Assembly (NCBI RefSeq): GCF_003050935.1
Contig: NZ_QAOX01000001.1
Span: 496,001 to 560,000, forward strand
Reading direction: 5' to 3'
Origin: Luteibacter sp. OK325
GTDB lineage: Bacteria > Pseudomonadota > Gammaproteobacteria > Xanthomonadales > Rhodanobacteraceae
DNA length: 64,000 nt
A program made the position numbers and the translations under genes. The notes under the pieces were generated by a model that was given only the letters and a program-made list of their open reading frames with translations, did not search any database and was not told the DNA's origin. Numbering within the stretch: the stretch's first letter is position 1; each line of letters begins with the position of its first letter. Shown piece by piece: positions 1 through 64,000 of this stretch.

Positions 1-104
1 ACCTCGCGCATATTCGTGATGAAGTGGCGCGCGATCGGGGGGAGTCGAAGGAAGCGCTGACCGAGGCTAGCGTGCGTACTACTGAGGCATTTTTTGGGCT
101 TTGA
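1..104 (+). CDS. C-terminal end of a TatD-like metal-dependent hydrolase (partial)
   Basis: An open frame enters from the left edge (codons in phase with base 3) and stops at TGA 102-104, giving about 33 residues that end in TTEAFFGL. The pattern of a helix, then ALTEAS, then T-x-x-x-FFGL resembles the C-terminal helix of TatD-family nucleases/hydrolases, where a similar tail closes the TIM barrel. The catalytic part lies outside the window, so the family call rests only on this tail. A short chance frame is possible; the region also precedes a repeat pair, which fits the end of a gene. Confidence 0.45.
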   Translation, partial: LAHIRDEVARDRGESKEALTEASVRTTEAFFGL

Positions 105-117
105 GGCCAGCACCTTT

Positions 118-183
118 CGCCGATGAATCGGCTCCCACACAGAGCGGAATTCTGCCTCTTGTAGGAGCCGATTCGTCGGCGAT
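118..183. repeat. Inverted pair of REP-like palindromes
   Basis: Two copies of the dispersed palindrome, in opposite orientation, with 14-bp cores at 119-132 (GCCGATGAATCGGC) and 167-180 (GCCGATTCGTCGGC). The second copy has a changed loop base but a perfect stem. Each core is flanked on its outer or inner side by the usual GGAG/CTCC element. They fill the gap between the TatD-like gene end and the antiporter end. Confidence 0.85.
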
Positions 184-231
184 GCTCTTGGCCGGCGACA
201 CTCATGACTGAGCGCCTATCCGGCAATGCTC

Positions 232-1890
232 TTACCCGGAATGCAAACTCGTCAACGAAGCCTCGGCAAGATCAATCTCCCGCATCAACGTACGCAACGT
301 ATCGTCATTGATCTCATGGCTGCGACGCAGGTTGTATAACTCGCGTCGTTCCGCACGCAACGCCGCCAGGCGCATGACGCGCTCCGTGCCCGCTTCGGCG
401 CGCGCCTTCTCGGGTACGTCGCCTTCATCGCCCGCCGCTTCGAGACGTTGCTGGTAGTCGGCCATCACACGTGAGGCAACACGTGAGGCCAGCGCAATGG
501 CGTTCACGTCGCCACTTTCGTCCACACGCTGCTGTTCATCGGCGATGCCGCGCAACGCCGCTTCGGCGGACAGTGCGCGCGCCTTGCGCTCCTCGCGCAC
601 GCGCGGGTCCTCGCCGGGAAACTTCAGCCCCTTCACGGCCAGTGGCAAACCGATCGTGCCGATGACCAACGTGCAGAGAATGACGCCGCTGGCCAGCAGG
701 ATCATCAGGTGTCGCACGGGGAAAGGAACGCCCTCGCTTTTCATTAACGGCAGGGAGAGCACACCCGCCATCGTGATCGCTCCGCGCACGCCGGCAAGGG
801 CCGTAGTCCAGACCATGCGCGTGCCTACCCTGGGACGCTTTTCGCCCCGATGCAGGGCGCGCATCAGCACGAATCTCAACGATACCCAGACCCAGATGAA
901 GCGAAGAATGACCAGGGCAAGCGTGATCGCGAACACATAGGCAAGCAGGTACCAGAGTTCGCCACCACCCGCTTGCGCGAGATCCCCTTTCGCGCCGCCG
1001 ATAATGCCCGGCAGCTGCAGGCCGAGCAGCAGGAAGATCAGGCCATTGAAGGTGAACTCGACCATGGACCAGACCGCACCGTTCTGCATGCGGGTGGCCA
1101 CGTAACCGCCTTTTAGCACGTCGGTGTAGTTCATCGTCATGCCCGCGGCAACGGCCGCGAGAATGCCCGAGACCCCGAAATGCTCGGCAAGCAGGTAAGC
1201 GGCGAACGGAAGCAGCAGGAGCAGGGCCACCTGGCTGGCCGGATCCACCTCGCCACTCCAGCGAACCAGGCGTCGCCGGACGATTCCGAACGTATAGCTC
1301 ACCAGCACCCCGGCAAGGACACCGCCCAGGGCCATCACCACGAAGTCCATCGATGCCCTGGCCAGGGAGAACGTGCCAGTGACTTCCGCAACCACGGCGA
1401 ACTGGAGCACGACCAGCCCCGATGCGTCGTTGAGGAGCGCCTCCCCTGACAGCACGTGCATCAACCTGGAGGGAATCGGCGTCTCGCCGGTGATCGAGGT
1501 GACCGCGACGGCATCGGTCGGCGAGAGCACGGCGGCCAGGGCGAACGCGACCGCCAGGGGCACTGTCGGGATCATCCAATGGACGAAATAGCCAACGCCC
1601 AGGATCGTGAAGAAGACCAGCCCTATGGCCAGCGCCAGGATGGGACCGCGCAGAAGGAACAGTTCGCGCTTCGGGATACGCCATCCGTCGGCGAAAAGCA
1701 GCGGCGGAATGAACAGGAGAAAAAAGAGTTCGTGATCGAATTCGACATCCATGCCGAACGGCCGGGCCAGGAGAGCGCCGAAAGCGATCTGCAAAATCGG
1801 CAAGGGCAGCCGAACGGGAAGAATGCGGACGATGGCGCCGGAGACGGCGACGACGAGAAGAAGAACGAGAATCGTGATGACTAGGGCCAT
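232..1890 (-). CDS. CPA1-family Na+/H+ antiporter
   Basis: A 552-residue inner-membrane protein with about twelve hydrophobic segments over residues 1-430, followed by a charged cytoplasmic tail of about 120 residues. The first segment begins directly at the start. Motifs typical of the CPA1 (NhaP/NHE) family are visible: LSPTDAVAV near residue 122 and the LNDASGLV ion-binding segment near residue 150, in which the Asn-Asp pair is expected to bind and exchange sodium and protons. It is expected to extrude sodium at the expense of the proton gradient. The ATG at 1890 lacks a strong ribosome-binding site but begins a natural first membrane segment. It is transcribed away from the receptor pair, so it is probably a single-gene unit. 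Confidence 0.88.
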   Translation of the reverse strand: MALVITILVLLLVVAVSGAIVRILPVRLPLPILQIAFGALLARPFGMDVEFDHELFFLLFIPPLLFADGWRIPKRELFLLRGPILALAIGLVFFTILGVGYFVHWMIPTVPLAVAFALAAVLSPTDAVAVTSITGETPIPSRLMHVLSGEALLNDASGLVVLQFAVVAEVTGTFSLARASMDFVVMALGGVLAGVLVSYTFGIVRRRLVRWSGEVDPASQVALLLLLPFAAYLLAEHFGVSGILAAVAAGMTMNYTDVLKGGYVATRMQNGAVWSMVEFTFNGLIFLLLGLQLPGIIGGAKGDLAQAGGGELWYLLAYVFAITLALVILRFIWVWVSLRFVLMRALHRGEKRPRVGTRMVWTTALAGVRGAITMAGVLSLPLMKSEGVPFPVRHLMILLASGVILCTLVIGTIGLPLAVKGLKFPGEDPRVREERKARALSAEAALRGIADEQQRVDESGDVNAIALASRVASRVMADYQQRLEAAGDEGDVPEKARAEAGTERVMRLAALRAERRELYNLRRSHEINDDTLRTLMREIDLAEASLTSLHSG

Positions 1891-1977
1891 CCGACGACGT
1901 TAAACGGCGGGCGCCGCGGGAGGCAAGACAACTGGCACTTGCTTCGTATCTTTTTGCGATTTAGACCGCAAATACCT

Positions 1978-2339
1978 GCTTAGGACTTATTCCTATTGTT
2001 ACGAACCGCCGTAGTACTTTACGTTGTTTTCACGCGCCGTTTCGGCGCTGTCGTCAGCTCGCCTCAGGGGACATGATGAGCGGGTGCGACTTTCGCCATG
2101 GATGACGTCTTGCACGATCTTTTTGGGGAGCAAAAGAAATGCCATACCACGCCATCGCGTGCACCCCTTTCGATTGACGACGTGACGCCGCCCGCCCGGT
2201 AAGAGGCGTTCGGCCGAACGAAATTTTTTAAGTTGGTTCTCTGCGCCGCCGGTCTTCCGGCGGAACGTCCGCGTGCCGCGCGGATGCGGACGAACTCATC
2301 CCGTTTATTCGTCACGCGTTTTTTCAGGAGGGACGTTAC
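1978..2339 (+). promoter_or_regulatory. Structured promoter/leader region of receptor copy 1
   Basis: This 449-bp gap (from 1891) holds no large gene. From 1978 it matches the leader of copy 2. Visible elements are GCTTAGGACTTATTCCTATT at 1978-1997 with a short AGGA/TCCT symmetry, a perfect 6/3/6 hairpin at 2034-2048 (GCGCCG, loop TTT, CGGCGC), a 34-codon ORF, and a perfect 7/4/7 hairpin at 2246-2263 (CCGCCGG, loop TCTT, CCGGCGG). The receptor start has a good ribosome-binding site (AGGAGG about 8 bases before ATG 2340). The promoter itself is inferred; no clear -35/-10 pair was identified. Confidence 0.6.
2098..2202 (+). CDS. Putative 34-residue leader protein, copy 1
   Basis: An ATG-started frame of 34 codons begins MDDVLHDLFGEQ and ends TPPAR, stopping 137 bp before the receptor. 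The same frame is present in copy 2 and the two peptides are identical. The only two base differences between copies fall at third codon positions of this frame (His CAT/CAC and Arg CGT/CGC). The ribosome-binding site is weak, and an alternative 12-codon frame starting at 2139 has a better one (GGGGAG) but differs at two residues between copies. It may be a regulatory leader peptide, a small protein, or a conserved RNA with a chance frame. Confidence 0.35.
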   Translation: MDDVLHDLFGEQKKCHTTPSRAPLSIDDVTPPAR

Positions 2340-5300
2340 ATGCAGTACGCAACCCGTTCAGTCGCGCCGCCGCGTCGCAAGCTCGCGCTTGCCGTGGCTT
2401 TCGCCGTATCCATCGGCGGTGCCGGCGCGGCCTTGGCGCAGAGCAACGCCACCGGTGCCATCTTCGGCTCCGCCACGCCTGGTGACGTTGTCCATATCGA
2501 GAGCTCGGACACCGGTCTGCGCCGCGATATCACTGTCGACACCGGCGGCCGTTACCGCGCCAACTCGCTGCCGATCGGCAGCTACACCGTTACCTTGATG
2601 CACAACGGCACGGCCGTCGATTCGCACAAGGGCGTGCAGACCCAGATCAGCCAGGGTACCGACGTCTCCTTCGCCGCGGCCGCCGCCGGCGCCGGCGACG
2701 CCACCAACCTCGGCAGTGTCCAGGTCACCGCCAACACCCTGCCCAGCATCGACGTCAGCTCAGTCGACTCGCGCACGGTGCTGACCGCCGACCAGTTGTC
2801 CAAGCTGCCCATCGCCCGCACCTCGATCAGCTCGATCGCCCTGCTCGCCCCGGGTACCACCCCCGCGGTCCGCGGCTACGGCAACGCGCTGTCCTTCGGT
2901 GGTTCCTCGGCTTCCGAGAACGGCTACTACATCAACGGCTTCCAGGCCACGAACCCGCTGACCGGCGTGAGCTCGCGCCAGCTGCCGTATGACGCGATCG
3001 ACCAGGAACAGGTGCTGATCGGCGGCTACGGCGCCGAGTACGGCCGTTCCACCGGCGGCGTGATCAACGTCGTCTCCAAGCGCGGTACCAACGAGTGGAA
3101 GGGCGACGTCCAGGTGTTCTGGTCGCCCGACAGCCTCAACCAGCAGCCGCGCGACATCGACCTGCGCGACGGCACCAAGTACCAGCGTGGCAACCCGTAC
3201 GTCCTGCGCAACCAGGAAAACCTGCAGTACTCCGGATCCATCGGCGGCGCGCTGATCAAGGACAAGTTGTTCATCTTCGCTGCGGCGGACTGGATCAGGA
3301 ACTCAGGCGACTACACCGGTCCCAACACGGCCAGCGACGACGAGCATGACGTCGCCAAGACCAAGCGCTGGTTGACCAAGATCGACTGGAACATCACCGA
3401 CAACAACATCCTCGAGTTCACCGGCATCGGCGACACCGAGACGAACGACCAGTCCATCAACGCCTACAACTACCAGACTGGCCGCGGCGATTATCTCGGC
3501 CACGTCTACACGAAGAACTACAACGGCACGCAGACCAATGCGACGCCGGGCGGCAACACGTATATCGGTCACTACACGGGTTACATCACCGATGACCTGA
3601 CCGTCAACGCGATGTACGGCCGTTCGCACTCCGACCATAGCCAGAACATCACCTCGGCGACCGGCCAGAACTGCCCGACCATCACTGATAACCGCACCGA
3701 ATTCAAGGCCAACCCGCAGACCGGTTGCACGGTCGGTGGTTCGACGTTCCTCCTGCCCGGCGCGGAAGACAGCAGCCATGGCTGGAGCGCCAACATCGAA
3801 TACCGCCTGGGTGATCATGACCTGCGCGGAGGTGTCGATAACTACGTCCTGCGTGCTACCTCGGGCGCACTTCCGACCGGCGGCACCGGCTGGACCTATG
3901 CCGACGTCGGCACAGGCGCTTCCATCAAGAGCCGCCTGACCAACCTCGGCCTCGATCCGGCGCTCTACAACCCGGCTGACTTCGCCAACGGCTACTACGC
4001 CGAATCCACGGCGCTGAGCACCGGCACATCCGCCCGTACCAACCAGCGTTCGCAGTTCATCGAAGACAACTGGCAGATCACGGATCGCTGGCATGGCTAC
4101 CTCGGCCTGCGTAACGAGCAGTTCACCAACTTCAACGGCTCTGGCGAGGCGTATGCGAGCGCGCGTCACCAGCTCGATCCGCGCCTGGGCGCGTCGTGGG
4201 ATGTTCACGGTGACAGCTCGCTGAAGATCTACGCCAATGCCGGTCGTTACCACCTCGGTCTGCCGACCTCGGTCGCTATCCGCGGCGCCGGCCCGTCGAC
4301 CTTCCCGTCGCAGTACTACGGTTTCACCGGTATCGATCCGACCACCGGCGTGCCGACCGGCCTCGTTTCGGGCCCGTACTCCGCTAACTACAACAAGAAT
4401 GGCGCCAACGGCATTCCGCCGGACGCGAAGACCGTTTCCGCGCAGGGCCTGCACTCGTACTACCAGGATGAGTACATCTTCGGTTTCGATCAGCAGCTCG
4501 ACAACAACTGGGTGGTCGGCGCCAAGGCCATGTACCGTCGCCTGCGCAGCCTGATCGACGATACCTGCGACTCCGCACCGCTGCAGGCATGGGGTGACCG
4601 TAACGGCCTCGGCGACGAAGTCGAAGCCGGTATCGGTCGAAGCACCGGTTGCTGGCTGTACAACCCGGGTCGCGCGAACACGTTCACCGTGTCGCCGGCT
4701 GAGGGCCAGTACCTGAGCGTGCCGCTCACCGCCGACGACATCGGCGAGCCGCGGGCCAAGCGTGCTTACTACATGCTTGACCTGTACGCCGAACATCAGT
4801 TCAGCGACCACTGGTACGCGAAGATCGACTACACCTACTCGCGTAGCTACGGCAACTCCGAAGGCCAGCTCGATTCCAACATCGTCCAGGCCGACGTGTC
4901 GACCACCGAGACCTGGGATTTCCCGGCGATCATGGAGAACACCAACGGCAACCTGCCGAACGACCAGAAGCATCAGCTGCGCATCTACGGCACCTACGCG
5001 CCGACGGATGAGTGGGCGTTCTCGACGGTCACCCGTATCGCTTCGGGCTACCCGGTCAGCTGCATCGGCACCCGTCCGGAAGCCTATGGTGGCGACCCGT
5101 ACGAGTACGGCAACAGCTACTTCTACTGCAATGGCCAGCCCGCCCCGCGCGGCACCTTCGGCCGCACGCCGTGGACGTACAACGTGGACGTGAGCGCCGC
5201 CTGGAAGCCGGCCTTTGCGGACCACAAGCTGACGCTGTCGGCCGACGTGTTCAACATCCTTGGCAAGCAGCGCGTGACCCAGTACTACGAAGTCGGCGAG

Positions 5301-5399
5301 ACCGCAGCCGGCGATCCGAACCCGCAGTACAAGCGCGCCCGTTCGTTCTCCGATCCGCGCACCGTACGGCTGGGAGCCCGCTACGACTTCACGCTGTAA
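2340..5399 (+). CDS. Oar-like TonB-dependent outer-membrane receptor, copy 1
   Basis: A 1019-residue outer-membrane receptor. Residues 1-34 form a signal peptide cleaved after ALAQ. Residues about 36-95 form a carboxypeptidase-regulatory-like beta domain (ATGAIFG, GGRYRANSLPIGSYTV). A plug domain follows at about 110-235 (NGFQATNPL, GGYGAEYGRSTGGVINVVSKRGTNEW), and the rest is a 22-strand-type barrel ending in GARYDFTL. Such receptors import a bound substrate using TonB energy; the substrate cannot be read from sequence. Start and ribosome-binding site (AGGAGG) are unambiguous. It is one of two tandem copies, roughly nine residues in ten being identical by eye. No tonB/exb genes are nearby. 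Confidence 0.92.
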   Translation: MQYATRSVAPPRRKLALAVAFAVSIGGAGAALAQSNATGAIFGSATPGDVVHIESSDTGLRRDITVDTGGRYRANSLPIGSYTVTLMHNGTAVDSHKGVQTQISQGTDVSFAAAAAGAGDATNLGSVQVTANTLPSIDVSSVDSRTVLTADQLSKLPIARTSISSIALLAPGTTPAVRGYGNALSFGGSSASENGYYINGFQATNPLTGVSSRQLPYDAIDQEQVLIGGYGAEYGRSTGGVINVVSKRGTNEWKGDVQVFWSPDSLNQQPRDIDLRDGTKYQRGNPYVLRNQENLQYSGSIGGALIKDKLFIFAAADWIRNSGDYTGPNTASDDEHDVAKTKRWLTKIDWNITDNNILEFTGIGDTETNDQSINAYNYQTGRGDYLGHVYTKNYNGTQTNATPGGNTYIGHYTGYITDDLTVNAMYGRSHSDHSQNITSATGQNCPTITDNRTEFKANPQTGCTVGGSTFLLPGAEDSSHGWSANIEYRLGDHDLRGGVDNYVLRATSGALPTGGTGWTYADVGTGASIKSRLTNLGLDPALYNPADFANGYYAESTALSTGTSARTNQRSQFIEDNWQITDRWHGYLGLRNEQFTNFNGSGEAYASARHQLDPRLGASWDVHGDSSLKIYANAGRYHLGLPTSVAIRGAGPSTFPSQYYGFTGIDPTTGVPTGLVSGPYSANYNKNGANGIPPDAKTVSAQGLHSYYQDEYIFGFDQQLDNNWVVGAKAMYRRLRSLIDDTCDSAPLQAWGDRNGLGDEVEAGIGRSTGCWLYNPGRANTFTVSPAEGQYLSVPLTADDIGEPRAKRAYYMLDLYAEHQFSDHWYAKIDYTYSRSYGNSEGQLDSNIVQADVSTTETWDFPAIMENTNGNLPNDQKHQLRIYGTYAPTDEWAFSTVTRIASGYPVSCIGTRPEAYGGDPYEYGNSYFYCNGQPAPRGTFGRTPWTYNVDVSAAWKPAFADHKLTLSADVFNILGKQRVTQYYEVGETAAGDPNPQYKRARSFSDPRTVRLGARYDFTL

Positions 5400-5455
5400 C
5401 GAAAACGCTTAGCTATATCGCATAACAACAACAGCAAAGCATTTCCCCGGATATT

Positions 5456-5485
5456 GGCCGCTCTAGATAGAGCGGCCTTTTTTTT
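5456..5485 (+). terminator. Intrinsic terminator of receptor copy 1
   Basis: A strong stem GGCCGCTCTA/TAGAGCGGCC with a very short loop is followed by eight T residues, 57 bp after the receptor stop. The same terminator follows copy 2. Confidence 0.92.
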
Positions 5486-5503
5486 GTGTCATCGCAAGAA
5501 TCC

Positions 5504-5526
5504 ATCGCCGATGAATCGGCTCCTAC
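5504..5526. repeat. Single REP-like palindrome
   Basis: The core GCCGATGAATCGGC lies at 5507-5520, followed by the CTCCTAC flank. It sits between the terminator of receptor copy 1 and the leader of copy 2, and is absent from the equivalent place inside the duplicated units. Confidence 0.85.
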
Positions 5527-5580
5527 GAACCGGGGCACCCTGGATGGATTCTCTCGTAATTACTTGCCGCGCAAATAATT

Positions 5581-5939
5581 GCTTAGGACTTATTCCTATT
5601 GTTCCTAGGAACGCGGGTGCTTTACGTTGTTTTCACGCGCCGTTTCGGCGCTGTCGTCAACTCGCCTCAGGGGATATGAAGCGGGTGCGACTTTCGCCAT
5701 GGATGACGTCTTGCACGATCTTTTTGGGGAGCAAAAGAAATGCCACACCACGCCATCGCGCGCACCCCTTTCGATTGACGACGTGACGCCGCCCGCCCGG
5801 TAAGAGGCGCACGGCCGAACGACAGTTTCCACTTGGTTCTCCGCCCGCCGGTCTTTCCGGCGGAACGTCCGCGTGCCGCGCGGATGCGGACGAACTCATC
5901 CCGTTTATTCGTCACGCGTTTTTTCAGGAGGGACGTTAC
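5581..5939 (+). promoter_or_regulatory. Structured promoter/leader region of receptor copy 2
   Basis: This matches the copy 1 leader: the GCTTAGGACTTATTCCTATT block (5581-5600), the GCGCCG/CGGCGC hairpin, the 34-codon ORF, and the CCGCCGG/CCGGCGG hairpin (5845-5863), whose loop is one T longer than in copy 1 while the stem is unchanged. DNA between these elements is more diverged. The last 80 bases before ATG 5940 are identical to copy 1. Confidence 0.6.
5699..5803 (+). CDS. Putative 34-residue leader protein, copy 2
   Basis: This encodes the same peptide as the 34-codon frame in copy 1 (MDDVLHDLFGEQ at the start), identical at every residue, with two synonymous third-position differences. 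It lies 136 bp ahead of receptor copy 2. Its product and role are unknown, and the start lacks a strong ribosome-binding site. Confidence 0.35.
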   Translation: MDDVLHDLFGEQKKCHTTPSRAPLSIDDVTPPAR

Positions 5940-8900
5940 ATGCAGTACGCAACCCGTTCAGTCGCGCCGCCGCGTCGCAAGCTCGCGCTTGCCGTGGCTT
6001 TCGCCGTATCCATCGGCGGTGCCGGCGCGGCCTTGGCGCAGAGCAACGCCACCGGCGCCATCTTCGGCTCCGCCTCGCCCGGCGACGTTATCCATATCGA
6101 GAACACGGACAACGGCCTTCGCCGCGACATCACCGTCGATTCCGGTGGCCGTTACCGCGCCAACTCGCTGCCGATCGGCACCTACACCGTTACCTTGATG
6201 CACAACGGCACAGCCGTCGATTCGCATAAGGGCGTGCAGACCCAGATCAGCCAGGGTACCGATGTCTCCTTCGCCGCGGCCGCCGCCGCGGCCGGTGACG
6301 CCACCAACCTCGGTAGCGTCCAGGTCACCGCCAACACCCTGCCCAGCATCGACGTCAGCTCGGTCGACTCGCGCACTGTGCTCACCGCCGACCAGCTGTC
6401 CAAGCTGCCCATCGCCCGCACATCGATCAGCTCGATCGCCCTGCTCGCCCCGGGCACCACACCCGCGGTCCGCGGCTACGGTAACGCGCTGTCCTTCGGT
6501 GGTTCGTCCGCCTCCGAGAACGCGTACTACATCAACGGCTTCCAGGCCACGAACCCGCTGACCGGCGTGAGCTCACGCCAGCTGCCGTACGACGCGATCG
6601 ACCAGGAACAGGTGCTGGTCGGCGGCTACGGCGCCGAGTACGGCCGTTCCACCGGCGGCGTGATCAACGTCGTCTCCAAGCGCGGTACCAACGAGTGGAA
6701 GGGCGACGTCCAGATGTTCTGGTCGCCGGAAGGCCTGAACCAGCAGCCGCGTGACATCGACCTGCGCGACGGCACCAAGTACCAGAGAGGCAATACGTAC
6801 GCCCTGCGCAACAACGAAAACCTGCAGTACTCCGGCTCCATCGGCGGCGCCCTGATCAAGGACAAGTTGTTCATCTTCGCCGCGGCGGACTGGATCAAGA
6901 ATACTGGCGACTACACCGGTCCCAACACCACCAGCGACGACGAACACGACGTCGCCAAGACCAAGCGCTGGTTGACCAAGATCGACTGGAACATCACCGA
7001 CAACAACATCCTCGAGTTCACCGGCATCGGCGACACCGAGACCGAAGACCAATCCATCAGCGCATACAGCTACGATACCGGTCGCGGCGACTACCTCGGC
7101 CACGTCTACACGAAGAACTACAACGGCACGCAGACCAACGCCACACCCGGCGGCAACACGTATATCGGTCACTACACCGGCTACATCACCGATGACCTGA
7201 CCGTCAACGCGATGTACGGCCGTTCGCACTCCGACCATAGCCAGGACATCACCTCGGCCACTGGCCAGGCATGCCCGACCATCCTTGATCACCGCGCGGC
7301 ATTCGCTAACAGCCCGCAGACCGGTTGCACCGTCGGTGGCTCGACCTTCCTCCTGCCCGGCGCGGAAGACAGCAGCCATGGCTGGAGCGCCAATATCGAG
7401 TACCGCCTTGGCGATCACGACCTGCGTGGAGGCGTGGATAACTACGTCCTGCGCGCCACGTCGGGCGCTCTTCCGACTGGCGGTACGGGTTACACCTACA
7501 ACGACCTTGGCACCGGCGCGGCAATCAAGAGCCGCCTGTCGGCACTCGGTCTCGACCCCGGCGTGTACAACGCGGCTAACTTCGCCAACGGCTATTACGT
7601 CGAACAGACGGCACTCAGCACGGGTACGTCGGCGCGCACCAACCAGCGTTCGCAGTTCATCGAAGACAACTGGCAGATCACGGATCGCTGGCATGGTTAC
7701 CTCGGCCTGCGCAACGAGCAGTTCACCAACTACAACGGCTCTGGCGAGGCGTATGCCAGTGCACGTCACCAGCTCGATCCGCGCCTGGGTGCGTCCTGGG
7801 ACGTCTACGGTGACAGCTCGCTGAAGATCTACGCCAACGCCGGCCGTTACCATCTCGGCCTGCCGACCTCGGTGGCCATCCGCGGTGCCGGTCCGTCCAC
7901 CTATCCGTCGCAGTTGTTCGGCTTCACCGGTATCGACCCGACCACCGGCGTGCCGACCGGCCTGGTCGCGGGCCCGTACTCGGGCAATTTCAACAAAAAC
8001 GGCGCTAATGGCGTACCGCCGGATGCGAAGACCGTTTCCGCGCAGGGCCTGCACTCGTACTACCAGGACGAGTACATCTTCGGTGCCGACAAGCAGCTGG
8101 ACGACAACTGGGTGGTCGGCGCCAAGGCCATGTACCGTCGCCTGCGCAGCCTGATCGACGATACCTGCGACTCTTCGCCCATCCAGAACTGGGGCGATCA
8201 GAACGGCCTGAGCGACGAGGTCGCGGCCGGTATCGCCCGAAGCACGGGCTGCTGGTTGTACAACCCGGGCCGTGCGAACACGTTCACCGTGTCCCCCGCT
8301 CCCGGCGAGTACCTGAGCGTTCCGCTCACCGCTGCCGATATCGGCGAGCCGCGTGCGAAGCGCGCCTACTACATGCTCGACCTGTACGCCGAACACCAGT
8401 TCAGCGACCACTGGTACGCGAAGATCGACTACACCTACTCGCGTAGCTACGGCAACTCCGAAGGCCAGCTCGATTCCAACATCGTCCAGGCCGACGTGTC
8501 GACCACCGAGAGCTGGGATTTCCCGGCCATCATGGAGAACACCAACGGCGACCTGCCGAGCGACCAGAAGCACCAGCTGCGCATCTACGGCACGTATGCG
8601 CCGAACGATGAGTGGGCGTTCTCGACGGTCACCCGTATCGCTTCGGGTTACCCGGTCAGCTGCATCGGCACCCGCCCGGACTCCGTCGGCGGTGACCCGA
8701 ACCAGTACGGCGCTGCTTACTTCTACTGCAATGGCGAGCCTGCCCAGCGCGGCACCTTCGGCCGCACGCCGTGGACGTACAACGTGGACCTGAGCGTCGC
8801 CTGGAAGCCGGCCTTCGCCGACCACAAGCTCACGCTCTCGGCCGACGCATTCAACGCCCTCGGCAAGCAGCGTGTTACGCAGTACTACGAGTACGGCGAG

Positions 8901-8999
8901 ACCGACAGTGGCACCCCGGACCCGCAGTACAAGCGTGCTCGTTCGTTCTCCGATCCGCGCACCATTCGCCTGGGAGCCCGCTACGACTTCACGCTGTAA
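5940..8999 (+). CDS. Oar-like TonB-dependent outer-membrane receptor, copy 2
   Basis: A 1019-residue paralogue of the upstream receptor with the same architecture: signal peptide 1-34 (identical), regulatory-like beta domain about 36-95, plug about 110-235, and a barrel ending GARYDFTL. Differences from copy 1 cluster in barrel stretches that are probably loops, for example around residues 445-460, 515-545, 655-690, 740-775 and 915-930, whereas plug segments are nearly unchanged. This pattern suggests divergence in ligand-facing or phage-exposed loops after duplication. The start and AGGAGG site are the same as copy 1. No partner gene follows before the terminator. Confidence 0.92.
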   Translation: MQYATRSVAPPRRKLALAVAFAVSIGGAGAALAQSNATGAIFGSASPGDVIHIENTDNGLRRDITVDSGGRYRANSLPIGTYTVTLMHNGTAVDSHKGVQTQISQGTDVSFAAAAAAAGDATNLGSVQVTANTLPSIDVSSVDSRTVLTADQLSKLPIARTSISSIALLAPGTTPAVRGYGNALSFGGSSASENAYYINGFQATNPLTGVSSRQLPYDAIDQEQVLVGGYGAEYGRSTGGVINVVSKRGTNEWKGDVQMFWSPEGLNQQPRDIDLRDGTKYQRGNTYALRNNENLQYSGSIGGALIKDKLFIFAAADWIKNTGDYTGPNTTSDDEHDVAKTKRWLTKIDWNITDNNILEFTGIGDTETEDQSISAYSYDTGRGDYLGHVYTKNYNGTQTNATPGGNTYIGHYTGYITDDLTVNAMYGRSHSDHSQDITSATGQACPTILDHRAAFANSPQTGCTVGGSTFLLPGAEDSSHGWSANIEYRLGDHDLRGGVDNYVLRATSGALPTGGTGYTYNDLGTGAAIKSRLSALGLDPGVYNAANFANGYYVEQTALSTGTSARTNQRSQFIEDNWQITDRWHGYLGLRNEQFTNYNGSGEAYASARHQLDPRLGASWDVYGDSSLKIYANAGRYHLGLPTSVAIRGAGPSTYPSQLFGFTGIDPTTGVPTGLVAGPYSGNFNKNGANGVPPDAKTVSAQGLHSYYQDEYIFGADKQLDDNWVVGAKAMYRRLRSLIDDTCDSSPIQNWGDQNGLSDEVAAGIARSTGCWLYNPGRANTFTVSPAPGEYLSVPLTAADIGEPRAKRAYYMLDLYAEHQFSDHWYAKIDYTYSRSYGNSEGQLDSNIVQADVSTTESWDFPAIMENTNGDLPSDQKHQLRIYGTYAPNDEWAFSTVTRIASGYPVSCIGTRPDSVGGDPNQYGAAYFYCNGEPAQRGTFGRTPWTYNVDLSVAWKPAFADHKLTLSADAFNALGKQRVTQYYEYGETDSGTPDPQYKRARSFSDPRTIRLGARYDFTL

Positions 9000-9054
9000 C
9001 GAAAACGCTTAGCTATATCGCATAACAACAACAGCAAGCATTTCCCCGGATATT

Positions 9055-9084
9055 GGCCGCTCTAGATAGAGCGGCCTTTTTTTT
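9055..9084 (+). terminator. Intrinsic terminator of receptor copy 2
   Basis: Same GGCCGCTCTA/TAGAGCGGCC stem and eight T residues as after copy 1, 55 bp after the stop codon. Confidence 0.92.
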
Positions 9085-9095
9085 GTCAACCTTAA

Positions 9096-9179
9096 TGCAG
9101 GAGCCGATTCATCGGCGATCGGGTGCTTGCCAAATCCTGGCCCGCTGACGCGGGATCGCCGATGAATCGGCTCCTACAA
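9096..9179. repeat. Inverted pair of REP-like palindromes
   Basis: Cores at 9103-9116 (GCCGATTCATCGGC) and 9158-9171 (GCCGATGAATCGGC) lie in opposite orientation, 41 bp apart. The right-hand copy reaches into the end of the EamA gene, whose stop codon (9174-9176) lies in the repeat's TAGGAG flank. Confidence 0.88.
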
Positions 9180-10061
9180 GGCTGCCGCGCCTTGTTGCTT
9201 TCGCATGTAAGGCGCGCAGACGAAGATCGCTACGCCAGCAAGCATCACCGCGGTGCCGACCCACACGCCGGTCGCGAAGTGCTCATCGAACGCCAGATAC
9301 GAAGTGACGATGCCCGACACCGGCACGATCAGCGACAGCGGCGCGACGCTCGCCGCCGGATACTTCTTCATCAGGTTGTTCCAGACCATGTAACCGAACA
9401 CGGTCGTGACGTATGCCTGGAACAGGACTGATCCCGCCGCGGCCCAGGAAACGCCATGCGATAGCGCGACGAAGGGCGCTGCGCCTTCGTTCACGTATGT
9501 CAGTACGAACAACACCGGGGCAGAGAACACACTCGACCAGGCGATGAAGGCCATCATGTCCTTCGGCTTGTGCCGCTTCACGATCAGGTTGCAGAAGCTC
9601 CAGCTGATGGCTGCGAGCAACACCAGAACGACGCCCAGTGCCGTCGATGTTCCGGTCGTGGCGTGAATCACCACCAATAGCCCGGCTGCGGCGACGAGCA
9701 TGCCCGCGAGCTGCGGCGCACGCACGCCCTCACGCATTACGACGGCACTAAGTATCACGGTAAAGAACGCGCTGAACTGCAGCACCAGCGATGAAAGTCC
9801 GGGCGACATGCCCTTGGACATCGCCAGGTTCACCACCCACCATAGGCCGACGCCGAAGAGCAGGCCGTACACCACGAGGGAAACGACCGGCACGTCACGC
9901 GGACGCGGCAGGAACAGGATCAGCGGGAATGCCGTGAACGTGAAACGAAGTCCGGTCAGCAGGAAGGGATCGAGGTCGCGCAGGCCCACCTCGATGACTG
10001 AAAAGTTGCTGCCCCAGATCAGGGTGACGAGGATGCCTAGAATGAGATCGCGGGGCTTCAT
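9174..10061 (-). CDS. EamA/DMT-family inner-membrane transporter
   Basis: A 295-residue protein with ten hydrophobic segments arranged as two EamA repeats, starting MKPRDLILGILVTLIWGSNF, the usual N-terminus of drug/metabolite transporters of the RhaT/YdcZ-like type. These proteins export metabolites such as amino acids or related compounds; the substrate is not evident. The ATG at 10061 was chosen because AGGAAG lies about 5 bases upstream; the frame stays open further upstream but without family-like sequence. The last residues GAAAL and the TAG stop run into a REP element. Confidence 0.87.
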   Translation of the reverse strand: MKPRDLILGILVTLIWGSNFSVIEVGLRDLDPFLLTGLRFTFTAFPLILFLPRPRDVPVVSLVVYGLLFGVGLWWVVNLAMSKGMSPGLSSLVLQFSAFFTVILSAVVMREGVRAPQLAGMLVAAAGLLVVIHATTGTSTALGVVLVLLAAISWSFCNLIVKRHKPKDMMAFIAWSSVFSAPVLFVLTYVNEGAAPFVALSHGVSWAAAGSVLFQAYVTTVFGYMVWNNLMKKYPAASVAPLSLIVPVSGIVTSYLAFDEHFATGVWVGTAVMLAGVAIFVCAPYMRKQQGAAAL

Positions 10062-10095
10062 TTGCTTCCTTGTCGGGTGGGTGCGGCGAGCACCC

Positions 10096-10120
10096 TTCGC
10101 CGCTGAAGCGGCTCCTGCAA
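10096..10120. repeat. Single REP-like palindrome, C-G stem variant
   Basis: The core GCCGCTGAAGCGGC lies at 10099-10112 and is followed by CTCCTGCA. It sits between amn and the EamA gene. Compared with the commoner version, both sides of the fifth stem pair are changed (A-T to C-G). Confidence 0.85.
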
Positions 10121-10141
10121 CAGCACGCGTCGCGCTGTGGG

Positions 10142-10930
10142 TCAGTCGCTTGAGTCGTCTTCGAAGCGTAGGTGCTTCACGCTGCGGCCGTGCCGGCGGA
10201 CCAGCTTGAGCGCCTCGATGCCCACCTTGATGTGACGCTCGACATAGTTGGCGGTAACGACAGCATCGCTGCTTTCGGTCTTCACGCCTTCGGGGATCAT
10301 GGGCTGGTCGGATACCAGAAGCAGCGCACCGCAGGGAATGTGGTTGGCGAAGCCGGCGGCGAAGATCGTCGCCGTTTCCATGTCGATGGCCATGCTGCGC
10401 GTACGGCGCAGGTAGTCCTTGAAGGCTTCGTCGTGTTCCCACACGCGGCGATTGGTCGTGTAGACCGTGCCCGTCCAGTAGTCGTGACCGAGGTCGCGAA
10501 TCATGGTCGAGACCGCGCGCTGGAGCTGGAAGGCCGGCAGGGCCGGAACTTCGGGAAGCAGGTAGTCGTTCGAGGTGCCCTCGCCGCGGATCGCGGCGAT
10601 CGGCAGGATCAGGTCGCCGATTGAGTTTTTTCTCTTCAGGCCGCCGCATTTGCCGAGGAACAGGACCGCCTCCGGCGCGATGACGCTGAGCAGGTCCATC
10701 ACCGTGGCGGCATTGGGGCTACCCATGCCGAAGTTGATCAGGGTGATGCCGTCGGCCGTGGCGTTGGGCATGGGCCGGTCGCGGCCGCGCACTTCCACGC
10801 CGTGGTCGAGGGCGAAGCGCTCGACGTAATGGCCGAAGTTGGTCAGCAGGATGTGCTGGCCGAAGGCCTCCAGAGGGGTGCCCGTATAGCGCGGCAGCCA
10901 GTTGGAGACGATGTCGTTCTTGGTTTTCAT
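10142..10930 (-). CDS. amn: AMP nucleosidase (short form)
   Basis: A 262-residue cytoplasmic enzyme of the nucleoside-phosphorylase/hydrolase fold, expected to split AMP into adenine and ribose 5-phosphate and so help set adenylate levels. Visible signatures are INFGMGSPNAATVMDLL (about 65-81), FLGKCGGL (about 90-97), the catalytic-side segment SMAIDMETATIFAAGF (about 183-198) and LLLVSDQPM (about 205-213). It lacks the extra N-terminal domain of the long E. coli enzyme, as in other short family members. The ATG at 10930 has no clear Shine-Dalgarno sequence. The divergent DegV gene starts 199 bp away, so the gap should hold both promoters. Confidence 0.85.
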   Translation of the reverse strand: MKTKNDIVSNWLPRYTGTPLEAFGQHILLTNFGHYVERFALDHGVEVRGRDRPMPNATADGITLINFGMGSPNAATVMDLLSVIAPEAVLFLGKCGGLKRKNSIGDLILPIAAIRGEGTSNDYLLPEVPALPAFQLQRAVSTMIRDLGHDYWTGTVYTTNRRVWEHDEAFKDYLRRTRSMAIDMETATIFAAGFANHIPCGALLLVSDQPMIPEGVKTESSDAVVTANYVERHIKVGIEALKLVRRHGRSVKHLRFEDDSSD

Positions 10931-11128
10931 GGGGAATCCGGTTGCGCAGGCGCCGGCGGCAGGGAGCTGCCTTCACGGACCGACGACGCGGTTACCGGCG
11001 ACGCCACGCCGGCGGAGTGCCAAATTCATTCGGGCAAGTGTAGCATCCGGCCCAAGCGGGGCGAGGTGGAACGCAGCGGGCGTTTCGGGTTGCCGCTGGG
11101 CCATGGGCCTTCGACGGGGGAGTGCCCG

Positions 11129-12073
11129 ATGCGAATCGGTGTAGCGATTGATGCAGCCTGCGACGTGCCGCAGGATTTCCTGGAGCGCAATGGCATCGCC
11201 GTGATGCCGATCACTGTCAAGGTCGACGGCCAGAAGTTCAAGGACGACCGCGATCCGGTCGAGATCCAGCGTTTCCGTGACCAGAAGCTCGGCAGCAAGA
11301 GCCACTCGGGCGAAACCGAACCCAGTTCGGTGGAAGACGTACAGAACCTGTTCCTCGACCGCCTGGTCAAGGAGTACGACTGCATCGTCTGCCTGACCAT
11401 CATGGCCACGCGCAGCCCCATTCACGACAACGTGATAAAAGCCAGCTTCGCCATCCTGAAGAACTACCGCCCCATTCGCGAAGCGGCAGGGATCACCGGG
11501 CCCTTCCTGATGCGCGTGGTAGATACGCGCAATATCTTCGCCGGCTCCGGCCCCGTGGTCGCCGAAGCCGTACGGATGATCCAGGCCGGCAAATCGCCGG
11601 CCGAGGTGCGCGAGCGCGTAGCGCACATCGCCGACTGCTCCTACGGCTACATGTTGCCGCGCGACCTCAACTACCTGCGTTCGCGTGCCCGCAGCAAGGG
11701 TGACCGCAGCGTCAGTTTCATGAGTTCGATGCTGGGCACCGCACTGGATATCAAGCCGATCCTGCGCGCCCATCGCGGCGAGACCGGGCCGGTCGGCAAG
11801 GTGCGCGGGTTCGACCACGGCGCCCAGGTGCTGTTCGACTATGCGGCAAAGCGCGTCCAGGCCGGACTTCTCGTGCCCTCGCTCTCGCTTAGCTACGGCG
11901 GCGACCTCGAGGAAATGCGTGCCCTGACGGGTTACCACGCCCTCACCCGCGTCTGTGGCGACGCCGGCGTGGAGATCCTGGAAAGCCCGATGAGCATCAC
12001 CGGGATGGTCAATGTCGGCGAAGGCGCCATGACCCTCGGCTTCGCCTCCGAAGATCACGTCGCGGACTTCTGA
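11129..12073 (+). CDS. DegV-family fatty-acid-binding protein
   Basis: A 314-residue protein starting MRIGVAIDAACDVP, with the DegV fold: an N-terminal Rossmann-like half (SHSGETEPSSVEDVQNLF, CIVCLTIMATRSPIHDN, MRVVDTRNIFAGSGPVV) and a C-terminal half (MLGTALDIKPILRAHRGETGPVGKVRG). DegV proteins bind a fatty acid in a buried pocket and, in Gram-positives, act with fatty-acid kinase; the role in this lineage is unclear. The ATG at 11129 has GGGGGAG about 6 bases upstream. Its stop is followed after two bases by the next start, suggesting translational coupling. Confidence 0.85.
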   Translation: MRIGVAIDAACDVPQDFLERNGIAVMPITVKVDGQKFKDDRDPVEIQRFRDQKLGSKSHSGETEPSSVEDVQNLFLDRLVKEYDCIVCLTIMATRSPIHDNVIKASFAILKNYRPIREAAGITGPFLMRVVDTRNIFAGSGPVVAEAVRMIQAGKSPAEVRERVAHIADCSYGYMLPRDLNYLRSRARSKGDRSVSFMSSMLGTALDIKPILRAHRGETGPVGKVRGFDHGAQVLFDYAAKRVQAGLLVPSLSLSYGGDLEEMRALTGYHALTRVCGDAGVEILESPMSITGMVNVGEGAMTLGFASEDHVADF

Positions 12074-12075
12074 GC

Positions 12076-12720
12076 ATGCGCCGCATGGTGCTCGCGCTTG
12101 CCGTGCCGGTCCTCGCCGCCGGCGGCGGCGCGAGCGCGGAAACCGTGTACAAGTGCGTGGCTGGCGGACAGACCATCTACCAGCAGACGCCGTGCGCGAA
12201 GAGCCAGCGGCAGGAGACCCTCCAGTTGCAGGACTCCGCGCCAGCCAATGGTCTGGTCGCGCCGATGCCCGGCGCGTCCCAACGGGAGGATGCGAAGGCC
12301 GAAGCGCCGCCGCCTCCTCAACCATTGAACCCCCTGCCCCGCATGTTCGGCTGCATCCGTGCGACAGACGGCAAGTCTTACACCAGCGCCGACGGCAATC
12401 CGCAGCCTTACCTGGCACCACTCGGCGTACTCGGCGCCGCCAGCGGATCGCTATCCGATACGTACGGCAACCCCAACTCCGCCGTGGCTTCGGCCCCGGA
12501 GCTCAATCGAGGCAGGGGCAACGTCGGGGCGATCGCGACACGCAACTACGTATGGGTGCAGGACCAGTGTCGCGAACTGAGTCCTGCGGAGACCTGCCAG
12601 GCATTGCAAGCCGATGCGGATGCGACGCAGCGGCAGATTCGTAACGCCTTCAAGAGCGATCGCGCACCGCTCGATGCGAAAGACGCACAGCTGCGCGAGC
12701 AGCTCCAGTCTTGCCGCTGA
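12076..12720 (+). CDS. DUF4124-domain secreted protein
   Basis: A 214-residue protein with an N-terminal signal peptide (MRRMVLALAVPVLAAGG, cleavage near ASA) followed by the DUF4124 motif ETVYKCVAGGQTIYQQTPCA at about residues 23-42, with its two conserved cysteines. A proline-rich linker follows, then a C-terminal part containing four more cysteines and a coiled-coil-like end. Proteins of this kind are common in Xanthomonadales and of unknown function, probably periplasmic. It starts two bases after the degV-like stop, so it is in the same transcript. Confidence 0.8.
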   Translation: MRRMVLALAVPVLAAGGGASAETVYKCVAGGQTIYQQTPCAKSQRQETLQLQDSAPANGLVAPMPGASQREDAKAEAPPPPQPLNPLPRMFGCIRATDGKSYTSADGNPQPYLAPLGVLGAASGSLSDTYGNPNSAVASAPELNRGRGNVGAIATRNYVWVQDQCRELSPAETCQALQADADATQRQIRNAFKSDRAPLDAKDAQLREQLQSCR

Positions 12721-12737
12721 CAGCCAGTCGCTCGACC

Positions 12738-13175
12738 TTAGGCGGGGCGATTCTTCACGAAGCGGCGTGAGTCCGTGCCATACCCCAGTGACTCGTAGAA
12801 CCGGTGAGCTTCGCGACGGTGATTGCCACTGGTCAAGTCGATGCGCGCTGCGCCGGTCGCCCAGCTCCATTGCTCGGCCACGGCCATGAGTGCTTTCCCG
12901 ACGCCTCGCCGCTGATGACCGTCGCGAATGGACAGCGCCGTGACGCGTGCAAGATGTCCGGGCGCATGGAAGAGTGGCGTGATGTGGATACTCACGACGC
13001 CGACAATAAGTACACCTTCACACGCAATGAAGACGGCGTCGGTGTCTTCGCCAAGCGCAGCCAGTTTCCCTTCAACCATGTGGGGGTCGGCGCCGTACCC
13101 AAGCGATCGCAGACAGGTCGCAATCTGGTGCGCGTCTCCCGCAACCGCGCGGCGAATGCGCAAAGGCGTCGTCAT
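12738..13175 (-). CDS. GNAT-family N-acetyltransferase
   Basis: A 145-residue cytoplasmic acetyltransferase. The acetyl-CoA pyrophosphate-binding loop is visible as QRRGVGKAL at about residues 88-96, preceded by a beta strand VTALSI and followed by the conserved C-terminal strand/helix HRFYESLGYG. The substrate is unknown. The ATG at 13175 has GGGAG about 8 bases upstream. The gene is convergent with the DUF4124 gene, with only 17 bp between stop codons. Confidence 0.83.
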   Translation of the reverse strand: MTTPLRIRRAVAGDAHQIATCLRSLGYGADPHMVEGKLAALGEDTDAVFIACEGVLIVGVVSIHITPLFHAPGHLARVTALSIRDGHQRRGVGKALMAVAEQWSWATGAARIDLTSGNHRREAHRFYESLGYGTDSRRFVKNRPA

Positions 13176-13265
13176 CGTTCACTGCTCCCTCTCCATAGGC
13201 AGCCCTAAAGATGCTCGCAACCCATGGCGGCAGTCGGACCGAATCGTGGCAACCGAGCCAAAAGC

Positions 13266-13814
13266 TTAAGGTGTGGCTCCGCCCTGCTGCGGCGCGCCGC
13301 CTGCCGGAACCGGCTTGCTCGGAGGTGACGCGGAAAACGTCGGGACCAGATACATGAAGTCGTAGCCGTTCTCATGGCCGTCGATCAGCGTTCCCGGCTT
13401 CCCGTACCCTGCACGCTTGGCTGTCAGCTTATGCATTCCCGTACCCTCAGCCGTCGAGAACCAGGCCGTGCCTCCGTTCACGTCGACGATGGCGATATGC
13501 GTGAACGTGGGCCCAACGTACGCGCCTGCAGGGACGACATTGAGTCCTGGCGGCGCGACTTTCATGTTGTGGAAATTGCCGCTATAGGCGATCACGTGGC
13601 CTTTGGTCGCGAGCCCACGAAGAGCGTCCCCGACGCGGTGATCGAAATCGTCGTTTGAGTCGACCTTGCCGCGCTGAAAATGCAGGCTGAGGTGACCACG
13701 TGCCTCTTCGGCCATGAGCCATTGCCGTTGAAGCATCGCGTCGGCGGGACACGCCTTGGCATGGACCACGGGGGATGCGGCGATGAGAAGCAGCAAGCCG
13801 AGGGTCGACTTCAT
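13266..13814 (-). CDS. Secreted protein of unknown function
   Basis: A 182-residue protein with a clear signal peptide (MKSTLGLLLLIAASPVVHA). The mature part has two cysteines at most, a segment AGAYVGPTFTHIAIVDVNGGTAW, and a proline/glycine-rich end. I do not recognise the family. The ATG at 13814 was chosen because AAGGAAG stands about 8 bases upstream and a signal peptide follows directly. The stretch GPTFTHIAIV with surrounding Asn/His residues could suggest a papain/NlpC-like or amidase fold, but no catalytic set is convincing. It follows the SDR gene by 13 bp on the same strand. Confidence 0.7.
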   Translation of the reverse strand: MKSTLGLLLLIAASPVVHAKACPADAMLQRQWLMAEEARGHLSLHFQRGKVDSNDDFDHRVGDALRGLATKGHVIAYSGNFHNMKVAPPGLNVVPAGAYVGPTFTHIAIVDVNGGTAWFSTAEGTGMHKLTAKRAGYGKPGTLIDGHENGYDFMYLVPTFSASPPSKPVPAGGAPQQGGATP

Positions 13815-13827
13815 CGCAATCTTCCTT

Positions 13828-14610
13828 TCAGAACCCGTAGCGAAGGAACCCGCCGTCCACCGCGACGATCTCGCCGGTGACATAACTCGAAGCGGGCATG
13901 CAGAGAAACGCGACGGCACCGGCTACTTCTTCCGGCTCGCCGATGCGCCCCATCGGCGTGCGGTCGAGTACCTCTTCCAGGTACTCCGCGTTCGCCAGTG
14001 CCGGCTCGCTGCGTTGCGTGCGGATGTACCACGGAGCCACCGCATTGACGCGGATACCGTCTTCCGCCCATTCGACGGCGAGATTGCGCGTGAGCTGGTG
14101 CAAGGCGGCCTTGGTCATGCCGTACGGCGAACCGGTGCGCACGTGCGTGATACCGGAGACCGAGCCGATGTTCACGATCGCGGCGTTGGCGTGTTGCACG
14201 AGATGCGGATACGCGGAACGGCACATCTCGTACGCCGAGAAGACATTCAGCTCGAAGAGCTGGCGGTATTCCTCGGGCTCGTAGTCGAGCGTGGCACGTG
14301 GTGTATTGCCGCCGACATTGTTCACCAGGATCGACAGGTTCACCTCGAGGTCGGCCACCCAGTCGAATACCGCGAGGCGATCTTCCTCATCAGAGAGGTC
14401 GGCGGCCATGGCTAGTATCTCCACGTCCGGGCACTCCTCGGCGAGTTCGTCGCGCACTTCCTCGAGTTGGAGCTCGTCACGGGCCACGAGCAATACATCG
14501 GCACCCAGGACGGCGAGTTCGCGCGCACAGGCGTAACCGATGCCTTTGCTGGCCCCGGTAACGAGGGCGGTGCGCCCATCGAGGCGCCAGCTGCTGAGTC
14601 GTGGATGCAT
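13828..14610 (-). CDS. SDR-family oxidoreductase (tropinone-reductase-like)
   Basis: A 260-residue classical short-chain dehydrogenase. The NAD(P)-binding motif TGASKGIG is at about residues 18-25, the NNVGG segment at about 96-100, the catalytic Ser in IGSVSG at about 147-152, and the YGMTK catalytic Tyr/Lys motif at about 162-166. The C-terminus [17 protein letters not shown] is typical of the family. It would reduce a carbonyl or oxidise an alcohol with NAD(P); the substrate is not evident. It lies 90 bp from the divergent ABC ATPase gene and is followed by a small secreted-protein gene in the same direction. Confidence 0.88.
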
Positions 14611-14700
14611 GAGTGGTCTCCGTCGTTGGTCGAATCGTACAGCGTGCCAGCGTTACGACGAAGGGTTGAGCGTATCGGCCTCTTGCGACAGGATGGAGCG

Positions 14701-15501
14701 ATGACCGACCACGACGCCCTGCTTTCGATCGACCGCGCCACGGTGCTGCGCGAGGACCGGACACTGCTCGACGCGCTGTCCCTGTCGATCGCACCCGGCC
14801 AGCACACGGCCATTCTCGGCCCCAACGGCTCGGGAAAGTCCACACTGGTGAAGCTGATCGAGCGACGGCTGTATCCCCTCGTCCACGAGGACGGCTCACC
14901 GGTGGTGCGCATCTTCGGGCGGGATCGCTGGAACGTAGCGGAACTGCGCTCCCTGCTCGGCGTCGTGTCGTCCGACCTGCGCCGCGAGTTCGAGGGTAGC
15001 AACGAGCTGGCCCTGAATGCGGTGCTCTCGGGCTTCTTCGCATCGATGACGCTTGGGCCCGACCACGTCGTGGACGTCTCCATGCGCGACCGTGCCATGG
15101 AGGCGCTCCTGCGCGTCGGCGCGGACCACCTGGCCGATCGTGACGTATCGACACTGTCGACCGGTGAAGCACGCAGGGTGCTGATCGCAAGGGCGCTGGT
15201 GCACCGGCCTCGCGCGCTGCTCCTGGACGAACCTTGCGGCGGGCTCGACCCCGGCACTCGGCGACGCTTCCTGGACCTGCTCAGCGAACTGGCGCGCGAG
15301 GGCACCACCCTGGTACTGGTCACGCATCACGTGGAGGAGATCGTGCCGGAGATCGATCATGTGGTGATGCTTCGGGACGGTCGCCTGCTCGATCAGGGCC
15401 CTAAACAGCGCCTGCTCGCCGATGACCACCTCTCGGAGCTGTTCGGCTGGCCCATGGAAGTGGAACGGGGCAACGGTTTCTACGGCGCGCGATTGCGCTG
15501 A
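14701..15501 (+). CDS. Orphan ABC-transporter ATP-binding protein
   Basis: A 266-residue ABC ATPase: Walker A GPNGSGKST at about residue 40-48, signature LSTGEARR, Walker B ALLLDEP and the switch His in LVTHH. The A-to-signature spacing is that of a ModF/PhnC-like domain. No permease or binding protein is adjacent, so its partner is encoded elsewhere or it has a non-transport role. The ATG at 14701 has GGAG about 5 bases upstream; the frame is open farther upstream into the SDR promoter region, but that part is not family-like. Confidence 0.83.
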   Translation: MTDHDALLSIDRATVLREDRTLLDALSLSIAPGQHTAILGPNGSGKSTLVKLIERRLYPLVHEDGSPVVRIFGRDRWNVAELRSLLGVVSSDLRREFEGSNELALNAVLSGFFASMTLGPDHVVDVSMRDRAMEALLRVGADHLADRDVSTLSTGEARRVLIARALVHRPRALLLDEPCGGLDPGTRRRFLDLLSELAREGTTLVLVTHHVEEIVPEIDHVVMLRDGRLLDQGPKQRLLADDHLSELFGWPMEVERGNGFYGARLR

Positions 15502-15545
15502 CCGGCCTTGCGAGCGAGACTCGACGGGACCGTCGAGGAACCATC

Positions 15546-15764
15546 ATGATCCGCACCGCCCTTCCGCTCGCGCTCGTCATCCTCTGTGCCGCCTGCTCGA
15601 AGCCGGCTCCGCCGACACCGCACGAACCGCCGACACCGCAGGCGCGGGTGTCTACGCCCTGGGATTCGATGGAGGCGCAGAAGAAGAAAGCGCAGGACGT
15701 GCAGAAAACCGTGGACGACCAGGCGAAACACCAACGCGAGGCGGTCGAGGCGCAGACGCAGTAA
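15546..15764 (+). CDS. Small lipoprotein with a charged helix
   Basis: A 72-residue protein with a lipoprotein signal: MIRTALPLALVILCAAC, lipobox LCAAC with Cys 17 as the lipidated residue. After a Pro/Thr-rich linker (about 19-36) comes a Lys/Gln/Glu-rich helix (EAQKKKAQDVQKTVDDQA) likely to form a coiled coil. GAGGA stands about 8 bases before the ATG. It follows the ABC ATPase by 44 bp in the same direction. Function unknown. Confidence 0.72.
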   Translation: MIRTALPLALVILCAACSKPAPPTPHEPPTPQARVSTPWDSMEAQKKKAQDVQKTVDDQAKHQREAVEAQTQ

Positions 15765-15791
15765 CGTCCGCGCCTCGGCCCTTCCGATGCG

Positions 15792-17753
15792 TTAGTTGGC
15801 CGTGAAGCTGCCCGAGACGCTGACGCCGGCATAGTCCTTCACGCCGGCCACGCGTACATACCATGTGCCGCCAGCGGGCAGCGTCTGGATCACGGACTCG
15901 TTGTTACCCGGCTTCACGGACTGGAAATCCGCGTTGTTGCCGCTCTCGGTCGGCGGCACGCCGCGCTTGACGTAGATCGACACGTCACCGGTTCCACCGA
16001 GCGTGCGGAACACCAGGTTGCGCGCACCCGCCGGTACGTCCAGGCGATACAGTGCCGACGTACCGGCCTTGCCAACCTGCCCGGTCACCATCACGCCGTT
16101 GCTCAATACCACCGACGCGATCGGCGTGTCCGAGGCAATGGCCGCCTGCACGGCGGCGCTCGCATCGACGATGCCCATGCCGATCGGGTGATCAGGCGCG
16201 ATGGGGAACGCGCGCGCCGAGTTGATCAGTGCGAGGCGGATCTGGTCCGGCGTGAGCGGTGCATGGCCCACATCCTTCACCGCACCCACCATCAGCGCAA
16301 CGGTGCCGGCCACATGGGGCGTCGCCTGCGACGTGCCGGCCATGCCGCCGTAGACGGCCTGGTCTTCCACCGTCGTGCCGCTGTTGAGCGTGGACCAGAC
16401 GAAGCCCGCGTTCACGCTCCCGCTGCCCGACGCGGCGTCGTTCGCATAGATGCCACCACCCGGCGCCGCTACGGTCACGGTCGAACCGAAGTTCGAATAG
16501 AAGGCGCGCCTGCCGGTGATCCCGACAGATGCGACGGCGATGGCGCCCGGACAGCTCGCCGGTGAGTAGCCCGCCGCATCGTCGTTGCTGTTGCCCGCAG
16601 CGACCACGACGGCCGTACCGCGCGCGATCGCGCCGGCGATCGCCGTGCTCGTCACGTCACTGGCGTCGCACACGCCCGAACCGCCCAGGCTCATGCTGAT
16701 CACCTGTGCGGGATACGTGTTGTCGGGCACGCCGTCGACGTGGCCACCCGACGCCCAGGTGATCGCATCGGCGATGTCGGAGGTGTAGCCGCCACAGTGG
16801 CCAAGGACGCGAACGGGAAGGATCTTCGCCCCGGGCGCGACACCCGCCATGCCCACGGCGTTGTTGCTGCGCTCGGCGATCGTGCCGCTCACGTGCGTGC
16901 CGTGCCAGCTGCTGGCCTCGGGAGGGTTGGAGGCATCCGTGCATTGAGACAGCCATGGGTCTGTGGTCGTCCAGTCACCCGTGTCCCAACCACCCGGTAC
17001 ACGACCATCGGTTGCGCGCCCCGAGACGAGCGCGTCGTCGATGAAATCGTAACCGTCACCCGCCAGCTCGAGATTGAGATCCGCATGGTGGGTGATGCCC
17101 GTATCCAGGACGGCAACGACGACGCCCGACCCATCGGCCATCGCCCAGGCCGCCGATGCATCGCTGCCACCCTTGTTCGCGTAGGCCGCGGTGTCCGCAC
17201 CGACTGTCGTGGCGCTGCCGTCGCCCGGATGCATATGCCACTGGTACTGCGCATACATGGGGTCATCCGGCGTACTCGTGGCAACACCGGCGGGAAGTGT
17301 CCCCGGTGCCTTCACGTCGGCCACCGCATGCAGCAACACGTCGGGTTCAACGTGGACGACCGACGCGTCGGACGCGATCTGCTGCATCAGGGCCAGCGAT
17401 TCGTCGCGTGAGAGCTTGCGCGGCGTGCGCACCAGATCGGCGCCGATGGCGAGCTTGCGCTGCCATCTGGCTGCGGGCGGGGAAGCCAGGGAACCCGACT
17501 GCGCCGAGCGCATGTCGAGATGTGCACGGGAAATGGCTGTCGCGACGCCCTGCTCGACGAGTGTGTGATTGGCACGCGGGGTGCTGCCCGGCGCATAGGT
17601 GACGATGAAGCGGTCGTACTTGCCATCGCTTTCCATGCCGGCACTGCGGATCTTGACAGCGACGGTGGGCAGCACCTGGGTGTCGGCCGCGTGGACCGGA
17701 AGAATCATCGCCGCGGCAAGCGCGCCCAGGCGAAGGGTAGTCAGAGGATGCAT
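15792..17753 (-). CDS. Secreted subtilisin-like (S8) serine protease
   Basis: A 653-residue exported protease. A signal peptide (1-22, ending VHA) is followed by a propeptide to about residue 160, then the S8 catalytic domain with Asp217 (AVLDTG), His284 (WHGTHVSG), oxyanion Asn388 (AAGN) and Ser475 (GMAGTSQATPHVAG). A C-terminal pre-peptidase-type beta domain covers about 565-653. Such enzymes are type II-secreted extracellular proteases in Xanthomonadales. AAGGA lies about 9 bases before the ATG at 17753. It begins 31 bp after the trimeric adhesin stop, so both probably share one transcript, raising the possibility that it processes surface proteins. Confidence 0.9.
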   Translation of the reverse strand: MHPLTTLRLGALAAAMILPVHAADTQVLPTVAVKIRSAGMESDGKYDRFIVTYAPGSTPRANHTLVEQGVATAISRAHLDMRSAQSGSLASPPAARWQRKLAIGADLVRTPRKLSRDESLALMQQIASDASVVHVEPDVLLHAVADVKAPGTLPAGVATSTPDDPMYAQYQWHMHPGDGSATTVGADTAAYANKGGSDASAAWAMADGSGVVVAVLDTGITHHADLNLELAGDGYDFIDDALVSGRATDGRVPGGWDTGDWTTTDPWLSQCTDASNPPEASSWHGTHVSGTIAERSNNAVGMAGVAPGAKILPVRVLGHCGGYTSDIADAITWASGGHVDGVPDNTYPAQVISMSLGGSGVCDASDVTSTAIAGAIARGTAVVVAAGNSNDDAAGYSPASCPGAIAVASVGITGRRAFYSNFGSTVTVAAPGGGIYANDAASGSGSVNAGFVWSTLNSGTTVEDQAVYGGMAGTSQATPHVAGTVALMVGAVKDVGHAPLTPDQIRLALINSARAFPIAPDHPIGMGIVDASAAVQAAIASDTPIASVVLSNGVMVTGQVGKAGTSALYRLDVPAGARNLVFRTLGGTGDVSIYVKRGVPPTESGNNADFQSVKPGNNESVIQTLPAGGTWYVRVAGVKDYAGVSVSGSFTAN

Positions 17754-17784
17754 GTGTCGAAATCCTTGAAGAAAAAGGGTGGGA

Positions 17785-20547
17785 TTACCAGCTGAAGCCG
17801 CCGCCGATACCGACAGACGATTCGGAGCCCGACGCAGATGCACCGATGGAGATCGTCGCGCGGTTGTTGTTGAAGGCGCGCTGGTAACCCACCGACACCG
17901 CCGACTGGCCGCTATAGCTGCCCGCACCGGCGCCGATACGGTTCTCGCCCGAAAGGCCGGATGTATTCATTGCCATCTGCGACATGGCCGTGCCCATGGC
18001 GCCGACACGGTCGAGCCGGCGATTGACCTTGCTGAACTGATCAGTGACCTGGTTGCGGAAGCTGTCGAGTGCCGCACCGCCTCCCGCCTGCTGGTCCGTA
18101 TACGCTTTGGCGGCCTGCAGCGTTGCCTGGTCGCCGGCATCCGAATGCGACTTCGCCGTGGCGAGAGCGTCGTCCACCTGTCCCGTGTTCGCTGCGTCGG
18201 TGCGTGCGGTACCCGCTGCCACGCTGGTGATGCGACGCTGGTTGGTTGCTGTACCTACCGACACCGTATTGGCCTGGTCGGCGACCGAACCGGCACCGAG
18301 GGCGACCGCATTGGATGCCGTCACCTGCGCGCCCTGGCCAAGCGCGGTACCCGAGGGCGCCGTCACGTTCGTGTCCGCTCCGATCGCGACCGCGTTCGTC
18401 GCCGCGGCACCGATCGTCGCATTGCTGCCGAGCGCCGTGCTGCCATCCGCGCCGATCGTCGCGTTGTTGCCCACAGCCGTGTCACGTCCATCGGTGGCGA
18501 CGCTACCTCCGCCGATTGCCATGCCGTTGCCCGATCCCATGGACATGCCGCCACCGCCGCCCGCCACGCCCATCTGGTCCAGCCGCAGACCCATCTGCGA
18601 CAGTACGCTGTCGAGCGCACTGACTGCGCCGCCGACGCCGAAGTACGACGTACCCTGGACCGAGTACGCCGGACCCTCGAACCCGGCCGGCGTCATCGCC
18701 GCGCCGCCGCCCAGTGCCACACCCAGGGCACTGCCGAGTGCGTCGATCGCCTGTGCATTGGCGGCTGTGCCGGTGCCGGTCTGCGCAAGCGCGATGTTGA
18801 GCTGCTGCATGTTGACCGCATCGGTCTGGTTCGTACCCGCCGCCACGTTGGTGAGCTGTCGCTCCGCACCCGCACTACCGATGGAAACGCTGTTGTCACG
18901 GTCGGCGACCGAGCCCGCGCCAAGTGCGACGGAGTGGGTGTTCAGCGCCTGGCTTGCAGCGCCGATCGCTACGGCGTCGTCCGCCATAGCCCCGCTCCCA
19001 TATCCCACGGCCGTGGAGAAATCGTTGGTGGCGACGGCGCCGCTGCCCAAAGCGCTTGCGCCAACGCCAGAGGCGTAACTTCCGGCACCGATCGCCGCGG
19101 AGTAGTCGCCCTCCGCATCGGATCCGGCGCCCAGCGACGCGCTCTGCTCACCTGCGGCGATGGCGTTCATGCCGATCGCGATGGATTGCGTCTTGCTCGC
19201 ATGCGCTGCCGTACCGATTGCCATCGAGTCGTTAACGTTCTGGCTCGCGTCGGCCGGATCGGCGTCCGGATTGCCGGCCGTGGCGCCCAGGCCGATAGCC
19301 AGGTTCTCTACGCCACTGCCGCCTCGCGCCTGCGCATTGGTACCGATCGCGATATCGCTGGTCCAGCCGGCGATCGCGCTATGGCCCAGGGCGACGCTGT
19401 CCGTTCCATAGCCCACGCTCGCGTTGCCCACGGCGGTTGCGTTGTCGTTGGGCGCCTGGCTTTTCATGCCGACGGATACGCTGCCCGCACCCTTCGCGAA
19501 GGCAAGATAGCCAACGCCGACTGCGCCAGAGGTAACCCCTTCCGTACCACCCGCATAGGCGAGCGTGCCGATTGCGGTGGTGTAGTCACCGAACGAAATG
19601 GCCGCGGCGCCGACCGCGTTGCTTGCGTATCCGTACGCCCAGGTCTTCTCGCCGCCCGGACCATTGGCGCCGGGAAGCTTCCCGTCGCCATTGGCATCGA
19701 TCCAGCCGCCCATTGCAAGCGACGCACCACCGATGGAGTACGTGCCGTCGCCGACGGCAACCGAGCCGTTTCCATAAGTAACGGCACTCATTCCGATAGC
19801 GACGCCACCGAGCGTGTTCTGCGCCGACGCGGCGTTGTAACCGATCGCGATCGAGCTCGTTGACTTGTAGCCCAGCGCATTGGTACCGATGACGATGCTG
19901 TTGGTGTTTCCGGTTGTTGCCGTCGGATCGATGGTTTCCGCACCGTTGCCGATCACGATGCTTCCCGCAGAAAGTGCATCGGCATAACCGGTACCGATGA
20001 CCATCGTGTTGTTGCCCTTTGCGTTGGCACCGTAGCCGATCGCCATGGCGGCGTTACCCGCTGCCGTGGTTCCCGCACCGAGGGCGATCGCACCATCGGT
20101 GAGCGCCTGCGAGTTCATGCCCACGGCCACGCCGTTCGAACCGGCGACGTTCGCGCCCACGCCGAGCGCGACATCCGCATAGCCGCCGACGTTCGCGGCG
20201 GGCAACGTGCCGAACTTGGCGTCGGAGAGCTTCAGGTAGGGCGTATTGTCGGCAACGGCCGTATTCGTTCCCGTGGTCACCGACGAGGCCTGGACGTCCT
20301 GCATGCTGGCAAAGGCCGCCGCGCAAAGGGCCACGTCGCTGGCATCCGTGGCCGGGCCGCCAGCCCACAGCGAGCTGCCGCAGGCACTGGCGGCGAACGG
20401 CGCGCAAGCCAGGCCACCTACCATGATGATGGTCATGGACCGGCGAACGGTGCGGCTTCGTCCCTTACCCCTGGCGCGCGCACGTTCGGATGCGACAACG
20501 ACTGCGCCGAGCGCGCAGCTCCAGACCTTGCTGAAAATCGTGTTCAC
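17785..20547 (-). CDS. YadA-type trimeric autotransporter adhesin
   Basis: A 920-residue trimeric autotransporter (type Vc). The GTG at 20547 was chosen because GGGGAG stands about 8 bases upstream and because the next residues, NTIFSKVWSCALGAVVVASE, are a classic extended signal peptide (ESPR). The signal ends near ASA. The passenger holds many YadA-head repeats of about 14-16 residues (AIGYNA, AVGDGT, AMAIGYGA and alike), several head-to-stalk necks (QLTNVAAGTNQTDAVN and QRRITSVAAGTARTDAAN), a short coiled-coil stalk, and a C-terminal YadA anchor (VNRRLDRVGAMGTAMSQMA to the final SW). It should mediate adhesion or biofilm. It is directly followed by the S8 protease gene. Confidence 0.92.
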   Translation of the reverse strand: MNTIFSKVWSCALGAVVVASERARARGKGRSRTVRRSMTIIMVGGLACAPFAASACGSSLWAGGPATDASDVALCAAAFASMQDVQASSVTTGTNTAVADNTPYLKLSDAKFGTLPAANVGGYADVALGVGANVAGSNGVAVGMNSQALTDGAIALGAGTTAAGNAAMAIGYGANAKGNNTMVIGTGYADALSAGSIVIGNGAETIDPTATTGNTNSIVIGTNALGYKSTSSIAIGYNAASAQNTLGGVAIGMSAVTYGNGSVAVGDGTYSIGGASLAMGGWIDANGDGKLPGANGPGGEKTWAYGYASNAVGAAAISFGDYTTAIGTLAYAGGTEGVTSGAVGVGYLAFAKGAGSVSVGMKSQAPNDNATAVGNASVGYGTDSVALGHSAIAGWTSDIAIGTNAQARGGSGVENLAIGLGATAGNPDADPADASQNVNDSMAIGTAAHASKTQSIAIGMNAIAAGEQSASLGAGSDAEGDYSAAIGAGSYASGVGASALGSGAVATNDFSTAVGYGSGAMADDAVAIGAASQALNTHSVALGAGSVADRDNSVSIGSAGAERQLTNVAAGTNQTDAVNMQQLNIALAQTGTGTAANAQAIDALGSALGVALGGGAAMTPAGFEGPAYSVQGTSYFGVGGAVSALDSVLSQMGLRLDQMGVAGGGGGMSMGSGNGMAIGGGSVATDGRDTAVGNNATIGADGSTALGSNATIGAAATNAVAIGADTNVTAPSGTALGQGAQVTASNAVALGAGSVADQANTVSVGTATNQRRITSVAAGTARTDAANTGQVDDALATAKSHSDAGDQATLQAAKAYTDQQAGGGAALDSFRNQVTDQFSKVNRRLDRVGAMGTAMSQMAMNTSGLSGENRIGAGAGSYSGQSAVSVGYQRAFNNNRATISIGASASGSESSVGIGGGFSW

Positions 20548-20790
20548 CTGCGTTTTCTCCCCGAGACCGTCCGGGTGCGCTCCGCGCCCCTCAGCGCCCC
20601 GGAATCGAACCGACCCAAGACGCGCACCCCTTCGGCAACCATTGAATGAAGGGACGTCTATCCGTCCCACTGATCGAACCGGAGCCGAGCGTCGTTCACT
20701 GTCACGGGAAAAACACGCACGCATACCCACGGGACTCACGAATCTCCCGAACCTCACGCTTGCTCACGGAGCTGCCGCGGGCAAGAATGG
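20548..20790. promoter_or_regulatory. Divergent control region between adhesin and histidine kinase genes
   Basis: A 243-bp gap with no gene. It contains a perfect 6/6/6 inverted repeat at 20651-20668 (GGGACG, TCTATC, CGTCCC), a plausible operator or small hairpin. The rest is unremarkable C-rich DNA. Promoters for both flanking genes must lie here, but no clear boxes were identified. Confidence 0.45.
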
Positions 20791-22203
20791 GTGCGCAGTC
20801 TTTATCTCAGGTGGTTCTGGAAGCGTATGCGGGCTTTCCGTTCAATGCGGGAGTGGCTTGCCCGGGCCCCCACAGACGATCCGGTCGAGCAGCTCAGCGC
20901 GCCGTTCATGCAGTGGCTTCTGGTCGCGGTCGGTGTCGCTGTGCCTCTCATTCGCATTTACGCGACGTGGCTGGACGGCTGGAAACCCGTGGCCTCGTGG
21001 CGGGCCGCCGACTGGGTCGATTTCGCCAGCGATGCCGCGATCGTTTCTGCCGCCTGGACCGGCGTCGTCCTGATCCGTCGCGGATACTTCGCGCGCGCCG
21101 TCTGGATGTTCGTTGGCGTATTGCTGGCCTCCGCCGCCGCCGCCTATGCCGAAACCGGCTACCGGCTTTCGCCTCCCGACCCGCTTCCCATCCTGATCAT
21201 GGCCGCCGGCGGCATCGTGCTCGGCAGGCGCGCGCTATGGGTCAGCTACAGCTCACTGGTCGGCATCTTCGCGCTCGGCCAGCTCGCCGATGCGACCTGG
21301 CTGGGTGGCCCGCAACACGGTCAGTGGGCTGCGTTCCGGACGTTACCCATGCTCGCCCTCGCTTATGGTGTGGTCGCACTGATTCTCGACCGTGCCATTG
21401 CCGCGCTACGCACGGCCTTGCGGCAGGCCGAAGAGCGCGCACACGCGTTGGCGGAGGGCAACCGCCGGTTGGAGCGGGAGATGGAAGAGCGCGCGCGTAC
21501 GCAAAGCCAACTGATTCACTCGCAGAAGATGGATGCCGTGGGCCGGCTCGCGAGCGGCGTGGCTCACGACTTCGACAATGTGCTGAACGTAGTGCTCGGT
21601 TACGCGGCACAGCGTGAAGAACTCGCCGACAGGGGCACGCCTGCCTTGCTCACCGCACTCGAGGGCATCGAACTGGCGGCTCTGCGGGCGCTGTCGATCA
21701 GCCGAAAGCTGCTCAATTTCAGCCGTCATGACGCTGAAGAGCTACACGTGTTCGATGCCGACGAAGCCCTGGGTGAACTGGAGCCGATGCTTCACCAGTT
21801 GCTCGGTCGCTATGCGAAGCTACATATTGCGCGCCCGCGGCATGCTATTCCGTTACGGCTCAACCGTGGCCAGTTCGAACTGATGATCCTGAATATCGCA
21901 GCGAACGCGCGCGATGCGATGCCCGATGGCGGCAGCTTCGATGTGAGGCTATCGGTGGACGAAGATCGCAATGAGGTAACGCTTCGCCTGTCCGACAATG
22001 GCGTCGGCATGACTGACGCCATCAGGCAGAAGATGTTCGAGCCGTTCTACACGACCAAGCCGACGGGAAGCGGTACCGGCCTCGGGCTGTCGATCGTGGC
22101 GAGCATGATCGAAGCGGCGGGCGGCTCGGTGGAGGTCATCAGTGCGCCGGGCGAGGGCACCGAGTTCGTACTGAGGCTGCCCCGCGCCCCTACGGCTCAC
22201 TGA
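20791..22203 (+). CDS. Membrane sensor histidine kinase
   Basis: A 470-residue kinase with five or six N-terminal hydrophobic segments (about 38-210) as an integral sensor, a short coiled coil, a HisKA domain with the phosphorylated His in ASGVAHDFDN, and an ATPase domain with N box (NIAANARDAM), G1 (DNGVGM) and G2 (GTGLGLS). The HisKA type resembles NtrB/FixL-like and hybrid kinases. GTG 20791 is the longest start; ATG 20827 or 20845 are alternatives before the first membrane segment. Its 3' end overlaps by 14 bp the end of a convergent response-regulator gene, which is the likely partner. Confidence 0.88.
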   Translation: MRSLYLRWFWKRMRAFRSMREWLARAPTDDPVEQLSAPFMQWLLVAVGVAVPLIRIYATWLDGWKPVASWRAADWVDFASDAAIVSAAWTGVVLIRRGYFARAVWMFVGVLLASAAAAYAETGYRLSPPDPLPILIMAAGGIVLGRRALWVSYSSLVGIFALGQLADATWLGGPQHGQWAAFRTLPMLALAYGVVALILDRAIAALRTALRQAEERAHALAEGNRRLEREMEERARTQSQLIHSQKMDAVGRLASGVAHDFDNVLNVVLGYAAQREELADRGTPALLTALEGIELAALRALSISRKLLNFSRHDAEELHVFDADEALGELEPMLHQLLGRYAKLHIARPRHAIPLRLNRGQFELMILNIAANARDAMPDGGSFDVRLSVDEDRNEVTLRLSDNGVGMTDAIRQKMFEPFYTTKPTGSGTGLGLSIVASMIEAAGGSVEVISAPGEGTEFVLRLPRAPTAH

Positions 22204-22918
22204 CGAAAAGGTAGCCTTTGCCGCGCGAGGTGAGCAAGGGCAACGGTTCTCCCGTGGCGTCCTGCGCCTTGCGCCGCAGGCGGTGCACCATCATCTCGAG
22301 CCGGTGCGGATCGAAGTCATAGACATCGCTCGCCAACGCGGCGATAAGCGTCTCGCGAGACACGGCCTCGCCGTTCGCATCGACCAGATGGCGCAGCGTG
22401 CAGCGTTCCGGGGCGGTAAGCGCGATCGCCTTGCCTCCCGGGCCGACCAGGCACCAGTCATTCGTGTCCAGCTGCCAGCCCGGCCTTGCGGCTACGGGCG
22501 GGGACGTCGGCGGCGCGCGCGTCAGGCGCCGTGCAAGGCTGTTCAACGTGGCGGCCAACGTCTCGACATCGACAGGCTTGGCGAGGAAGGCATCCGCGCC
22601 ATTGCCCAACGCCTCGAGATAGTCCTGCCTGCTGCTGTTACCGGTCAGCATCACGATGCCGACCGACGATACCTCACGCAGGTGTGTCACGACGCTCAGC
22701 CCGTCTTCGTCGGGCAGACCGATATCGAGCACGACCATGTCGAAGGCCTGGCCAATCATGAGCCGGTAAAGTTCCGCCGCCGTGCCCGCACCGGTCACGG
22801 CGAAACCGTAATAGCGAAGGCCCGGAATGATGATGCCCTCGCGTAGCTGCGCATCGTCCTCCAGACATGCCACGCGCCATGAACGGGCGGTGGCAGCTGC
22901 GCCAGGTGCGTGCTTCAT
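22190..22918 (-). CDS. OmpR-type response regulator
   Basis: A 242-residue regulator: receiver domain (residues about 15-130) with acidic residues LEDD, phospho-acceptor Asp in VVLDIGLPDEDG and Lys in AKPVD, then a winged-helix DNA-binding domain (about 145-242) with HRLEMMVHRLRRK and the terminal RGKGYLF. The start at 22918 was chosen as the ATG (MKHAPG) nearest the receiver; the frame is open farther up. It is convergent with the neighbouring kinase gene and overlaps it by 14 bp tail to tail. The adjacent adhesin/protease pair is a possible target (inference). Confidence 0.85.
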   Translation of the reverse strand: MKHAPGAAATARSWRVACLEDDAQLREGIIIPGLRYYGFAVTGAGTAAELYRLMIGQAFDMVVLDIGLPDEDGLSVVTHLREVSSVGIVMLTGNSSRQDYLEALGNGADAFLAKPVDVETLAATLNSLARRLTRAPPTSPPVAARPGWQLDTNDWCLVGPGGKAIALTAPERCTLRHLVDANGEAVSRETLIAALASDVYDFDPHRLEMMVHRLRRKAQDATGEPLPLLTSRGKGYLFVSEP

Positions 22919-22931
22919 CCGTGGCGCGACC

Positions 22932-24851
22932 TCAGCGCGGCGTGCAGAAGCAATAAGCGTATACGTGCGGCTTACCGGCTTCGGCCGTGCGGAACAGCGC
23001 GAACTCCGGCGCGAGACGTGGCAACTCGGCCACCCAGCTCGGCAGGCGCAAACCCCACGACAGTGCCACGTGCGTCTCCGAACTACCGCCGACACTGGTC
23101 AGGAAGCGCTCGAAGGCGCCCATCGGCTTTTCGGCATAACGCACGTTGAAGTCCTTGCCGAGATTCGCTTGCTGAGCGGCATCGCGGATGGCGTCGTCGA
23201 GGTTGCCGATCTTGTCGACCAGGCCACGGTCGAGCGCTTGCTGGCCGGTCCATACGCGGCCCTGGGCAATCGCGTTGATGGAAGCGAAATCCTTGCCGCG
23301 TGCCTTGGCCACGTTGCCGACGAAATCGCGGTAGCCCTTGTCGATGATGCTCTGGATCAGGACGCTCACCTTCGGGTCGAGCGGTCGCGTGATATCGAAG
23401 GCACCGGCGAGCGGACTCGTGGCGACGCCGTCGCTTTTCACGCCGATCTTGGCCAGCGTATCCGGCACGGTGTAGAACATGCCGAAGATGCCGATCGAAC
23501 CGGTGATGGTGTTCGGCTCCGCGTAAATGCGATTGGCATTCATCGAGATCCAATAACCACCGCTCGCAGCGACATCACCCATCGAGACGATCACCGGGAT
23601 ACCGGCGGCGCGTGTCAGTTCCACTTCGCGACGAATCTGTTCGGCGGCGTAGACCTCACCGCCCGGCGAATTGACGCGCAGCACCAGCGCACGGGTACGG
23701 CGATCGGCGCGCACAGTGCGGATCAGCGCCGCGGTGGAATCGCCACCGATGCTTCCCTGAGCCTGCTTGCCACCGGTGATCTCGCCTTCGGCAACCACCA
23801 CGGTGACACCCGGGCCGGTCTGCAGCATGTCGGTGGTTGAGAGACCGCGGTCGGCGAGGTAACCGTCGAGCTCGACCTGTCGGAAACCCTGGTCCTTCTT
23901 GCCAACGGGTACGCCACTCTCGCGCAGCATGCGCACGAATTGCTGTTCGGTGGCGATGCCGTCGGCGAGTTTCTCCTGCACGGCCAGGTCAGCGAGACTG
24001 CCGTTGGCATCGCGCACGCGTTCGGCGAGGTTGTCCACGTCCGCACGCAGCGTCGCCGGAGCGATGTGGCGCATCTTCGCCACTTCTTCGATCCAGGACG
24101 TCCACAAGCCGCCGAGCCAATAGGCATCGGCTTCCTTCGACTCCGGCGAGGCGTGATCGAGGATGAATGGCTCGGCCGCGCTCTTGAACTGGCCGACGCG
24201 GAACAGGTGCACTTCCACGCCGAGCTTGTCGAGGAGGTCCTTGTAGAACAGGCGGTAATTGGCCAGACCCGTGGCCATCACGCCACCCTGCGGATCGATG
24301 TAAAGCTTGTCGGCGTGGGCGGCGAGGTAGTACTGGCCCTGTTCCAGGCTGACGCCCCAGGCGAGTACCGGTTTCCCCGCGGCGCGGAACCGGTCCAGAG
24401 CCGCGCCCACTTCGCGCAGCGCGGCGAAACCGCCTGCCTGCAGCTTGTCGGCGCGCAATACGATCTGGCTGATCCGGTTGTCTTTTGCGGCGGTGTCGAT
24501 CGCACGCACGAGGTCACGCACCTGCACTTGCTTCACGCCGTCGCCGGACATCCGGGAGATAGCCCGCGAGAAGGCGTCGGCGCTGTATTGCTCGACCAGG
24601 GCACCCTCGGGCGCCAGCACCAGGACCGTCTTGTCTTCGATCGCGCCGGTATGGCCACTGACCATCAGCGCGATCAGGAACACCGCGAGGATCCCGAAGA
24701 AGATCACGTTGATGATGACCAGCCGGGTGATGTTGATGCCCCGGCCAAGGCCGCGCAGGAACCGGCCGAAACCGCCTCCGCGCCGGGGCGGCGGAAGGGG
24801 TTGCGGGCGACCTGGCAGGGGCGGCGGCGTGACGTCGTGACGGTCCGGCAT
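22932..24851 (-). CDS. sppA: Signal peptide peptidase SppA, 67K type
   Basis: A 639-residue membrane protease that degrades cleaved signal peptides. A Pro/Arg-rich N-terminus is followed by one membrane anchor (about 43-65) and two S49 domains. The Ser/Lys dyad is visible: Lys223 (GQFKSAAEPF) and Ser430 (GDVAASGGYW), matching the split dyad of the E. coli enzyme. NSPGGEVYAAEQI marks the second domain's substrate site. The gene ends 13 bp before the response-regulator start, so read-through into it is possible. Confidence 0.92.
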   Translation of the reverse strand: MPDRHDVTPPPLPGRPQPLPPPRRGGGFGRFLRGLGRGINITRLVIINVIFFGILAVFLIALMVSGHTGAIEDKTVLVLAPEGALVEQYSADAFSRAISRMSGDGVKQVQVRDLVRAIDTAAKDNRISQIVLRADKLQAGGFAALREVGAALDRFRAAGKPVLAWGVSLEQGQYYLAAHADKLYIDPQGGVMATGLANYRLFYKDLLDKLGVEVHLFRVGQFKSAAEPFILDHASPESKEADAYWLGGLWTSWIEEVAKMRHIAPATLRADVDNLAERVRDANGSLADLAVQEKLADGIATEQQFVRMLRESGVPVGKKDQGFRQVELDGYLADRGLSTTDMLQTGPGVTVVVAEGEITGGKQAQGSIGGDSTAALIRTVRADRRTRALVLRVNSPGGEVYAAEQIRREVELTRAAGIPVIVSMGDVAASGGYWISMNANRIYAEPNTITGSIGIFGMFYTVPDTLAKIGVKSDGVATSPLAGAFDITRPLDPKVSVLIQSIIDKGYRDFVGNVAKARGKDFASINAIAQGRVWTGQQALDRGLVDKIGNLDDAIRDAAQQANLGKDFNVRYAEKPMGAFERFLTSVGGSSETHVALSWGLRLPSWVAELPRLAPEFALFRTAEAGKPHVYAYCFCTPR

Positions 24852-24904
24852 CTAAGCGGGTTCCTCGAAGGTTGTGTCGAGCGTAACGCGTCGGCGCGAC
24901 GGCA

Positions 24905-26290
24905 TCACGTGTGGATTGGCAGGGGCGTCGATCCGGCATCTTCCGGCCAGCGGCCGGTGGCGCTGCTCCGCCAGAAGCGCAGGAAAAGGAGGATCGCCGC
25001 CATGCTCAGCCCGGCGATCAGACCCATCCACATGCCGCGCGCGCCCATGTCGTGGGGGAAAGCCAGCCACCAGCCCACCGGCACCCCCACCCCCCAGTAC
25101 GCGAACATGGTGATGCCCATCGGCACCCGCGTGTCCTTCAGGCCACGCAAGGCGCCGTTGGAGGCGACCTGGATGCCATCGGAAAACTGGAAGAACCCGG
25201 CCAGGATCAACAGCTGCGAAGCCATGGCGATCACCGCCGGGTCGTTGGTGTAGAGACTGGCGATCGGGCCGGGCAGGAGCAGCATGGTTCCGGAAGAGAC
25301 GAACTGGGTGACCAGCACCAGCGCTATGCCGGACATGCCGGCATAGCGCACGCCCTTGATATCGCGCCGTCCCGCAGCATTGCCGACGCGCACGGTGATA
25401 GCCATGGACAGGCCCAGCGGAATCATGAAGGCGACCGACGCGACGTTGAGCGCCACGTGATGGCTGGCTGTGACCGTTTCGCCGAGGCGGCCGATCATCA
25501 GGGCCACGGCGACGAACATACCCGCTTCCATCAACAGGGTGACTGCCATCGGCAGGCCGATGTTGAGCAACTGGCCGATCTTCGCCAGGTCAGGTTTCGC
25601 CATGCGCTGGCGCAGGTTGAGATCGCGGTAGTTGCGATGGTTGAAGACATAGATGGCGAAGCCGATCGTCTCCAGCCACAGCACGATCGCCGTGGCGATG
25701 CCGCTGCCGCGCGCACCCATGACCGGGAAACCCAGCTTGCCGTACATCAGCACGTAGCCCAGCGGCGCCAGGATGAGCAGGCCACCGAAGCTGAAGTACA
25801 TCGACGGGCGTGGCATGGACAGGCCCTCGGACAGACCGCGCAAAGCGAAATAGGTGGTGAGCGCCGGCGCCGCGAAGCAGATCGCATGCAGGAAGGCCGT
25901 GACATCCGCGCGCATGGATTCCACCACGCCGAACAGCGCCATCAGCGGCGAGGCATGCCAGACGGCGAACGTCATGATCGCACCGAGAACCCAGGCGATA
26001 TAGAGAGCCTGGTGGAAGATCACACCAACCTCGCCACGCCGACCTGCGCCGTCCAGCTGCGCCACGGTCGGCGGCACGGACATCATCGTGCCGAGCCCGA
26101 AGACGAGGGCGAGCACCCAGATATTCACACCGGTGACCACCGAGGCCTGCGTGTGTGCGCCCTGATGCCCGGCGAGCACCGCGTCGACGACGTTGGGCGC
26201 CATGGCGGAGAGCTGCGCGAAGATCATCGGGAGGGCCAGCCGGACGGTGGCGCCGATCTCGCGACGCGCGCGGGCACGGTCGAATGACAT
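24905..26290 (-). CDS. MATE-family multidrug efflux transporter
   Basis: A 461-residue inner-membrane protein with twelve hydrophobic segments in two MatE repeats. The first helix region has ALPMIFAQLSAMAPNVVDAVLAG, the usual MATE helix 1 with the position for the Asp/Asn of NorM-type pumps. It exports cationic drugs against a sodium or proton gradient. The ATG at 26290 (MSFDRARARREI) was chosen for family-like sequence; an in-frame ATG at 26320 has a slightly better ribosome-binding site (AGG) and cannot be excluded. The sppA gene follows after 53 bp. Confidence 0.88.
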   Translation of the reverse strand: MSFDRARARREIGATVRLALPMIFAQLSAMAPNVVDAVLAGHQGAHTQASVVTGVNIWVLALVFGLGTMMSVPPTVAQLDGAGRRGEVGVIFHQALYIAWVLGAIMTFAVWHASPLMALFGVVESMRADVTAFLHAICFAAPALTTYFALRGLSEGLSMPRPSMYFSFGGLLILAPLGYVLMYGKLGFPVMGARGSGIATAIVLWLETIGFAIYVFNHRNYRDLNLRQRMAKPDLAKIGQLLNIGLPMAVTLLMEAGMFVAVALMIGRLGETVTASHHVALNVASVAFMIPLGLSMAITVRVGNAAGRRDIKGVRYAGMSGIALVLVTQFVSSGTMLLLPGPIASLYTNDPAVIAMASQLLILAGFFQFSDGIQVASNGALRGLKDTRVPMGITMFAYWGVGVPVGWWLAFPHDMGARGMWMGLIAGLSMAAILLFLRFWRSSATGRWPEDAGSTPLPIHT

Positions 26291-26373
26291 GGGGGAAAGC
26301 ACGCAGGGAGGGCCGCCCATTGTAGCCGCCTGTCATGCCATCATCCGAATTCGTAAGGGGAAAACACGGGGTT

Positions 26374-27549
26374 ATGATGAACGAACTGAAGCCGTCGCCC
26401 GTCCTGCTGTGTGCGAATTGCACCGCGGAGCTCCAGGGCGCCTTCTGTCACGACTGCGGCCAGTCCGTGAAAAGCGTGATCCAGCCGGTTTCGCACATGC
26501 TCGAGGACGCGGGAGACCTGTTCTTCCATCTCGACGAACGCATCGTGCACACCCTGCCGCCGCTTTACACGAAGCCGGGTTTCCTCACCCTGGAATACTT
26601 CTCCGGGCGGCGCGTGCGCTACATCGCACCCTTCCGCCTCATGTTCGTCTTCTGCCTGCTCGCCTTCTTCTTCATGCACCTGGCCATCGGCGATATGAAG
26701 GTCGGCGGCGTCGAGGGAACGGCGCCGCGCGATTCGATCGACGCGTTCGCCAGCGCGAAGACCGCCGGCGAAGTCCATACGCTCTACGAGGACCAGGTCC
26801 GCGAGGTGCGCACGGCACGCAACGATCCCAACTTGCCGGGCGCGGCCAAGGCAGGCCTCGGGGCCGCCGCAGCCTTGATCCGTGAGGCCGCGAACGCGCG
26901 GCTGGTGCAACTAAAGGCGCCCCCGATAACGGCCGAAGAGGGCGAGATCGCTCCAGCGGACGTGGCGAGCCGTGGCGAGGCCAAGGTCACCAAGATGTTC
27001 GGGAACAACCCCCAGATCGACGTCAGCTGGTTCCCTGACGCGTTGAACCGGCGACTCAACGTCGCTTTCGGCCACTTCCGGGCCAACTTCATCCCGATCC
27101 TGAACAAGGGGCCGGGCAAGGAGGAGGCCATTCACCGCATCCTCGATGGCTTCTTCTCGGTGCTGCCACAGACCATGTTCTTCATGATCCCGGTGTTCGC
27201 CCTGGTGCTGAAGCTGTTCTATGTGTTCCGGCGGCGGCTCTACATGGAACACCTCATCGTCAGCCTGCACAGCCACGCCTTTATCTTTATTTCCTTGCTC
27301 TTCCTGATGCTGCTCAGCTTCGCCAGGGAGGCTATCGGTCCCCGACTCGCCCTGGCAGGGACCGCCATCGGTTTTGTTCAGTTCGCCATGTGGGTCTGGA
27401 TACCGATCTACCTGCTGATGATGCAGAAGCGCGTGTACCGGCAGGGATGGCCGATGACTATCCTGAAGTACTGGCTGATAGGCAGCGTCTATTTCTGGCT
27501 GCTATTGAGCGCCGTGATCATGGCCGCCGTCATCGGCATGACCCACTAG
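26374..27549 (+). CDS. DUF3667-domain membrane protein
   Basis: A protein of about 391 residues starting MMNELKPSPVLLCANC. A zinc-ribbon-like motif is near the N-terminus (CANC, then CHDC), followed by a conserved segment TLPPLYTKPGFLTLEYFSGRRVRYIAPFRLMFVFCLLAFFF that leads into the first membrane helix; four more helices lie in the last 150 residues. The middle part (about 110-250) is soluble. This is the DUF3667 family, of unknown function. An upstream ATG at 26335 would add 13 residues. It stands alone between a MATE gene and a long gap. Confidence 0.82.
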   Translation: MMNELKPSPVLLCANCTAELQGAFCHDCGQSVKSVIQPVSHMLEDAGDLFFHLDERIVHTLPPLYTKPGFLTLEYFSGRRVRYIAPFRLMFVFCLLAFFFMHLAIGDMKVGGVEGTAPRDSIDAFASAKTAGEVHTLYEDQVREVRTARNDPNLPGAAKAGLGAAAALIREAANARLVQLKAPPITAEEGEIAPADVASRGEAKVTKMFGNNPQIDVSWFPDALNRRLNVAFGHFRANFIPILNKGPGKEEAIHRILDGFFSVLPQTMFFMIPVFALVLKLFYVFRRRLYMEHLIVSLHSHAFIFISLLFLMLLSFAREAIGPRLALAGTAIGFVQFAMWVWIPIYLLMMQKRVYRQGWPMTILKYWLIGSVYFWLLLSAVIMAAVIGMTH

Positions 27550-27920
27550 GATTTTTTCCTAGCCGACAAGTGGTTGTACACAGGCCCGGAGACGGCTTCG
27601 CTTTTGTCAAGGATTTATAGACGGCAGATGAACGGACCCGGCGACGCATTTTTAAGTCTTTGAAATATTGTCATATTTCAGTCTGGTTAAAATCTACCCA
27701 AGCTAACCCCAAGGGCCCAACCATGCGCCTTGGATGCCCTCCATCCGGAGCTCATCCACAGACTTATCCACAGGTCTTGTGGATAACACGGAAACCCCCT
27801 TCGGGGCGGGCACTTACCTCCGATTCCTCTTTTGGGGGATCTCAAATCAGTCCAAGCCTATGGCGCACTGGTCAATCATTGACCAGCGAAATCGGCATAG
27901 GTCGTTAAACTAGGGGTCGC
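27550..27920 (+). promoter_or_regulatory. 371-bp non-coding region before priA
   Basis: No gene is seen. In order it holds: an AT-rich stretch (about 27648-27695) with a perfect 8/4/8 palindrome at 27661-27680 (TGAAATAT, TGTC, ATATTTCA); a DnaA-box cluster (27752-27786); a C-run/TTC/G-run hairpin at 27795-27806; and a perfect 8/3/8 palindrome at 27868-27886 (CTGGTCAA, TCA, TTGACCAG) 35 bp before the priA start. The ribosome-binding site AGGGG precedes ATG 27921. The density of symmetric sites is far above that of the other gaps in the window. Confidence 0.75.
27752..27786. promoter_or_regulatory. Cluster of three DnaA boxes
   Basis: TTATCCACA at 27764-27772 and its reverse complement TGTGGATAA at 27778-27786 are perfect consensus DnaA boxes facing each other across 5 bp. 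TCATCCACA at 27752-27760 is a third box with one mismatch, three bases upstream. Together they would bind several DnaA molecules. The site may regulate priA, titrate DnaA, or be part of an origin. Confidence 0.75.
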
Positions 27921-30095
27921 ATGACCGCCGTCTTCCGTGTCGCCTTACCGGTGCCCCTCCTTACCTTGTTCGATTACTTGCCTCCCGAGACAGGAATCGC
28001 GCAGGCGGGGTCGCGCGTGCGCGTACCGTTCGGGCGGGGCGAGATGGTCGGCGTGGTGATCGATCCGGCGGCCGAGGCGGCCGTGGGCGTGAAACGCCTC
28101 AAGCGGGTGAGCGAGGTCCTCGACGACGCGCCACTGCTCGACGCCGAACTCCTGGCCACCCTGGCCTGGGCGGCGGACTACTGGGCCGGCGCGCCCGGCG
28201 AGGCATTCGCCAACGCGCTGCCCCTGGCCTTGCGCGAGCCGCGGCCCTTGCCGGCGACCGGCCGGGAGGTCTGGGCGCTCACCACCCAGGGCCGCAGCGC
28301 CCGCGATGCGCGCAGCCGTAAGGGTGGCTCGGCCGCCTTGCTCGAGGCGCTCGTCGATGGCCCGCGTGCCGCCGACGAACTCGGCTTCGCCCTGCCGGGG
28401 TGGCGCGCCGCGGCACGTCGCCTGGTCGATGCAGGTCTGGTCGAAAAAATGGAGCTGGAAGAGACCTCCCTTCCCGCCACCCCCGCCCCCGGCCCGGCGC
28501 TGAGCGAGGAGCAAGCGGCTGCCGTCGCCGCGATGGGCGAAGGATTCGGCCGCTTCCAGCCTTATGTGCTCGACGGTGTCACCGGTAGCGGCAAGACCGA
28601 GGTCTACCTCGCGCTGATCGAGCGGGCGCTGGCCGATGGCAAGCAGACCCTGCTGCTGGTGCCGGAGATCGGCCTGGCACCACAGACGGTGCGTCGCCTG
28701 CGCGAGCGGCTCGGCGTCACGATCGAGGTACTGCATTCCAATCTCGCCGAAGGTGACCGCGCACGCGCATGGCTCCGGGCACGAAACGGTAGTGCCAAGG
28801 TCGTGCTCGGTACGCGCTCGGCGGTGTTCACGCCACTGCCTCATGCCGGCCTGATCATCGTCGACGAGGAACACGACGCTTCCTATAAGCAGCAGGAAGG
28901 CTTCCGTTACCACGCACGCGACCTGGCCCTCGTTCGTGCCCGCGCCCATGGTGTGCCGGTGGTGCTGGGCTCGGCCACGCCATCGCTGGAGACGCTGGGC
29001 AACGTCGAGGCGGGACGCTACCAGCGACTGGTCTTGCGCGGACGGCCCGGCGCCACCCAGTCGACCCGTGTGCAGATCGTCGACATGCGGGCCCAGCGTC
29101 TCGATCACGGCATGTCGCCCACCCTCATGAATGCCGTGGCCGCCTGTGTCGGGCGCGGCGAACAGGCGTTGGTCTTCCGTAACCGACGTGGTTACGCACC
29201 CGTGCTTCTTTGCTACGACTGCGGCTGGCACGCGGATTGTCCGCGCTGCGACCGGCCCATGACCCTCCACGCCGGTCGACGTCGGCTGATCTGTCACCAC
29301 TGCGATAACACCATGGCGGTGCCGACCGCCTGCCCATCCTGCAAGTCGGCCAACATCAGTCCACAAGGCCAGGGAACCGAGCGCCTTGAAGAGGCGCTCA
29401 CCGCGCGTTTTCCCGACGTGCCGGTGGTTCGCATCGACCGCGAGACAACCCGTCGGCGAGATGCCTTCGGTGAGATCCTCGACGGCCTGCGCGAAGACAA
29501 GCCGGCGATCCTTGTTGGCACGCAGATGCTGGCGAAGGGACACGACCTGCCCAACCTCACCCTGGTGGCCATCGTCGGCGTCGACGAAGGCCTCCACAGC
29601 GTGGACTTCCGCGCCGGCGAGCGCCTCGCACAGCTCGTGGTGCAGGTGGCCGGACGCGCCGGGCGGGCGAGCAAGCCGGGCAGCGTCCTGTTGCAGACGC
29701 ACCATCCGGATCACCCCATGCTGCATTCGCTGCTGCGTGGTGGCTACGCCGCCGTGGCGACCGAATTGCTCGAGGAACGCCGGTTGCTGGAACTGCCGCC
29801 CTTCGCCCATCAGGTACTGCTTCGCGCCGACGCACTGGGTCGTACCGAGGTCGACGCCTTCCTGGCCCAGGCCCACGCCGCCATCGGACCGCCGGGCGAT
29901 TTGCGTATCGCAGGGCCTATGCCCGCGCCGATGCCCCTGCGTGCCGGTCGCCACCGGGGCCAACTGCTGGTCGAGGCCGGCTCGCGCGCGCGCCTCCACA
30001 CGTTCCTGCGGCCGTGGCAGCACGCTCTCATCGGCCTGCCCGAGGCACGCAAAGTGCGCTGGTCGCTCGACGTCGATCCGATCGACCTGTACTGA
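27921..30095 (+). CDS. priA: Primosomal replication-restart helicase PriA
   Basis: A 724-residue DNA helicase that restarts stalled replication forks. The N-terminal 3'-DNA-binding domain starts VALPVPLLTLFDYLPP; the helicase core has Walker A GVTGSGKTEVYL (about 216-227), Walker B DEEHDASYKQ, GSATPSLE, and C-terminal motifs GTQMLAKGHDLPNLTLV and QVAGRAGRA. Between them is the zinc-binding insertion with paired cysteines (CYDCGWHADCPRC, CHHC, CPSC). Full length matches the family. AGGGG precedes the ATG. Its upstream region carries DnaA boxes, a fitting but unproven link to replication control. Confidence 0.94.
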   Translation: MTAVFRVALPVPLLTLFDYLPPETGIAQAGSRVRVPFGRGEMVGVVIDPAAEAAVGVKRLKRVSEVLDDAPLLDAELLATLAWAADYWAGAPGEAFANALPLALREPRPLPATGREVWALTTQGRSARDARSRKGGSAALLEALVDGPRAADELGFALPGWRAAARRLVDAGLVEKMELEETSLPATPAPGPALSEEQAAAVAAMGEGFGRFQPYVLDGVTGSGKTEVYLALIERALADGKQTLLLVPEIGLAPQTVRRLRERLGVTIEVLHSNLAEGDRARAWLRARNGSAKVVLGTRSAVFTPLPHAGLIIVDEEHDASYKQQEGFRYHARDLALVRARAHGVPVVLGSATPSLETLGNVEAGRYQRLVLRGRPGATQSTRVQIVDMRAQRLDHGMSPTLMNAVAACVGRGEQALVFRNRRGYAPVLLCYDCGWHADCPRCDRPMTLHAGRRRLICHHCDNTMAVPTACPSCKSANISPQGQGTERLEEALTARFPDVPVVRIDRETTRRRDAFGEILDGLREDKPAILVGTQMLAKGHDLPNLTLVAIVGVDEGLHSVDFRAGERLAQLVVQVAGRAGRASKPGSVLLQTHHPDHPMLHSLLRGGYAAVATELLEERRLLELPPFAHQVLLRADALGRTEVDAFLAQAHAAIGPPGDLRIAGPMPAPMPLRAGRHRGQLLVEAGSRARLHTFLRPWQHALIGLPEARKVRWSLDVDPIDLY

Positions 30096-30192
30096 CAGAA
30101 CGCCGCGTTGCTGAACCGAAACCTTTGGATGCCTACACGCCGGGGGCAATCGGCGCGACAATAGGGGTCTCCCAGGTAACGGAAACCCCAAC

Positions 30193-31146
30193 GTGACCAC
30201 TCAGCTCGAACAACTGCGCAAGATCACCACCGTCGTAGCCGATACCGGCGACATCTCGGCCATTGCCAAGTACAAGCCGGAAGACGCGACCACCAACCCG
30301 TCACTGCTGCTGAAGGCGGCCGGTATCCCGACGTACTCGGGCTACATCGACGAGGCCGTGCAGTGGGCCAAGGGTCAGGGCAACAACCGCGAGCAGCAGC
30401 TCGTCGACGCCAGCGACCGTCTCGCCGTGCTCGTCGGCCGCGAAATCCTGAAGATCGTCCCGGGCAAGGTCTCCACCGAAGTGGATGCGCGCCTCTCGTT
30501 CGACACCAGCGCCTCGATCGACAAAGCCAAGCGCCTGATCGGCTTCTACGACGAACTGGGCATCAAGAAAGAGCGCATCCTGATCAAGCTCGCCTCCACG
30601 TGGGAAGGCATCCGCGCCGCGGAAAAGCTGCAGAAGGAAGGCATCAACTGCAACCTCACGCTGCTCTTCAGCTTCGAACAGGCCGTGGCCTGCGCCGAAG
30701 CCGGCGTGTTCCTCATCTCGCCGTTCGTCGGTCGCATCTACGACTGGTATGTCGCCAACACGGACAAGAAGACCTACGCACCGGCTGAAGATCCGGGCGT
30801 ACAGTCGGTCCGTCGCATCTACGACTGGTACAAGCTGCACGGCTTCGAAACCGTCGTCATGGGCGCGAGCTTCCGCAACATCGGCCAGATCCAGGCCCTC
30901 GCCGGCTGCGACCGCCTGACGATCGCCCCGGACCTGCTGAAGGAACTGGACGAGAACACCGGCGACCTGCCGATTGCCCTGAAGGACACCGGTGCGAAGG
31001 AAGCCAAGCCGGCCAAGCTCGACGAGGCAAAGTTCCGCTGGGGCCACAATGAAAACGCGATGGCTACCGACAAGCTCGGCGAAGGCATTCGCAAGTTCGC
31101 GGCCGACCAGCGCAAGCTGGAAGAACTGCTGGGTGCGAAGCTCTAA
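30193..31146 (+). CDS. tal: Transaldolase
   Basis: A 317-residue cytoplasmic enzyme of the pentose-phosphate pathway, moving a dihydroxyacetone unit between sugar phosphates. Motifs of the TalB subfamily: [13 protein letters not shown] (about 34-46), the Schiff-base Lys in [12 protein letters not shown] (about 132), [15 protein letters not shown] and [11 protein letters not shown]. The GTG at 30193 is the start, as [19 protein letters not shown] is the usual N-terminus; GGAAA lies about 8 bases upstream. A strong terminator follows the stop by about 20 bp. It is 97 bp after priA on the same strand. Confidence 0.94.
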
Positions 31147-31166
31147 GTCTCGCTTCAAGGTGTCAC

Positions 31167-31195
31167 GAAAAAGGGGCCTCACGGCCCCTTTTTTT
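31167..31195 (+). terminator. Intrinsic terminator after transaldolase
   Basis: AAAAAGGGGCC, loop TCAC, GGCCCCTTTTTTT: a perfect stem with a seven-T run; the A-run makes it able to work from both strands. Confidence 0.93.
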
Positions 31196-31201
31196 GTTTG
31201 T

Positions 31202-31269
31202 TGTAGGAGCCGCTTCAGCGGCGATGGCGCTGCGGCAACCTGGATATCGCCGCTGAAGCGGCTCCTACA
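31202..31269. repeat. Inverted pair of REP-like palindromes, C-G stem variant
   Basis: Cores at 31209-31222 (GCCGCTTCAGCGGC) and 31249-31262 (GCCGCTGAAGCGGC), opposite orientations, both with the C-G fifth pair. The outer edges TGTAGGA and TCCTACA are also complementary, so the whole unit can fold as one long hairpin. It lies between the tal terminator and the aldehyde dehydrogenase stop. Confidence 0.88.
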
Positions 31270-31275
31270 GAAGTC

Positions 31276-32673
31276 TCATCGACGGATCTTAAAGCTCAGT
31301 AATCGGTCTACCACCTTTCCATACGGCGGTCGCAGCATTGCCGAGATGTCGAAGCGCGCCTGCCGATAGACCGAGCGCGCATGGCTGAAGGTACGAAAGC
31401 CATCGACGCCGTGATACGCGCCCATACCCGACGGACCGATGCCGCCGAAAGGCAGCTCGTCCATGGTCAGGTGCAGGATGGTGTCGTTGATGGTCACGCC
31501 ACCGACTACCGTGCGTGCAAGCACGCGCTCCTGCTCGGCCCGGTCGTTGCCGAAGTAGTACAGGCTCAGCGGACGCGCGTGCGCGTTGATGTGCGCGATG
31601 GCGGCGTCGACACCGTCGTACGGGATGAAAGGAAGAAGAGGCCCGAAGATTTCCTCGCGCATCACGTCCATGGTGGCATTCGCGTCCAATACGACGGTCG
31701 GCGCGATGCGGCGGTCGTCGAACGCTTCGTCCGTTCGCCCGAGCACGCGCAGCGTCGCTCCCTTGGTCCTCGCATCGTCGAGATAACCGAGCAGCCGTGC
31801 GTGATGGCGCTCGTTGACGATGGAGGTGTAATCGGGGTTGTCGCGTAGCGTGGGAAACATGCCGGCCACGGCGCGCTGCAGGGCATCGACGAATGCCTCC
31901 ACGCGATCCCGCGGCACCAGTGCATAGTCTGGTGCGACGCACACCTGTCCTGCGTTGAGCGTCTTGCCGAACATCAATCGTTTCGCGGCGAGATCGAAGT
32001 CCGCGTCGCGTCCGACAATGGCTGGTGACTTGCCGCCAAGCTCCAGCGTCACCGGCACCAGGTGGTCCGCGGCGGCACGCATGACGTGCCGCGCCACCGA
32101 TGTTGCACCGGTAAAGATCAGGTGATCGAACGGCAACGCGGAGAACTGCTCGCCGACATCGCTACCGCCGGTGATCACCGTGAGCTCGGTCTCATCGAAG
32201 GCCTCCGCGACCATGCGTTGCATCAGCACGGACGAGCGTGGCGTGAACTCCGAGGGCTTGATCATCGCGCGGTTGCCCGCGGCAAGGATGCCAGCGAGTG
32301 GACCGAAGGTGAGATTGAACGGGAAATTCCACGGCGAGATCAGGCCAATGACCCCCTTGGGCTGGTAGTCGACCCAGGCGCGTGCACCAAGCAGCGCGAG
32401 CACAGCCGGCGACACCTTGCGTGGGTCGCGACGCATCCAGCGGCGCACGTGTTTCTTCGCGTGCTTGAGCGGCTCGATGGACCCTGCGACGTCGGTGATC
32501 AGCGAGCCCTGTATGGAGCGATGGCCAAAGTCGTCGCGTAGCGCTTCGGCGATCTCGGTCGCATGATCGACCAGGAGGCCGATGGCACGATCGAGGCGAT
32601 CGATGCGGACAGCCGCCGACGGCGAGCCGTCGGTCAGCTGAGCGAGCTTCTGGCGTTCGAGGATGGCCTGCAT
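31276..32673 (-). CDS. Coniferyl-aldehyde-dehydrogenase-type aldehyde dehydrogenase
   Basis: A 465-residue NAD(P)-dependent aldehyde dehydrogenase of the class that includes CalB. Motifs: SPWNFPFNLTFGPLAGILAAGN (about 113-134, cofactor loop), FTGATSVARHVM, catalytic Glu in TLELGGKSP (about 210), catalytic Cys in LNAGQVCVAPDY (about 244), and EEIFGPLLPFIPYD. The membrane-proximal C-terminus of fatty-aldehyde types is short here. It oxidises aromatic or aliphatic aldehydes to acids; the real substrate is uncertain. It is flanked on both sides by REP pairs and forms a single-gene unit. Confidence 0.87.
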   Translation of the reverse strand: MQAILERQKLAQLTDGSPSAAVRIDRLDRAIGLLVDHATEIAEALRDDFGHRSIQGSLITDVAGSIEPLKHAKKHVRRWMRRDPRKVSPAVLALLGARAWVDYQPKGVIGLISPWNFPFNLTFGPLAGILAAGNRAMIKPSEFTPRSSVLMQRMVAEAFDETELTVITGGSDVGEQFSALPFDHLIFTGATSVARHVMRAAADHLVPVTLELGGKSPAIVGRDADFDLAAKRLMFGKTLNAGQVCVAPDYALVPRDRVEAFVDALQRAVAGMFPTLRDNPDYTSIVNERHHARLLGYLDDARTKGATLRVLGRTDEAFDDRRIAPTVVLDANATMDVMREEIFGPLLPFIPYDGVDAAIAHINAHARPLSLYYFGNDRAEQERVLARTVVGGVTINDTILHLTMDELPFGGIGPSGMGAYHGVDGFRTFSHARSVYRQARFDISAMLRPPYGKVVDRLLSFKIRR

Positions 32674-32706
32674 GGCGCCGAGTGTACGGCGCCACAGGTG
32701 GCTTTG

Positions 32707-32784
32707 TGTGGGAGCCGATTCATCGGCGATAGGCGCTACGGCGTCTCCGCTCCGTTGGCTTTCGCCGATGAATCGGCTCCTACA
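32707..32784. repeat. Inverted pair of REP-like palindromes
   Basis: Cores at 32714-32727 (GCCGATTCATCGGC) and 32764-32777 (GCCGATGAATCGGC). Both have the A-T fifth pair and are bounded by TGTGGGA and TCCTACA. It fills the gap between the aldehyde dehydrogenase start and the end of the efflux gene set. Confidence 0.88.
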
Positions 32785-32797
32785 ACAGCATCACGCC

Positions 32798-34243
32798 TTA
32801 TGCCTGGGACCAGCCGCCGCCGAGGGCGCGGATCAGCTGGACGCTGGCGCGCAACTGGCGGGTTTCGAGGTCGATCACGCTGCGGCGGGCATCGAGGGCT
32901 GCCGTCTGTGCCTGTACTACGTCGAGATAGCCGACGGCGCCGTTGCGATAGCGATCCAGGGAGAGATCGACGGACCGTTGTGCCGCATCGGCGGCAGCAC
33001 GCTGGTCGGTGAGTGCCGCACCGAGATCACGCAGCAGGACGAGGTTGTCCTCGACCTGGGCGAAGGCATTGAGCACCACGTCGCGATACTTCGCGCCGGC
33101 CTCGTCCGTCGCCGCCTTGGCGGCATCGACAACGGCCTTGCGACGGCCGCCGTCAAACACGCTCAGAAGCAGCGTCGGTCCGATCGCCCAGAAACGGTTC
33201 GGCGCGGTCGCGATGCTGCCCCACACGTCGCTCTGCCAACCACCCTGCGCATCGAGCGTCAGCTGCGGGAAGTATGCCGATCGTGCGACACCCACACGGG
33301 CGTTCGCTTCGGCTGTGCGCCGTTCGGCTGCCGCGATGTCAGGACGACGCTGGAGGATCACCGAGGGCACATCGAGCGGAATCGTCGGCACCTTGACCTG
33401 CGCATCGTTGGTCGCGAGGTTGAACGTCGACGCGGAATCACCGACGAGCACCGCGATCGCATGCTGGATCAGCGCGCGTTGCGCCTGCGCCTGGGTAAGC
33501 TGCGAGCGCGCGTTGGAAAGCTGTGTCTGCGCGCGAGCTACGTCGAGACCGGACGAAATACCGCCGTCGTGACGCGACTGCGTGAGCTCGAGCGCACGAC
33601 TGAACGCAACGATGGTCTCGTTGAGCACCTTGACCTGACGATCCAGCCCGTTGAGCTGCAGGTAGTTGTCGGCCAGCTGGGCCTGCAGGCTCAGGCGCAC
33701 CGAGGCAAGGTCAGCCGCGGAGGCGGCCTGTTCGGCGGTGCCGGCGGCCACGGAGTCGCGCACGCGCCCCCACAGGTCGACTTCATAGTCTGCCTGCGCA
33801 CCGATGGTGTATGAGCTATACGTCGCCGGCGAGGTGGTACCGCGAAGCGGACGCGTGTCCGATTCGCGATCGCGCTGGCCATTGGCATTCAACCCCAGGG
33901 TCGGGAAGAGCCCCGAGCGCACCTGCCGGGTGAAGGCTTCGGACTGCTCGTAGTGGGCAAGCGCGACAGCGAGGCTGGCATTGTTTGCGATCAGCTTCGT
34001 CTGCAGGCCATCCAGACGCGGGTCACCATACAGTTTCCACCATGCATCGCGGTCGAGATGGTCTGCCGGCTTCGCTTCCGCCCACGGAGAATTCGCGTTG
34101 GCGTACTGGTCGGCCACCGGTACGTCGGGGACCTTATAGGTCGGCGCGAGCGAGCACGCCGAAAGTCCGAGCGAAACCAGGGTGGCGAGCGCACCTGCCC
34201 GGTACGAGCGGGAGCCGCTTGCGGAATCAGGCCTTCGGAGCAT
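32798..34243 (-). CDS. Outer-membrane factor lipoprotein of an RND efflux pump (NodT/OprM type)
   Basis: A 481-residue outer-membrane channel subunit. The signal ends with lipobox LGLSAC, so the mature protein is lipid-anchored. The two OEP repeats are visible: ...DRDAWWKLYGDPRLDGL (about 55) and long periplasmic helices with QRRPDIAAAERRTAEANARVGVARSAYFPQL in the second half. It forms a trimeric exit duct for the pump. The ATG at 34243 has GGAAGG about 7 bases upstream and overlaps the adaptor gene's end by 17 bp, a sign of translational coupling. It is last in the operon. Confidence 0.9.
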   Translation of the reverse strand: MLRRPDSASGSRSYRAGALATLVSLGLSACSLAPTYKVPDVPVADQYANANSPWAEAKPADHLDRDAWWKLYGDPRLDGLQTKLIANNASLAVALAHYEQSEAFTRQVRSGLFPTLGLNANGQRDRESDTRPLRGTTSPATYSSYTIGAQADYEVDLWGRVRDSVAAGTAEQAASAADLASVRLSLQAQLADNYLQLNGLDRQVKVLNETIVAFSRALELTQSRHDGGISSGLDVARAQTQLSNARSQLTQAQAQRALIQHAIAVLVGDSASTFNLATNDAQVKVPTIPLDVPSVILQRRPDIAAAERRTAEANARVGVARSAYFPQLTLDAQGGWQSDVWGSIATAPNRFWAIGPTLLLSVFDGGRRKAVVDAAKAATDEAGAKYRDVVLNAFAQVEDNLVLLRDLGAALTDQRAAADAAQRSVDLSLDRYRNGAVGYLDVVQAQTAALDARRSVIDLETRQLRASVQLIRALGGGWSQA

Positions 34244-35408
34244 GGTCGCCTTCCGCCGTCTTCTTCGGCGCGCTGATGCGCACGGTATCGCCATCGGCCA
34301 GGCCATCGGGCGGGCTTTCGATCAGGCGGTCGCCAGCGGCGATGCCCGAGCCCAGCTGGATCGTCTTGCCGAAGTCGCGCGTGATGGTCACGTCCTTGAA
34401 CTTCACCTTGTTCTGCGCATCGACCAAGGCCACACGCAGACCCTTCTCGTCATAGACGAGGGCACTCGCAGGGACGCTGAGCAGGGCGGCGTTCGCCGGA
34501 AGATCGAAGGTCACGCTGGCGTAGCTACCCGGGAGCAGCTTGCCGTCCTTGTTGTCGACGGCAACCTGGACCAGGGTGGTACCGGAGGCCGCGTTGATTG
34601 CCGCGGACGAGGTTTCGATGTTGCCAGTGAAGGTCTGTCCCGGGTACTCAGGCACGGTGAGCCTGACTGCTTCACCCGCCTTGATCGCCGGCGCGTAGTT
34701 CTGCGGCACGTTGACATACATGCGCAGCTTGCGCGTATCCGACACCACGAAGAGCTCCTGCCCACCGCCACCGGCGTTGATCAGGGCGCCGACATCGGTC
34801 TCACGTGCGGTCACGGTACCGTCGAACGGGGCCGTCAGTTTGGCGAATCCCTTCAGTGCCTGGATGCGTTCGAGGTTCGCCTGTGCAGCGGCGGCAAGGG
34901 CGTGCTTGGCGTCGTAGTCGCCGGTCTTCTCGTCGACTTCCTGCTTGGAAACCGAGTCGGAGTCGCGCATGTCTTGCCAGCGCTTTGCCGTGGTCTGTGC
35001 CAGCGCTTCGTTGGCGCGTGCGCTGGCGAGGTCCGCCTTGGCCTGGAGCAGTTGCTGGTCGAGGTCGGGCGTCTCGATCTCACCGAGGATCTCGCCGGCC
35101 TTCACTTTCTGGCCGATGTCCGCCTTCCAGTACTTCAGGTAACCACTGGTGCGCGCAAAGATCGGCGCGCGGGCATAGGCCTGGAGCCGACCCGGGAGGT
35201 TCAGGTCACCACCGCCCTGGCCGCCAAGCGGCGCAACCACGTTGACGGTCGGCGTGGCCTGCTCGTCGGTCCAGTCACGGAGTTTGCGCGAGTCATTGGC
35301 GCGGGTGGCGACACCGGCCACGACGATCGCGAGGAGCACGATGCCGGCGATGATGCCGGCCAGGCGGAGTCGGCGCGGCGGCGGAGTGTGCAGGGATTCA
35401 GGAGACAT
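34227..35408 (-). CDS. Periplasmic adaptor subunit of an RND efflux pump
   Basis: A 393-residue membrane-fusion protein. One N-terminal membrane anchor (about 14-35) precedes a lipoyl-type beta half (GRLQAYARAPIFARTSGYLKYW), an alpha hairpin rich in Ala/Gln (about 110-185), the second lipoyl half (KLTAPFDGTVTARETDVGALI) and beta-barrel domains. It links the inner-membrane pump to the outer channel. The ATG at 35408 has GGGAG about 8 bases upstream and overlaps the pump gene's end by 11 bp. Confidence 0.9.
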   Translation of the reverse strand: MSPESLHTPPPRRLRLAGIIAGIVLLAIVVAGVATRANDSRKLRDWTDEQATPTVNVVAPLGGQGGGDLNLPGRLQAYARAPIFARTSGYLKYWKADIGQKVKAGEILGEIETPDLDQQLLQAKADLASARANEALAQTTAKRWQDMRDSDSVSKQEVDEKTGDYDAKHALAAAAQANLERIQALKGFAKLTAPFDGTVTARETDVGALINAGGGGQELFVVSDTRKLRMYVNVPQNYAPAIKAGEAVRLTVPEYPGQTFTGNIETSSAAINAASGTTLVQVAVDNKDGKLLPGSYASVTFDLPANAALLSVPASALVYDEKGLRVALVDAQNKVKFKDVTITRDFGKTIQLGSGIAAGDRLIESPPDGLADGDTVRISAPKKTAEGDHAPKA

Positions 35409-38400
35409 GGACGGGCTCCCCGGGACGGGCCGGGCTGTGGGACGGGTGACCACGACGGGCGTGGATCATGCTGAAGACAATGGGGACGAAGAACAGCGTG
35501 GCGACCGTTGCAAAGACCAGGCCACCGATCACGGCGCGACCGAGCGGCGCGTTCTGCTCGCCGCCTTCGCCGAGGCCGAGTGCCATCGGCGCCATGCCAA
35601 TGATCATCGCCAGCGCGGTCATGAGCACGGGACGGAAGCGCACGAAACCACCTTCGAGCGCAGCGGCCGTCGCATCGCCGAGTTCATCGAGGCGCTCGCG
35701 ACAGAAGCTCACCACCAGGATCGAGTTCGCCGTCGCCACGCCCATGCACATGATGGCGCCGGTCAATGCGGGGACGGACAACGTGGTGTGCGTCGCGAAC
35801 AGCATCCAGATGATGCCGGCGATAGCGGCCGGCAGCGCCGTCACGATCACGAACGGATCGCTCCACGACTGGAAGTTCACCACGATGAGCAGGTAGATCA
35901 GCACGATCGCGCCGAGCAGGCCGAAGATCAGGCCGGAGAACGCGCTGTTCATCGTCTGCACCTGGCCGAGCAGCGCAGTAGTGGACGCCTTCGGCAGGAA
36001 CTTCTTGTTCGCCTCGATGATCTTCTGGATATCCGTGGCCACGGCACCAAGATCGCGATCCTGCGTGGTCGCGTAGATCTCGACCATGGACTGGATGTTG
36101 TACTGGCTCACCACGGCATTGGTCGCGGTGCGTGACACGTGTGCAATGCCACCGAGGATCTGCGACCCCGCCTGGCCCGCACTCGCGCTGATCGGCACAT
36201 TCTCCAGGTCGGGCAGGCTATCGAGGCTGTACTGCGGCGTCTGGATCACGATCGGATACGACACACCATTCTGCGGATTCAGCCAGAAGGTCGGCGCGAT
36301 CTGACTGGAGCCGGCAAGGTTCACACCCAGGCTGTTGGTCACGTCACGCTCGGTGATACCCACTTGCTGCGCGCGGCTGCGATCCACGTCGATATTCAAG
36401 CCAGGGCTGGCCTGCGACTGCTGGATACGTGCATCGGCCACACCGGGCACGCGACGAATCTCGCGCAGCAGTCGATCCGCGTAAGTGAAGTTGCCGGCGA
36501 GGTTCGGGCCACGCACCTGCAAATCGATGGGCGCGGGCGAGCCGAAGTTGAGGATCTGGCTGATGATGTCTGCCGGCGGGAAGGAGAAGGTGGTGCCGGG
36601 GAACTCACGCGGCAGCTTCTCGCGCAAGGTTCGCACGTAATCCGCCGTCGGCGCATGGCCTTCGTTCAGCGCAATCTGGATATCGCCATCCTGCGAACCG
36701 ATGGTGCCGGTGTTGTTGTACGTGTTGTTGATGCCCGAAGACGACAGGCCCATGTTGTCGACCACGGTGCCCAACTCATTCTTCGGAATGATCCGCCGGA
36801 CCGAGTCGGTCACTTCGGCGAAGAGGCGCGCGCTTTCTTCGACGCGCGTACCGACCGGAGAACGCACGTGCATCAGGATCTGGCCGGAATCGACCGCCGG
36901 GAAGAAGTTCCGACCCAGCATCGGCACCAGTGCGAAGGTGAGCACCACGAACACCATGAAGCCGATCGTGAACACCTTGCGGTGATGCAGCGCCAGTTCG
37001 AGCAGGCCATGATAGCTGGCACGGATTTTCTCGAAGCGTGCCTCGAAGCCCCGCTGGAAGCGTACCAGTGGATTGCGCGACGGCTTCTTGCCTTCGCCGT
37101 GGGGATCGTCGTGCGAATGCGGATGAAGCAGGTACTTCGCCATCGTCGGCACCAGGGTGCGCGAGAGGATGAACGAAGCAATCATGGCGAACATCACCGC
37201 TTCGGCCATGGGCACGAAGAGGAATCGCGCGACACCGTTGAGAAAGAACATCGGCACGAACACGATGCAGATACACAGCAGCGAGACGAAAGCCGGCGTG
37301 ACGATCTGCGCGGCACCGTCGAGGATCGCGGTTTCGACGTCCTTGCCCTGCTCGAGATGCCAGTTGATGTTCTCGATGGTCACCGTGGCATCGTCGACGA
37401 GGATGCCGACGGCGAGCGCCAGGCCGCCGAGCGTCATGATGTTCATCGTCTCGCCGAACGCCGACAGCGCAGCGATCGAGCCGAGAATCGCGAGCGGGAT
37501 CGACGTGGCGATGATCACGGTCGAGCGCCAGCTACCGAGGAACAGCAGGATCATCAGGCTGGTGAGCGCAGCAGCGATGATGCCCTCGCGCGCCACGCCT
37601 TCAATGGCAGCGCTGACGAAGAGTGACTGGTCACCGATGGGCGCGATCTTCAGGTTGGGCGGCAGCGCGTCCTTCATCGCCGCGACGCGCTCCTTGATGC
37701 CGGCGATGATCGCCAGCGTCGAGGCGGAGCCATTCTTGAGCACCGTCATCAGCACCGAGCGGTCGCCGTTGACGTGCACGATATTGGTCTGCGGCGGCGC
37801 GCCGTCGCGCACGTGGGCCACGTCGCGAATGAATACGGTAGCGCCGTTGACACTCTTGATCGGCAGGTTGCCGAGCTCATCGATATCCGACGGCGAGTTG
37901 TTGAGCTGCAGCGTGTACTCGTACTGGCCGATCTTCTGCGTACCGACCGGCGTAATCAGGTTCTGCGCTGCCAGTGCGTTTGCCACGTCCTGCGCCGATA
38001 GCCCACGCGCCTGGAGCGCCGGCGGGTCGATGTCGATCTGCACCTGGCGCGTCTTGCCGCCAAAGGGGAACGGAATGGCCGCACCGGCCACCGAGGTCAG
38101 CTGCGGGCGAATGATATTGAGGCCAAGATCGCCCAGGTTCTGCTCGGTCAGCCCCTCACCCGACAAGGCCAGCTGGATGATCGGCACCGTCGACGCGTTG
38201 TAGTTGAGGATCAGTGGTGGTGTCGTACCAGCGGGCAACTGACGCAACAGCGTCTGCGCCACGGCGGTCACCTGCGCGTTGGCCGTACGGATGTCGACGG
38301 TGGGCTGGAAGAAGATCTTGATGATACCGAAGCCGTTGATCGAGCTGGCTTCGATATGCTCCACGTCGTTCACCGTCGTGGTGAGCACGCGCTCGAACGG

Positions 38401-38598
38401 CGAGGACACCCGACCTGCCATCTGATCCGGCGGCAGGCCGTTGTACTGCCACACCACGGCGATCACGGGGATCTTGATGTCGGGGAAAATGTCGGTCGGC
38501 GTACGCAAGGCCGCAAGCGGCCCGACGATAAGGATCAGCAGAGCGAGAACGACAAATGTATACGGTCGCGAAAGTGCGATCCGGACGATGCCAATCAT
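35398..38598 (-). CDS. RND efflux pump inner-membrane permease
   Basis: A 1066-residue proton-driven exporter with twelve membrane helices and two large periplasmic loops; the start MIGIVRIALSRPYTFVVLALLI is the usual helix 1. The helix 4 motif VGILVDDATVTIENI keeps the two Asp of the proton relay (AcrB Asp407/408). In helix 10 the segment GVATANSILVVSF has Ala where AcrB has the relay Lys940. Substrates cannot be inferred. It is the first gene of a pump-adaptor-channel operon, 79 bp after a two-component system on the same strand that probably controls it. Confidence 0.9.
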   Translation of the reverse strand: MIGIVRIALSRPYTFVVLALLILIVGPLAALRTPTDIFPDIKIPVIAVVWQYNGLPPDQMAGRVSSPFERVLTTTVNDVEHIEASSINGFGIIKIFFQPTVDIRTANAQVTAVAQTLLRQLPAGTTPPLILNYNASTVPIIQLALSGEGLTEQNLGDLGLNIIRPQLTSVAGAAIPFPFGGKTRQVQIDIDPPALQARGLSAQDVANALAAQNLITPVGTQKIGQYEYTLQLNNSPSDIDELGNLPIKSVNGATVFIRDVAHVRDGAPPQTNIVHVNGDRSVLMTVLKNGSASTLAIIAGIKERVAAMKDALPPNLKIAPIGDQSLFVSAAIEGVAREGIIAAALTSLMILLFLGSWRSTVIIATSIPLAILGSIAALSAFGETMNIMTLGGLALAVGILVDDATVTIENINWHLEQGKDVETAILDGAAQIVTPAFVSLLCICIVFVPMFFLNGVARFLFVPMAEAVMFAMIASFILSRTLVPTMAKYLLHPHSHDDPHGEGKKPSRNPLVRFQRGFEARFEKIRASYHGLLELALHHRKVFTIGFMVFVVLTFALVPMLGRNFFPAVDSGQILMHVRSPVGTRVEESARLFAEVTDSVRRIIPKNELGTVVDNMGLSSSGINNTYNNTGTIGSQDGDIQIALNEGHAPTADYVRTLREKLPREFPGTTFSFPPADIISQILNFGSPAPIDLQVRGPNLAGNFTYADRLLREIRRVPGVADARIQQSQASPGLNIDVDRSRAQQVGITERDVTNSLGVNLAGSSQIAPTFWLNPQNGVSYPIVIQTPQYSLDSLPDLENVPISASAGQAGSQILGGIAHVSRTATNAVVSQYNIQSMVEIYATTQDRDLGAVATDIQKIIEANKKFLPKASTTALLGQVQTMNSAFSGLIFGLLGAIVLIYLLIVVNFQSWSDPFVIVTALPAAIAGIIWMLFATHTTLSVPALTGAIMCMGVATANSILVVSFCRERLDELGDATAAALEGGFVRFRPVLMTALAMIIGMAPMALGLGEGGEQNAPLGRAVIGGLVFATVATLFFVPIVFSMIHARRGHPSHSPARPGEPVHVS

Positions 38599-38677
38599 GA
38601 GGGACGGATTCCGAGCGCGATGTTGCGTCGCGGCGAATTCTGCGCCCGTACCTTCCGTCGGCGTAGTTAAGAATTAT

Positions 38678-40048
38678 TTAGGTGGCCGGACACACCACGG
38701 AGAAGACTGCGCCCTTCTCGGTTCCACCCACCGACAGCGAGTAGCCGTGCAGGCGCACGATAGCGCTGACGATCGCCAGGCCCAGGCCACAGCCGGGCTT
38801 CGTCCGCGTCTCATCGCTGCGATAGAACCGGCGGAACACAGCCTCGCGTTCGTTCGGCGGAATGCCCGGGCCCGTGTCGGCGACGTCGATCCGCGCGTCG
38901 CCGGTCGGATCGGTGCTCGCGACCAGACGTACGGAACCACCGTCAGGGGTGAACTTGATGGCGTTGCCGACGAGGTTCGCGAAGGCTTCGAACATCAGTT
39001 GCGGATCGCCGCGCAACGGCGGCAACCGACCGACTTCCAGCTCGAAGACCTGGCCGCGATCTTCCGCCAACGGCGCGTAAAACTCGTGCACGTTGCGTAA
39101 TACGCCACCAAGGTCGAGGGTTTCGAAGCACGCGCTGCGCTGGCGATCCTCGAGCTCGGACACCCTCAGCAACGCGCGGAAGCGCGACAGCACGGTGTCG
39201 ATCTCGGCCACGCACGCGTCCAGCTGATCGCCTTCGGGCTTGCCGTCGAACTGCTGTTGCAGACGGTACAGCCGCGTGCGCATGCGCGTGAGCGGCGTAC
39301 GCAGGTCATGGGCGATGTTGTCGGTCACGCCCTTGACCTCGCCCAGCAGCCGCTCGATTTCGCCCAATGTCGTGTTCACCGTGGACGCAAGTAGATCGAC
39401 TTCGTCGCCGCCGCGCGTCACGGGCAACCGCACGCTGAGATCACCTTCGCGAATCGGCTCCATCGCCTGCTGGATCGCACGAATGCGGCGCGCGGGCCCA
39501 CGTGCGATGAGGATGCCGCCGAGGACACCCGGGATGAGGGTCAGTGAAAGGCCCCATAGCAGACCACGGCGGATGATTGCGCCGACGCCATCGATCGTCG
39601 CGCTTTCCTTGGCAACGACCAACCGGTCGCCGTCGGGCAGCAAGCGCGTCACGCCACGCACGCGCGTCGGCGTATTGCGTTTCGGATCGACAAGGCTCGC
39701 TTGTATCGAGCGGACGACGCCGTCTTCGGTCAGATCCTGGGGCACGGCGTCGATATTGCCGGCGATACGCTTGCCCTGCGGGTCGAACAGGCCGACCCAC
39801 ATGAAACCCTGCACGTCGATCTGGCTGGCTGCTTCCACGGTATCGGGAAGGCGGCGCGGATCGGTGCCTTCCAGGTAATGGATGCGCGCGGCGAGCATGC
39901 CATCGACGACCCTGGACAGGTAACGCGAAGACTCCCACTGGACGACGCCCAGCAGCACCACGCACCAGATGGCGAAAAGCGCGCCGTAGATGAGAATCAG
40001 GCGCGACGTGGAGGAACGCCAGGCGTCAATCAGCGGGCGCAATGACAT
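38678..40048 (-). CDS. Sensor histidine kinase next to the RND operon
   Basis: A 456-residue kinase. Two membrane segments (about 14-36 and 160-185) bracket a periplasmic sensor of about 120 residues; a HAMP domain follows (RAIQQAMEPIREGDLSVRLP), then HisKA with VTDNIAHDLRTPLTRMR and the ATPase domain with NLVGNAIKF, DTGPGIP and GCGLGLAIV. The ATG at 40048 (MSLRPLIDAW) overlaps the end of the response-regulator gene by 23 bp, so the two are translated together. Confidence 0.9.
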   Translation of the reverse strand: MSLRPLIDAWRSSTSRLILIYGALFAIWCVVLLGVVQWESSRYLSRVVDGMLAARIHYLEGTDPRRLPDTVEAASQIDVQGFMWVGLFDPQGKRIAGNIDAVPQDLTEDGVVRSIQASLVDPKRNTPTRVRGVTRLLPDGDRLVVAKESATIDGVGAIIRRGLLWGLSLTLIPGVLGGILIARGPARRIRAIQQAMEPIREGDLSVRLPVTRGGDEVDLLASTVNTTLGEIERLLGEVKGVTDNIAHDLRTPLTRMRTRLYRLQQQFDGKPEGDQLDACVAEIDTVLSRFRALLRVSELEDRQRSACFETLDLGGVLRNVHEFYAPLAEDRGQVFELEVGRLPPLRGDPQLMFEAFANLVGNAIKFTPDGGSVRLVASTDPTGDARIDVADTGPGIPPNEREAVFRRFYRSDETRTKPGCGLGLAIVSAIVRLHGYSLSVGGTEKGAVFSVVCPAT

Positions 40049-40706
40049 ACCCCGAGCCGCGCACCGTACGGATGAGCGGCACCTGGCCGGCGCCGTCGAT
40101 CTTTCGACGGAGGCGGCCGATATGGACATCGATCACGTTGGTACCCGGATCGAAATGGAAACCCCACACATGCTCGAAGATCATCTGGCGCGTCACCACC
40201 TGGCCGGCGTTGCGCATGAGGAACTCAAGAAGGCGGAATTCGGTAGGCAACAGGGTCAGCGGCTGACCGTTGCGCAAAGCGTTATGGCGAACCAGGTCGA
40301 GTTCGAGATCGGAAACACGCAGCCGGTTGCTGTTGGCGCTGGGTTGCCGACGGCGCAGCAGGACTTCCGCGCGTGCGGCCAGTTCATCCGGCGAGAACGG
40401 CTTGGTCAGGTAGTCGTCGCCCCCGGCGCGCAAGCCGCGGACGCGTTCGTCCACATCGGACAAGGCGCTGATCATCAGCACCGGCGTATCCACCGAGCGC
40501 TCGCGCAGGGCGAGCACCACATCGATCCCGTCCATGCCCGGGAGCATGCGGTCGAGGGTGATGATGTCGAAGCCGTCTTCAAGGGCACGCGCAAGACCGT
40601 CGCGCCCATTGGCCACCCACTCGGCTGTAAGGCCGTGCGCACCCAGCTCCGCGACGATGTCGCGGGCGGTGACTTCATCATCTTCGATGACCAGTGCCCT
40701 GGGCAT
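40026..40706 (-). CDS. OmpR-type response regulator next to the RND operon
   Basis: A 226-residue regulator: receiver with IEDD, phospho-acceptor Asp in ITLDRMLPGMDG and Lys in TKPFSPDEL; winged-helix domain with RNGQPLTLLPTEFRLLEFLMR, NVIDVHIGRLRRKID and RTVRGSGYVI. The Arg after the phospho-Asp resembles QseB/CopR-like regulators. The ATG at 40706 has GGAG about 8 bases upstream. It heads a minus-strand run regulator-kinase-pump-adaptor-channel and probably activates the pump. Confidence 0.91.
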   Translation of the reverse strand: MPRALVIEDDEVTARDIVAELGAHGLTAEWVANGRDGLARALEDGFDIITLDRMLPGMDGIDVVLALRERSVDTPVLMISALSDVDERVRGLRAGGDDYLTKPFSPDELAARAEVLLRRRQPSANSNRLRVSDLELDLVRHNALRNGQPLTLLPTEFRLLEFLMRNAGQVVTRQMIFEHVWGFHFDPGTNVIDVHIGRLRRKIDGAGQVPLIRTVRGSGYVIAPAD

Positions 40707-40735
40707 CCTCTGTACTCCGTAGGGAAACAACGGAA

Positions 40736-40761
40736 AACGGCCCCACCAGGGGGGCCGTTCC
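40736..40761 (-). terminator. Probable terminator of rpoH
   Basis: Complementary arms AACGGCCCC and GGGGCCGTT lie 24 bp past the rpoH stop. On the minus strand the stem is followed by only a short T run, so this is a moderate terminator. Confidence 0.7.
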
Positions 40762-40784
40762 GGATCTTACGCCCAACGACCCAC

Positions 40785-41645
40785 TCAGGCGGCGATGGCG
40801 ACGCGCATCTTCTTCATGGCGTTCGCTTCGATCTGGCGGATGCGTTCGGCGGAAACACCGTATTCATCGGCAAGATCCTGCAGCGTGGCCTTGTTGTCTT
40901 CGGCCAGCCAGCGGCGCTGGATGATGTCACGCGAGCGGGCGTCCAGGTTGCCGAGCGCCGACGACAGCGCGCCCATCTGGTTCTTGCTCGCGTCTTCTTC
41001 GGCGAGGTTGTCATACGGATCCGCACCTTCGTCGACGAGGAAGGCAGCCGGTGCCGGCTTGTCGTCGTCATCGGCGTCGGCCGGAGCCTCGAAGCCGACG
41101 TCACGACCGGACAGACGCGATTCCATCTCGCGGACGGTCGCCTCGGGCACGCCCAGGTCCTGGGCGACCACGCGGACTTCCTCGGCATTCATCCAACCCA
41201 GGCGCTTCTTGCTCTTGCGCAGGTTGAAGAACAGCTTGCGCTGGGCCTTGGTGGTGGCCACTTTCACGATGCGCCAGTTGCGCAGGATGAACTCGTGCAT
41301 TTCGGCACGGATCCAGTGAACCGCGAAACTGACCAGACGAACGCCCTGATCCGGGTCGAAGCGCTTCACGGCTTTCATCAGGCCGATGTTGCCTTCCTGG
41401 ATGAGGTCCGAGAGCTGCAGGCCGTAGCCGTTGTAGCCACGGGCCACGTGGACCACGAAACGCAGGTGGGACATAACGAGCTGCTTGGCGGCGTCGAGAT
41501 CGGCGTCGTCACGGAAGCGGCGCGCCAGCGACTGCTCCTCGTCAAGGCTGAGCACCGGGATGCGATGGACCGCCGAGATGTAGGAATCCAGACTGCCAAC
41601 GACGCTCGGGAGCCCGTAGTTACGGGTGGCGAGGACCTGAGACAT
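40785..41645 (-). CDS. rpoH: Heat-shock sigma factor RpoH (sigma-32)
   Basis: A 286-residue sigma factor that directs RNA polymerase to heat-shock promoters. Region 2 has [20 protein letters not shown] and [23 protein letters not shown]; the RpoH box [10 protein letters not shown] follows directly, which separates RpoH from other sigma factors. Region 4 ends [35 protein letters not shown] lies about 8 bases before ATG 41645. A CIRCE operator lies 32 bp upstream of the start, suggesting repression by HrcA. The classical ftsE-ftsX-rpoH neighbourhood is present but interrupted by ung, a regulator and a pemK-like gene. Confidence 0.95.
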
Positions 41646-41676
41646 GTGTGGAACCTCCTGAAAACTGGTGTGCAGA

Positions 41677-41703
41677 TTAGCAGTCCCGAAGTGAGAGTGC
41701 TAA
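41677..41703 (-). promoter_or_regulatory. CIRCE (HrcA) operator in the rpoH leader
   Basis: Arms TTAGCAGTC (41677-41685) and GAGTGCTAA (41695-41703) are separated by exactly nine bases. The consensus is TTAGCACTC-N9-GAGTGCTAA, so 17 of 18 arm positions match; the one mismatch is at 41683. It ends 32 bp before the rpoH start codon, a usual place for HrcA repression. The rpoH ribosome-binding site lies between. Confidence 0.87.
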
Positions 41704-41729
41704 GCCATGCCGAAGTTCATATCGGTTAA

Positions 41730-41747
41730 CTGTACGCTATGGTACAG
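41730..41747. promoter_or_regulatory. 18-bp palindrome upstream of rpoH
   Basis: CTGTAC, GCTATG, GTACAG form a perfect 6/6/6 inverted repeat, 26 bp upstream of the CIRCE site on the rpoH side of the gap. It may be a second operator near the rpoH promoter. The protein that binds it is unknown. Confidence 0.45.
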
Positions 41748-41921
41748 AAATTGATCCGGCATGTCCAGAGGGGGTACCCGGGTGTTCAGGAGGCAGACGG
41801 CTCCCCGGCCGCGGAGTGAGCGGCGACAGGGGTGTCGACGAGGCTATGTGGCCGTCGTGCCTACAGTTATTGGGGCTGGGGGCTGGCTTTAAAGGGAAAG
41901 CGGGCAACCTAACGTAGACCA

Positions 41922-42335
41922 ATGGCCCTCGCCTTTCCGCCCGATCCAGGCACCGTCGTCATCTGCCGCTTCCCGGCGGCGGGGACGGTCGTCGGTGCTG
42001 AAATGGTCAAAATCCGTCCCGCCGTGGTTGTGGGGCGGGCCCTGCAAGGCAGACGAGGGCTAGTCAACATCGTTCCCATAAGCATGACGGCTCCGGCCAG
42101 GCGTCGTCTCTGGCATGTCCCCGTTTCGGTGGCGGCAATGCCTCCCGGCTGGCGGGAGAAGCCAGGCGCCCGATGGGCGAAGTGCGACATGCTCACGGTG
42201 GTCAGTCTCGAACGGCTAAGCCTCTCCGCTTCAGCGCGCCACGGCGGCCACCGTCGGTTTGGCGAGGATCGAGTGGATGCGGCCACCATGGACGGCATTC
42301 GTCGCGCCATCGCTTATATGTTCGAACTTTTCTGA
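41922..42335 (+). CDS. PemK/MazF-like protein without visible antitoxin
   Basis: A 137-residue protein whose first half has the PemK/MazF core: PDPGTVVICRFP (about 7-18), EMVKIRPAVVVG (about 27-38) with the conserved Lys-x-Arg-Pro, and GLVNIVPISMTAPA (about 46-59). Family members are ribosome-independent mRNA interferases. The C-terminal half (AKCDMLTVVSLERL) is also PemK-like. No antitoxin-sized frame with a credible start lies within 180 bp upstream or directly downstream, so it may be solitary or a housekeeping derivative. It lies on the strand opposite to its neighbours, splitting ung from rpoH. Confidence 0.75.
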   Translation: MALAFPPDPGTVVICRFPAAGTVVGAEMVKIRPAVVVGRALQGRRGLVNIVPISMTAPARRRLWHVPVSVAAMPPGWREKPGARWAKCDMLTVVSLERLSLSASARHGGHRRFGEDRVDAATMDGIRRAIAYMFELF

Positions 42336-42496
42336 AAAATAGGGTTTGCGCGCTGATTATGTTGCTTGTTAGGCGTCCAGCAATTAACTTGCACTCGTCC
42401 GTCGGCAATAGCCGATCTCAAGACCTCGGTGAGACCTTCGGGTGGCAGCCGCGGCAGGCCGAATGTGCGATGACAAGCACCTCGGATCCTAAACTG
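42336..42496 (+). other. Non-coding stretch ahead of a terminator
   Basis: A 161-bp stretch after the pemK-like stop with no credible frame. It begins AT-rich and ends at a strong plus-strand terminator. It may be the 3' part of the pemK-like transcript or encode a small RNA; no promoter was recognised. Confidence 0.3.
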
Positions 42497-42523
42497 GCCC
42501 GCGAGCTTCGGCTCGCGGGCTTT
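42497..42523 (+). terminator. Strong plus-strand terminator
   Basis: GCCCGCGAGC, loop TTCG, GCTCGCGGGC, then TTTGT. The ten-pair stem with a UUCG tetraloop is very stable. The T run exists only on the plus strand, so it ends transcripts coming from the pemK-like gene side. Confidence 0.88.
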
Positions 42524-42546
42524 GTCACTTCTGCAGGACGCTTTCT

Positions 42547-43242
42547 TCAGAGCTCGGTGCGCGGCGGCAACGACCAGTCGATCGGCGCCTCACCGCGTGA
42601 CTCGAGATACCCGTTCGCCTTGGCGAAGTGGCCACAACCGAGGAAGCCGCGGTGTGCGGACAGCGGCGAGGGGTGCACGCTGCGCAGAATCAAATGGCGC
42701 TTGCCGTCGATCAGCTGCCCCTTCTTCTGCGCGTGGCTTCCCCATAGCAAGAACACCAGGCCCTCGCGCTCGCGATTCAGGGCCTCGATAGCAGCGTCGG
42801 TGAAGCCTTCCCAACCGTTGCCCTGATGCGAAGCGGCCTGTCCCGCTTCCACGGTGAGCACGGCATTGAGCAGGAGCACCCCGCGATCGGCCCACGGCGT
42901 CAGGCACCCATGATCGGGACGAGGAATGCCGAGGCAGCCCTCGATCTCCTTGAACATGTTCTGCAGCGACGGCGGCACGCGTACACCGGGGCGTACCGAG
43001 AAGCTGAGTCCGTGCGCCTGCCCGGGACCGTGGTACGGATCCTGGCCGAGAATGACCACGCGCACTTTGTCGAAGGGCGTGTGCTCGAAGGCGTTGAAGA
43101 TGTCCGGACCGGGCGGATAGATTTCCTTGCCATGCGCCTTCTCGTCACGAAGGAACGTGGAGAGCGCCAGCATGTCGGGTCGATCGAGGTAATCGCCGAT
43201 CCGCTGCTTCCAGGAGGCTTCCAGTCGTACGCGCTCGTTCAA
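42547..43242 (-). CDS. ung: Uracil-DNA glycosylase
   Basis: A 231-residue DNA-repair enzyme that removes uracil from DNA. Family-1 signatures: catalytic water-activating motif [18 protein letters not shown] (about 65-82) and the DNA-intercalating loop [11 protein letters not shown] (about 190-200). It overlaps the upstream response-regulator gene by 4 bp (ATGA), so it belongs to the ftsE-ftsX-regulator-ung operon. Confidence 0.95.
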
Positions 43243-44078
43243 CCGGTCGCCCTTTCGCGAAGGTGCAGGGCAACGCGCAGCTGGAACAGCAGCTTCGTGA
43301 TGAGCAACTTCTCCTCGACAGGCTTCTCGACGAGATCGTTGGCGCCGGCGCGCAGCAGCGCGGCCTGGTTCGCCGGATTCTCGTCACCGGTCATGATCAG
43401 CGTAGGCAGCAGGCCCTTGCCGTAGCCGAACTCGTTGCGGATGCACTCGACGAGGTCGCCGCCGGTGAGCTCACCCTTCAGGCTGACGTCGGTCAGCACG
43501 ACATCCGCGCCGACTTCACCACGCGATTTCGCTTCGTGGAGGTAGGCGATGGCATCTTCGGCGCTGATCACGTGACGAACGGTGAGTCCGTACTTTTCCA
43601 TCATGCGGCGCGTGGCCAGTGCAACCACGCGGCTGTCTTCCACGTAGAGCACTTCGCCTTCGGCGCCGCCTTCGGGTCGAACATAGCCGCGGATGAATTC
43701 CGCGAGCGCGCCGAAGCCGAGCGACTTGTCGAAGTAGTCGGTGACGTACTCACCCAGTTCGCGCCGATGCAGGCGCGACTCGACATCGCCGGAGACGACG
43801 ACGATGGGCATGTAGATCTGCGGGGCCGACTCGCGGACGAAGCGGGCCACATCCAGGCCGTCCATATCGGGAAGGCGCAAGGCCACGGTGACGAAATCGA
43901 AGACGCCGCGCTGCAGTTCGGACTGCGCCTCGGCGCCGGTGGACACACCGATGATCTCGACACCTGGCACCTCGGCCGCGACCACGCGCGAAATCAGCTG
44001 GCGGACGACTTTGGAGCCGTCAACCAACAGGATTCGCGGCGCAGCGCCGGCGACACCCGAACCGATGTGAGATCCCAC
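43239..44078 (-). CDS. Tandem-receiver response regulator with a degenerate first receiver
   Basis: A 279-residue protein made of two receiver domains and no output domain. Receiver 1 (about 14-130) has VDGS instead of the acidic pair, and Ala at the phospho-acceptor position ([12 protein letters not shown]). Receiver 2 (about 140-270) has VEDS, an intact Asp in [10 protein letters not shown] and Lys in VEKPV, so only it can be phosphorylated. The arrangement suggests a regulated protein-protein switch. It sits 13 bp after ftsX and overlaps ung by 4 bp. Confidence 0.85.
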
Positions 44079-44091
44079 CCCTGTCTCCCCT

Positions 44092-45072
44092 TCAGGCCGC
44101 TGCCGCGCGGCGAATCTGCCGCGCGCTGACGAGCCGCGCGCCCAGCCACCCGAGCAACGCCGAGGCGAAGGGTACCGAAAGCAGCAGCCATGCGGGGAGT
44201 CCGCCGAAACTGACGCTGCCGTCGTAGGCCGCGGTCAGCCGTCCCACCGGGCCGGCCATGGCGAGTTCGAGGGCGGCGGCCAGGACCACGGCGAGAATGC
44301 CGGCGAGCAAGCCGAGCCAGATCCCCGCGTACAGGTAAGGCCGGCGAACGAAAGGACGACTGGCGCCGATCAACAACAGCACGCCGATCTCGGCACTGCG
44401 GCTCTGGATGTCCACGCGAATGGTGTTGCCGACCACCAGCAACGCGGCGACGCCGAGCAGCAGGGCCAGCAGCGATACGGCGCGGCTTCCCACGCCAAGG
44501 AGCGCGTCGAGGCGCTGACGCCACGCGCCGGTGTCCTGGACCATATCGACACCCGGGGTCGCCTTCATCGACTCGACCAGCCGGTCGACCTGTTCGATCG
44601 CCAGGCCCGCCTTTGGCTGCACCGACAACACGTACGGCAACGGATTCACGTCGAGCGATTGCAGCGATCCGGAGAAGCCCTGTACCTCGGCCAGCTCGGC
44701 CAGGCCGTCTTTCGGGGTCCGCACGACGATCTCGGCGACCTCGGGACGACCACGGAGGGCGGATGCGGCGGTTTCCGCCATCGCGCCGTTCTGGCCAGGC
44801 TTCATGAAGGCACTGATGGACTGGTTGCGACCGAGGGCATCGCCCATCCGCTGCACGTTGCCGAGCAGCAGGTAGAAAGCCAGCGGCAGCGCCAGCGCGA
44901 CACCCATGACGGCCACCGTGAGCAACGTTCCCAATGGCCGGGCACCCAGGCGGCGCAGGCTGATCGACAGGCTCCACACATGGTGTTCGCGCCAGGCGCT
45001 CACGTGGCGAGGACCGCTACGCCGGGTCTTCTCCGGCTCGGGCTGGCGGCGTTGTTCGCGGACGGCGTTCAT
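44092..45072 (-). CDS. ftsX: Cell-division ABC permease FtsX
   Basis: A 326-residue inner-membrane protein with four membrane helices: one near the N-terminus (TLLTVAVMGVALALPLAFYLLL, about 50-70), a periplasmic loop (about 75-195) that in other species activates septal amidases, and three helices in the last 120 residues. With FtsE it couples ATP hydrolysis to cell-wall splitting at the septum. It overlaps ftsE by 4 bp. Confidence 0.92.
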   Translation of the reverse strand: MNAVREQRRQPEPEKTRRSGPRHVSAWREHHVWSLSISLRRLGARPLGTLLTVAVMGVALALPLAFYLLLGNVQRMGDALGRNQSISAFMKPGQNGAMAETAASALRGRPEVAEIVVRTPKDGLAELAEVQGFSGSLQSLDVNPLPYVLSVQPKAGLAIEQVDRLVESMKATPGVDMVQDTGAWRQRLDALLGVGSRAVSLLALLLGVAALLVVGNTIRVDIQSRSAEIGVLLLIGASRPFVRRPYLYAGIWLGLLAGILAVVLAAALELAMAGPVGRLTAAYDGSVSFGGLPAWLLLSVPFASALLGWLGARLVSARQIRRAAAA

Positions 45073-45746
45073 ACCACCTCCATGGCGGGGACATCGGCGA
45101 CCAGCTTGCCGTGATCGAGCACGACGACGCGTTTCTTCATCCGCTTGATCAGCATGAGGTCATGGCTGGCGACGAGGACGGCGGTGCCGACCTGCTGGAA
45201 CTCGGCGAACAGGCCCATGATCTCCATCGCCAGCTGAGGATCGAGATTGCCGGTGGGTTCGTCGGCGATAAGCACCGCGGGCTTGGCGACGATGGCGCGG
45301 GCGATACCGACACGCTGCTGCTCGCCCGTGGAGAGGAACTCGGGTAGCTGCTTCTCGTAGCTGAGCAGGCCCACTTTTTCCAGGGCGGCGCGCACACGGC
45401 GCCCGCGGTCAGCCGGAGCCACGCCAGCGATCACCAGCGGCAGTTCCACATTGGCGAACACGGTGCGGTCCATCAGCAGCCGGTGGTCCTGGAAAACCAT
45501 GCCGAGCTTGCGACGGATACGCGGGATATCGGAGGGACGGACGGTGTTGAGCTTTTGGCCGTCGAGGGTGACGACACCGTTGGTCGGGCGCTCGATCATG
45601 GCCAGCAGCTTGAGCAGGGTGCTCTTGCCGGCACCGGAGTGACCGGTGACAAACGCCATCTCGCCGGCTTCGACGCTGAACGACACATCGGTAAGGGCCT
45701 GGTGATCGCCCTCGTACCGTTTACTCACCAGATCGAAACCGATCAC
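45069..45746 (-). CDS. ftsE: Cell-division ABC ATPase FtsE
   Basis: A 225-residue ATPase: Walker A GHSGAGKSTLLK (about 35-46), signature LSTGEQQRVGIARA (about 138-151), Walker B VLIADEPTGNLD and switch His in ASHD. MIGFDLVSKRYEGDHQALTDVSF is the usual N-terminus. It partners FtsX. ftsY, often upstream, is absent; a REP cluster lies directly upstream instead. Confidence 0.95.
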   Translation of the reverse strand: MIGFDLVSKRYEGDHQALTDVSFSVEAGEMAFVTGHSGAGKSTLLKLLAMIERPTNGVVTLDGQKLNTVRPSDIPRIRRKLGMVFQDHRLLMDRTVFANVELPLVIAGVAPADRGRRVRAALEKVGLLSYEKQLPEFLSTGEQQRVGIARAIVAKPAVLIADEPTGNLDPQLAMEIMGLFAEFQQVGTAVLVASHDLMLIKRMKKRVVVLDHGKLVADVPAMEVV

Positions 45747-45830
45747 CGCGTTACCCGTTGGCCCGTTGAACCCCAGAGGATAAGGGAAGTGGTGTGGGTT
45801 TTGCGGTGGGTGGATCGCGCTTCGCGCTGA

Positions 45831-45942
45831 TCGCCGATAAATCGGCTCCTACAGGGGCATCGCCGCTGAAGCGGCTCCCACAGACAGCACAGCCCGACCG
45901 ATGCCGGGCCGTGCTGTCCGTGGGAGCCGATTTATCGGCGAT
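45831..45942. repeat. Triple REP-like cluster
   Basis: Three cores: 45833-45846 (GCCGATAAATCGGC), 45862-45875 (GCCGCTGAAGCGGC) and 45926-45939 (GCCGATTTATCGGC). The outer two face each other and share the rare TTTA loop, so they look like an original pair; the middle one has the C-G stem. The cluster lies between rhlB and ftsE, and fills most of the gap. Confidence 0.88.
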
Positions 45943-45945
45943 TCC

Positions 45946-47730
45946 TTAGCTACCGCCGAACAAACGACCGATGCGACGGAAAAAGCCCACCTTCTCCTGA
46001 CCACTCGAGGCAACCGGGGCCGGCGCACCGACCGAAGGACGGTTAGCCGCCACCTGGCGCGACGGACGGCGGTTCGGATTGCCCTGCCCCTCGGCCGCTT
46101 GCCGCGGCGCGCCGGGGGCCTTCGGCTTTTCGCCCTGGACGTTCGTCGTGGTGCTGCCCGCACCGTTGCCATTCTCGGCACCCTCGCGAGCACCGCGACC
46201 ACGGCCACCGCGGCGGCGGCGCTTCTTCGGCGCGCCATCGGCGGCCATGGCCTCGGCGGCGGCCGGGAGGTCGGCAACCGTCTCGGCGACAACCACGGTC
46301 TTCATCGGCACTTCGACCGGCGCAGCGACGCCTGCGGCGGCTGCATCCGGACGCGGCGTACGCGGACGACGCTCGGCACTGCCCGTACGTTCGCGACTAC
46401 CGGAGCGCTCACCGGAGCGGGGACCGCCACGGCCATCACGGCTGCCGCCGCGGCCACCCTTCTCCGGCGGCGCACCGCGGGTCGGGATGTGGCCGTCGTT
46501 GTCGTTCGGGTCGTCGATTTCGTCCTGGACACCGTCGGCACGCGGGCGCGGGGCCGGCATCACCAGCATCCGGGCCTCGATGGAGGCGGTCGGAATCTTC
46601 TGGTTGATGTAGGTCTCGATGTCCGGCAGGCCCATGGCGTAGAGGTCGCAGGCGAAGCTGACCGCGTCACCCTCGGCGCCCAGGCGAGCGGTACGGCCGA
46701 TCCGGTGGACATAGTCCTCGGCATCCTGCGGCAGGTCGTAGTTGAACACATGGCTCACGGCCGGGATGTGCAGGCCGCGGGCGGCGACATCGGTCGCGAC
46801 GAGCAGGTCGATCTGGCCGTCCTGGAAGCGCTGCAGCAGCTTCTGGCGCTTCACCTGCGGCACGTCTCCGGAGATAGCGCCGACGCGGAAGTTGTGGCGC
46901 TTGAGGCGATCCGTGATGCGCTCGGCCGCGGCCTTGGTATTGACGAAGATGATGCTGCGCTCGGTCTTGCTCTCCTCGAGCAGGTTGAGCAGCAACGGCA
47001 TCTTCTCTTCCTTGGAGGGGAAGTAGACCACCTGGCGCACACGGTCGGCAGTGACGTTCTCGGTCTCGACGACCATCTTCTCGGCCTCGTGCATGTGCTC
47101 GTAGGCGAGCTCCAGTACACGGTGGCTCAGGGTGGCTGAGAACAGCAGCACCTGGCGCTTCTCGCGCGCCGGCAGGCGACGGAAGATGAAGCGTACGTCC
47201 TTGATGAAACCGAGATCGAACATGCGATCGGCTTCGTCGATGACCATGACCTCGACGCTGCCGAAGCCGAAGACGTCCTGCTTGTAGTAGTCGAGCAGGC
47301 GGCCCGGCGTGGCGATGATGATGTCGCAGCCGTCGCGCAGCTGCTGGCGCTGCTTGTCGTAGTCCACGCCGCCGTAGATCAGGGCGCTGCGCAGGCCGGT
47401 GGCCTTGCCGATGACCTGGAAGTCCTTTTCGATCTGGATCGCCAGCTCGCGCGTCGGCGCGATGATCAGGGCGCGCGGGTCGGCGTCCTTGCGATCCGGC
47501 GCTGCCGGGTTGTTGAGCAGGCGGTTCATCAGCGCGACGAGGAAGGCGAAGGTCTTGCCCGTGCCCGTCTGCGCCTGGCCGGCCACGTCGCGGCCAAGCA
47601 GGGCGACCGGGAGGGTCAGCGCCTGGATCGGGGTGGTACGGGTGATGCCGGCGGCGGCAAGGCCCTGCTGAAGAAGCGGATGAAGGTCGAAGTTTTCGTA
47701 GAAGACGTCGGTGAGAACGGTTTGGGACAT
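45946..47730 (-). CDS. rhlB: ATP-dependent RNA helicase RhlB
   Basis: A 594-residue DEAD-box helicase that unwinds RNA for degradation with RNase E. Start [18 protein letters not shown] at 47730 fits the RhlB N-terminus. Core motifs: Q motif with TPIQALTLP, Walker [26 protein letters not shown] as [12 protein letters not shown], and HRIGRTAR. Beyond about residue 400 comes a low-complexity, Arg/Gly- and Pro/Ala-rich tail ([32 protein letters not shown]) that likely binds RNA. It lies opposite trxA-rho, a conserved linkage. No good Shine-Dalgarno precedes the start. Confidence 0.92.
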
Positions 47731-48159
47731 GGTGGGTGGGTGACCTGGAGTCTCGTGCCGCAAATACGCGGCAGCGGCCCGGCAGCTGAAAGAGCTGCGG
47801 GACGGTGGGGGATCCGGCCGGCGTCACGGGAGAGTCGGGGGCGGCCGGTGCCATGCCGGCGGCCGTACGACGCGCCCGGCGCACGATGGCCGGAGGCGGC
47901 GGCGCGCGACCCGACGGCTCCCGCTGGCATAGGTGAAGGGGCTCTGGACGGAGCCTGTTCACCTATGTCAACGGAAGCCATCCCGTCGGCGCCCTTGAAT
48001 CGCTTGTATCGCGCCCCTAGTTGCGTTGGAATGAGGGCAACCGGCTGCAATAGCCAAGACCTTCGGTTCCGGTTGGACCCGCGACATGGGGCTCCTTAGT
48101 GTAGCCGATGCTGGCGTCACGGTCGTCAACCCCCTTTCACCCCCTTTTTGGAGATCACG
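47731..48159. promoter_or_regulatory. 429-bp divergent region between rhlB and trxA
   Basis: No gene is seen. It contains a stable stem-loop at 47928-47967: outer arms CATAGGTGAA and TTCACCTATG (ten perfect pairs), a two-base internal mismatch, and inner arms GGCTC/GAGCC. It would lie in the rhlB leader if transcription starts to its right. The remainder is G/C-rich with several weaker hairpins. The trxA ribosome-binding site GGAG is at 48150-48153. Confidence 0.55.
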
Positions 48160-48486
48160 GTGAGCGACAACATCACCCATACGAGCGACGCCAAGTTCCA
48201 GCAGGAAGTCCTCGATTCCGACACCCCCGTCCTGCTCGACTTCTGGGCGGAATGGTGTGGCCCCTGCAAATCCATCGCCCCGGTGCTCGATGAACTGGCC
48301 GGCGAGTACGAAGGCAAGCTGAAGATCGTCAAGATCAACATCGACGAGAACCAGCAGACCCCGCGCCAGTTCGGCGTTCGCGGCATCCCCACCCTCATGA
48401 TCTTCAAGGACGGCAAGGTTGCCGGCACGCAGATCGGCGCCGTGGGCAAGGGCCAGCTGACCAAGTTCATCGAGACCTCGATCTGA
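48160..48486 (+). CDS. trxA: Thioredoxin
   Basis: A 108-residue cytoplasmic redox protein. The active site WCGPC is at about residues 31-35 ([15 protein letters not shown]), and the cis-Pro loop appears as [12 protein letters not shown]. The start is GTG at 48160 ([10 protein letters not shown]), with GGAG 6 bases upstream; an upstream TTG in frame would be too long. It precedes rho in the same direction, as in many gammaproteobacteria. Confidence 0.95.
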
Positions 48487-48517
48487 TCGCTTTAGCTGTA
48501 CGTTTCACTTAAGCCGC

Positions 48518-48549
48518 CGCGTGAGGCGCTTTACGCCGCGCCTCACGCG
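48518..48549 (+). promoter_or_regulatory. Perfect 11-bp stem-loop in the trxA-rho gap
   Basis: CGCGTGAGGCG and CGCCTCACGCG pair perfectly around a 10-base loop. It is not followed by a T run, so it is not an ordinary terminator. It lies about 100 bp before rho, where rho leaders are known to carry autogenous attenuation in other bacteria, so it may take part in that control or stabilise the trxA message. Confidence 0.5.
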
Positions 48550-48645
48550 ATGCTAGGCTTCAGGAGTTCGCCGGGACATGCCTTGTCCCCCATGCTGCGA
48601 ACCCTCTCCCATTCTTTCTTCAACGGCGCCCCGTGAGGTTTGCCC

Positions 48646-50553
48646 GTGTCTGATATCGAAACTAAAAATCCCAGCGACGCCAAGGGCGCCGGCGACCAGC
48701 CTGCGACCGAACCGCGTCCCCGTACTCGCCGAAAGGCACCCGCCGCTCAAGCACCTGCGGTAGAGACGAGCGCGCCCGCCCCGGCTCCCACACCCGCCGC
48801 GGCCCGCCCGCCGGCGTCCGTGCCGGCACTTCCTCCCTTGCCTACTCCGGCACTGGCCCCCTCTCCTTCGCCGGCACCGCAGGCTGAGCTCCAGCTCAAC
48901 AACCAGCCGCCAGCCAGCCAGCAGGGCAGCCCGCAACAGGGCAACGAGGCGCGTCCGGCGCAGAACGAAGCCCGCGACGGAAACGGCAACGGCCAGTCGC
49001 AGGGCGCGCAGAATCAGCAGATGGGCCGGGTCGAAAACCCGAACCAGCCGCAGAACCGCCATAGCAATCCGAATAACCCGAACAACCCCAACAACGCCGA
49101 ACGCGAAGGTCGTGGCCGACGCCGGCGCAACGAGCGCAATCAGCAGCGCCAGGGTGGCGGCGGCGGCGGTGGCAATCCGGGCAATAGTGGCGGCGGCAAC
49201 GGCGGCGGTAATAACTACCAGAGCCAGCGCAGCAACAACGGCTATCCGGTCGACGACGACGAGAACGCCGACGCCGGCAGCAATGATCGCCTGATCAACC
49301 TGACCGAGCTCAAGCGCAAGAACGCCATCCAGCTGCTCGAGTTCGCCGAATCGCTTGGTGTGCGCGAGGGTGTCGCCCGCCAGCGCAAGCAGGACGTCGT
49401 CTTCAATATCCTGAAGGCCCACGCCCGATCCGGCGGCGGCATCTGGGCGGAAGGCGTGCTCGAGATCCTGCAGGACGGCTTCGGCTTCCTGCGCTCGGCC
49501 GACGAGTCGTACCTGGCCGGTCCGGACGACATCTACGTCTCGCCCAGCCAGATCCGCCGTTTCAACCTGCGCACCGGCGACTACATCACCGGTCGCGTCC
49601 GCCATCCGAAGGAAGGCGAGCGCTACTTCGCGATGCTCAAGGTCGACGACATCAACGGCGATCCGCCGGAGGCGTCGAAGAACAAGCTGCTGTTCGAGAA
49701 CCTCACCCCGCTGTTCCCGCGCAAGTCGTTCAAGCTCGAGCGTGGCAACGGGTCGACCGAGGACATCACCGGCCGCATCCTCGACCTCGTCGCGCCGATC
49801 GGTCGCGGCCAGCGTGGCCTCATCGTGTCCCAGCCGAAATCCGGCAAGACGATGATGCTGCAGAACATCGCCCAGGCGATCCAGTACAACCATCCGGACG
49901 TCCATCTGATCATGCTGTTGATCGATGAACGTCCCGAGGAAGTCACGGAGATCGCCCGCACCGTTCGCGGCGAAGTCATCAGCTCCACCTTCGACGAGCC
50001 CGCCGTGCGCCACGTGCAGGTCGCCGAAATGGTGATCGAGCGCGCGAAGCGCCTGGTCGAGCACAAGAGGGACGTGGTGATCCTGCTCGACTCCATCACC
50101 CGCCTGGCCCGTGCCTACAACACCGTGGTTCCGAGCTCCGGCAAGGTCCTTACCGGTGGTGTCGACGCCAACGCCCTGCAGCGCCCCAAGCGCTTCTTCG
50201 GCGCGGCGCGTAACGTCGAGGAAGGCGGTAGCCTGACGATCATCGCCACGGCGCTGACCGACACCGGCTCGAAGATGGACGAAGTGATCTACGAAGAGTT
50301 CAAGGGCACCGGCAACATGGAAGTGCACCTGTCCCGTCGTATTTCCGAGAAGCGCGTCTACCCGGCTATCGACATCAACCGATCGGGCACGCGTCGCGAA
50401 GACCTGCTCATCGAGCCGGACCTGCTCGCCAAGATCTGGATCCTGCGCAAGCTGCTCCACCCGATGGACGAACTCAGCGCAATGGAGTTCATGCTCGACA
50501 AGATGAAGAACACCAAGTCCAACGACGAGTTCTTCAATTCGATGAAGCGCTGA
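48646..50553 (+). CDS. rho: Transcription termination factor Rho with long disordered N-terminus
   Basis: A 635-residue RNA-dependent ATPase that terminates transcription. The family core begins at about residue 215 ([21 protein letters not shown]) with the RNA-binding domain ([22 protein letters not shown]), then Walker [10 protein letters not shown] and Walker [17 protein letters not shown]. The N-terminal 215 residues are extra: Pro/Ala-rich, then Asn/Pro and Gly/Asn/Gln-rich with an Arg patch ([15 protein letters not shown]). E. coli Rho has none of this. The GTG at 48646 was chosen since GAGG lies 7 bases upstream; a TTG at 48640 is an alternative. Confidence 0.93.
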
Positions 50554-50575
50554 GCGCGCCTCGTAGAATCCAGCG

Positions 50576-50600
50576 AAAGGCCGCCTCCGGGCGGCCTTTT
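50576..50600 (+). terminator. Intrinsic terminator after rho
   Basis: AAAGGCCGCC, loop TCCG, GGCGGCC, then TTTT, 23 bp after the rho stop. Confidence 0.88.
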
Positions 50601-50725
50601 CGTTTCTCACGCCCATCCGCGGCATTTGCTACGCTGCGCCGCCGGGCATAACACCTTTTCCCGGCAGGCATGCGCCCCCATGTGTCCCGGCAACCGGCCC
50701 CGCCGCACTCGTCCAAGGAAAGTCC

Positions 50726-52096
50726 GTGTCCATACCCAGCGCCGCCAAGAGCACGCCCATCGGCGACCGTAACGATCTGGTCGCCTACCTCGCCGCTGGC
50801 GAGAAGCCGCGTGAAGCCTGGCGCATCGGTACCGAACACGAGAAGTTCGGTTTCTATACGGACGACCTCACCCCACCCCCTTTCGACGGCGACCGCCCGG
50901 GCATCCGCCAGCTCCTTGAGACGCTGGCCACGCGCTTCGGCTGGGACGTCGCCCGTGAAGGCGACACGCCGGTCGCGCTGACCAAGGGCATGGCCAACAT
51001 CACCCTGGAGCCGGCCGGCCAGCTGGAGCTCTCCGGTGCACCGCTGCTCTCGGTCCACGAGACCTGTGACGAGGTGACCGAGCACCTCCGCGAAGTCCGC
51101 TCGGTGGCGGAGGAACTCGGCATCGGCTTCCTCGGCATGGGCTTCCAGCCGAAATGGCGCCGCGACCAGATGCCGTGGATGCCCAAGGGCCGCTACAAGA
51201 TCATGCGTGAGTACATGCCCAAGGTCGGTTCACTCGGCCTGGACATGATGACCCGCACCTGCACCGTGCAGGTCAACCTCGATTTCGCCACCGAGGCGGA
51301 CATGGTGAAGAAGTTCCGCGTGGGGCTGGCACTGCAGCCGATCGCGACGGCGCTGTTCGCCAATTCGCCTTTCACCGAAGGCAAGCCGAACGGCTACAAG
51401 TCGTTCCGCTCGCACGTGTGGACCGACACCGACGCCGATCGTACCGGCATGCTCGACTTCGTCTTCGAAGACGGCTTCGGTTACGAACGTTACGTCGACT
51501 ACATCCTCGATGTGCCGATGTATTTCAGCTACCGCGACGGCAAGTACGTCGACCTGTCCGGCCAGGACTTCAAGAAGTTCATGCGTGGCGAACTCGCCGC
51601 GCTACCGGGTGAGAAAGCCAACATGAAGGACTGGGCCGACCACTTGACCACGGCATTCCCGGAAGTGCGCCTCAAGCAGTATCTGGAAATGCGCGGCGCC
51701 GACACCAGCACATGGAACTCGCTGTGCGCGTTGCCTGCTTTCTGGGTTGGCCTGCTGTACGACGACGTGGCACTCGACGCCGCATGGGATCTTGTGAAGG
51801 ACTTCACCAGGGCCGAGCGCCACGCGCTGCGTGACGGCGTGCCGAAGGATGCCCTGGCCTTGCGCTTCCGCAACCACAGCGTGCGTGAGCTCGCGCTCGA
51901 AGCCGTGAAGATCGCTTCGCATGGCCTGAAGCGTCGCAACGTGCAGGGACACCGCGGTACCGACGAGTCGATCTATCTCGAGCCGCTGGAAGAGATCGCG
52001 CTGTCGGGTAAGACCCAGGCCGATACCAAGCTGGAACTGTTCCACGGTCGCTGGAATGGCAGCGTGGATCCGATCTTCCGCGAATACGCGTACTGA
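50726..52096 (+). CDS. gshA: Glutamate-cysteine ligase (plant/proteobacterial type)
   Basis: A 456-residue cytoplasmic enzyme joining glutamate and cysteine, the first step of glutathione synthesis. The sequence AWRIGTEHEKFGFYTDDLTP (about 30-49), ITLEPAGQLELSGAPL (about 91-106) and MTRTCTVQVNLDF (about 176-188) mark the plant-type family rather than the E. coli type. The GTG at 50726 (MSIPSAAKSTPIGDRNDLVAYL) has AGGAA about 7 bases upstream. It is followed within 10 bp by a SEC-C protein gene. Confidence 0.9.
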   Translation: MSIPSAAKSTPIGDRNDLVAYLAAGEKPREAWRIGTEHEKFGFYTDDLTPPPFDGDRPGIRQLLETLATRFGWDVAREGDTPVALTKGMANITLEPAGQLELSGAPLLSVHETCDEVTEHLREVRSVAEELGIGFLGMGFQPKWRRDQMPWMPKGRYKIMREYMPKVGSLGLDMMTRTCTVQVNLDFATEADMVKKFRVGLALQPIATALFANSPFTEGKPNGYKSFRSHVWTDTDADRTGMLDFVFEDGFGYERYVDYILDVPMYFSYRDGKYVDLSGQDFKKFMRGELAALPGEKANMKDWADHLTTAFPEVRLKQYLEMRGADTSTWNSLCALPAFWVGLLYDDVALDAAWDLVKDFTRAERHALRDGVPKDALALRFRNHSVRELALEAVKIASHGLKRRNVQGHRGTDESIYLEPLEEIALSGKTQADTKLELFHGRWNGSVDPIFREYAY

Positions 52097-52106
52097 GGCC
52101 GCCCAC

Positions 52107-52802
52107 ATGCAGATGAGTGAAACCAAGCTCGGCCGCCTCGACGACCTGCTGTCGTCGACCAACCGCTATTCGCTCGAGACCCTCGACGGCCTCTTCTCGG
52201 CTGCCCTGGTGGGACCGATCGAAGTGGACGTCGATGCCTGCATGGCCGTCCTGGAACTAGGCGGCGCGACGCCCTGGTCCTCGGACGCCGAACGCAACGA
52301 GGCCGACGCGCTGCTACGGGAGTTCTGGCAGGTCATCGCCGATCGTGTGGCAGCGGACCCGGCAGTACTGGGCGAAGAATCCCTGCCCTTCATCGATTCG
52401 CCGGAAGAATTCGACGACATCGACGACGTCAGCACCTATACCGGCGACTTCCCGATCGCCAGCGACTGGGCCGTCGGCTTTCGCTTTGCTCTGAACGAAT
52501 GGGGTGAGGAATGGGCGGACTGGACGGACGAGAGTCTCTACCCTTTCATCGGCATGCTCATGACTCTATCGGCGGATCAGACCGAGCCGACGCCGGATAT
52601 GCCAGCACTTCCGCTTCCTTCGTTCAACGAGCGGATGGGCCTGCTCAACGAAATCCCGTTTCAGCTGGCGGCGCTTTATCGTCGGCGCCATCCGGGACAT
52701 GGACAGACTGTGCGACGTGACTCATCGAAGGTCGGTCGTAACGATGCGTGTTCGTGCGGGAGTGGGAAGAAGTTCAAGAAGTGCTGCGGTAGCGGGACGT
52801 AA
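52107..52802 (+). CDS. YecA/UPF0149-family protein with C-terminal SEC-C zinc motif
   Basis: A 231-residue protein. The N-terminal two-thirds is a helical UPF0149 domain (SLETLDGLFSAALVGP; DWAVGFRFALNEWGEEWADW), and the C-terminus is a SEC-C motif, GRNDACSCGSGKKFKKCCG, which binds zinc and in SecA contacts SecB and the ribosome. The function of such proteins is not settled. ATG 52107 or 52113 are both possible starts. It follows gshA by 10 bp and ends in the hairpin-rich gap. Confidence 0.85.
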   Translation: MQMSETKLGRLDDLLSSTNRYSLETLDGLFSAALVGPIEVDVDACMAVLELGGATPWSSDAERNEADALLREFWQVIADRVAADPAVLGEESLPFIDSPEEFDDIDDVSTYTGDFPIASDWAVGFRFALNEWGEEWADWTDESLYPFIGMLMTLSADQTEPTPDMPALPLPSFNERMGLLNEIPFQLAALYRRRHPGHGQTVRRDSSKVGRNDACSCGSGKKFKKCCGSGT

Positions 52803-53359
52803 AGAAGGGTTCATCGCGGAGTTCCGGGACGCCGAAGGCGTCGCCTCACTCGCTGCAACCCGCGCACGCCGCGGCGGGCGCGGACGTAGCGGAGCAGAGC
52901 CCTGAGGCTCGCGTGGGTCGAGCCAAAGCGCGTGGCAGCATCGTCGGCCGGCACGCCGGCACAGGCGCGACGGACGTGATCGGCAACTGCGTACCAGCAA
53001 CTGCTTCCACATCGCCCTGGTGTTGCGGGAGCGGCCACGCAACGGCTCTCCTTCCACTCATCCGTATCGTCGTGAGAGACCTTGGTGTCCACCCTCGAGG
53101 CGAGTTCCGCACAAGTGGAGCGGCCGTAGGCCAGATAGATACATGGGCCGCGAAGCGGCCTTCCGCACCGAACGCGGAGGACTGTCTGAGCAGCGAGGGT
53201 GGGCACCAAGGTCTCCCCCGCGACACGCCCAAGTGTAGAGAGCGATGGCAAAGCCGAGCCCGCGAGGCCAAAGGCGAGCCATGCGCGAGGCGCGAGGTGC
53301 GAAAGAATGCCCGGCCTGAAAGCCGGGCGACCGGGCCCCGGCAATGCGTGAAGAGCCAT
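52803..53359. other. Unexplained GC-rich, hairpin-rich non-coding region
   Basis: This is about 0.56 kb with no credible gene; frames on both strands are open only by base composition and have no ribosome-binding sites or recognisable family. It contains several local palindromes, for example GACGCC/GGCGTC at 52828-52842 and CCCGGC/GCCGGG near 53308-53327, and a long-range 21-bp inverted repeat. It could be a structured RNA, a dispersed repeat or a relic element; which one cannot be decided here. Confidence 0.5.
53077..53214. repeat. 21-bp inverted repeat with a 96-bp interior
   Basis: The arm at 53077-53097 (AGACCTTGGTGTCCACCCTC plus G) pairs with 53194-53214 at 20 of 21 positions. The single mismatch (T against the G of GGGCACC) is a G-T type change that still permits a G-U pair in RNA. 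The interior holds a further GGCC-rich hairpin. Confidence 0.82.
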
Positions 53360-53391
53360 AAAAAAACCTCCCCGTTGCCGGGGAGGTTTTT
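53360..53391. terminator. Bidirectional terminator between the hairpin region and fadL
   Basis: AAAAACCTCCCC, loop GTTGCC, GGGGAGGTTTTT: a strong stem with T runs on both strands. It ends fadL transcription on the minus strand and any plus-strand transcript from the 52.8-53.4 kb region. Confidence 0.92.
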
Positions 53392-53417
53392 GTTTTCAGG
53401 CCTTGCTGATCAGACGA

Positions 53418-54845
53418 TCAGAATGCGTACTTGGCCGACACGCTCAGCAGGTTGCCCTTGTCGTCGCTCTCGCCAGCGATGCGATCGAGCGTGGAGCTCT
53501 CGCCGCCGGCGATGTGTGCCTTGTTGACGAAGATGTGGGCATAGCCCGCATTGATCTCGAGGCGGTCGGTGGCCTTGTAGCCCATACCGAAAGAGAGCCA
53601 CTTGCGGGTCGAGTCCGGCACGCGGACGTCGCGGTTCTGGTCCTCGGTCGGCGTGGTGTCGATGGCGACACCGGTACGCAGCGTGAACTTGTCCGTCATG
53701 TAGTACTCGCCACCCACGGACACGAACCAGCTGTTATGCCAGCCGAAGTGCTCGGTGGACTGCGGCTGGTTCGGGTTCTCGAAGTTGACGGTGAGATCCT
53801 GGAAGGAGTCCCACTTGGTCCACGATGCGTCGATACCCCAACCGAACTTCGATGCCTGGTGCCAGTAGCTGGCGGTCGCGACGGCCGGCGTGGTGAAACC
53901 TGCCGAGCCATTGGTGTGGGTGAACGGCGGCTGGCCGCTACCGAGCAACGCACCAACCGTCGGGTTCGACAGGACGGCCGTGACATTCGACGGCATGGTG
54001 AAGTTACCGGTGCCTTCGAGCGTGTGCTTGATCTTGCTGCGGTAGTTCAGCGCAAGGCGATCGGAGTCCGTCAGACGCCACAGACCACCAAGCTGCCAAC
54101 CGTAGGCCCAGTCGTCACCCTTGATGCGGGCGACACCGTCGCTGCCCGGCGGGACAACGGTGGCGTACTGCTGCGCAAGCGCGCGGGCGGCGGCCGGCGG
54201 GAGCTGGCCGGCAGCGGCTGCCTGCTGAATCAGGCCGAGGCCGACGGTGTTGTAGTTGATCGCGCTGGTCAGCTCGGCGCTGGTCTTCTGCGCGATGAAG
54301 CTGGCACCGACGGCGAACGTGTCGGTGACGTCGAACGAGGCGGACAGCGTGGCGTCGAACGACTTGAAGTCGGACTTCACGCCGTTGTAGCGGCCCTTCC
54401 AGTCGGAGTCGTATTCGGTCTTGAAGCCGAACGGCGCGGTCAGGCCGAGGCCGATGTGAACGCGGTCGCTGACCTGGGTGGCGAAGTACATTGCCGGGAC
54501 CGGGATGGTCGTGCCAGCGTCGCCGCCGTTGCCACCGGAGATCGGGCGGCCCTGCGCGTCCGTCGCGGTACCGTGGAACTTGGTGCTGAAGTTGATGCCT
54601 GTGACGTCAGCCTGGACGACATTGCCCTTGAGCAGGGACATGGCGGCCGGGTTGTTCACGATCACCGAGGCGTCGTCACCTGCGGCGGCGGAGCCGGCGA
54701 AGGCGCGACCGAGGGCGGCGGCGCTGTTTTCCTTAAGCTGGAAAGCGCTGGCGTGCACGGCCTGGGGAGCCACCAGCGCGCCGGCGATGGCCAGCGAAAG
54801 GGCGGCAATGGCCAGCGGGCGGGTATGGAGGTTCAGCTTCGACAT
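53418..54845 (-). CDS. FadL-type outer-membrane long-chain fatty-acid transporter
   Basis: A 475-residue outer-membrane barrel of the FadL/OmpP1 family. A signal peptide (about 1-32, ending VHA) is followed by SAFQLKENSAAALGRAFAG and the NPA hatch motif in SVIVNNPAAMS, both typical of FadL. It ends LSVSAKYAF with the C-terminal Phe needed for barrel assembly. It carries hydrophobic substrates such as long-chain fatty acids or aromatic compounds. It stands alone, with a strong terminator behind it. Confidence 0.91.
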   Translation of the reverse strand: MSKLNLHTRPLAIAALSLAIAGALVAPQAVHASAFQLKENSAAALGRAFAGSAAAGDDASVIVNNPAAMSLLKGNVVQADVTGINFSTKFHGTATDAQGRPISGGNGGDAGTTIPVPAMYFATQVSDRVHIGLGLTAPFGFKTEYDSDWKGRYNGVKSDFKSFDATLSASFDVTDTFAVGASFIAQKTSAELTSAINYNTVGLGLIQQAAAAGQLPPAAARALAQQYATVVPPGSDGVARIKGDDWAYGWQLGGLWRLTDSDRLALNYRSKIKHTLEGTGNFTMPSNVTAVLSNPTVGALLGSGQPPFTHTNGSAGFTTPAVATASYWHQASKFGWGIDASWTKWDSFQDLTVNFENPNQPQSTEHFGWHNSWFVSVGGEYYMTDKFTLRTGVAIDTTPTEDQNRDVRVPDSTRKWLSFGMGYKATDRLEINAGYAHIFVNKAHIAGGESSTLDRIAGESDDKGNLLSVSAKYAF

Positions 54846-55079
54846 TCGGTGGGGCTCCTGCTTTTTTGTTCTGCTCTGGGTCGACGTTACGTCGCGGAAA
54901 ACCTAAAATTTATCCGTTTTCATACGCGCGTTTAACAATCTGGGGTGGAACTCTGGACGACTTGACGAGAAATTTGCAAGTGCTAATGCAACAAAGGTGT
55001 AACGACAAGGGTTTACAGCCTGCAACCGAGCGCTCGTTTTGGTAGGGTGGTAAGCCGAATCGCAAGCGAGACTGCCGTC

Positions 55080-55382
55080 ATGCACTGCTATGTCTACGCA
55101 AGCCTGCGCAAGCCCGACACCTACGTCTGGATGACCCGCCGCGACGGATTCGACATGCTTCCCGAGCCGCTCGTCCTCCTGCTGGGCGAACTCCGCTTCG
55201 TCCTCGAGGTGGAATTGACGCCCCAGCGGAAGCTGCCGCACGACGATTCGGACCGCATCCTGACCAATCTCAGCGGATGCGGCTGGCACTTGCAGACGCC
55301 GTCCAACGAAACCCTCACCGTCTGCAATCAGCCCAACTTCAACCGGCAGATCGACCCCGACCAGACGCTCGTCCGCGCCTGA
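55080..55382 (+). CDS. YcgL-domain protein
   Basis: A 100-residue cytoplasmic protein with the YcgL signature: MHCYVYASLRKPDTYVWM at the start, then LPEPLVLLLGELRFVLEVEL and a C-terminal part ending NRQIDPDQTLVRA. The function is unknown. The ATG at 55080 is the family start; a longer frame upstream is not conserved-looking. The 234-bp gap to fadL holds the divergent promoters; its AT content is higher than elsewhere, but no specific box is clear. Confidence 0.87.
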   Translation: MHCYVYASLRKPDTYVWMTRRDGFDMLPEPLVLLLGELRFVLEVELTPQRKLPHDDSDRILTNLSGCGWHLQTPSNETLTVCNQPNFNRQIDPDQTLVRA

Positions 55383-55472
55383 CCCAGCCGAATACGCACA
55401 CGGGCGCCTCGTGTAACACGGGTTAACGCGGGGTTACCGCGTCACCGCTGTGGCGTCCGTATACTGCCGCGC

Positions 55473-58400
55473 ATGGCCAATCCCAAACGTCGACGACCAC
55501 CGCTGATCAAGGCACTGCCCTGGTTCCTCCCTGCCCTCGCCGCTGTCGCGTGCGCCGGGCTGACCGCTTCGCCGCTCGCGCTGATACCACTGCTGCTCGC
55601 CAACGCCCTGGCCATGGGTGCGGTGTGCCATGCCATCGGCTTCGATCCGGAACAGAGTTACCTGCGCACGACACTGCGCCGGGGCTCCGCGCACGTGGTG
55701 ATGTTTACCGCTTATACGTTCGTCGTCTTCGTGCTGGTCGCCTATCCCGTCCTGAAGCTGACCCAGGCACCCAGCCTCGGGTGGGCCCTGCTGCTCGCCG
55801 CCACCCTGGTCGTCGCGCTCGCCGCCCTGTGGCGCGTTTGGCCGGCCTTTGGCCTGCTTTTTCTCTGGGACGACGCCTACCCGGAAGACAGCAATAGCGG
55901 CTCGTGGATCTTCACCGCCGTCGCGCGATCCATCTCGTTCGGACGCCACCTCTCTGCTGAGGAACGGTTCTTCTCGCATTTCGTGCCGGCTGCCCTTGGC
56001 TTGCTGATACTCGCTTTCTGCGCCGTCGCGTTGGCCGGCCTCTATGGCGTCTTTCCGTCCGAGATGCGCTTCGCCGCACTCGGCATTTACGGCGTCGTGC
56101 TGCTGCCTGTCTGTGGCATGGTGATCGCCAACCGCACGCTGCGCGCGCTGCTCTGCGATCACCGTGGGCACATCCGCACGGCGCGCGCCGAGCCCCGCCG
56201 TGAACCCGTCGTCGAAGCCCCGGCCGCACCCACCCCGATTCCCGTGCTCTCCAGCGAAGAAAGCCAGCCGGGTGTTCGTGAGCGCGCCCTGCTCGCCGCT
56301 GCGCGCGAAGGCGATATCGCCCGCGCCGTGGCACTCGTCGAAGCCGGCGCCGATCCGAACACTGGCGCGGAACCGGGCGACCGCGACCAGCGCCCGGTGC
56401 TCACCCTTGCCGCACTCTCGCCCGATATGCGGCTGCTCCGCGCGCTCATTGCGCGCGGCGCGCAGGTCGACCGTTCGCAGAACGGCGTCACCGCGCTTAT
56501 CGCGGCCACGCGTGACAGCTGGCATGGCCGTCCGGAAGCCGTCCTGACCCTGCTGACCAACGGCGCGAATGCTTCCGGCACCGACGCCGAGGGCAACACG
56601 CCCTTGCACGGGGCCGCGCTTGGCGCCGAACCGACGGTAGCCGCGATGCTGCTCGACGCTGGCGCCTCCGTCGACGCGGTGAACGCTGCCGGCGACACCT
56701 CGCTCGCTATCGCCTGTCGCGCGGCCAATTGGGCGCTTGCGCGCTTCCTGCTGGAGCATGGTGCCAAGCCGGCGCCGGTCGGTGGCGAGCCGGCCCTCGT
56801 GGCCGCGGCGGGTATCGCGGACGACGACGCCGAGGGCGTGAAGGTGCTGCTCCGTCACAAGGGCCCGGTAAACGCCGTCAATGCGTCGGGCCGCACGGCC
56901 CTCATCGCCGCCGCCGCCGAGGGACACGAACAAATCGCGCGTACCCTGCTGCAGGCGAACGCCAATCCCAATCTGGCCGACCGCCATGGAACCACCGCGC
57001 TGATGGAGGCCGCCCGCGCTGGCGCCCACGGCATCGTCCAGCTACTTGCCGAAGCCAATGCCGACGCTTCACCGCGTGACGGTCACGGTCGCGACGCCCT
57101 CACCCTCGCCAGCCAGTCTCCGCGTGCGCAGGCGACTACGGTACGCGCGCTGCTCGCCCTGGGCGCGCAACCGAAGGAACCGGGCGCGGACGGCCGTAGT
57201 GCGCTCGACCACGCGGCGGCAGCCGGCCGATGGGACTTCGTCGCCCTGCTCGATCCGGAAACGCCGCTGCCGACCTCGCTCAGTGAATCGGTCGTGCCCG
57301 AAGCGGGTGCCGACTCGCCGATGCACCTCTACGACGCCCTGCGCTTCGGCCACTGGGCCGTGGCTTCGACGTTCGCCGGCAAGGTGCGCGAATGGCCCCC
57401 GGAAGAACTCGCCGCGCTGTATGTCGACCTCGCCGGCACGGGCTTCGAGTCCGCGCGAGCATGGCTGCTGGATCATGGCCTGGGTGCCGAAACGCGCCTG
57501 GCCGTGCCGGCGGACGAACCGAACCTGCTTGGCCGACGCCTCTTCGACGCCTTGCTTCCGCAGCTGCCGCAGGCCGCCGATGCCCTCCTCCAGCTGATGC
57601 GCGCCGGTGCCACGCCGGCGGGCGCAGGCCTGCTCGGCCAGGCCATCTGCCGCCTCGACGGCGCCGACGGCGCCGACGAACGCCTTACCCTCGCCATGCT
57701 CGAGGCCGGCGCCGATCCCTATGGAGCGGACAGCCGGGGTCGCACTCCCATTCACATGGCAGCGGCTACCGGTCGCGTGGCCCTGCTCGATGCGCTGCTT
57801 GCGCGCGGCATGGATCCGAACGTGCGCGACGCGGGCGGACGTACGCCGTTGCATGCGGCGCTGGAACAGGGCGGCGAGAGCCTGCCCCTGGTACGCCGGC
57901 TGGTGGCGCATGGCGCCGACCCCGAGGCGGCTGATGTCAACGGCGAAACGCCTTACGGATTGGGTATCGGCCACGGCGACGTGGAGCGCTGGCTCAGCTG
58001 GGCGGCCTGGCCACTGCCGCGCCGCGCCCTGCGCGCCGACGACCTCCCCGCCGCGGCAGGTGCCGGCGACACGCAGGCGGTGGATCGCCTGCTCGAACTC
58101 GGTTTCGGTGTAGACACGCGCGACGCCCAGGGAGCCACCGCACTCCTGCGTGCCGCCGGTGCCGGCCAACGCGATGTCGTCGCGCATCTTCTGTCCGCTG
58201 GCGCCGATCCGACCGTCACTGCCGCTTCTGGCATCACGCCGCTCGCCGCCGCGGTCAATGCGCGTCGCGAGGGCATTGTCGAGCTTCTTCTTTCGCGCGG
58301 CGTCAGCGTCGACCAGCGCCTGCCCGGCGATGCCACGGCGCTGATGATCGCAGCAACGCTCGGTTATCCCGAGATCGCCGACATGCTGCTCGCCCATGGT

Positions 58401-58907
58401 GCCGATGCGAACGCCGAAGATGCGCATGGTCACACGGCCCTGCACGCGGCAGCCCAGTATTGCTTCGGTGGCAATGACAGCCTTCGTGCACGCCGCCTGC
58501 TCGACATCGTGATCGGCAAGGGCGCCGACGTGAACAAGGCAGACAAGGACGGTGCCACGCCCCTGCTGCTTCTGCTCGGCGCGCACATGCGTCCGGGCAG
58601 CGTGGCCGATGCGACTCACCTGGGCGCGCTGGTCCCGGTGCTGATCGACGCCGGCGCAAAGCTTGAACACGCCGATCACCGTGGCGTCAGCGCGCTGCAC
58701 GCCAGCGCCATGCACGCCTTGCTGCCACCGGCGCGCGTCCTCCTGCACCGTGGTGCCAATCGCAACGCCGCCGACGCATTCGGCCGCACCGCGGGCGATG
58801 TGGCGCGTCATCTGGGCTTCGTGGATATCGCGCACGAACTGGGCACGCGCGTCGGCGCCATCCCCAGCGTGCGACAGACGCTGCGTCAGCCCGCCCAGCC
58901 GGACTGA
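55473..58907 (+). CDS. Large membrane-anchored ankyrin-repeat protein
   Basis: An 1144-residue protein with two parts. Residues about 1-220 hold five or six hydrophobic helices (for example VVMFTAYTFVVFVLVAYPVL and FVPAALGLLILAFCAVALAG). From about 265 to 1125 there are about twenty ankyrin repeats, recognisable by repeated G-x-TALxxAA and LLxxGAxPxxxD patterns, with a gap around 600-690 of poorer repeats. The repeats probably face the cytoplasm and bind partner proteins. Bacterial ankyrin-membrane proteins have no general function. The start ATG (MANPKRRRPPLIKALPW) has no strong ribosome-binding site. Confidence 0.85.
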   Translation: MANPKRRRPPLIKALPWFLPALAAVACAGLTASPLALIPLLLANALAMGAVCHAIGFDPEQSYLRTTLRRGSAHVVMFTAYTFVVFVLVAYPVLKLTQAPSLGWALLLAATLVVALAALWRVWPAFGLLFLWDDAYPEDSNSGSWIFTAVARSISFGRHLSAEERFFSHFVPAALGLLILAFCAVALAGLYGVFPSEMRFAALGIYGVVLLPVCGMVIANRTLRALLCDHRGHIRTARAEPRREPVVEAPAAPTPIPVLSSEESQPGVRERALLAAAREGDIARAVALVEAGADPNTGAEPGDRDQRPVLTLAALSPDMRLLRALIARGAQVDRSQNGVTALIAATRDSWHGRPEAVLTLLTNGANASGTDAEGNTPLHGAALGAEPTVAAMLLDAGASVDAVNAAGDTSLAIACRAANWALARFLLEHGAKPAPVGGEPALVAAAGIADDDAEGVKVLLRHKGPVNAVNASGRTALIAAAAEGHEQIARTLLQANANPNLADRHGTTALMEAARAGAHGIVQLLAEANADASPRDGHGRDALTLASQSPRAQATTVRALLALGAQPKEPGADGRSALDHAAAAGRWDFVALLDPETPLPTSLSESVVPEAGADSPMHLYDALRFGHWAVASTFAGKVREWPPEELAALYVDLAGTGFESARAWLLDHGLGAETRLAVPADEPNLLGRRLFDALLPQLPQAADALLQLMRAGATPAGAGLLGQAICRLDGADGADERLTLAMLEAGADPYGADSRGRTPIHMAAATGRVALLDALLARGMDPNVRDAGGRTPLHAALEQGGESLPLVRRLVAHGADPEAADVNGETPYGLGIGHGDVERWLSWAAWPLPRRALRADDLPAAAGAGDTQAVDRLLELGFGVDTRDAQGATALLRAAGAGQRDVVAHLLSAGADPTVTAASGITPLAAAVNARREGIVELLLSRGVSVDQRLPGDATALMIAATLGYPEIADMLLAHGADANAEDAHGHTALHAAAQYCFGGNDSLRARRLLDIVIGKGADVNKADKDGATPLLLLLGAHMRPGSVADATHLGALVPVLIDAGAKLEHADHRGVSALHASAMHALLPPARVLLHRGANRNAADAFGRTAGDVARHLGFVDIAHELGTRVGAIPSVRQTLRQPAQPD

Positions 58908-58941
58908 CGGGCCGCCTGGCGGGTGCGCTCGGAAGGCTGAC

Positions 58942-60750
58942 TCAGTGATCTTCCTCGCGCACCCGCTCCTCGACCGCATCGGCTTCGAACAGCTGCTGGA
59001 GGTCGTGGAGCGCATCCTTCGTGCTCTGCATCAGTGCCGCGTCGTCGTCGTACACGAGGTACTGCGCGCGTAACACCTGGCTGTCGTGCTTGCGGAAACG
59101 CGCGATGCGCGCCTCGACAACTTCGGGCGGCATGTCGAGCGATTCGAGCACATGCCGGGTCATCTCCAGGCTGGAGTAGAAGGTCTCGCGCACGGGGTCC
59201 TCCACGCCGATATCCATCAGGCGGAACGCGTGCTGGCGGTTGCGCGCACGGGCAACGATTTTCAGGTTCGGGTACTGCCGGCGGACGAGACGGGCCGTGC
59301 GGATGTTCGCTTCCGGATCGTCGGTGGCGATGACGAATACCTCGGCCTTGTCAGCCTGCGCCGCGCGGAGCATTTCGGGGCGCCCCGGGTCACCGAAAAA
59401 CAATGACGTGCCGCCGAAGCGGCGCGAGGTTTCGACCTGCTCCACCGAACTTTCCAGGGCAACGAACTGGATGCCCTGCGCACGAAGCACACGAGCGACG
59501 ATCTGGCCCATGCGTCCGAACCCCGCGATGATGACCCGTGGGGTATCGGCTTCGATCGTATCGAAGGCGCGATCGGGCTTTCGCACCCGCTCGTGCACCA
59601 GGCGCGATGCCGCCAGCACGAGCAGTGGTGTCAGTGCCATCGACAGCGAAATAGCCATCACCATCAGGTTGCGCTGGCTGTCGTCGATCAGGCGGTTCTG
59701 CTGGGCAAGGTTGAGGATGACGAAGGCGAACTCGCCGCCGCTGGCCAGCACCGCGGCAAGGCGGACCGAATCGGCCGAGGTGAGCCCACCGACAAGCTTG
59801 CCCAGGGGCACGATAAGCAAGGCCTTCACGGTCAACAACAGGGCCACCATGCCGAGCACCATCAGCGGCTGCGCGACCAATAGCGCGAGATCCACCGACA
59901 TGCCGACGCTCACGAAGAACAGACCCAGGAGCAGGCCCTTGAACGGCTCGATGTTCGATTCCAGTTCGTGGCGGTATTCGGAGTCGGCCAGCAGCAGGCC
60001 CGCGAGAAAGGCGCCCAGGGTGGTCGAAATGCCGGCCAGTTCCATCAGCCAGGCCGTGCCCATCACCACGAGCAGCGCGGTGGCGGTGAAGACCTCGGTG
60101 CTCTTTGCCCGCGCCACGAAACGAAACACGTGACGCAACAACAGCCGGCCACCGACGATTACGGCGAAGATCGTGCCCACCACGCGGATCACGCTCATGA
60201 TGTCGGGCGCGTGCGTGTCGCGCGCCAGGGCGCCACCAAGCAGCGGCACGGCGGCAATCAGGGGGATCGCGGCCAGATCCTGGAACAGCAGGATGGCGAA
60301 GGCTTGTCGTCCGTAGACGGTGCCGGCTTCCTTACGCTCGGCGAGGATCTGCAGGCCGAACGCGGTCGACGAAAGTGCGAGGCTACCGCCGATGATGACG
60401 GCCGCTTTCCAGGTCAGGCCGAACAGGAAGTAGCCCATCGCGCCGATCGCCAGCCCGCAGGCGAGCACCTGGAGGCTGCCGCTGCCGAACACGGCACGAC
60501 GCATCACCCACAGTCGCGAGGGTGAGAGCTCCAGGCCGATGACGAAGAGCATCAACACCACGCCGAAGTCGGAGATCGTGGCGACGCCTGCGGTATCGCT
60601 TACCAGCCCGAGAACCGAAGGGCCGATGACAACGCCGGCGAGCAGGTAGCCGAGGACGGCGCCGAGGCGGAATCGCTTTGTAAGTGGCACGGCGACCACC
60701 GTTGCCAGCAGAAAGACGACTGCCGTCTCGAGGAAATGATGTCCATCCAT
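58942..60750 (-). CDS. CPA2-family monovalent cation/proton antiporter (KefB/KefC type)
   Basis: A 602-residue protein with twelve or so membrane helices (1-390), the CPA2 motifs LGYLLAGVVIGP and GVVLMLFVIGLELSP, and FLAGLLLADSEYRHELESNIEPFKG. A cytosolic RCK domain follows from about 400, starting RVIIAGFGRMGQIVARVLRAQG (a Rossmann nucleotide-binding loop). KefC-like proteins exchange potassium for protons and are often controlled by glutathione adducts; gshA is in the window but not adjacent. It is convergent with the ankyrin gene, 34 bp between stops. Confidence 0.92.
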   Translation of the reverse strand: MDGHHFLETAVVFLLATVVAVPLTKRFRLGAVLGYLLAGVVIGPSVLGLVSDTAGVATISDFGVVLMLFVIGLELSPSRLWVMRRAVFGSGSLQVLACGLAIGAMGYFLFGLTWKAAVIIGGSLALSSTAFGLQILAERKEAGTVYGRQAFAILLFQDLAAIPLIAAVPLLGGALARDTHAPDIMSVIRVVGTIFAVIVGGRLLLRHVFRFVARAKSTEVFTATALLVVMGTAWLMELAGISTTLGAFLAGLLLADSEYRHELESNIEPFKGLLLGLFFVSVGMSVDLALLVAQPLMVLGMVALLLTVKALLIVPLGKLVGGLTSADSVRLAAVLASGGEFAFVILNLAQQNRLIDDSQRNLMVMAISLSMALTPLLVLAASRLVHERVRKPDRAFDTIEADTPRVIIAGFGRMGQIVARVLRAQGIQFVALESSVEQVETSRRFGGTSLFFGDPGRPEMLRAAQADKAEVFVIATDDPEANIRTARLVRRQYPNLKIVARARNRQHAFRLMDIGVEDPVRETFYSSLEMTRHVLESLDMPPEVVEARIARFRKHDSQVLRAQYLVYDDDAALMQSTKDALHDLQQLFEADAVEERVREEDH

Positions 60751-60832
60751 CCCGTGACTCCCGAAAGATCGCCTTCGATTATGTCACGGGCACGCCTGCG
60801 CGATTTGGACGAAAGCAGCTTCATCGAGGCGA

Positions 60833-60855
60833 TGTGGGAGCCGATTCATCGGCGA
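60833..60855. repeat. Single REP-like palindrome
   Basis: Core GCCGATTCATCGGC at 60840-60853, preceded by TGTGGGA. It lies in the 134-bp gap between hemB and the kefC-like gene. Confidence 0.85.
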
Positions 60856-60884
60856 AAAGCCAACGAAGCGGCGAGGCCTCGGAC

Positions 60885-61958
<1,074 letters not shown>

Positions 61959-61976
61959 TCATGGCGGCTGCTACTC

Positions 61977-62747
61977 TTAAAGAGCGTCGATCGCGCCTCC
62001 GGCATGGCGCCGAAGCTGGATGCCATAGATGTCCGATAGCAAAGCGGGCTCCAGCGCCTCCTCCGGTTTCGCATGACGCAAAAGCGCCCCACCAGCCAGC
62101 ACGGCGACCTCGTCGGCATAGCGAGCGGCCAGATTCAGGTCGTGCAGCACCGCGATCACCCCGAAGCCTGCCGCCGCGCAGGCGCGGGCCCGCCGCAGGA
62201 TGAAATGCTGATGCGCGATATCGAGCCCCGCCTCTGGCTCGTCGAGCAACAGCCACGCGCCTGCCGCCGCCCCTTCCCATATCTGGGCAAGCACGCGGGC
62301 AAGCTGCACCCGCTGCTTCTCACCGCCGGACAACGCCGTGTAGCGCCTTCCGTGAAGACCCCACGCGTGCGCCGCGCGCAGCGCGGCATCGACGATGCGA
62401 TCGTCACGCATGGAGTCGGGCAGATGCGGGCTACGACCGAGACCGACCACTTCCTCGACACTGAAGCCGAACTCCAGGTCCACGCGCTGGGAGAGCATCG
62501 CGCGACGCCGGGCCAGTTCGCGCGGCGGCCAGCTCCCCAGCGGCCGGCCATCGAGCACGACCTGCCCTTCATCGGCTTTGAGCAGCCCCGCCATCGTCGA
62601 CAACAGCGTGCTCTTGCCGGCGCCATTCGGGCCGACGAGAACGAGCAGCCGGCCCGGGGTGGCCGTGAGCGACACGTCACGCAGAATCAGGCGGCCGCCG
62701 CGAAGCATCCGCAAGGCCTGCGCGCAAAGCGTAGACGTGGGGCTCAT
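61977..62747 (-). CDS. hmuV: Heme ABC importer ATPase
   Basis: A 256-residue ATPase: Walker A GPNGAGKSTLLS (about 37-48), signature LSGGEKQRVQLARVLAQ (about 134-150), Walker B WLLLDEPEAGLD and switch His in VLHDLNLAARYAD. The signature loop with an inserted acidic/aromatic stretch (IWEGAAAGA) is typical of HmuV-type proteins. It overlaps the permease gene by 4 bp. It drives heme import with HmuT and HmuU. Confidence 0.9.
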   Translation of the reverse strand: MSPTSTLCAQALRMLRGGRLILRDVSLTATPGRLLVLVGPNGAGKSTLLSTMAGLLKADEGQVVLDGRPLGSWPPRELARRRAMLSQRVDLEFGFSVEEVVGLGRSPHLPDSMRDDRIVDAALRAAHAWGLHGRRYTALSGGEKQRVQLARVLAQIWEGAAAGAWLLLDEPEAGLDIAHQHFILRRARACAAAGFGVIAVLHDLNLAARYADEVAVLAGGALLRHAKPEEALEPALLSDIYGIQLRRHAGGAIDAL

Positions 62748-63781
62748 CGCATGCCCTCCCCGATCCGTCGGCGCAACAGCAGCCACAGGAAGAACGGACC
62801 GCCGACCAGCGCCGTGAGCACCCCGATAGGCAGCTCACCGGGCGCCACCACCGTGCGCGCCAGCGCATCGGCCACCACCAGCAGGAAGGCGCCGCCGACA
62901 GCCGATGCGGGCAGGAGAAAACGATGGTCCGGACCGAACAACATGCGCAACAGATGGGGCACCACCAGGCCAACGAAGCCGATCACGCCGCTGAACGCCA
63001 CCGATGCGCCAACGGCGAGGGCAACCAGACCGACCAGCAAGGGTTGCAGGCGTTGGGGTCGAAAGCCGAGCAGCGTCGCTTCGCCCTCGCCCAGCAATAA
63101 GGCGTTCAGGGCGTGCGCGGCCTTGGGCAGGCACAGCAGGGGCAGGACGACCCATGGCGCCACCGTCGCCACGCGAGTCCAACTGGCGCCGCCAAGGCTA
63201 CCCAACGACCAGAACGTCAGGTCGCGCAGCTGATTCTCGCTGGCCATGAAGGTCAGCAGGCCGACGCCGGCCATGGCGATGGCGTTGATTGCCACGCCAG
63301 CCAGCAGAAGGTTGGCAACGCCAGCACGTCGACGGCCAAGCACGTACACCAACGAGGTCGCCGTCAGGCCGCCGGCGAAGGCAAGCGCCGCGACCAGCCA
63401 CGATCCATTCGAGCCGCCCAACACGATGGCGGCGACAGCTCCGAGGGCCGCACCCGCCGAAACACCGATCAGGCCGGGGTCCGCCAGCGGGTTACGGAAG
63501 AGGCCCTGCATGGCCGCCCCGCCGCTGGCCAGCGTCGAGCCGACCAGCATCGCCAGCAAGAGCCGCGGCAAGCGCAGCATGAGCACGACGTTATCGTCGC
63601 CGCTCGCCGCCGCTCCCTCCAACCACCGCACGATCGCGCCCGCCACCTGGCTCGCGGGAATGTCGATCGCCCCATGCGACAGGCTCCACAGTGCCGAGGC
63701 GACGAGCATCGCCACCAGCGCGACCAGCGCGGTACGGCGACGCGAGTGCGGTCTGTGCAGGGCGGTGGTGACGGCATTCAT
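62744..63781 (-). CDS. hmuU: Heme ABC importer permease
   Basis: A 345-residue FecCD-family permease with about nine membrane helices. Signatures: LRLPRLLLAMLVGSTLASGGAAMQGLFRNPLADPGLIGVSAGA (about 80-120) and the cytosolic coupling segment GFVGLVVPHLLRMLFGPDHR. It overlaps the hmuT gene by 4 bp and hmuV by 4 bp. The ATG at 63781 was chosen from this overlap. Confidence 0.91.
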   Translation of the reverse strand: MNAVTTALHRPHSRRRTALVALVAMLVASALWSLSHGAIDIPASQVAGAIVRWLEGAAASGDDNVVLMLRLPRLLLAMLVGSTLASGGAAMQGLFRNPLADPGLIGVSAGAALGAVAAIVLGGSNGSWLVAALAFAGGLTATSLVYVLGRRRAGVANLLLAGVAINAIAMAGVGLLTFMASENQLRDLTFWSLGSLGGASWTRVATVAPWVVLPLLCLPKAAHALNALLLGEGEATLLGFRPQRLQPLLVGLVALAVGASVAFSGVIGFVGLVVPHLLRMLFGPDHRFLLPASAVGGAFLLVVADALARTVVAPGELPIGVLTALVGGPFFLWLLLRRRIGEGMR

Positions 63782-64000
63782 GGCGCCACGGTTGCCCAAC
63801 GACGCTGTAGCTCACTCGCCGCGGCGGGTGTACGTGGCCCGAAGCCAAGCAAGGCCTGGCCTTCGACGAAATAGATGCGACGTGCCTTGCCCGCTGGCGT
63901 GTCGGCCACGCCCGGGAGCGTGAGCACCCCGTTGATGCCGCCGACGGCGTCCTCGCTCTCTTTCATCAGCAGGATCGCGTCGGGTTTCATCGCCACCAGG
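63778..64000 (-). CDS. hmuT: Heme ABC importer binding protein, C-terminal part (cut by window edge)
   Basis: The C-terminal 73 or so residues of a periplasmic binding protein of the BtuF/HmuT type: PDAILLMKESEDAVGG, NGVLTLPGVADTPAGKARR and VEGQALLGFGPRTPAAASEL. This is the usual end of hemin-binding HmuT proteins. The N-terminus lies beyond base 64000. It is the first gene of the hmuT-U-V set, overlapping hmuU by 4 bp. Confidence 0.85.
   Translation of the reverse strand, partial: LVAMKPDAILLMKESEDAVGGINGVLTLPGVADTPAGKARRIYFVEGQALLGFGPRTPAAASELQRRWATVAP

Follow-up and report, generated by a model that had tools for sequence, protein, structure and literature searches.

Repression by HrcA and activation by sigma-32 are as a rule treated as two separate heat-shock systems. 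At the class I heat-shock genes (groESL and the dnaK operon) the HrcA operator, CIRCE, is a palindrome of two 9-base arms around a 9-base spacer, and in the established model HrcA is inactivated when GroEL is titrated by unfolded protein. Control of sigma-32 (RpoH) in E. coli is largely post-transcriptional. Promoters of sigma-E (RpoE, ECF02-type) have the consensus GAACTT, a spacing of 16-17 nt and a -10 of the TCTNA type. A 2003 study by Permina and Gelfand reportedly treats heat-shock regulons of beta-, gamma- and epsilon-proteobacteria, to go by its title, and may already list rpoH among the CIRCE targets. For Geobacter sulfurreducens a CIRCE before rpoH was predicted in 2004 at -51, the only such case among the delta-proteobacteria of that table (Table 8 of PMC545781), and the portion of the paper available to us gives no link of this shared HrcA operator to sigma-E. 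Within the literature searched, as far as the accessible portions of the texts extend, PMC545781 was the only source with a CIRCE before rpoH; those of PMC10696704, PMC11764788 and PMC12617022 make no mention of an rpoH operator. A heat-labile HrcA, which would be an alternative trigger, is described in the excerpt at hand of PMC8533110, and promoter P3 of E. coli rpoH is transcribed by RpoE according to that of PMC8103513.

The locus described here lies in a 64,000-nucleotide stretch of Luteibacter sp. OK325 that was analysed as a whole (the window). HrcA repression and sigma-32 activation appear to meet in it, together with envelope stress, in an element of 42 bases.

A predicted HrcA operator ahead of rpoH

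The sigma-32 gene of the window (40785-41645, minus strand; 286 aa) matches TIGR02392 (RpoH) with 419.6 bits against a cut-off of 323.1, and the nearest named RpoH, from Dyella flagellata, is 84% identical. Its Shine-Dalgarno sequence AGGAGG (41654-41659, minus strand) is found in 22 of the 23 genus members. Upstream of this, separated from the ATG by 31 bases, lies a CIRCE at 41677-41703 which on the coding (minus) strand reads TTAGCACTC-TCACTTCGG-GACTGCTAA (on the plus strand TTAGCAGTC-N9-GAGTGCTAA) and agrees with the consensus arms TTAGCACTC-N9-GAGTGCTAA, at their 9-base spacing, in 17 of 18 positions. It is the sole CIRCE match within the whole window, and 100 shuffles of the window gave none at up to three mismatches. 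The preliminary description, made from the letters alone, had placed a 17/18 CIRCE here ahead of rpoH, and is borne out; its distance of 32 bp to the rpoH start is the coordinate difference across the same 31 bases. We have little doubt, judging from the sequence, that 41677-41703 is an HrcA operator.

The single mismatch is at arm position 7, which is changed in one arm in 18 of the 23 genus members and in both arms in 3, and which varies within the order at the rpoH as well as the groESL sites. For this reason the window site need not be weaker, and a reading of it as a degenerate site was rejected. In the neighbouring family f2, 5 of the 10 genomes read have TTAGCAGTC-N9-GACTGCTAA (18/18 to that variant) as their rpoH site, and 6 of 10 show this change in one arm or both arms of the groESL site. 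This drift of the arms suggests that the preference of HrcA has shifted inside the order.

A single hrcA gene (TIGR00331, 318.5 bits against a cut-off of 197.2) is present in the genome, adjoining grpE- and dnaK-like frames, and the check for the repressor proposed along with the site thus had a positive outcome. The best sigma-32-like promoter before hrcA scores 9/12 and is unconvincing. Genome-wide there are three CIRCE matches at up to three mismatches: the rpoH site with one, and a groESL site and a further site with three each. The groESL site (15/18) is thus farther from consensus than the rpoH site. The further one overlaps the end of an open frame of 465 codons, and G017 is the only other genus member to have it; it was rejected as a true site and is probably a chance match, leaving two credible CIRCE sites in the genome, those of rpoH and groESL.

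Conservation of the site and its association with HrcA

All 23 genus genomes carry the CIRCE before rpoH at 16-17 of 18 positions, which was the second check proposed for the site. Each of them has two or three CIRCE matches at up to three mismatches, a third being present only in G017 and in G000. The rpoH site has 1-2 mismatches and the groESL-type site 3 (2 in G012), such that the former is nearer consensus in 22 of the 23 genomes, the two being equal at 2 mismatches each in G012; the groESL identity of the second site was examined in G000, G002, G015 and G019 and is taken from likeness in the other members. With hrcA present and the arms kept throughout the genus, the earlier placing of HrcA above sigma-32 is well supported at the level of sequence. 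In the order draw, 11 of 11 members of the own family have the site. Across the order it was found in 35 of the 70 rpoH upstreams read, out of 77 sampled (4 of the missing 7 are from families f188 and f189), and in four families (f187-f190) in 0 of 27 read, counted irrespective of HrcA status.

For the class we drew 124 genomes, each with a family label of its own and that of the window among them; rpoH was found in 111 (112 genes). A CIRCE of at least 15/18 within 500 bp of rpoH was required, the best shuffle reaching 14/18. The site precedes 72 of the 79 rpoH genes in HrcA-positive genomes as against 7 of the 33 in HrcA-negative ones (Fisher p 5e-13). Of the seven HrcA-negative genomes with a site, four are 62-85% complete and three (G088, G147, G166) 97-99% complete. 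Among the seven rpoH genes without a site in HrcA-positive genomes, that of G104 is a second rpoH beside a site-bearing copy. The two rpoH genes of G104 (L196, L211) differ in this respect, one with a CIRCE of 17/18 and the other with a best match of 10. HrcA over sigma-32 is, at the sequence level, the common state among the HrcA-bearing relatives. These class counts and the 2004 prediction for Geobacter sulfurreducens mean that the rpoH site is not peculiar to this genome; a unique rewiring was accordingly rejected, and the wiring of HrcA over rpoH is of a known kind.

A set of named RpoH loci was read for 78 of its 80 members (L083 and L101 left out), and 42 of the 78 have a CIRCE of at least 15/18, including Dyella, Rhodanobacter, Nitrosomonas, Pandoraea, Methylocaldum and Pseudoalteromonas. 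In the rows of these loci from Enterobacterales, Vibrio, Photobacterium, Aeromonas, Haemophilus and Shewanella no CIRCE was found before rpoH. It may be noted that HrcA was searched for in 50 of the 80, chosen partly by site status, and that the resulting counts are not a rate.

An operator in register with a sigma-E-type promoter

On the coding strand the hexamer GAACTT (41713-41718, minus strand), the putative -35, ends 9 nt before the CIRCE. After 16 nt it is followed by the putative -10, TCTCA (41692-41696, minus strand), in which the two bases closing the left CIRCE arm are joined to the three that open the spacer. The boxes and spacing of this GAACTT-N16-TCTCA agree with the sigma-E consensus, and the CIRCE is thereby built into the promoter. 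RpoE is encoded in the genome (TIGR02939, 315.6 bits against a cut-off of 236.15), and its own gene is preceded by GAACTT-N16-TCTCA with boxes and spacing identical to those of rpoH, from which we infer that RpoE would recognize this form. Within the genus GAAC is found at a gap of 9 in 23 of 23 members (full GAACTT in 19), and the third spacer base is A in 22.

The same register is seen across the class. At the 79 rpoH sites of the class draw GAAC stands 9 nt before the CIRCE in 42 and 10 nt in 7 (49 in total), while registers other than 8-10 have a mean of 0.47 each. The third spacer base, which falls in the -10, is A in 43 of the 49 sites with GAAC but in 11 of the 30 without (p 3.6e-6), and the combined form for the class is GAACTT-N16-TCNNA with the -10 formed by the end of the left arm and the first spacer bases. 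A search for exact GAACTT-N(3-18)-CIRCE found the composite in 77 of 369 class genomes, with a gap of 9 in 64 and of 10 in 7; HrcA is present in 75 of these 77 as against 268 of the 369 overall. In 74 of the 77 the element precedes an RpoH gene (30 of 30, 11, and 33 of 36), which in G165 is a 79-residue fragment lying at the end of a contig. The remaining three lie before a GroES-like frame (G362, gap 12), at an unidentified place (G235, gap 15) and before a ClpB-like frame (G144, gap 9), the names GroES-like and ClpB-like being our presumptive reading of the translations. In G144 this GAACTT-N9-CIRCE belongs to C8:47834-48895 (L391), and the rpoH of that genome is without CIRCE.

As a control we used the groESL upstreams of 30 of the 77 composite genomes (30 of their 32 groES matches), a different set of genomes from that behind the 79 class-draw rpoH sites with which they are compared. 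All 30 have a CIRCE of at least 15, yet GAAC is in register in 0 of 30 and the third spacer base is A in 3 of 30. A sigma-E promoter in register with the CIRCE is very likely on the sequence evidence. It may be noted that this half is not universal, since GAAC in register is absent at 30 of the 79 class sites. No account of a CIRCE built into a sigma-E-type promoter was found in the literature searched, which is weak evidence as the matching was by exact spelling; the composite anatomy of an HrcA operator within a sigma-E-type rpoH promoter looks like the new part here.

The two kinds of site also differ in where a sigma-70-like -10 lies. The groESL CIRCE follows a TATNAT-like -10 situated directly before its left arm (at least 4/6 to TATAAT in 22 of 30, as against 15 of 79 rpoH sites in the same frame), whereas the rpoH CIRCE overlies the promoter boxes and its -10-like hexamer uses the end of the right arm plus three bases (at least 4/6 in 72 of 79, as against 3 of 30 at groESL). 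The hexamers on opposite sides of the operator suggest a mirrored geometry, and on this basis HrcA would cover the core promoter at rpoH and the start region at groESL.

Proposed mechanism

The best explanation in our view, and a likely one, is a composite promoter-operator for rpoH at which HrcA would block sigma-E-driven transcription; that HrcA and sigma-E do compete on this element in the cell is fairly likely. What the sequences show is the two elements, their fixed register and conservation, the association with hrcA and a damaged operator in one relative that has no hrcA match; binding, use by sigma-E, repression and feedback are the proposed part. RNA polymerase with sigma-E would use GAACTT-N16-TCTCA to transcribe rpoH. 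As the CIRCE starts between the two boxes and covers the -10, an HrcA dimer bound there would shut the sigma-E promoter by occupancy, would also cover a weaker embedded sigma-70-like promoter and may block polymerase arriving from a sigma-70-like promoter farther upstream. Under envelope stress sigma-E would drive rpoH up, and under cytoplasmic protein stress HrcA activity would fall and the block on rpoH be lifted, the trigger being either GroEL occupied by unfolded protein or a heat-labile HrcA. Sigma-32 would then raise the chaperones and so restore HrcA as a feedback. With HrcA blocking sigma-E-driven transcription, rpoH would read envelope and cytoplasmic stress together.

The preliminary description had concluded that the two heat-shock circuits are wired in series. 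Its placing of HrcA above rpoH stands, but the picture is incomplete on two counts: groESL keeps a weaker CIRCE of its own, which would let HrcA act in parallel on rpoH and on groESL, and the operator of rpoH sits on a sigma-E-type promoter, by which a third circuit would enter at the same place. As the composite element recurs across many families, the setting of sigma-32 in HrcA-bearing bacteria can be tested on one small promoter fragment.

Alternative explanations

A weak effect of HrcA fits the same anatomy and overlaps the explanation above, with which it is compatible: HrcA may bind and affect rpoH little, with sigma-32 controlled chiefly through protein stability and translation, which its largely post-transcriptional control in E. 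coli would suggest. A complement to the rpoH Shine-Dalgarno sequence upstream in 21 of the 23 genus members is in keeping with this. We consider it unlikely, as the rpoH site covers core promoter elements and is the one nearer consensus in nearly all genus genomes.

It is quite unlikely, in our estimate, that CIRCE control of rpoH works solely through a sigma-70 promoter, with GAACTT incidental or part of an unrelated element, though several features agree with such a reading. Besides the 30 class sites that are without GAAC in register, the third base 3' of the CIRCE is T in 73 of 79 rpoH sites as against 2 of 30 groESL sites, so that TGC is followed by a TAAAAT-like -10; among the class sites this embedded -10 most often reads TAAAAT (31 of 79). 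The T is kept in 23 of 23 genus members, where the embedded -10 is nevertheless weak, the window having TAATCT (41674-41679, minus strand; 3/6 to TATAAT) after TGC. TTAGCA (41698-41703, minus strand) may be its -35, and these bases are fixed by HrcA in any case, whatever their -35 role. There is also a separate sigma-70-like promoter upstream of the composite element, TGGACA-N17-TACCAT (41739-41767, minus strand; 9/12, shuffle mean 0.0), which appears in the genus as TGGACA with TACCAT or TACTAT in 20 of 23 members, the other 3 having TTGACC. Against sigma-70 alone, the fixed gap, the linked A at the third spacer base and the identical promoter of rpoE are not expected by chance, E. coli P3 is transcribed by RpoE (PMC8103513, portion available), and GAACTT-N16-TCTGA precedes rpoH in five loci (L054, L058, L062, L077 and L082).

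That the palindrome is instead a hairpin of the rpoH mRNA leader (a thermometer or stability element) is very improbable, for while a leader from the upstream promoter would include it and can fold the stem, the folding does not surpass that of shuffles (z -0.64, with 53 of 200 folding just as well), TTAGCACTC is combined with GACTGCTAA in 18 of 23 genus members, which puts a C-C clash in the would-be stem, the presence of the site tracks hrcA, the spacer length is altered in a genome without an hrcA match, and Rfam gave no leader match at E up to 1, its one weak hit being located elsewhere.

Loss of HrcA or the operator

The altered spacer belongs to G237, a genome of family f2 listed as 100% complete and without an HrcA match, whose groESL is without CIRCE (best 9). 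By our reading of its sequence, the rpoH of G237 retains GAACTT-N16-TCCAA over a damaged operator with the left arm altered and a spacer of 10 bases. In four of its congeners rpoH and groESL each have a CIRCE; the HrcA search covered one of these, G346. It is not a general rule that the promoter outlives the operator, since a sigma-E-like promoter within 350 bp is seen at 6 of the 33 class rpoH genes that have no site (0.95 expected), 4 of these among the 26 in HrcA-negative and 2 among the 7 in HrcA-positive genomes. From groups without CIRCE at rpoH, 18 of 23 loci fit a loose pattern for a sigma-E-like promoter, five of them being the GAACTT-N16-TCTGA loci named above; the 23 were hand-picked and counted without a shuffle control. 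Enteric relatives share with E. coli P3 a promoter of the GAACTT-N16-TCTGA type, a form we take to match P3 itself, but are without CIRCE at rpoH; no HrcA was found in the three enterics searched (L037, L058 and L061), nor in E. coli (control list).

With chances about even, rpoH may ancestrally have had an HrcA-gated sigma-E promoter in beta- and gamma-proteobacteria, which would make E. coli and those of its relatives that have no HrcA derived forms that lost hrcA and the operator and kept P3. This gives a concrete and testable history for E. coli rpoH P3 and, if true, would make the textbook heat-shock circuit a remnant of an older two-input gate.

Other features of the rpoH upstream region

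A palindrome CTGTAC-N6-GTACAG (41730-41747) covers the -10 of the sigma-70-like promoter farther upstream and is found in 22 of 23 genus members; it may be a site of another regulator. Some 148 nt before rpoH, the block CCTCCTGAA (41785-41793, minus strand) is complementary to the Shine-Dalgarno region of rpoH (41654-41662, minus strand). Perfect complements of at least 6 nt occur upstream of rpoH in the 21 genus members mentioned; in 16 the complement is 8 nt or longer (two of them elsewhere). The block could be either an anti-Shine-Dalgarno sequence for a longer transcript or the Shine-Dalgarno sequence of a divergent one. A PemK/MazF-like toxin gene (41922-42335, plus strand; PF02452, 47.7 bits against a cut-off of 23.1) is located upstream of and divergent from rpoH. 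The usual gene order is ftsE-ftsX-rpoH, and in the window this neighbourhood (42547-45746, minus strand) is broken by response-regulator, uracil-DNA glycosylase and PemK-like genes.
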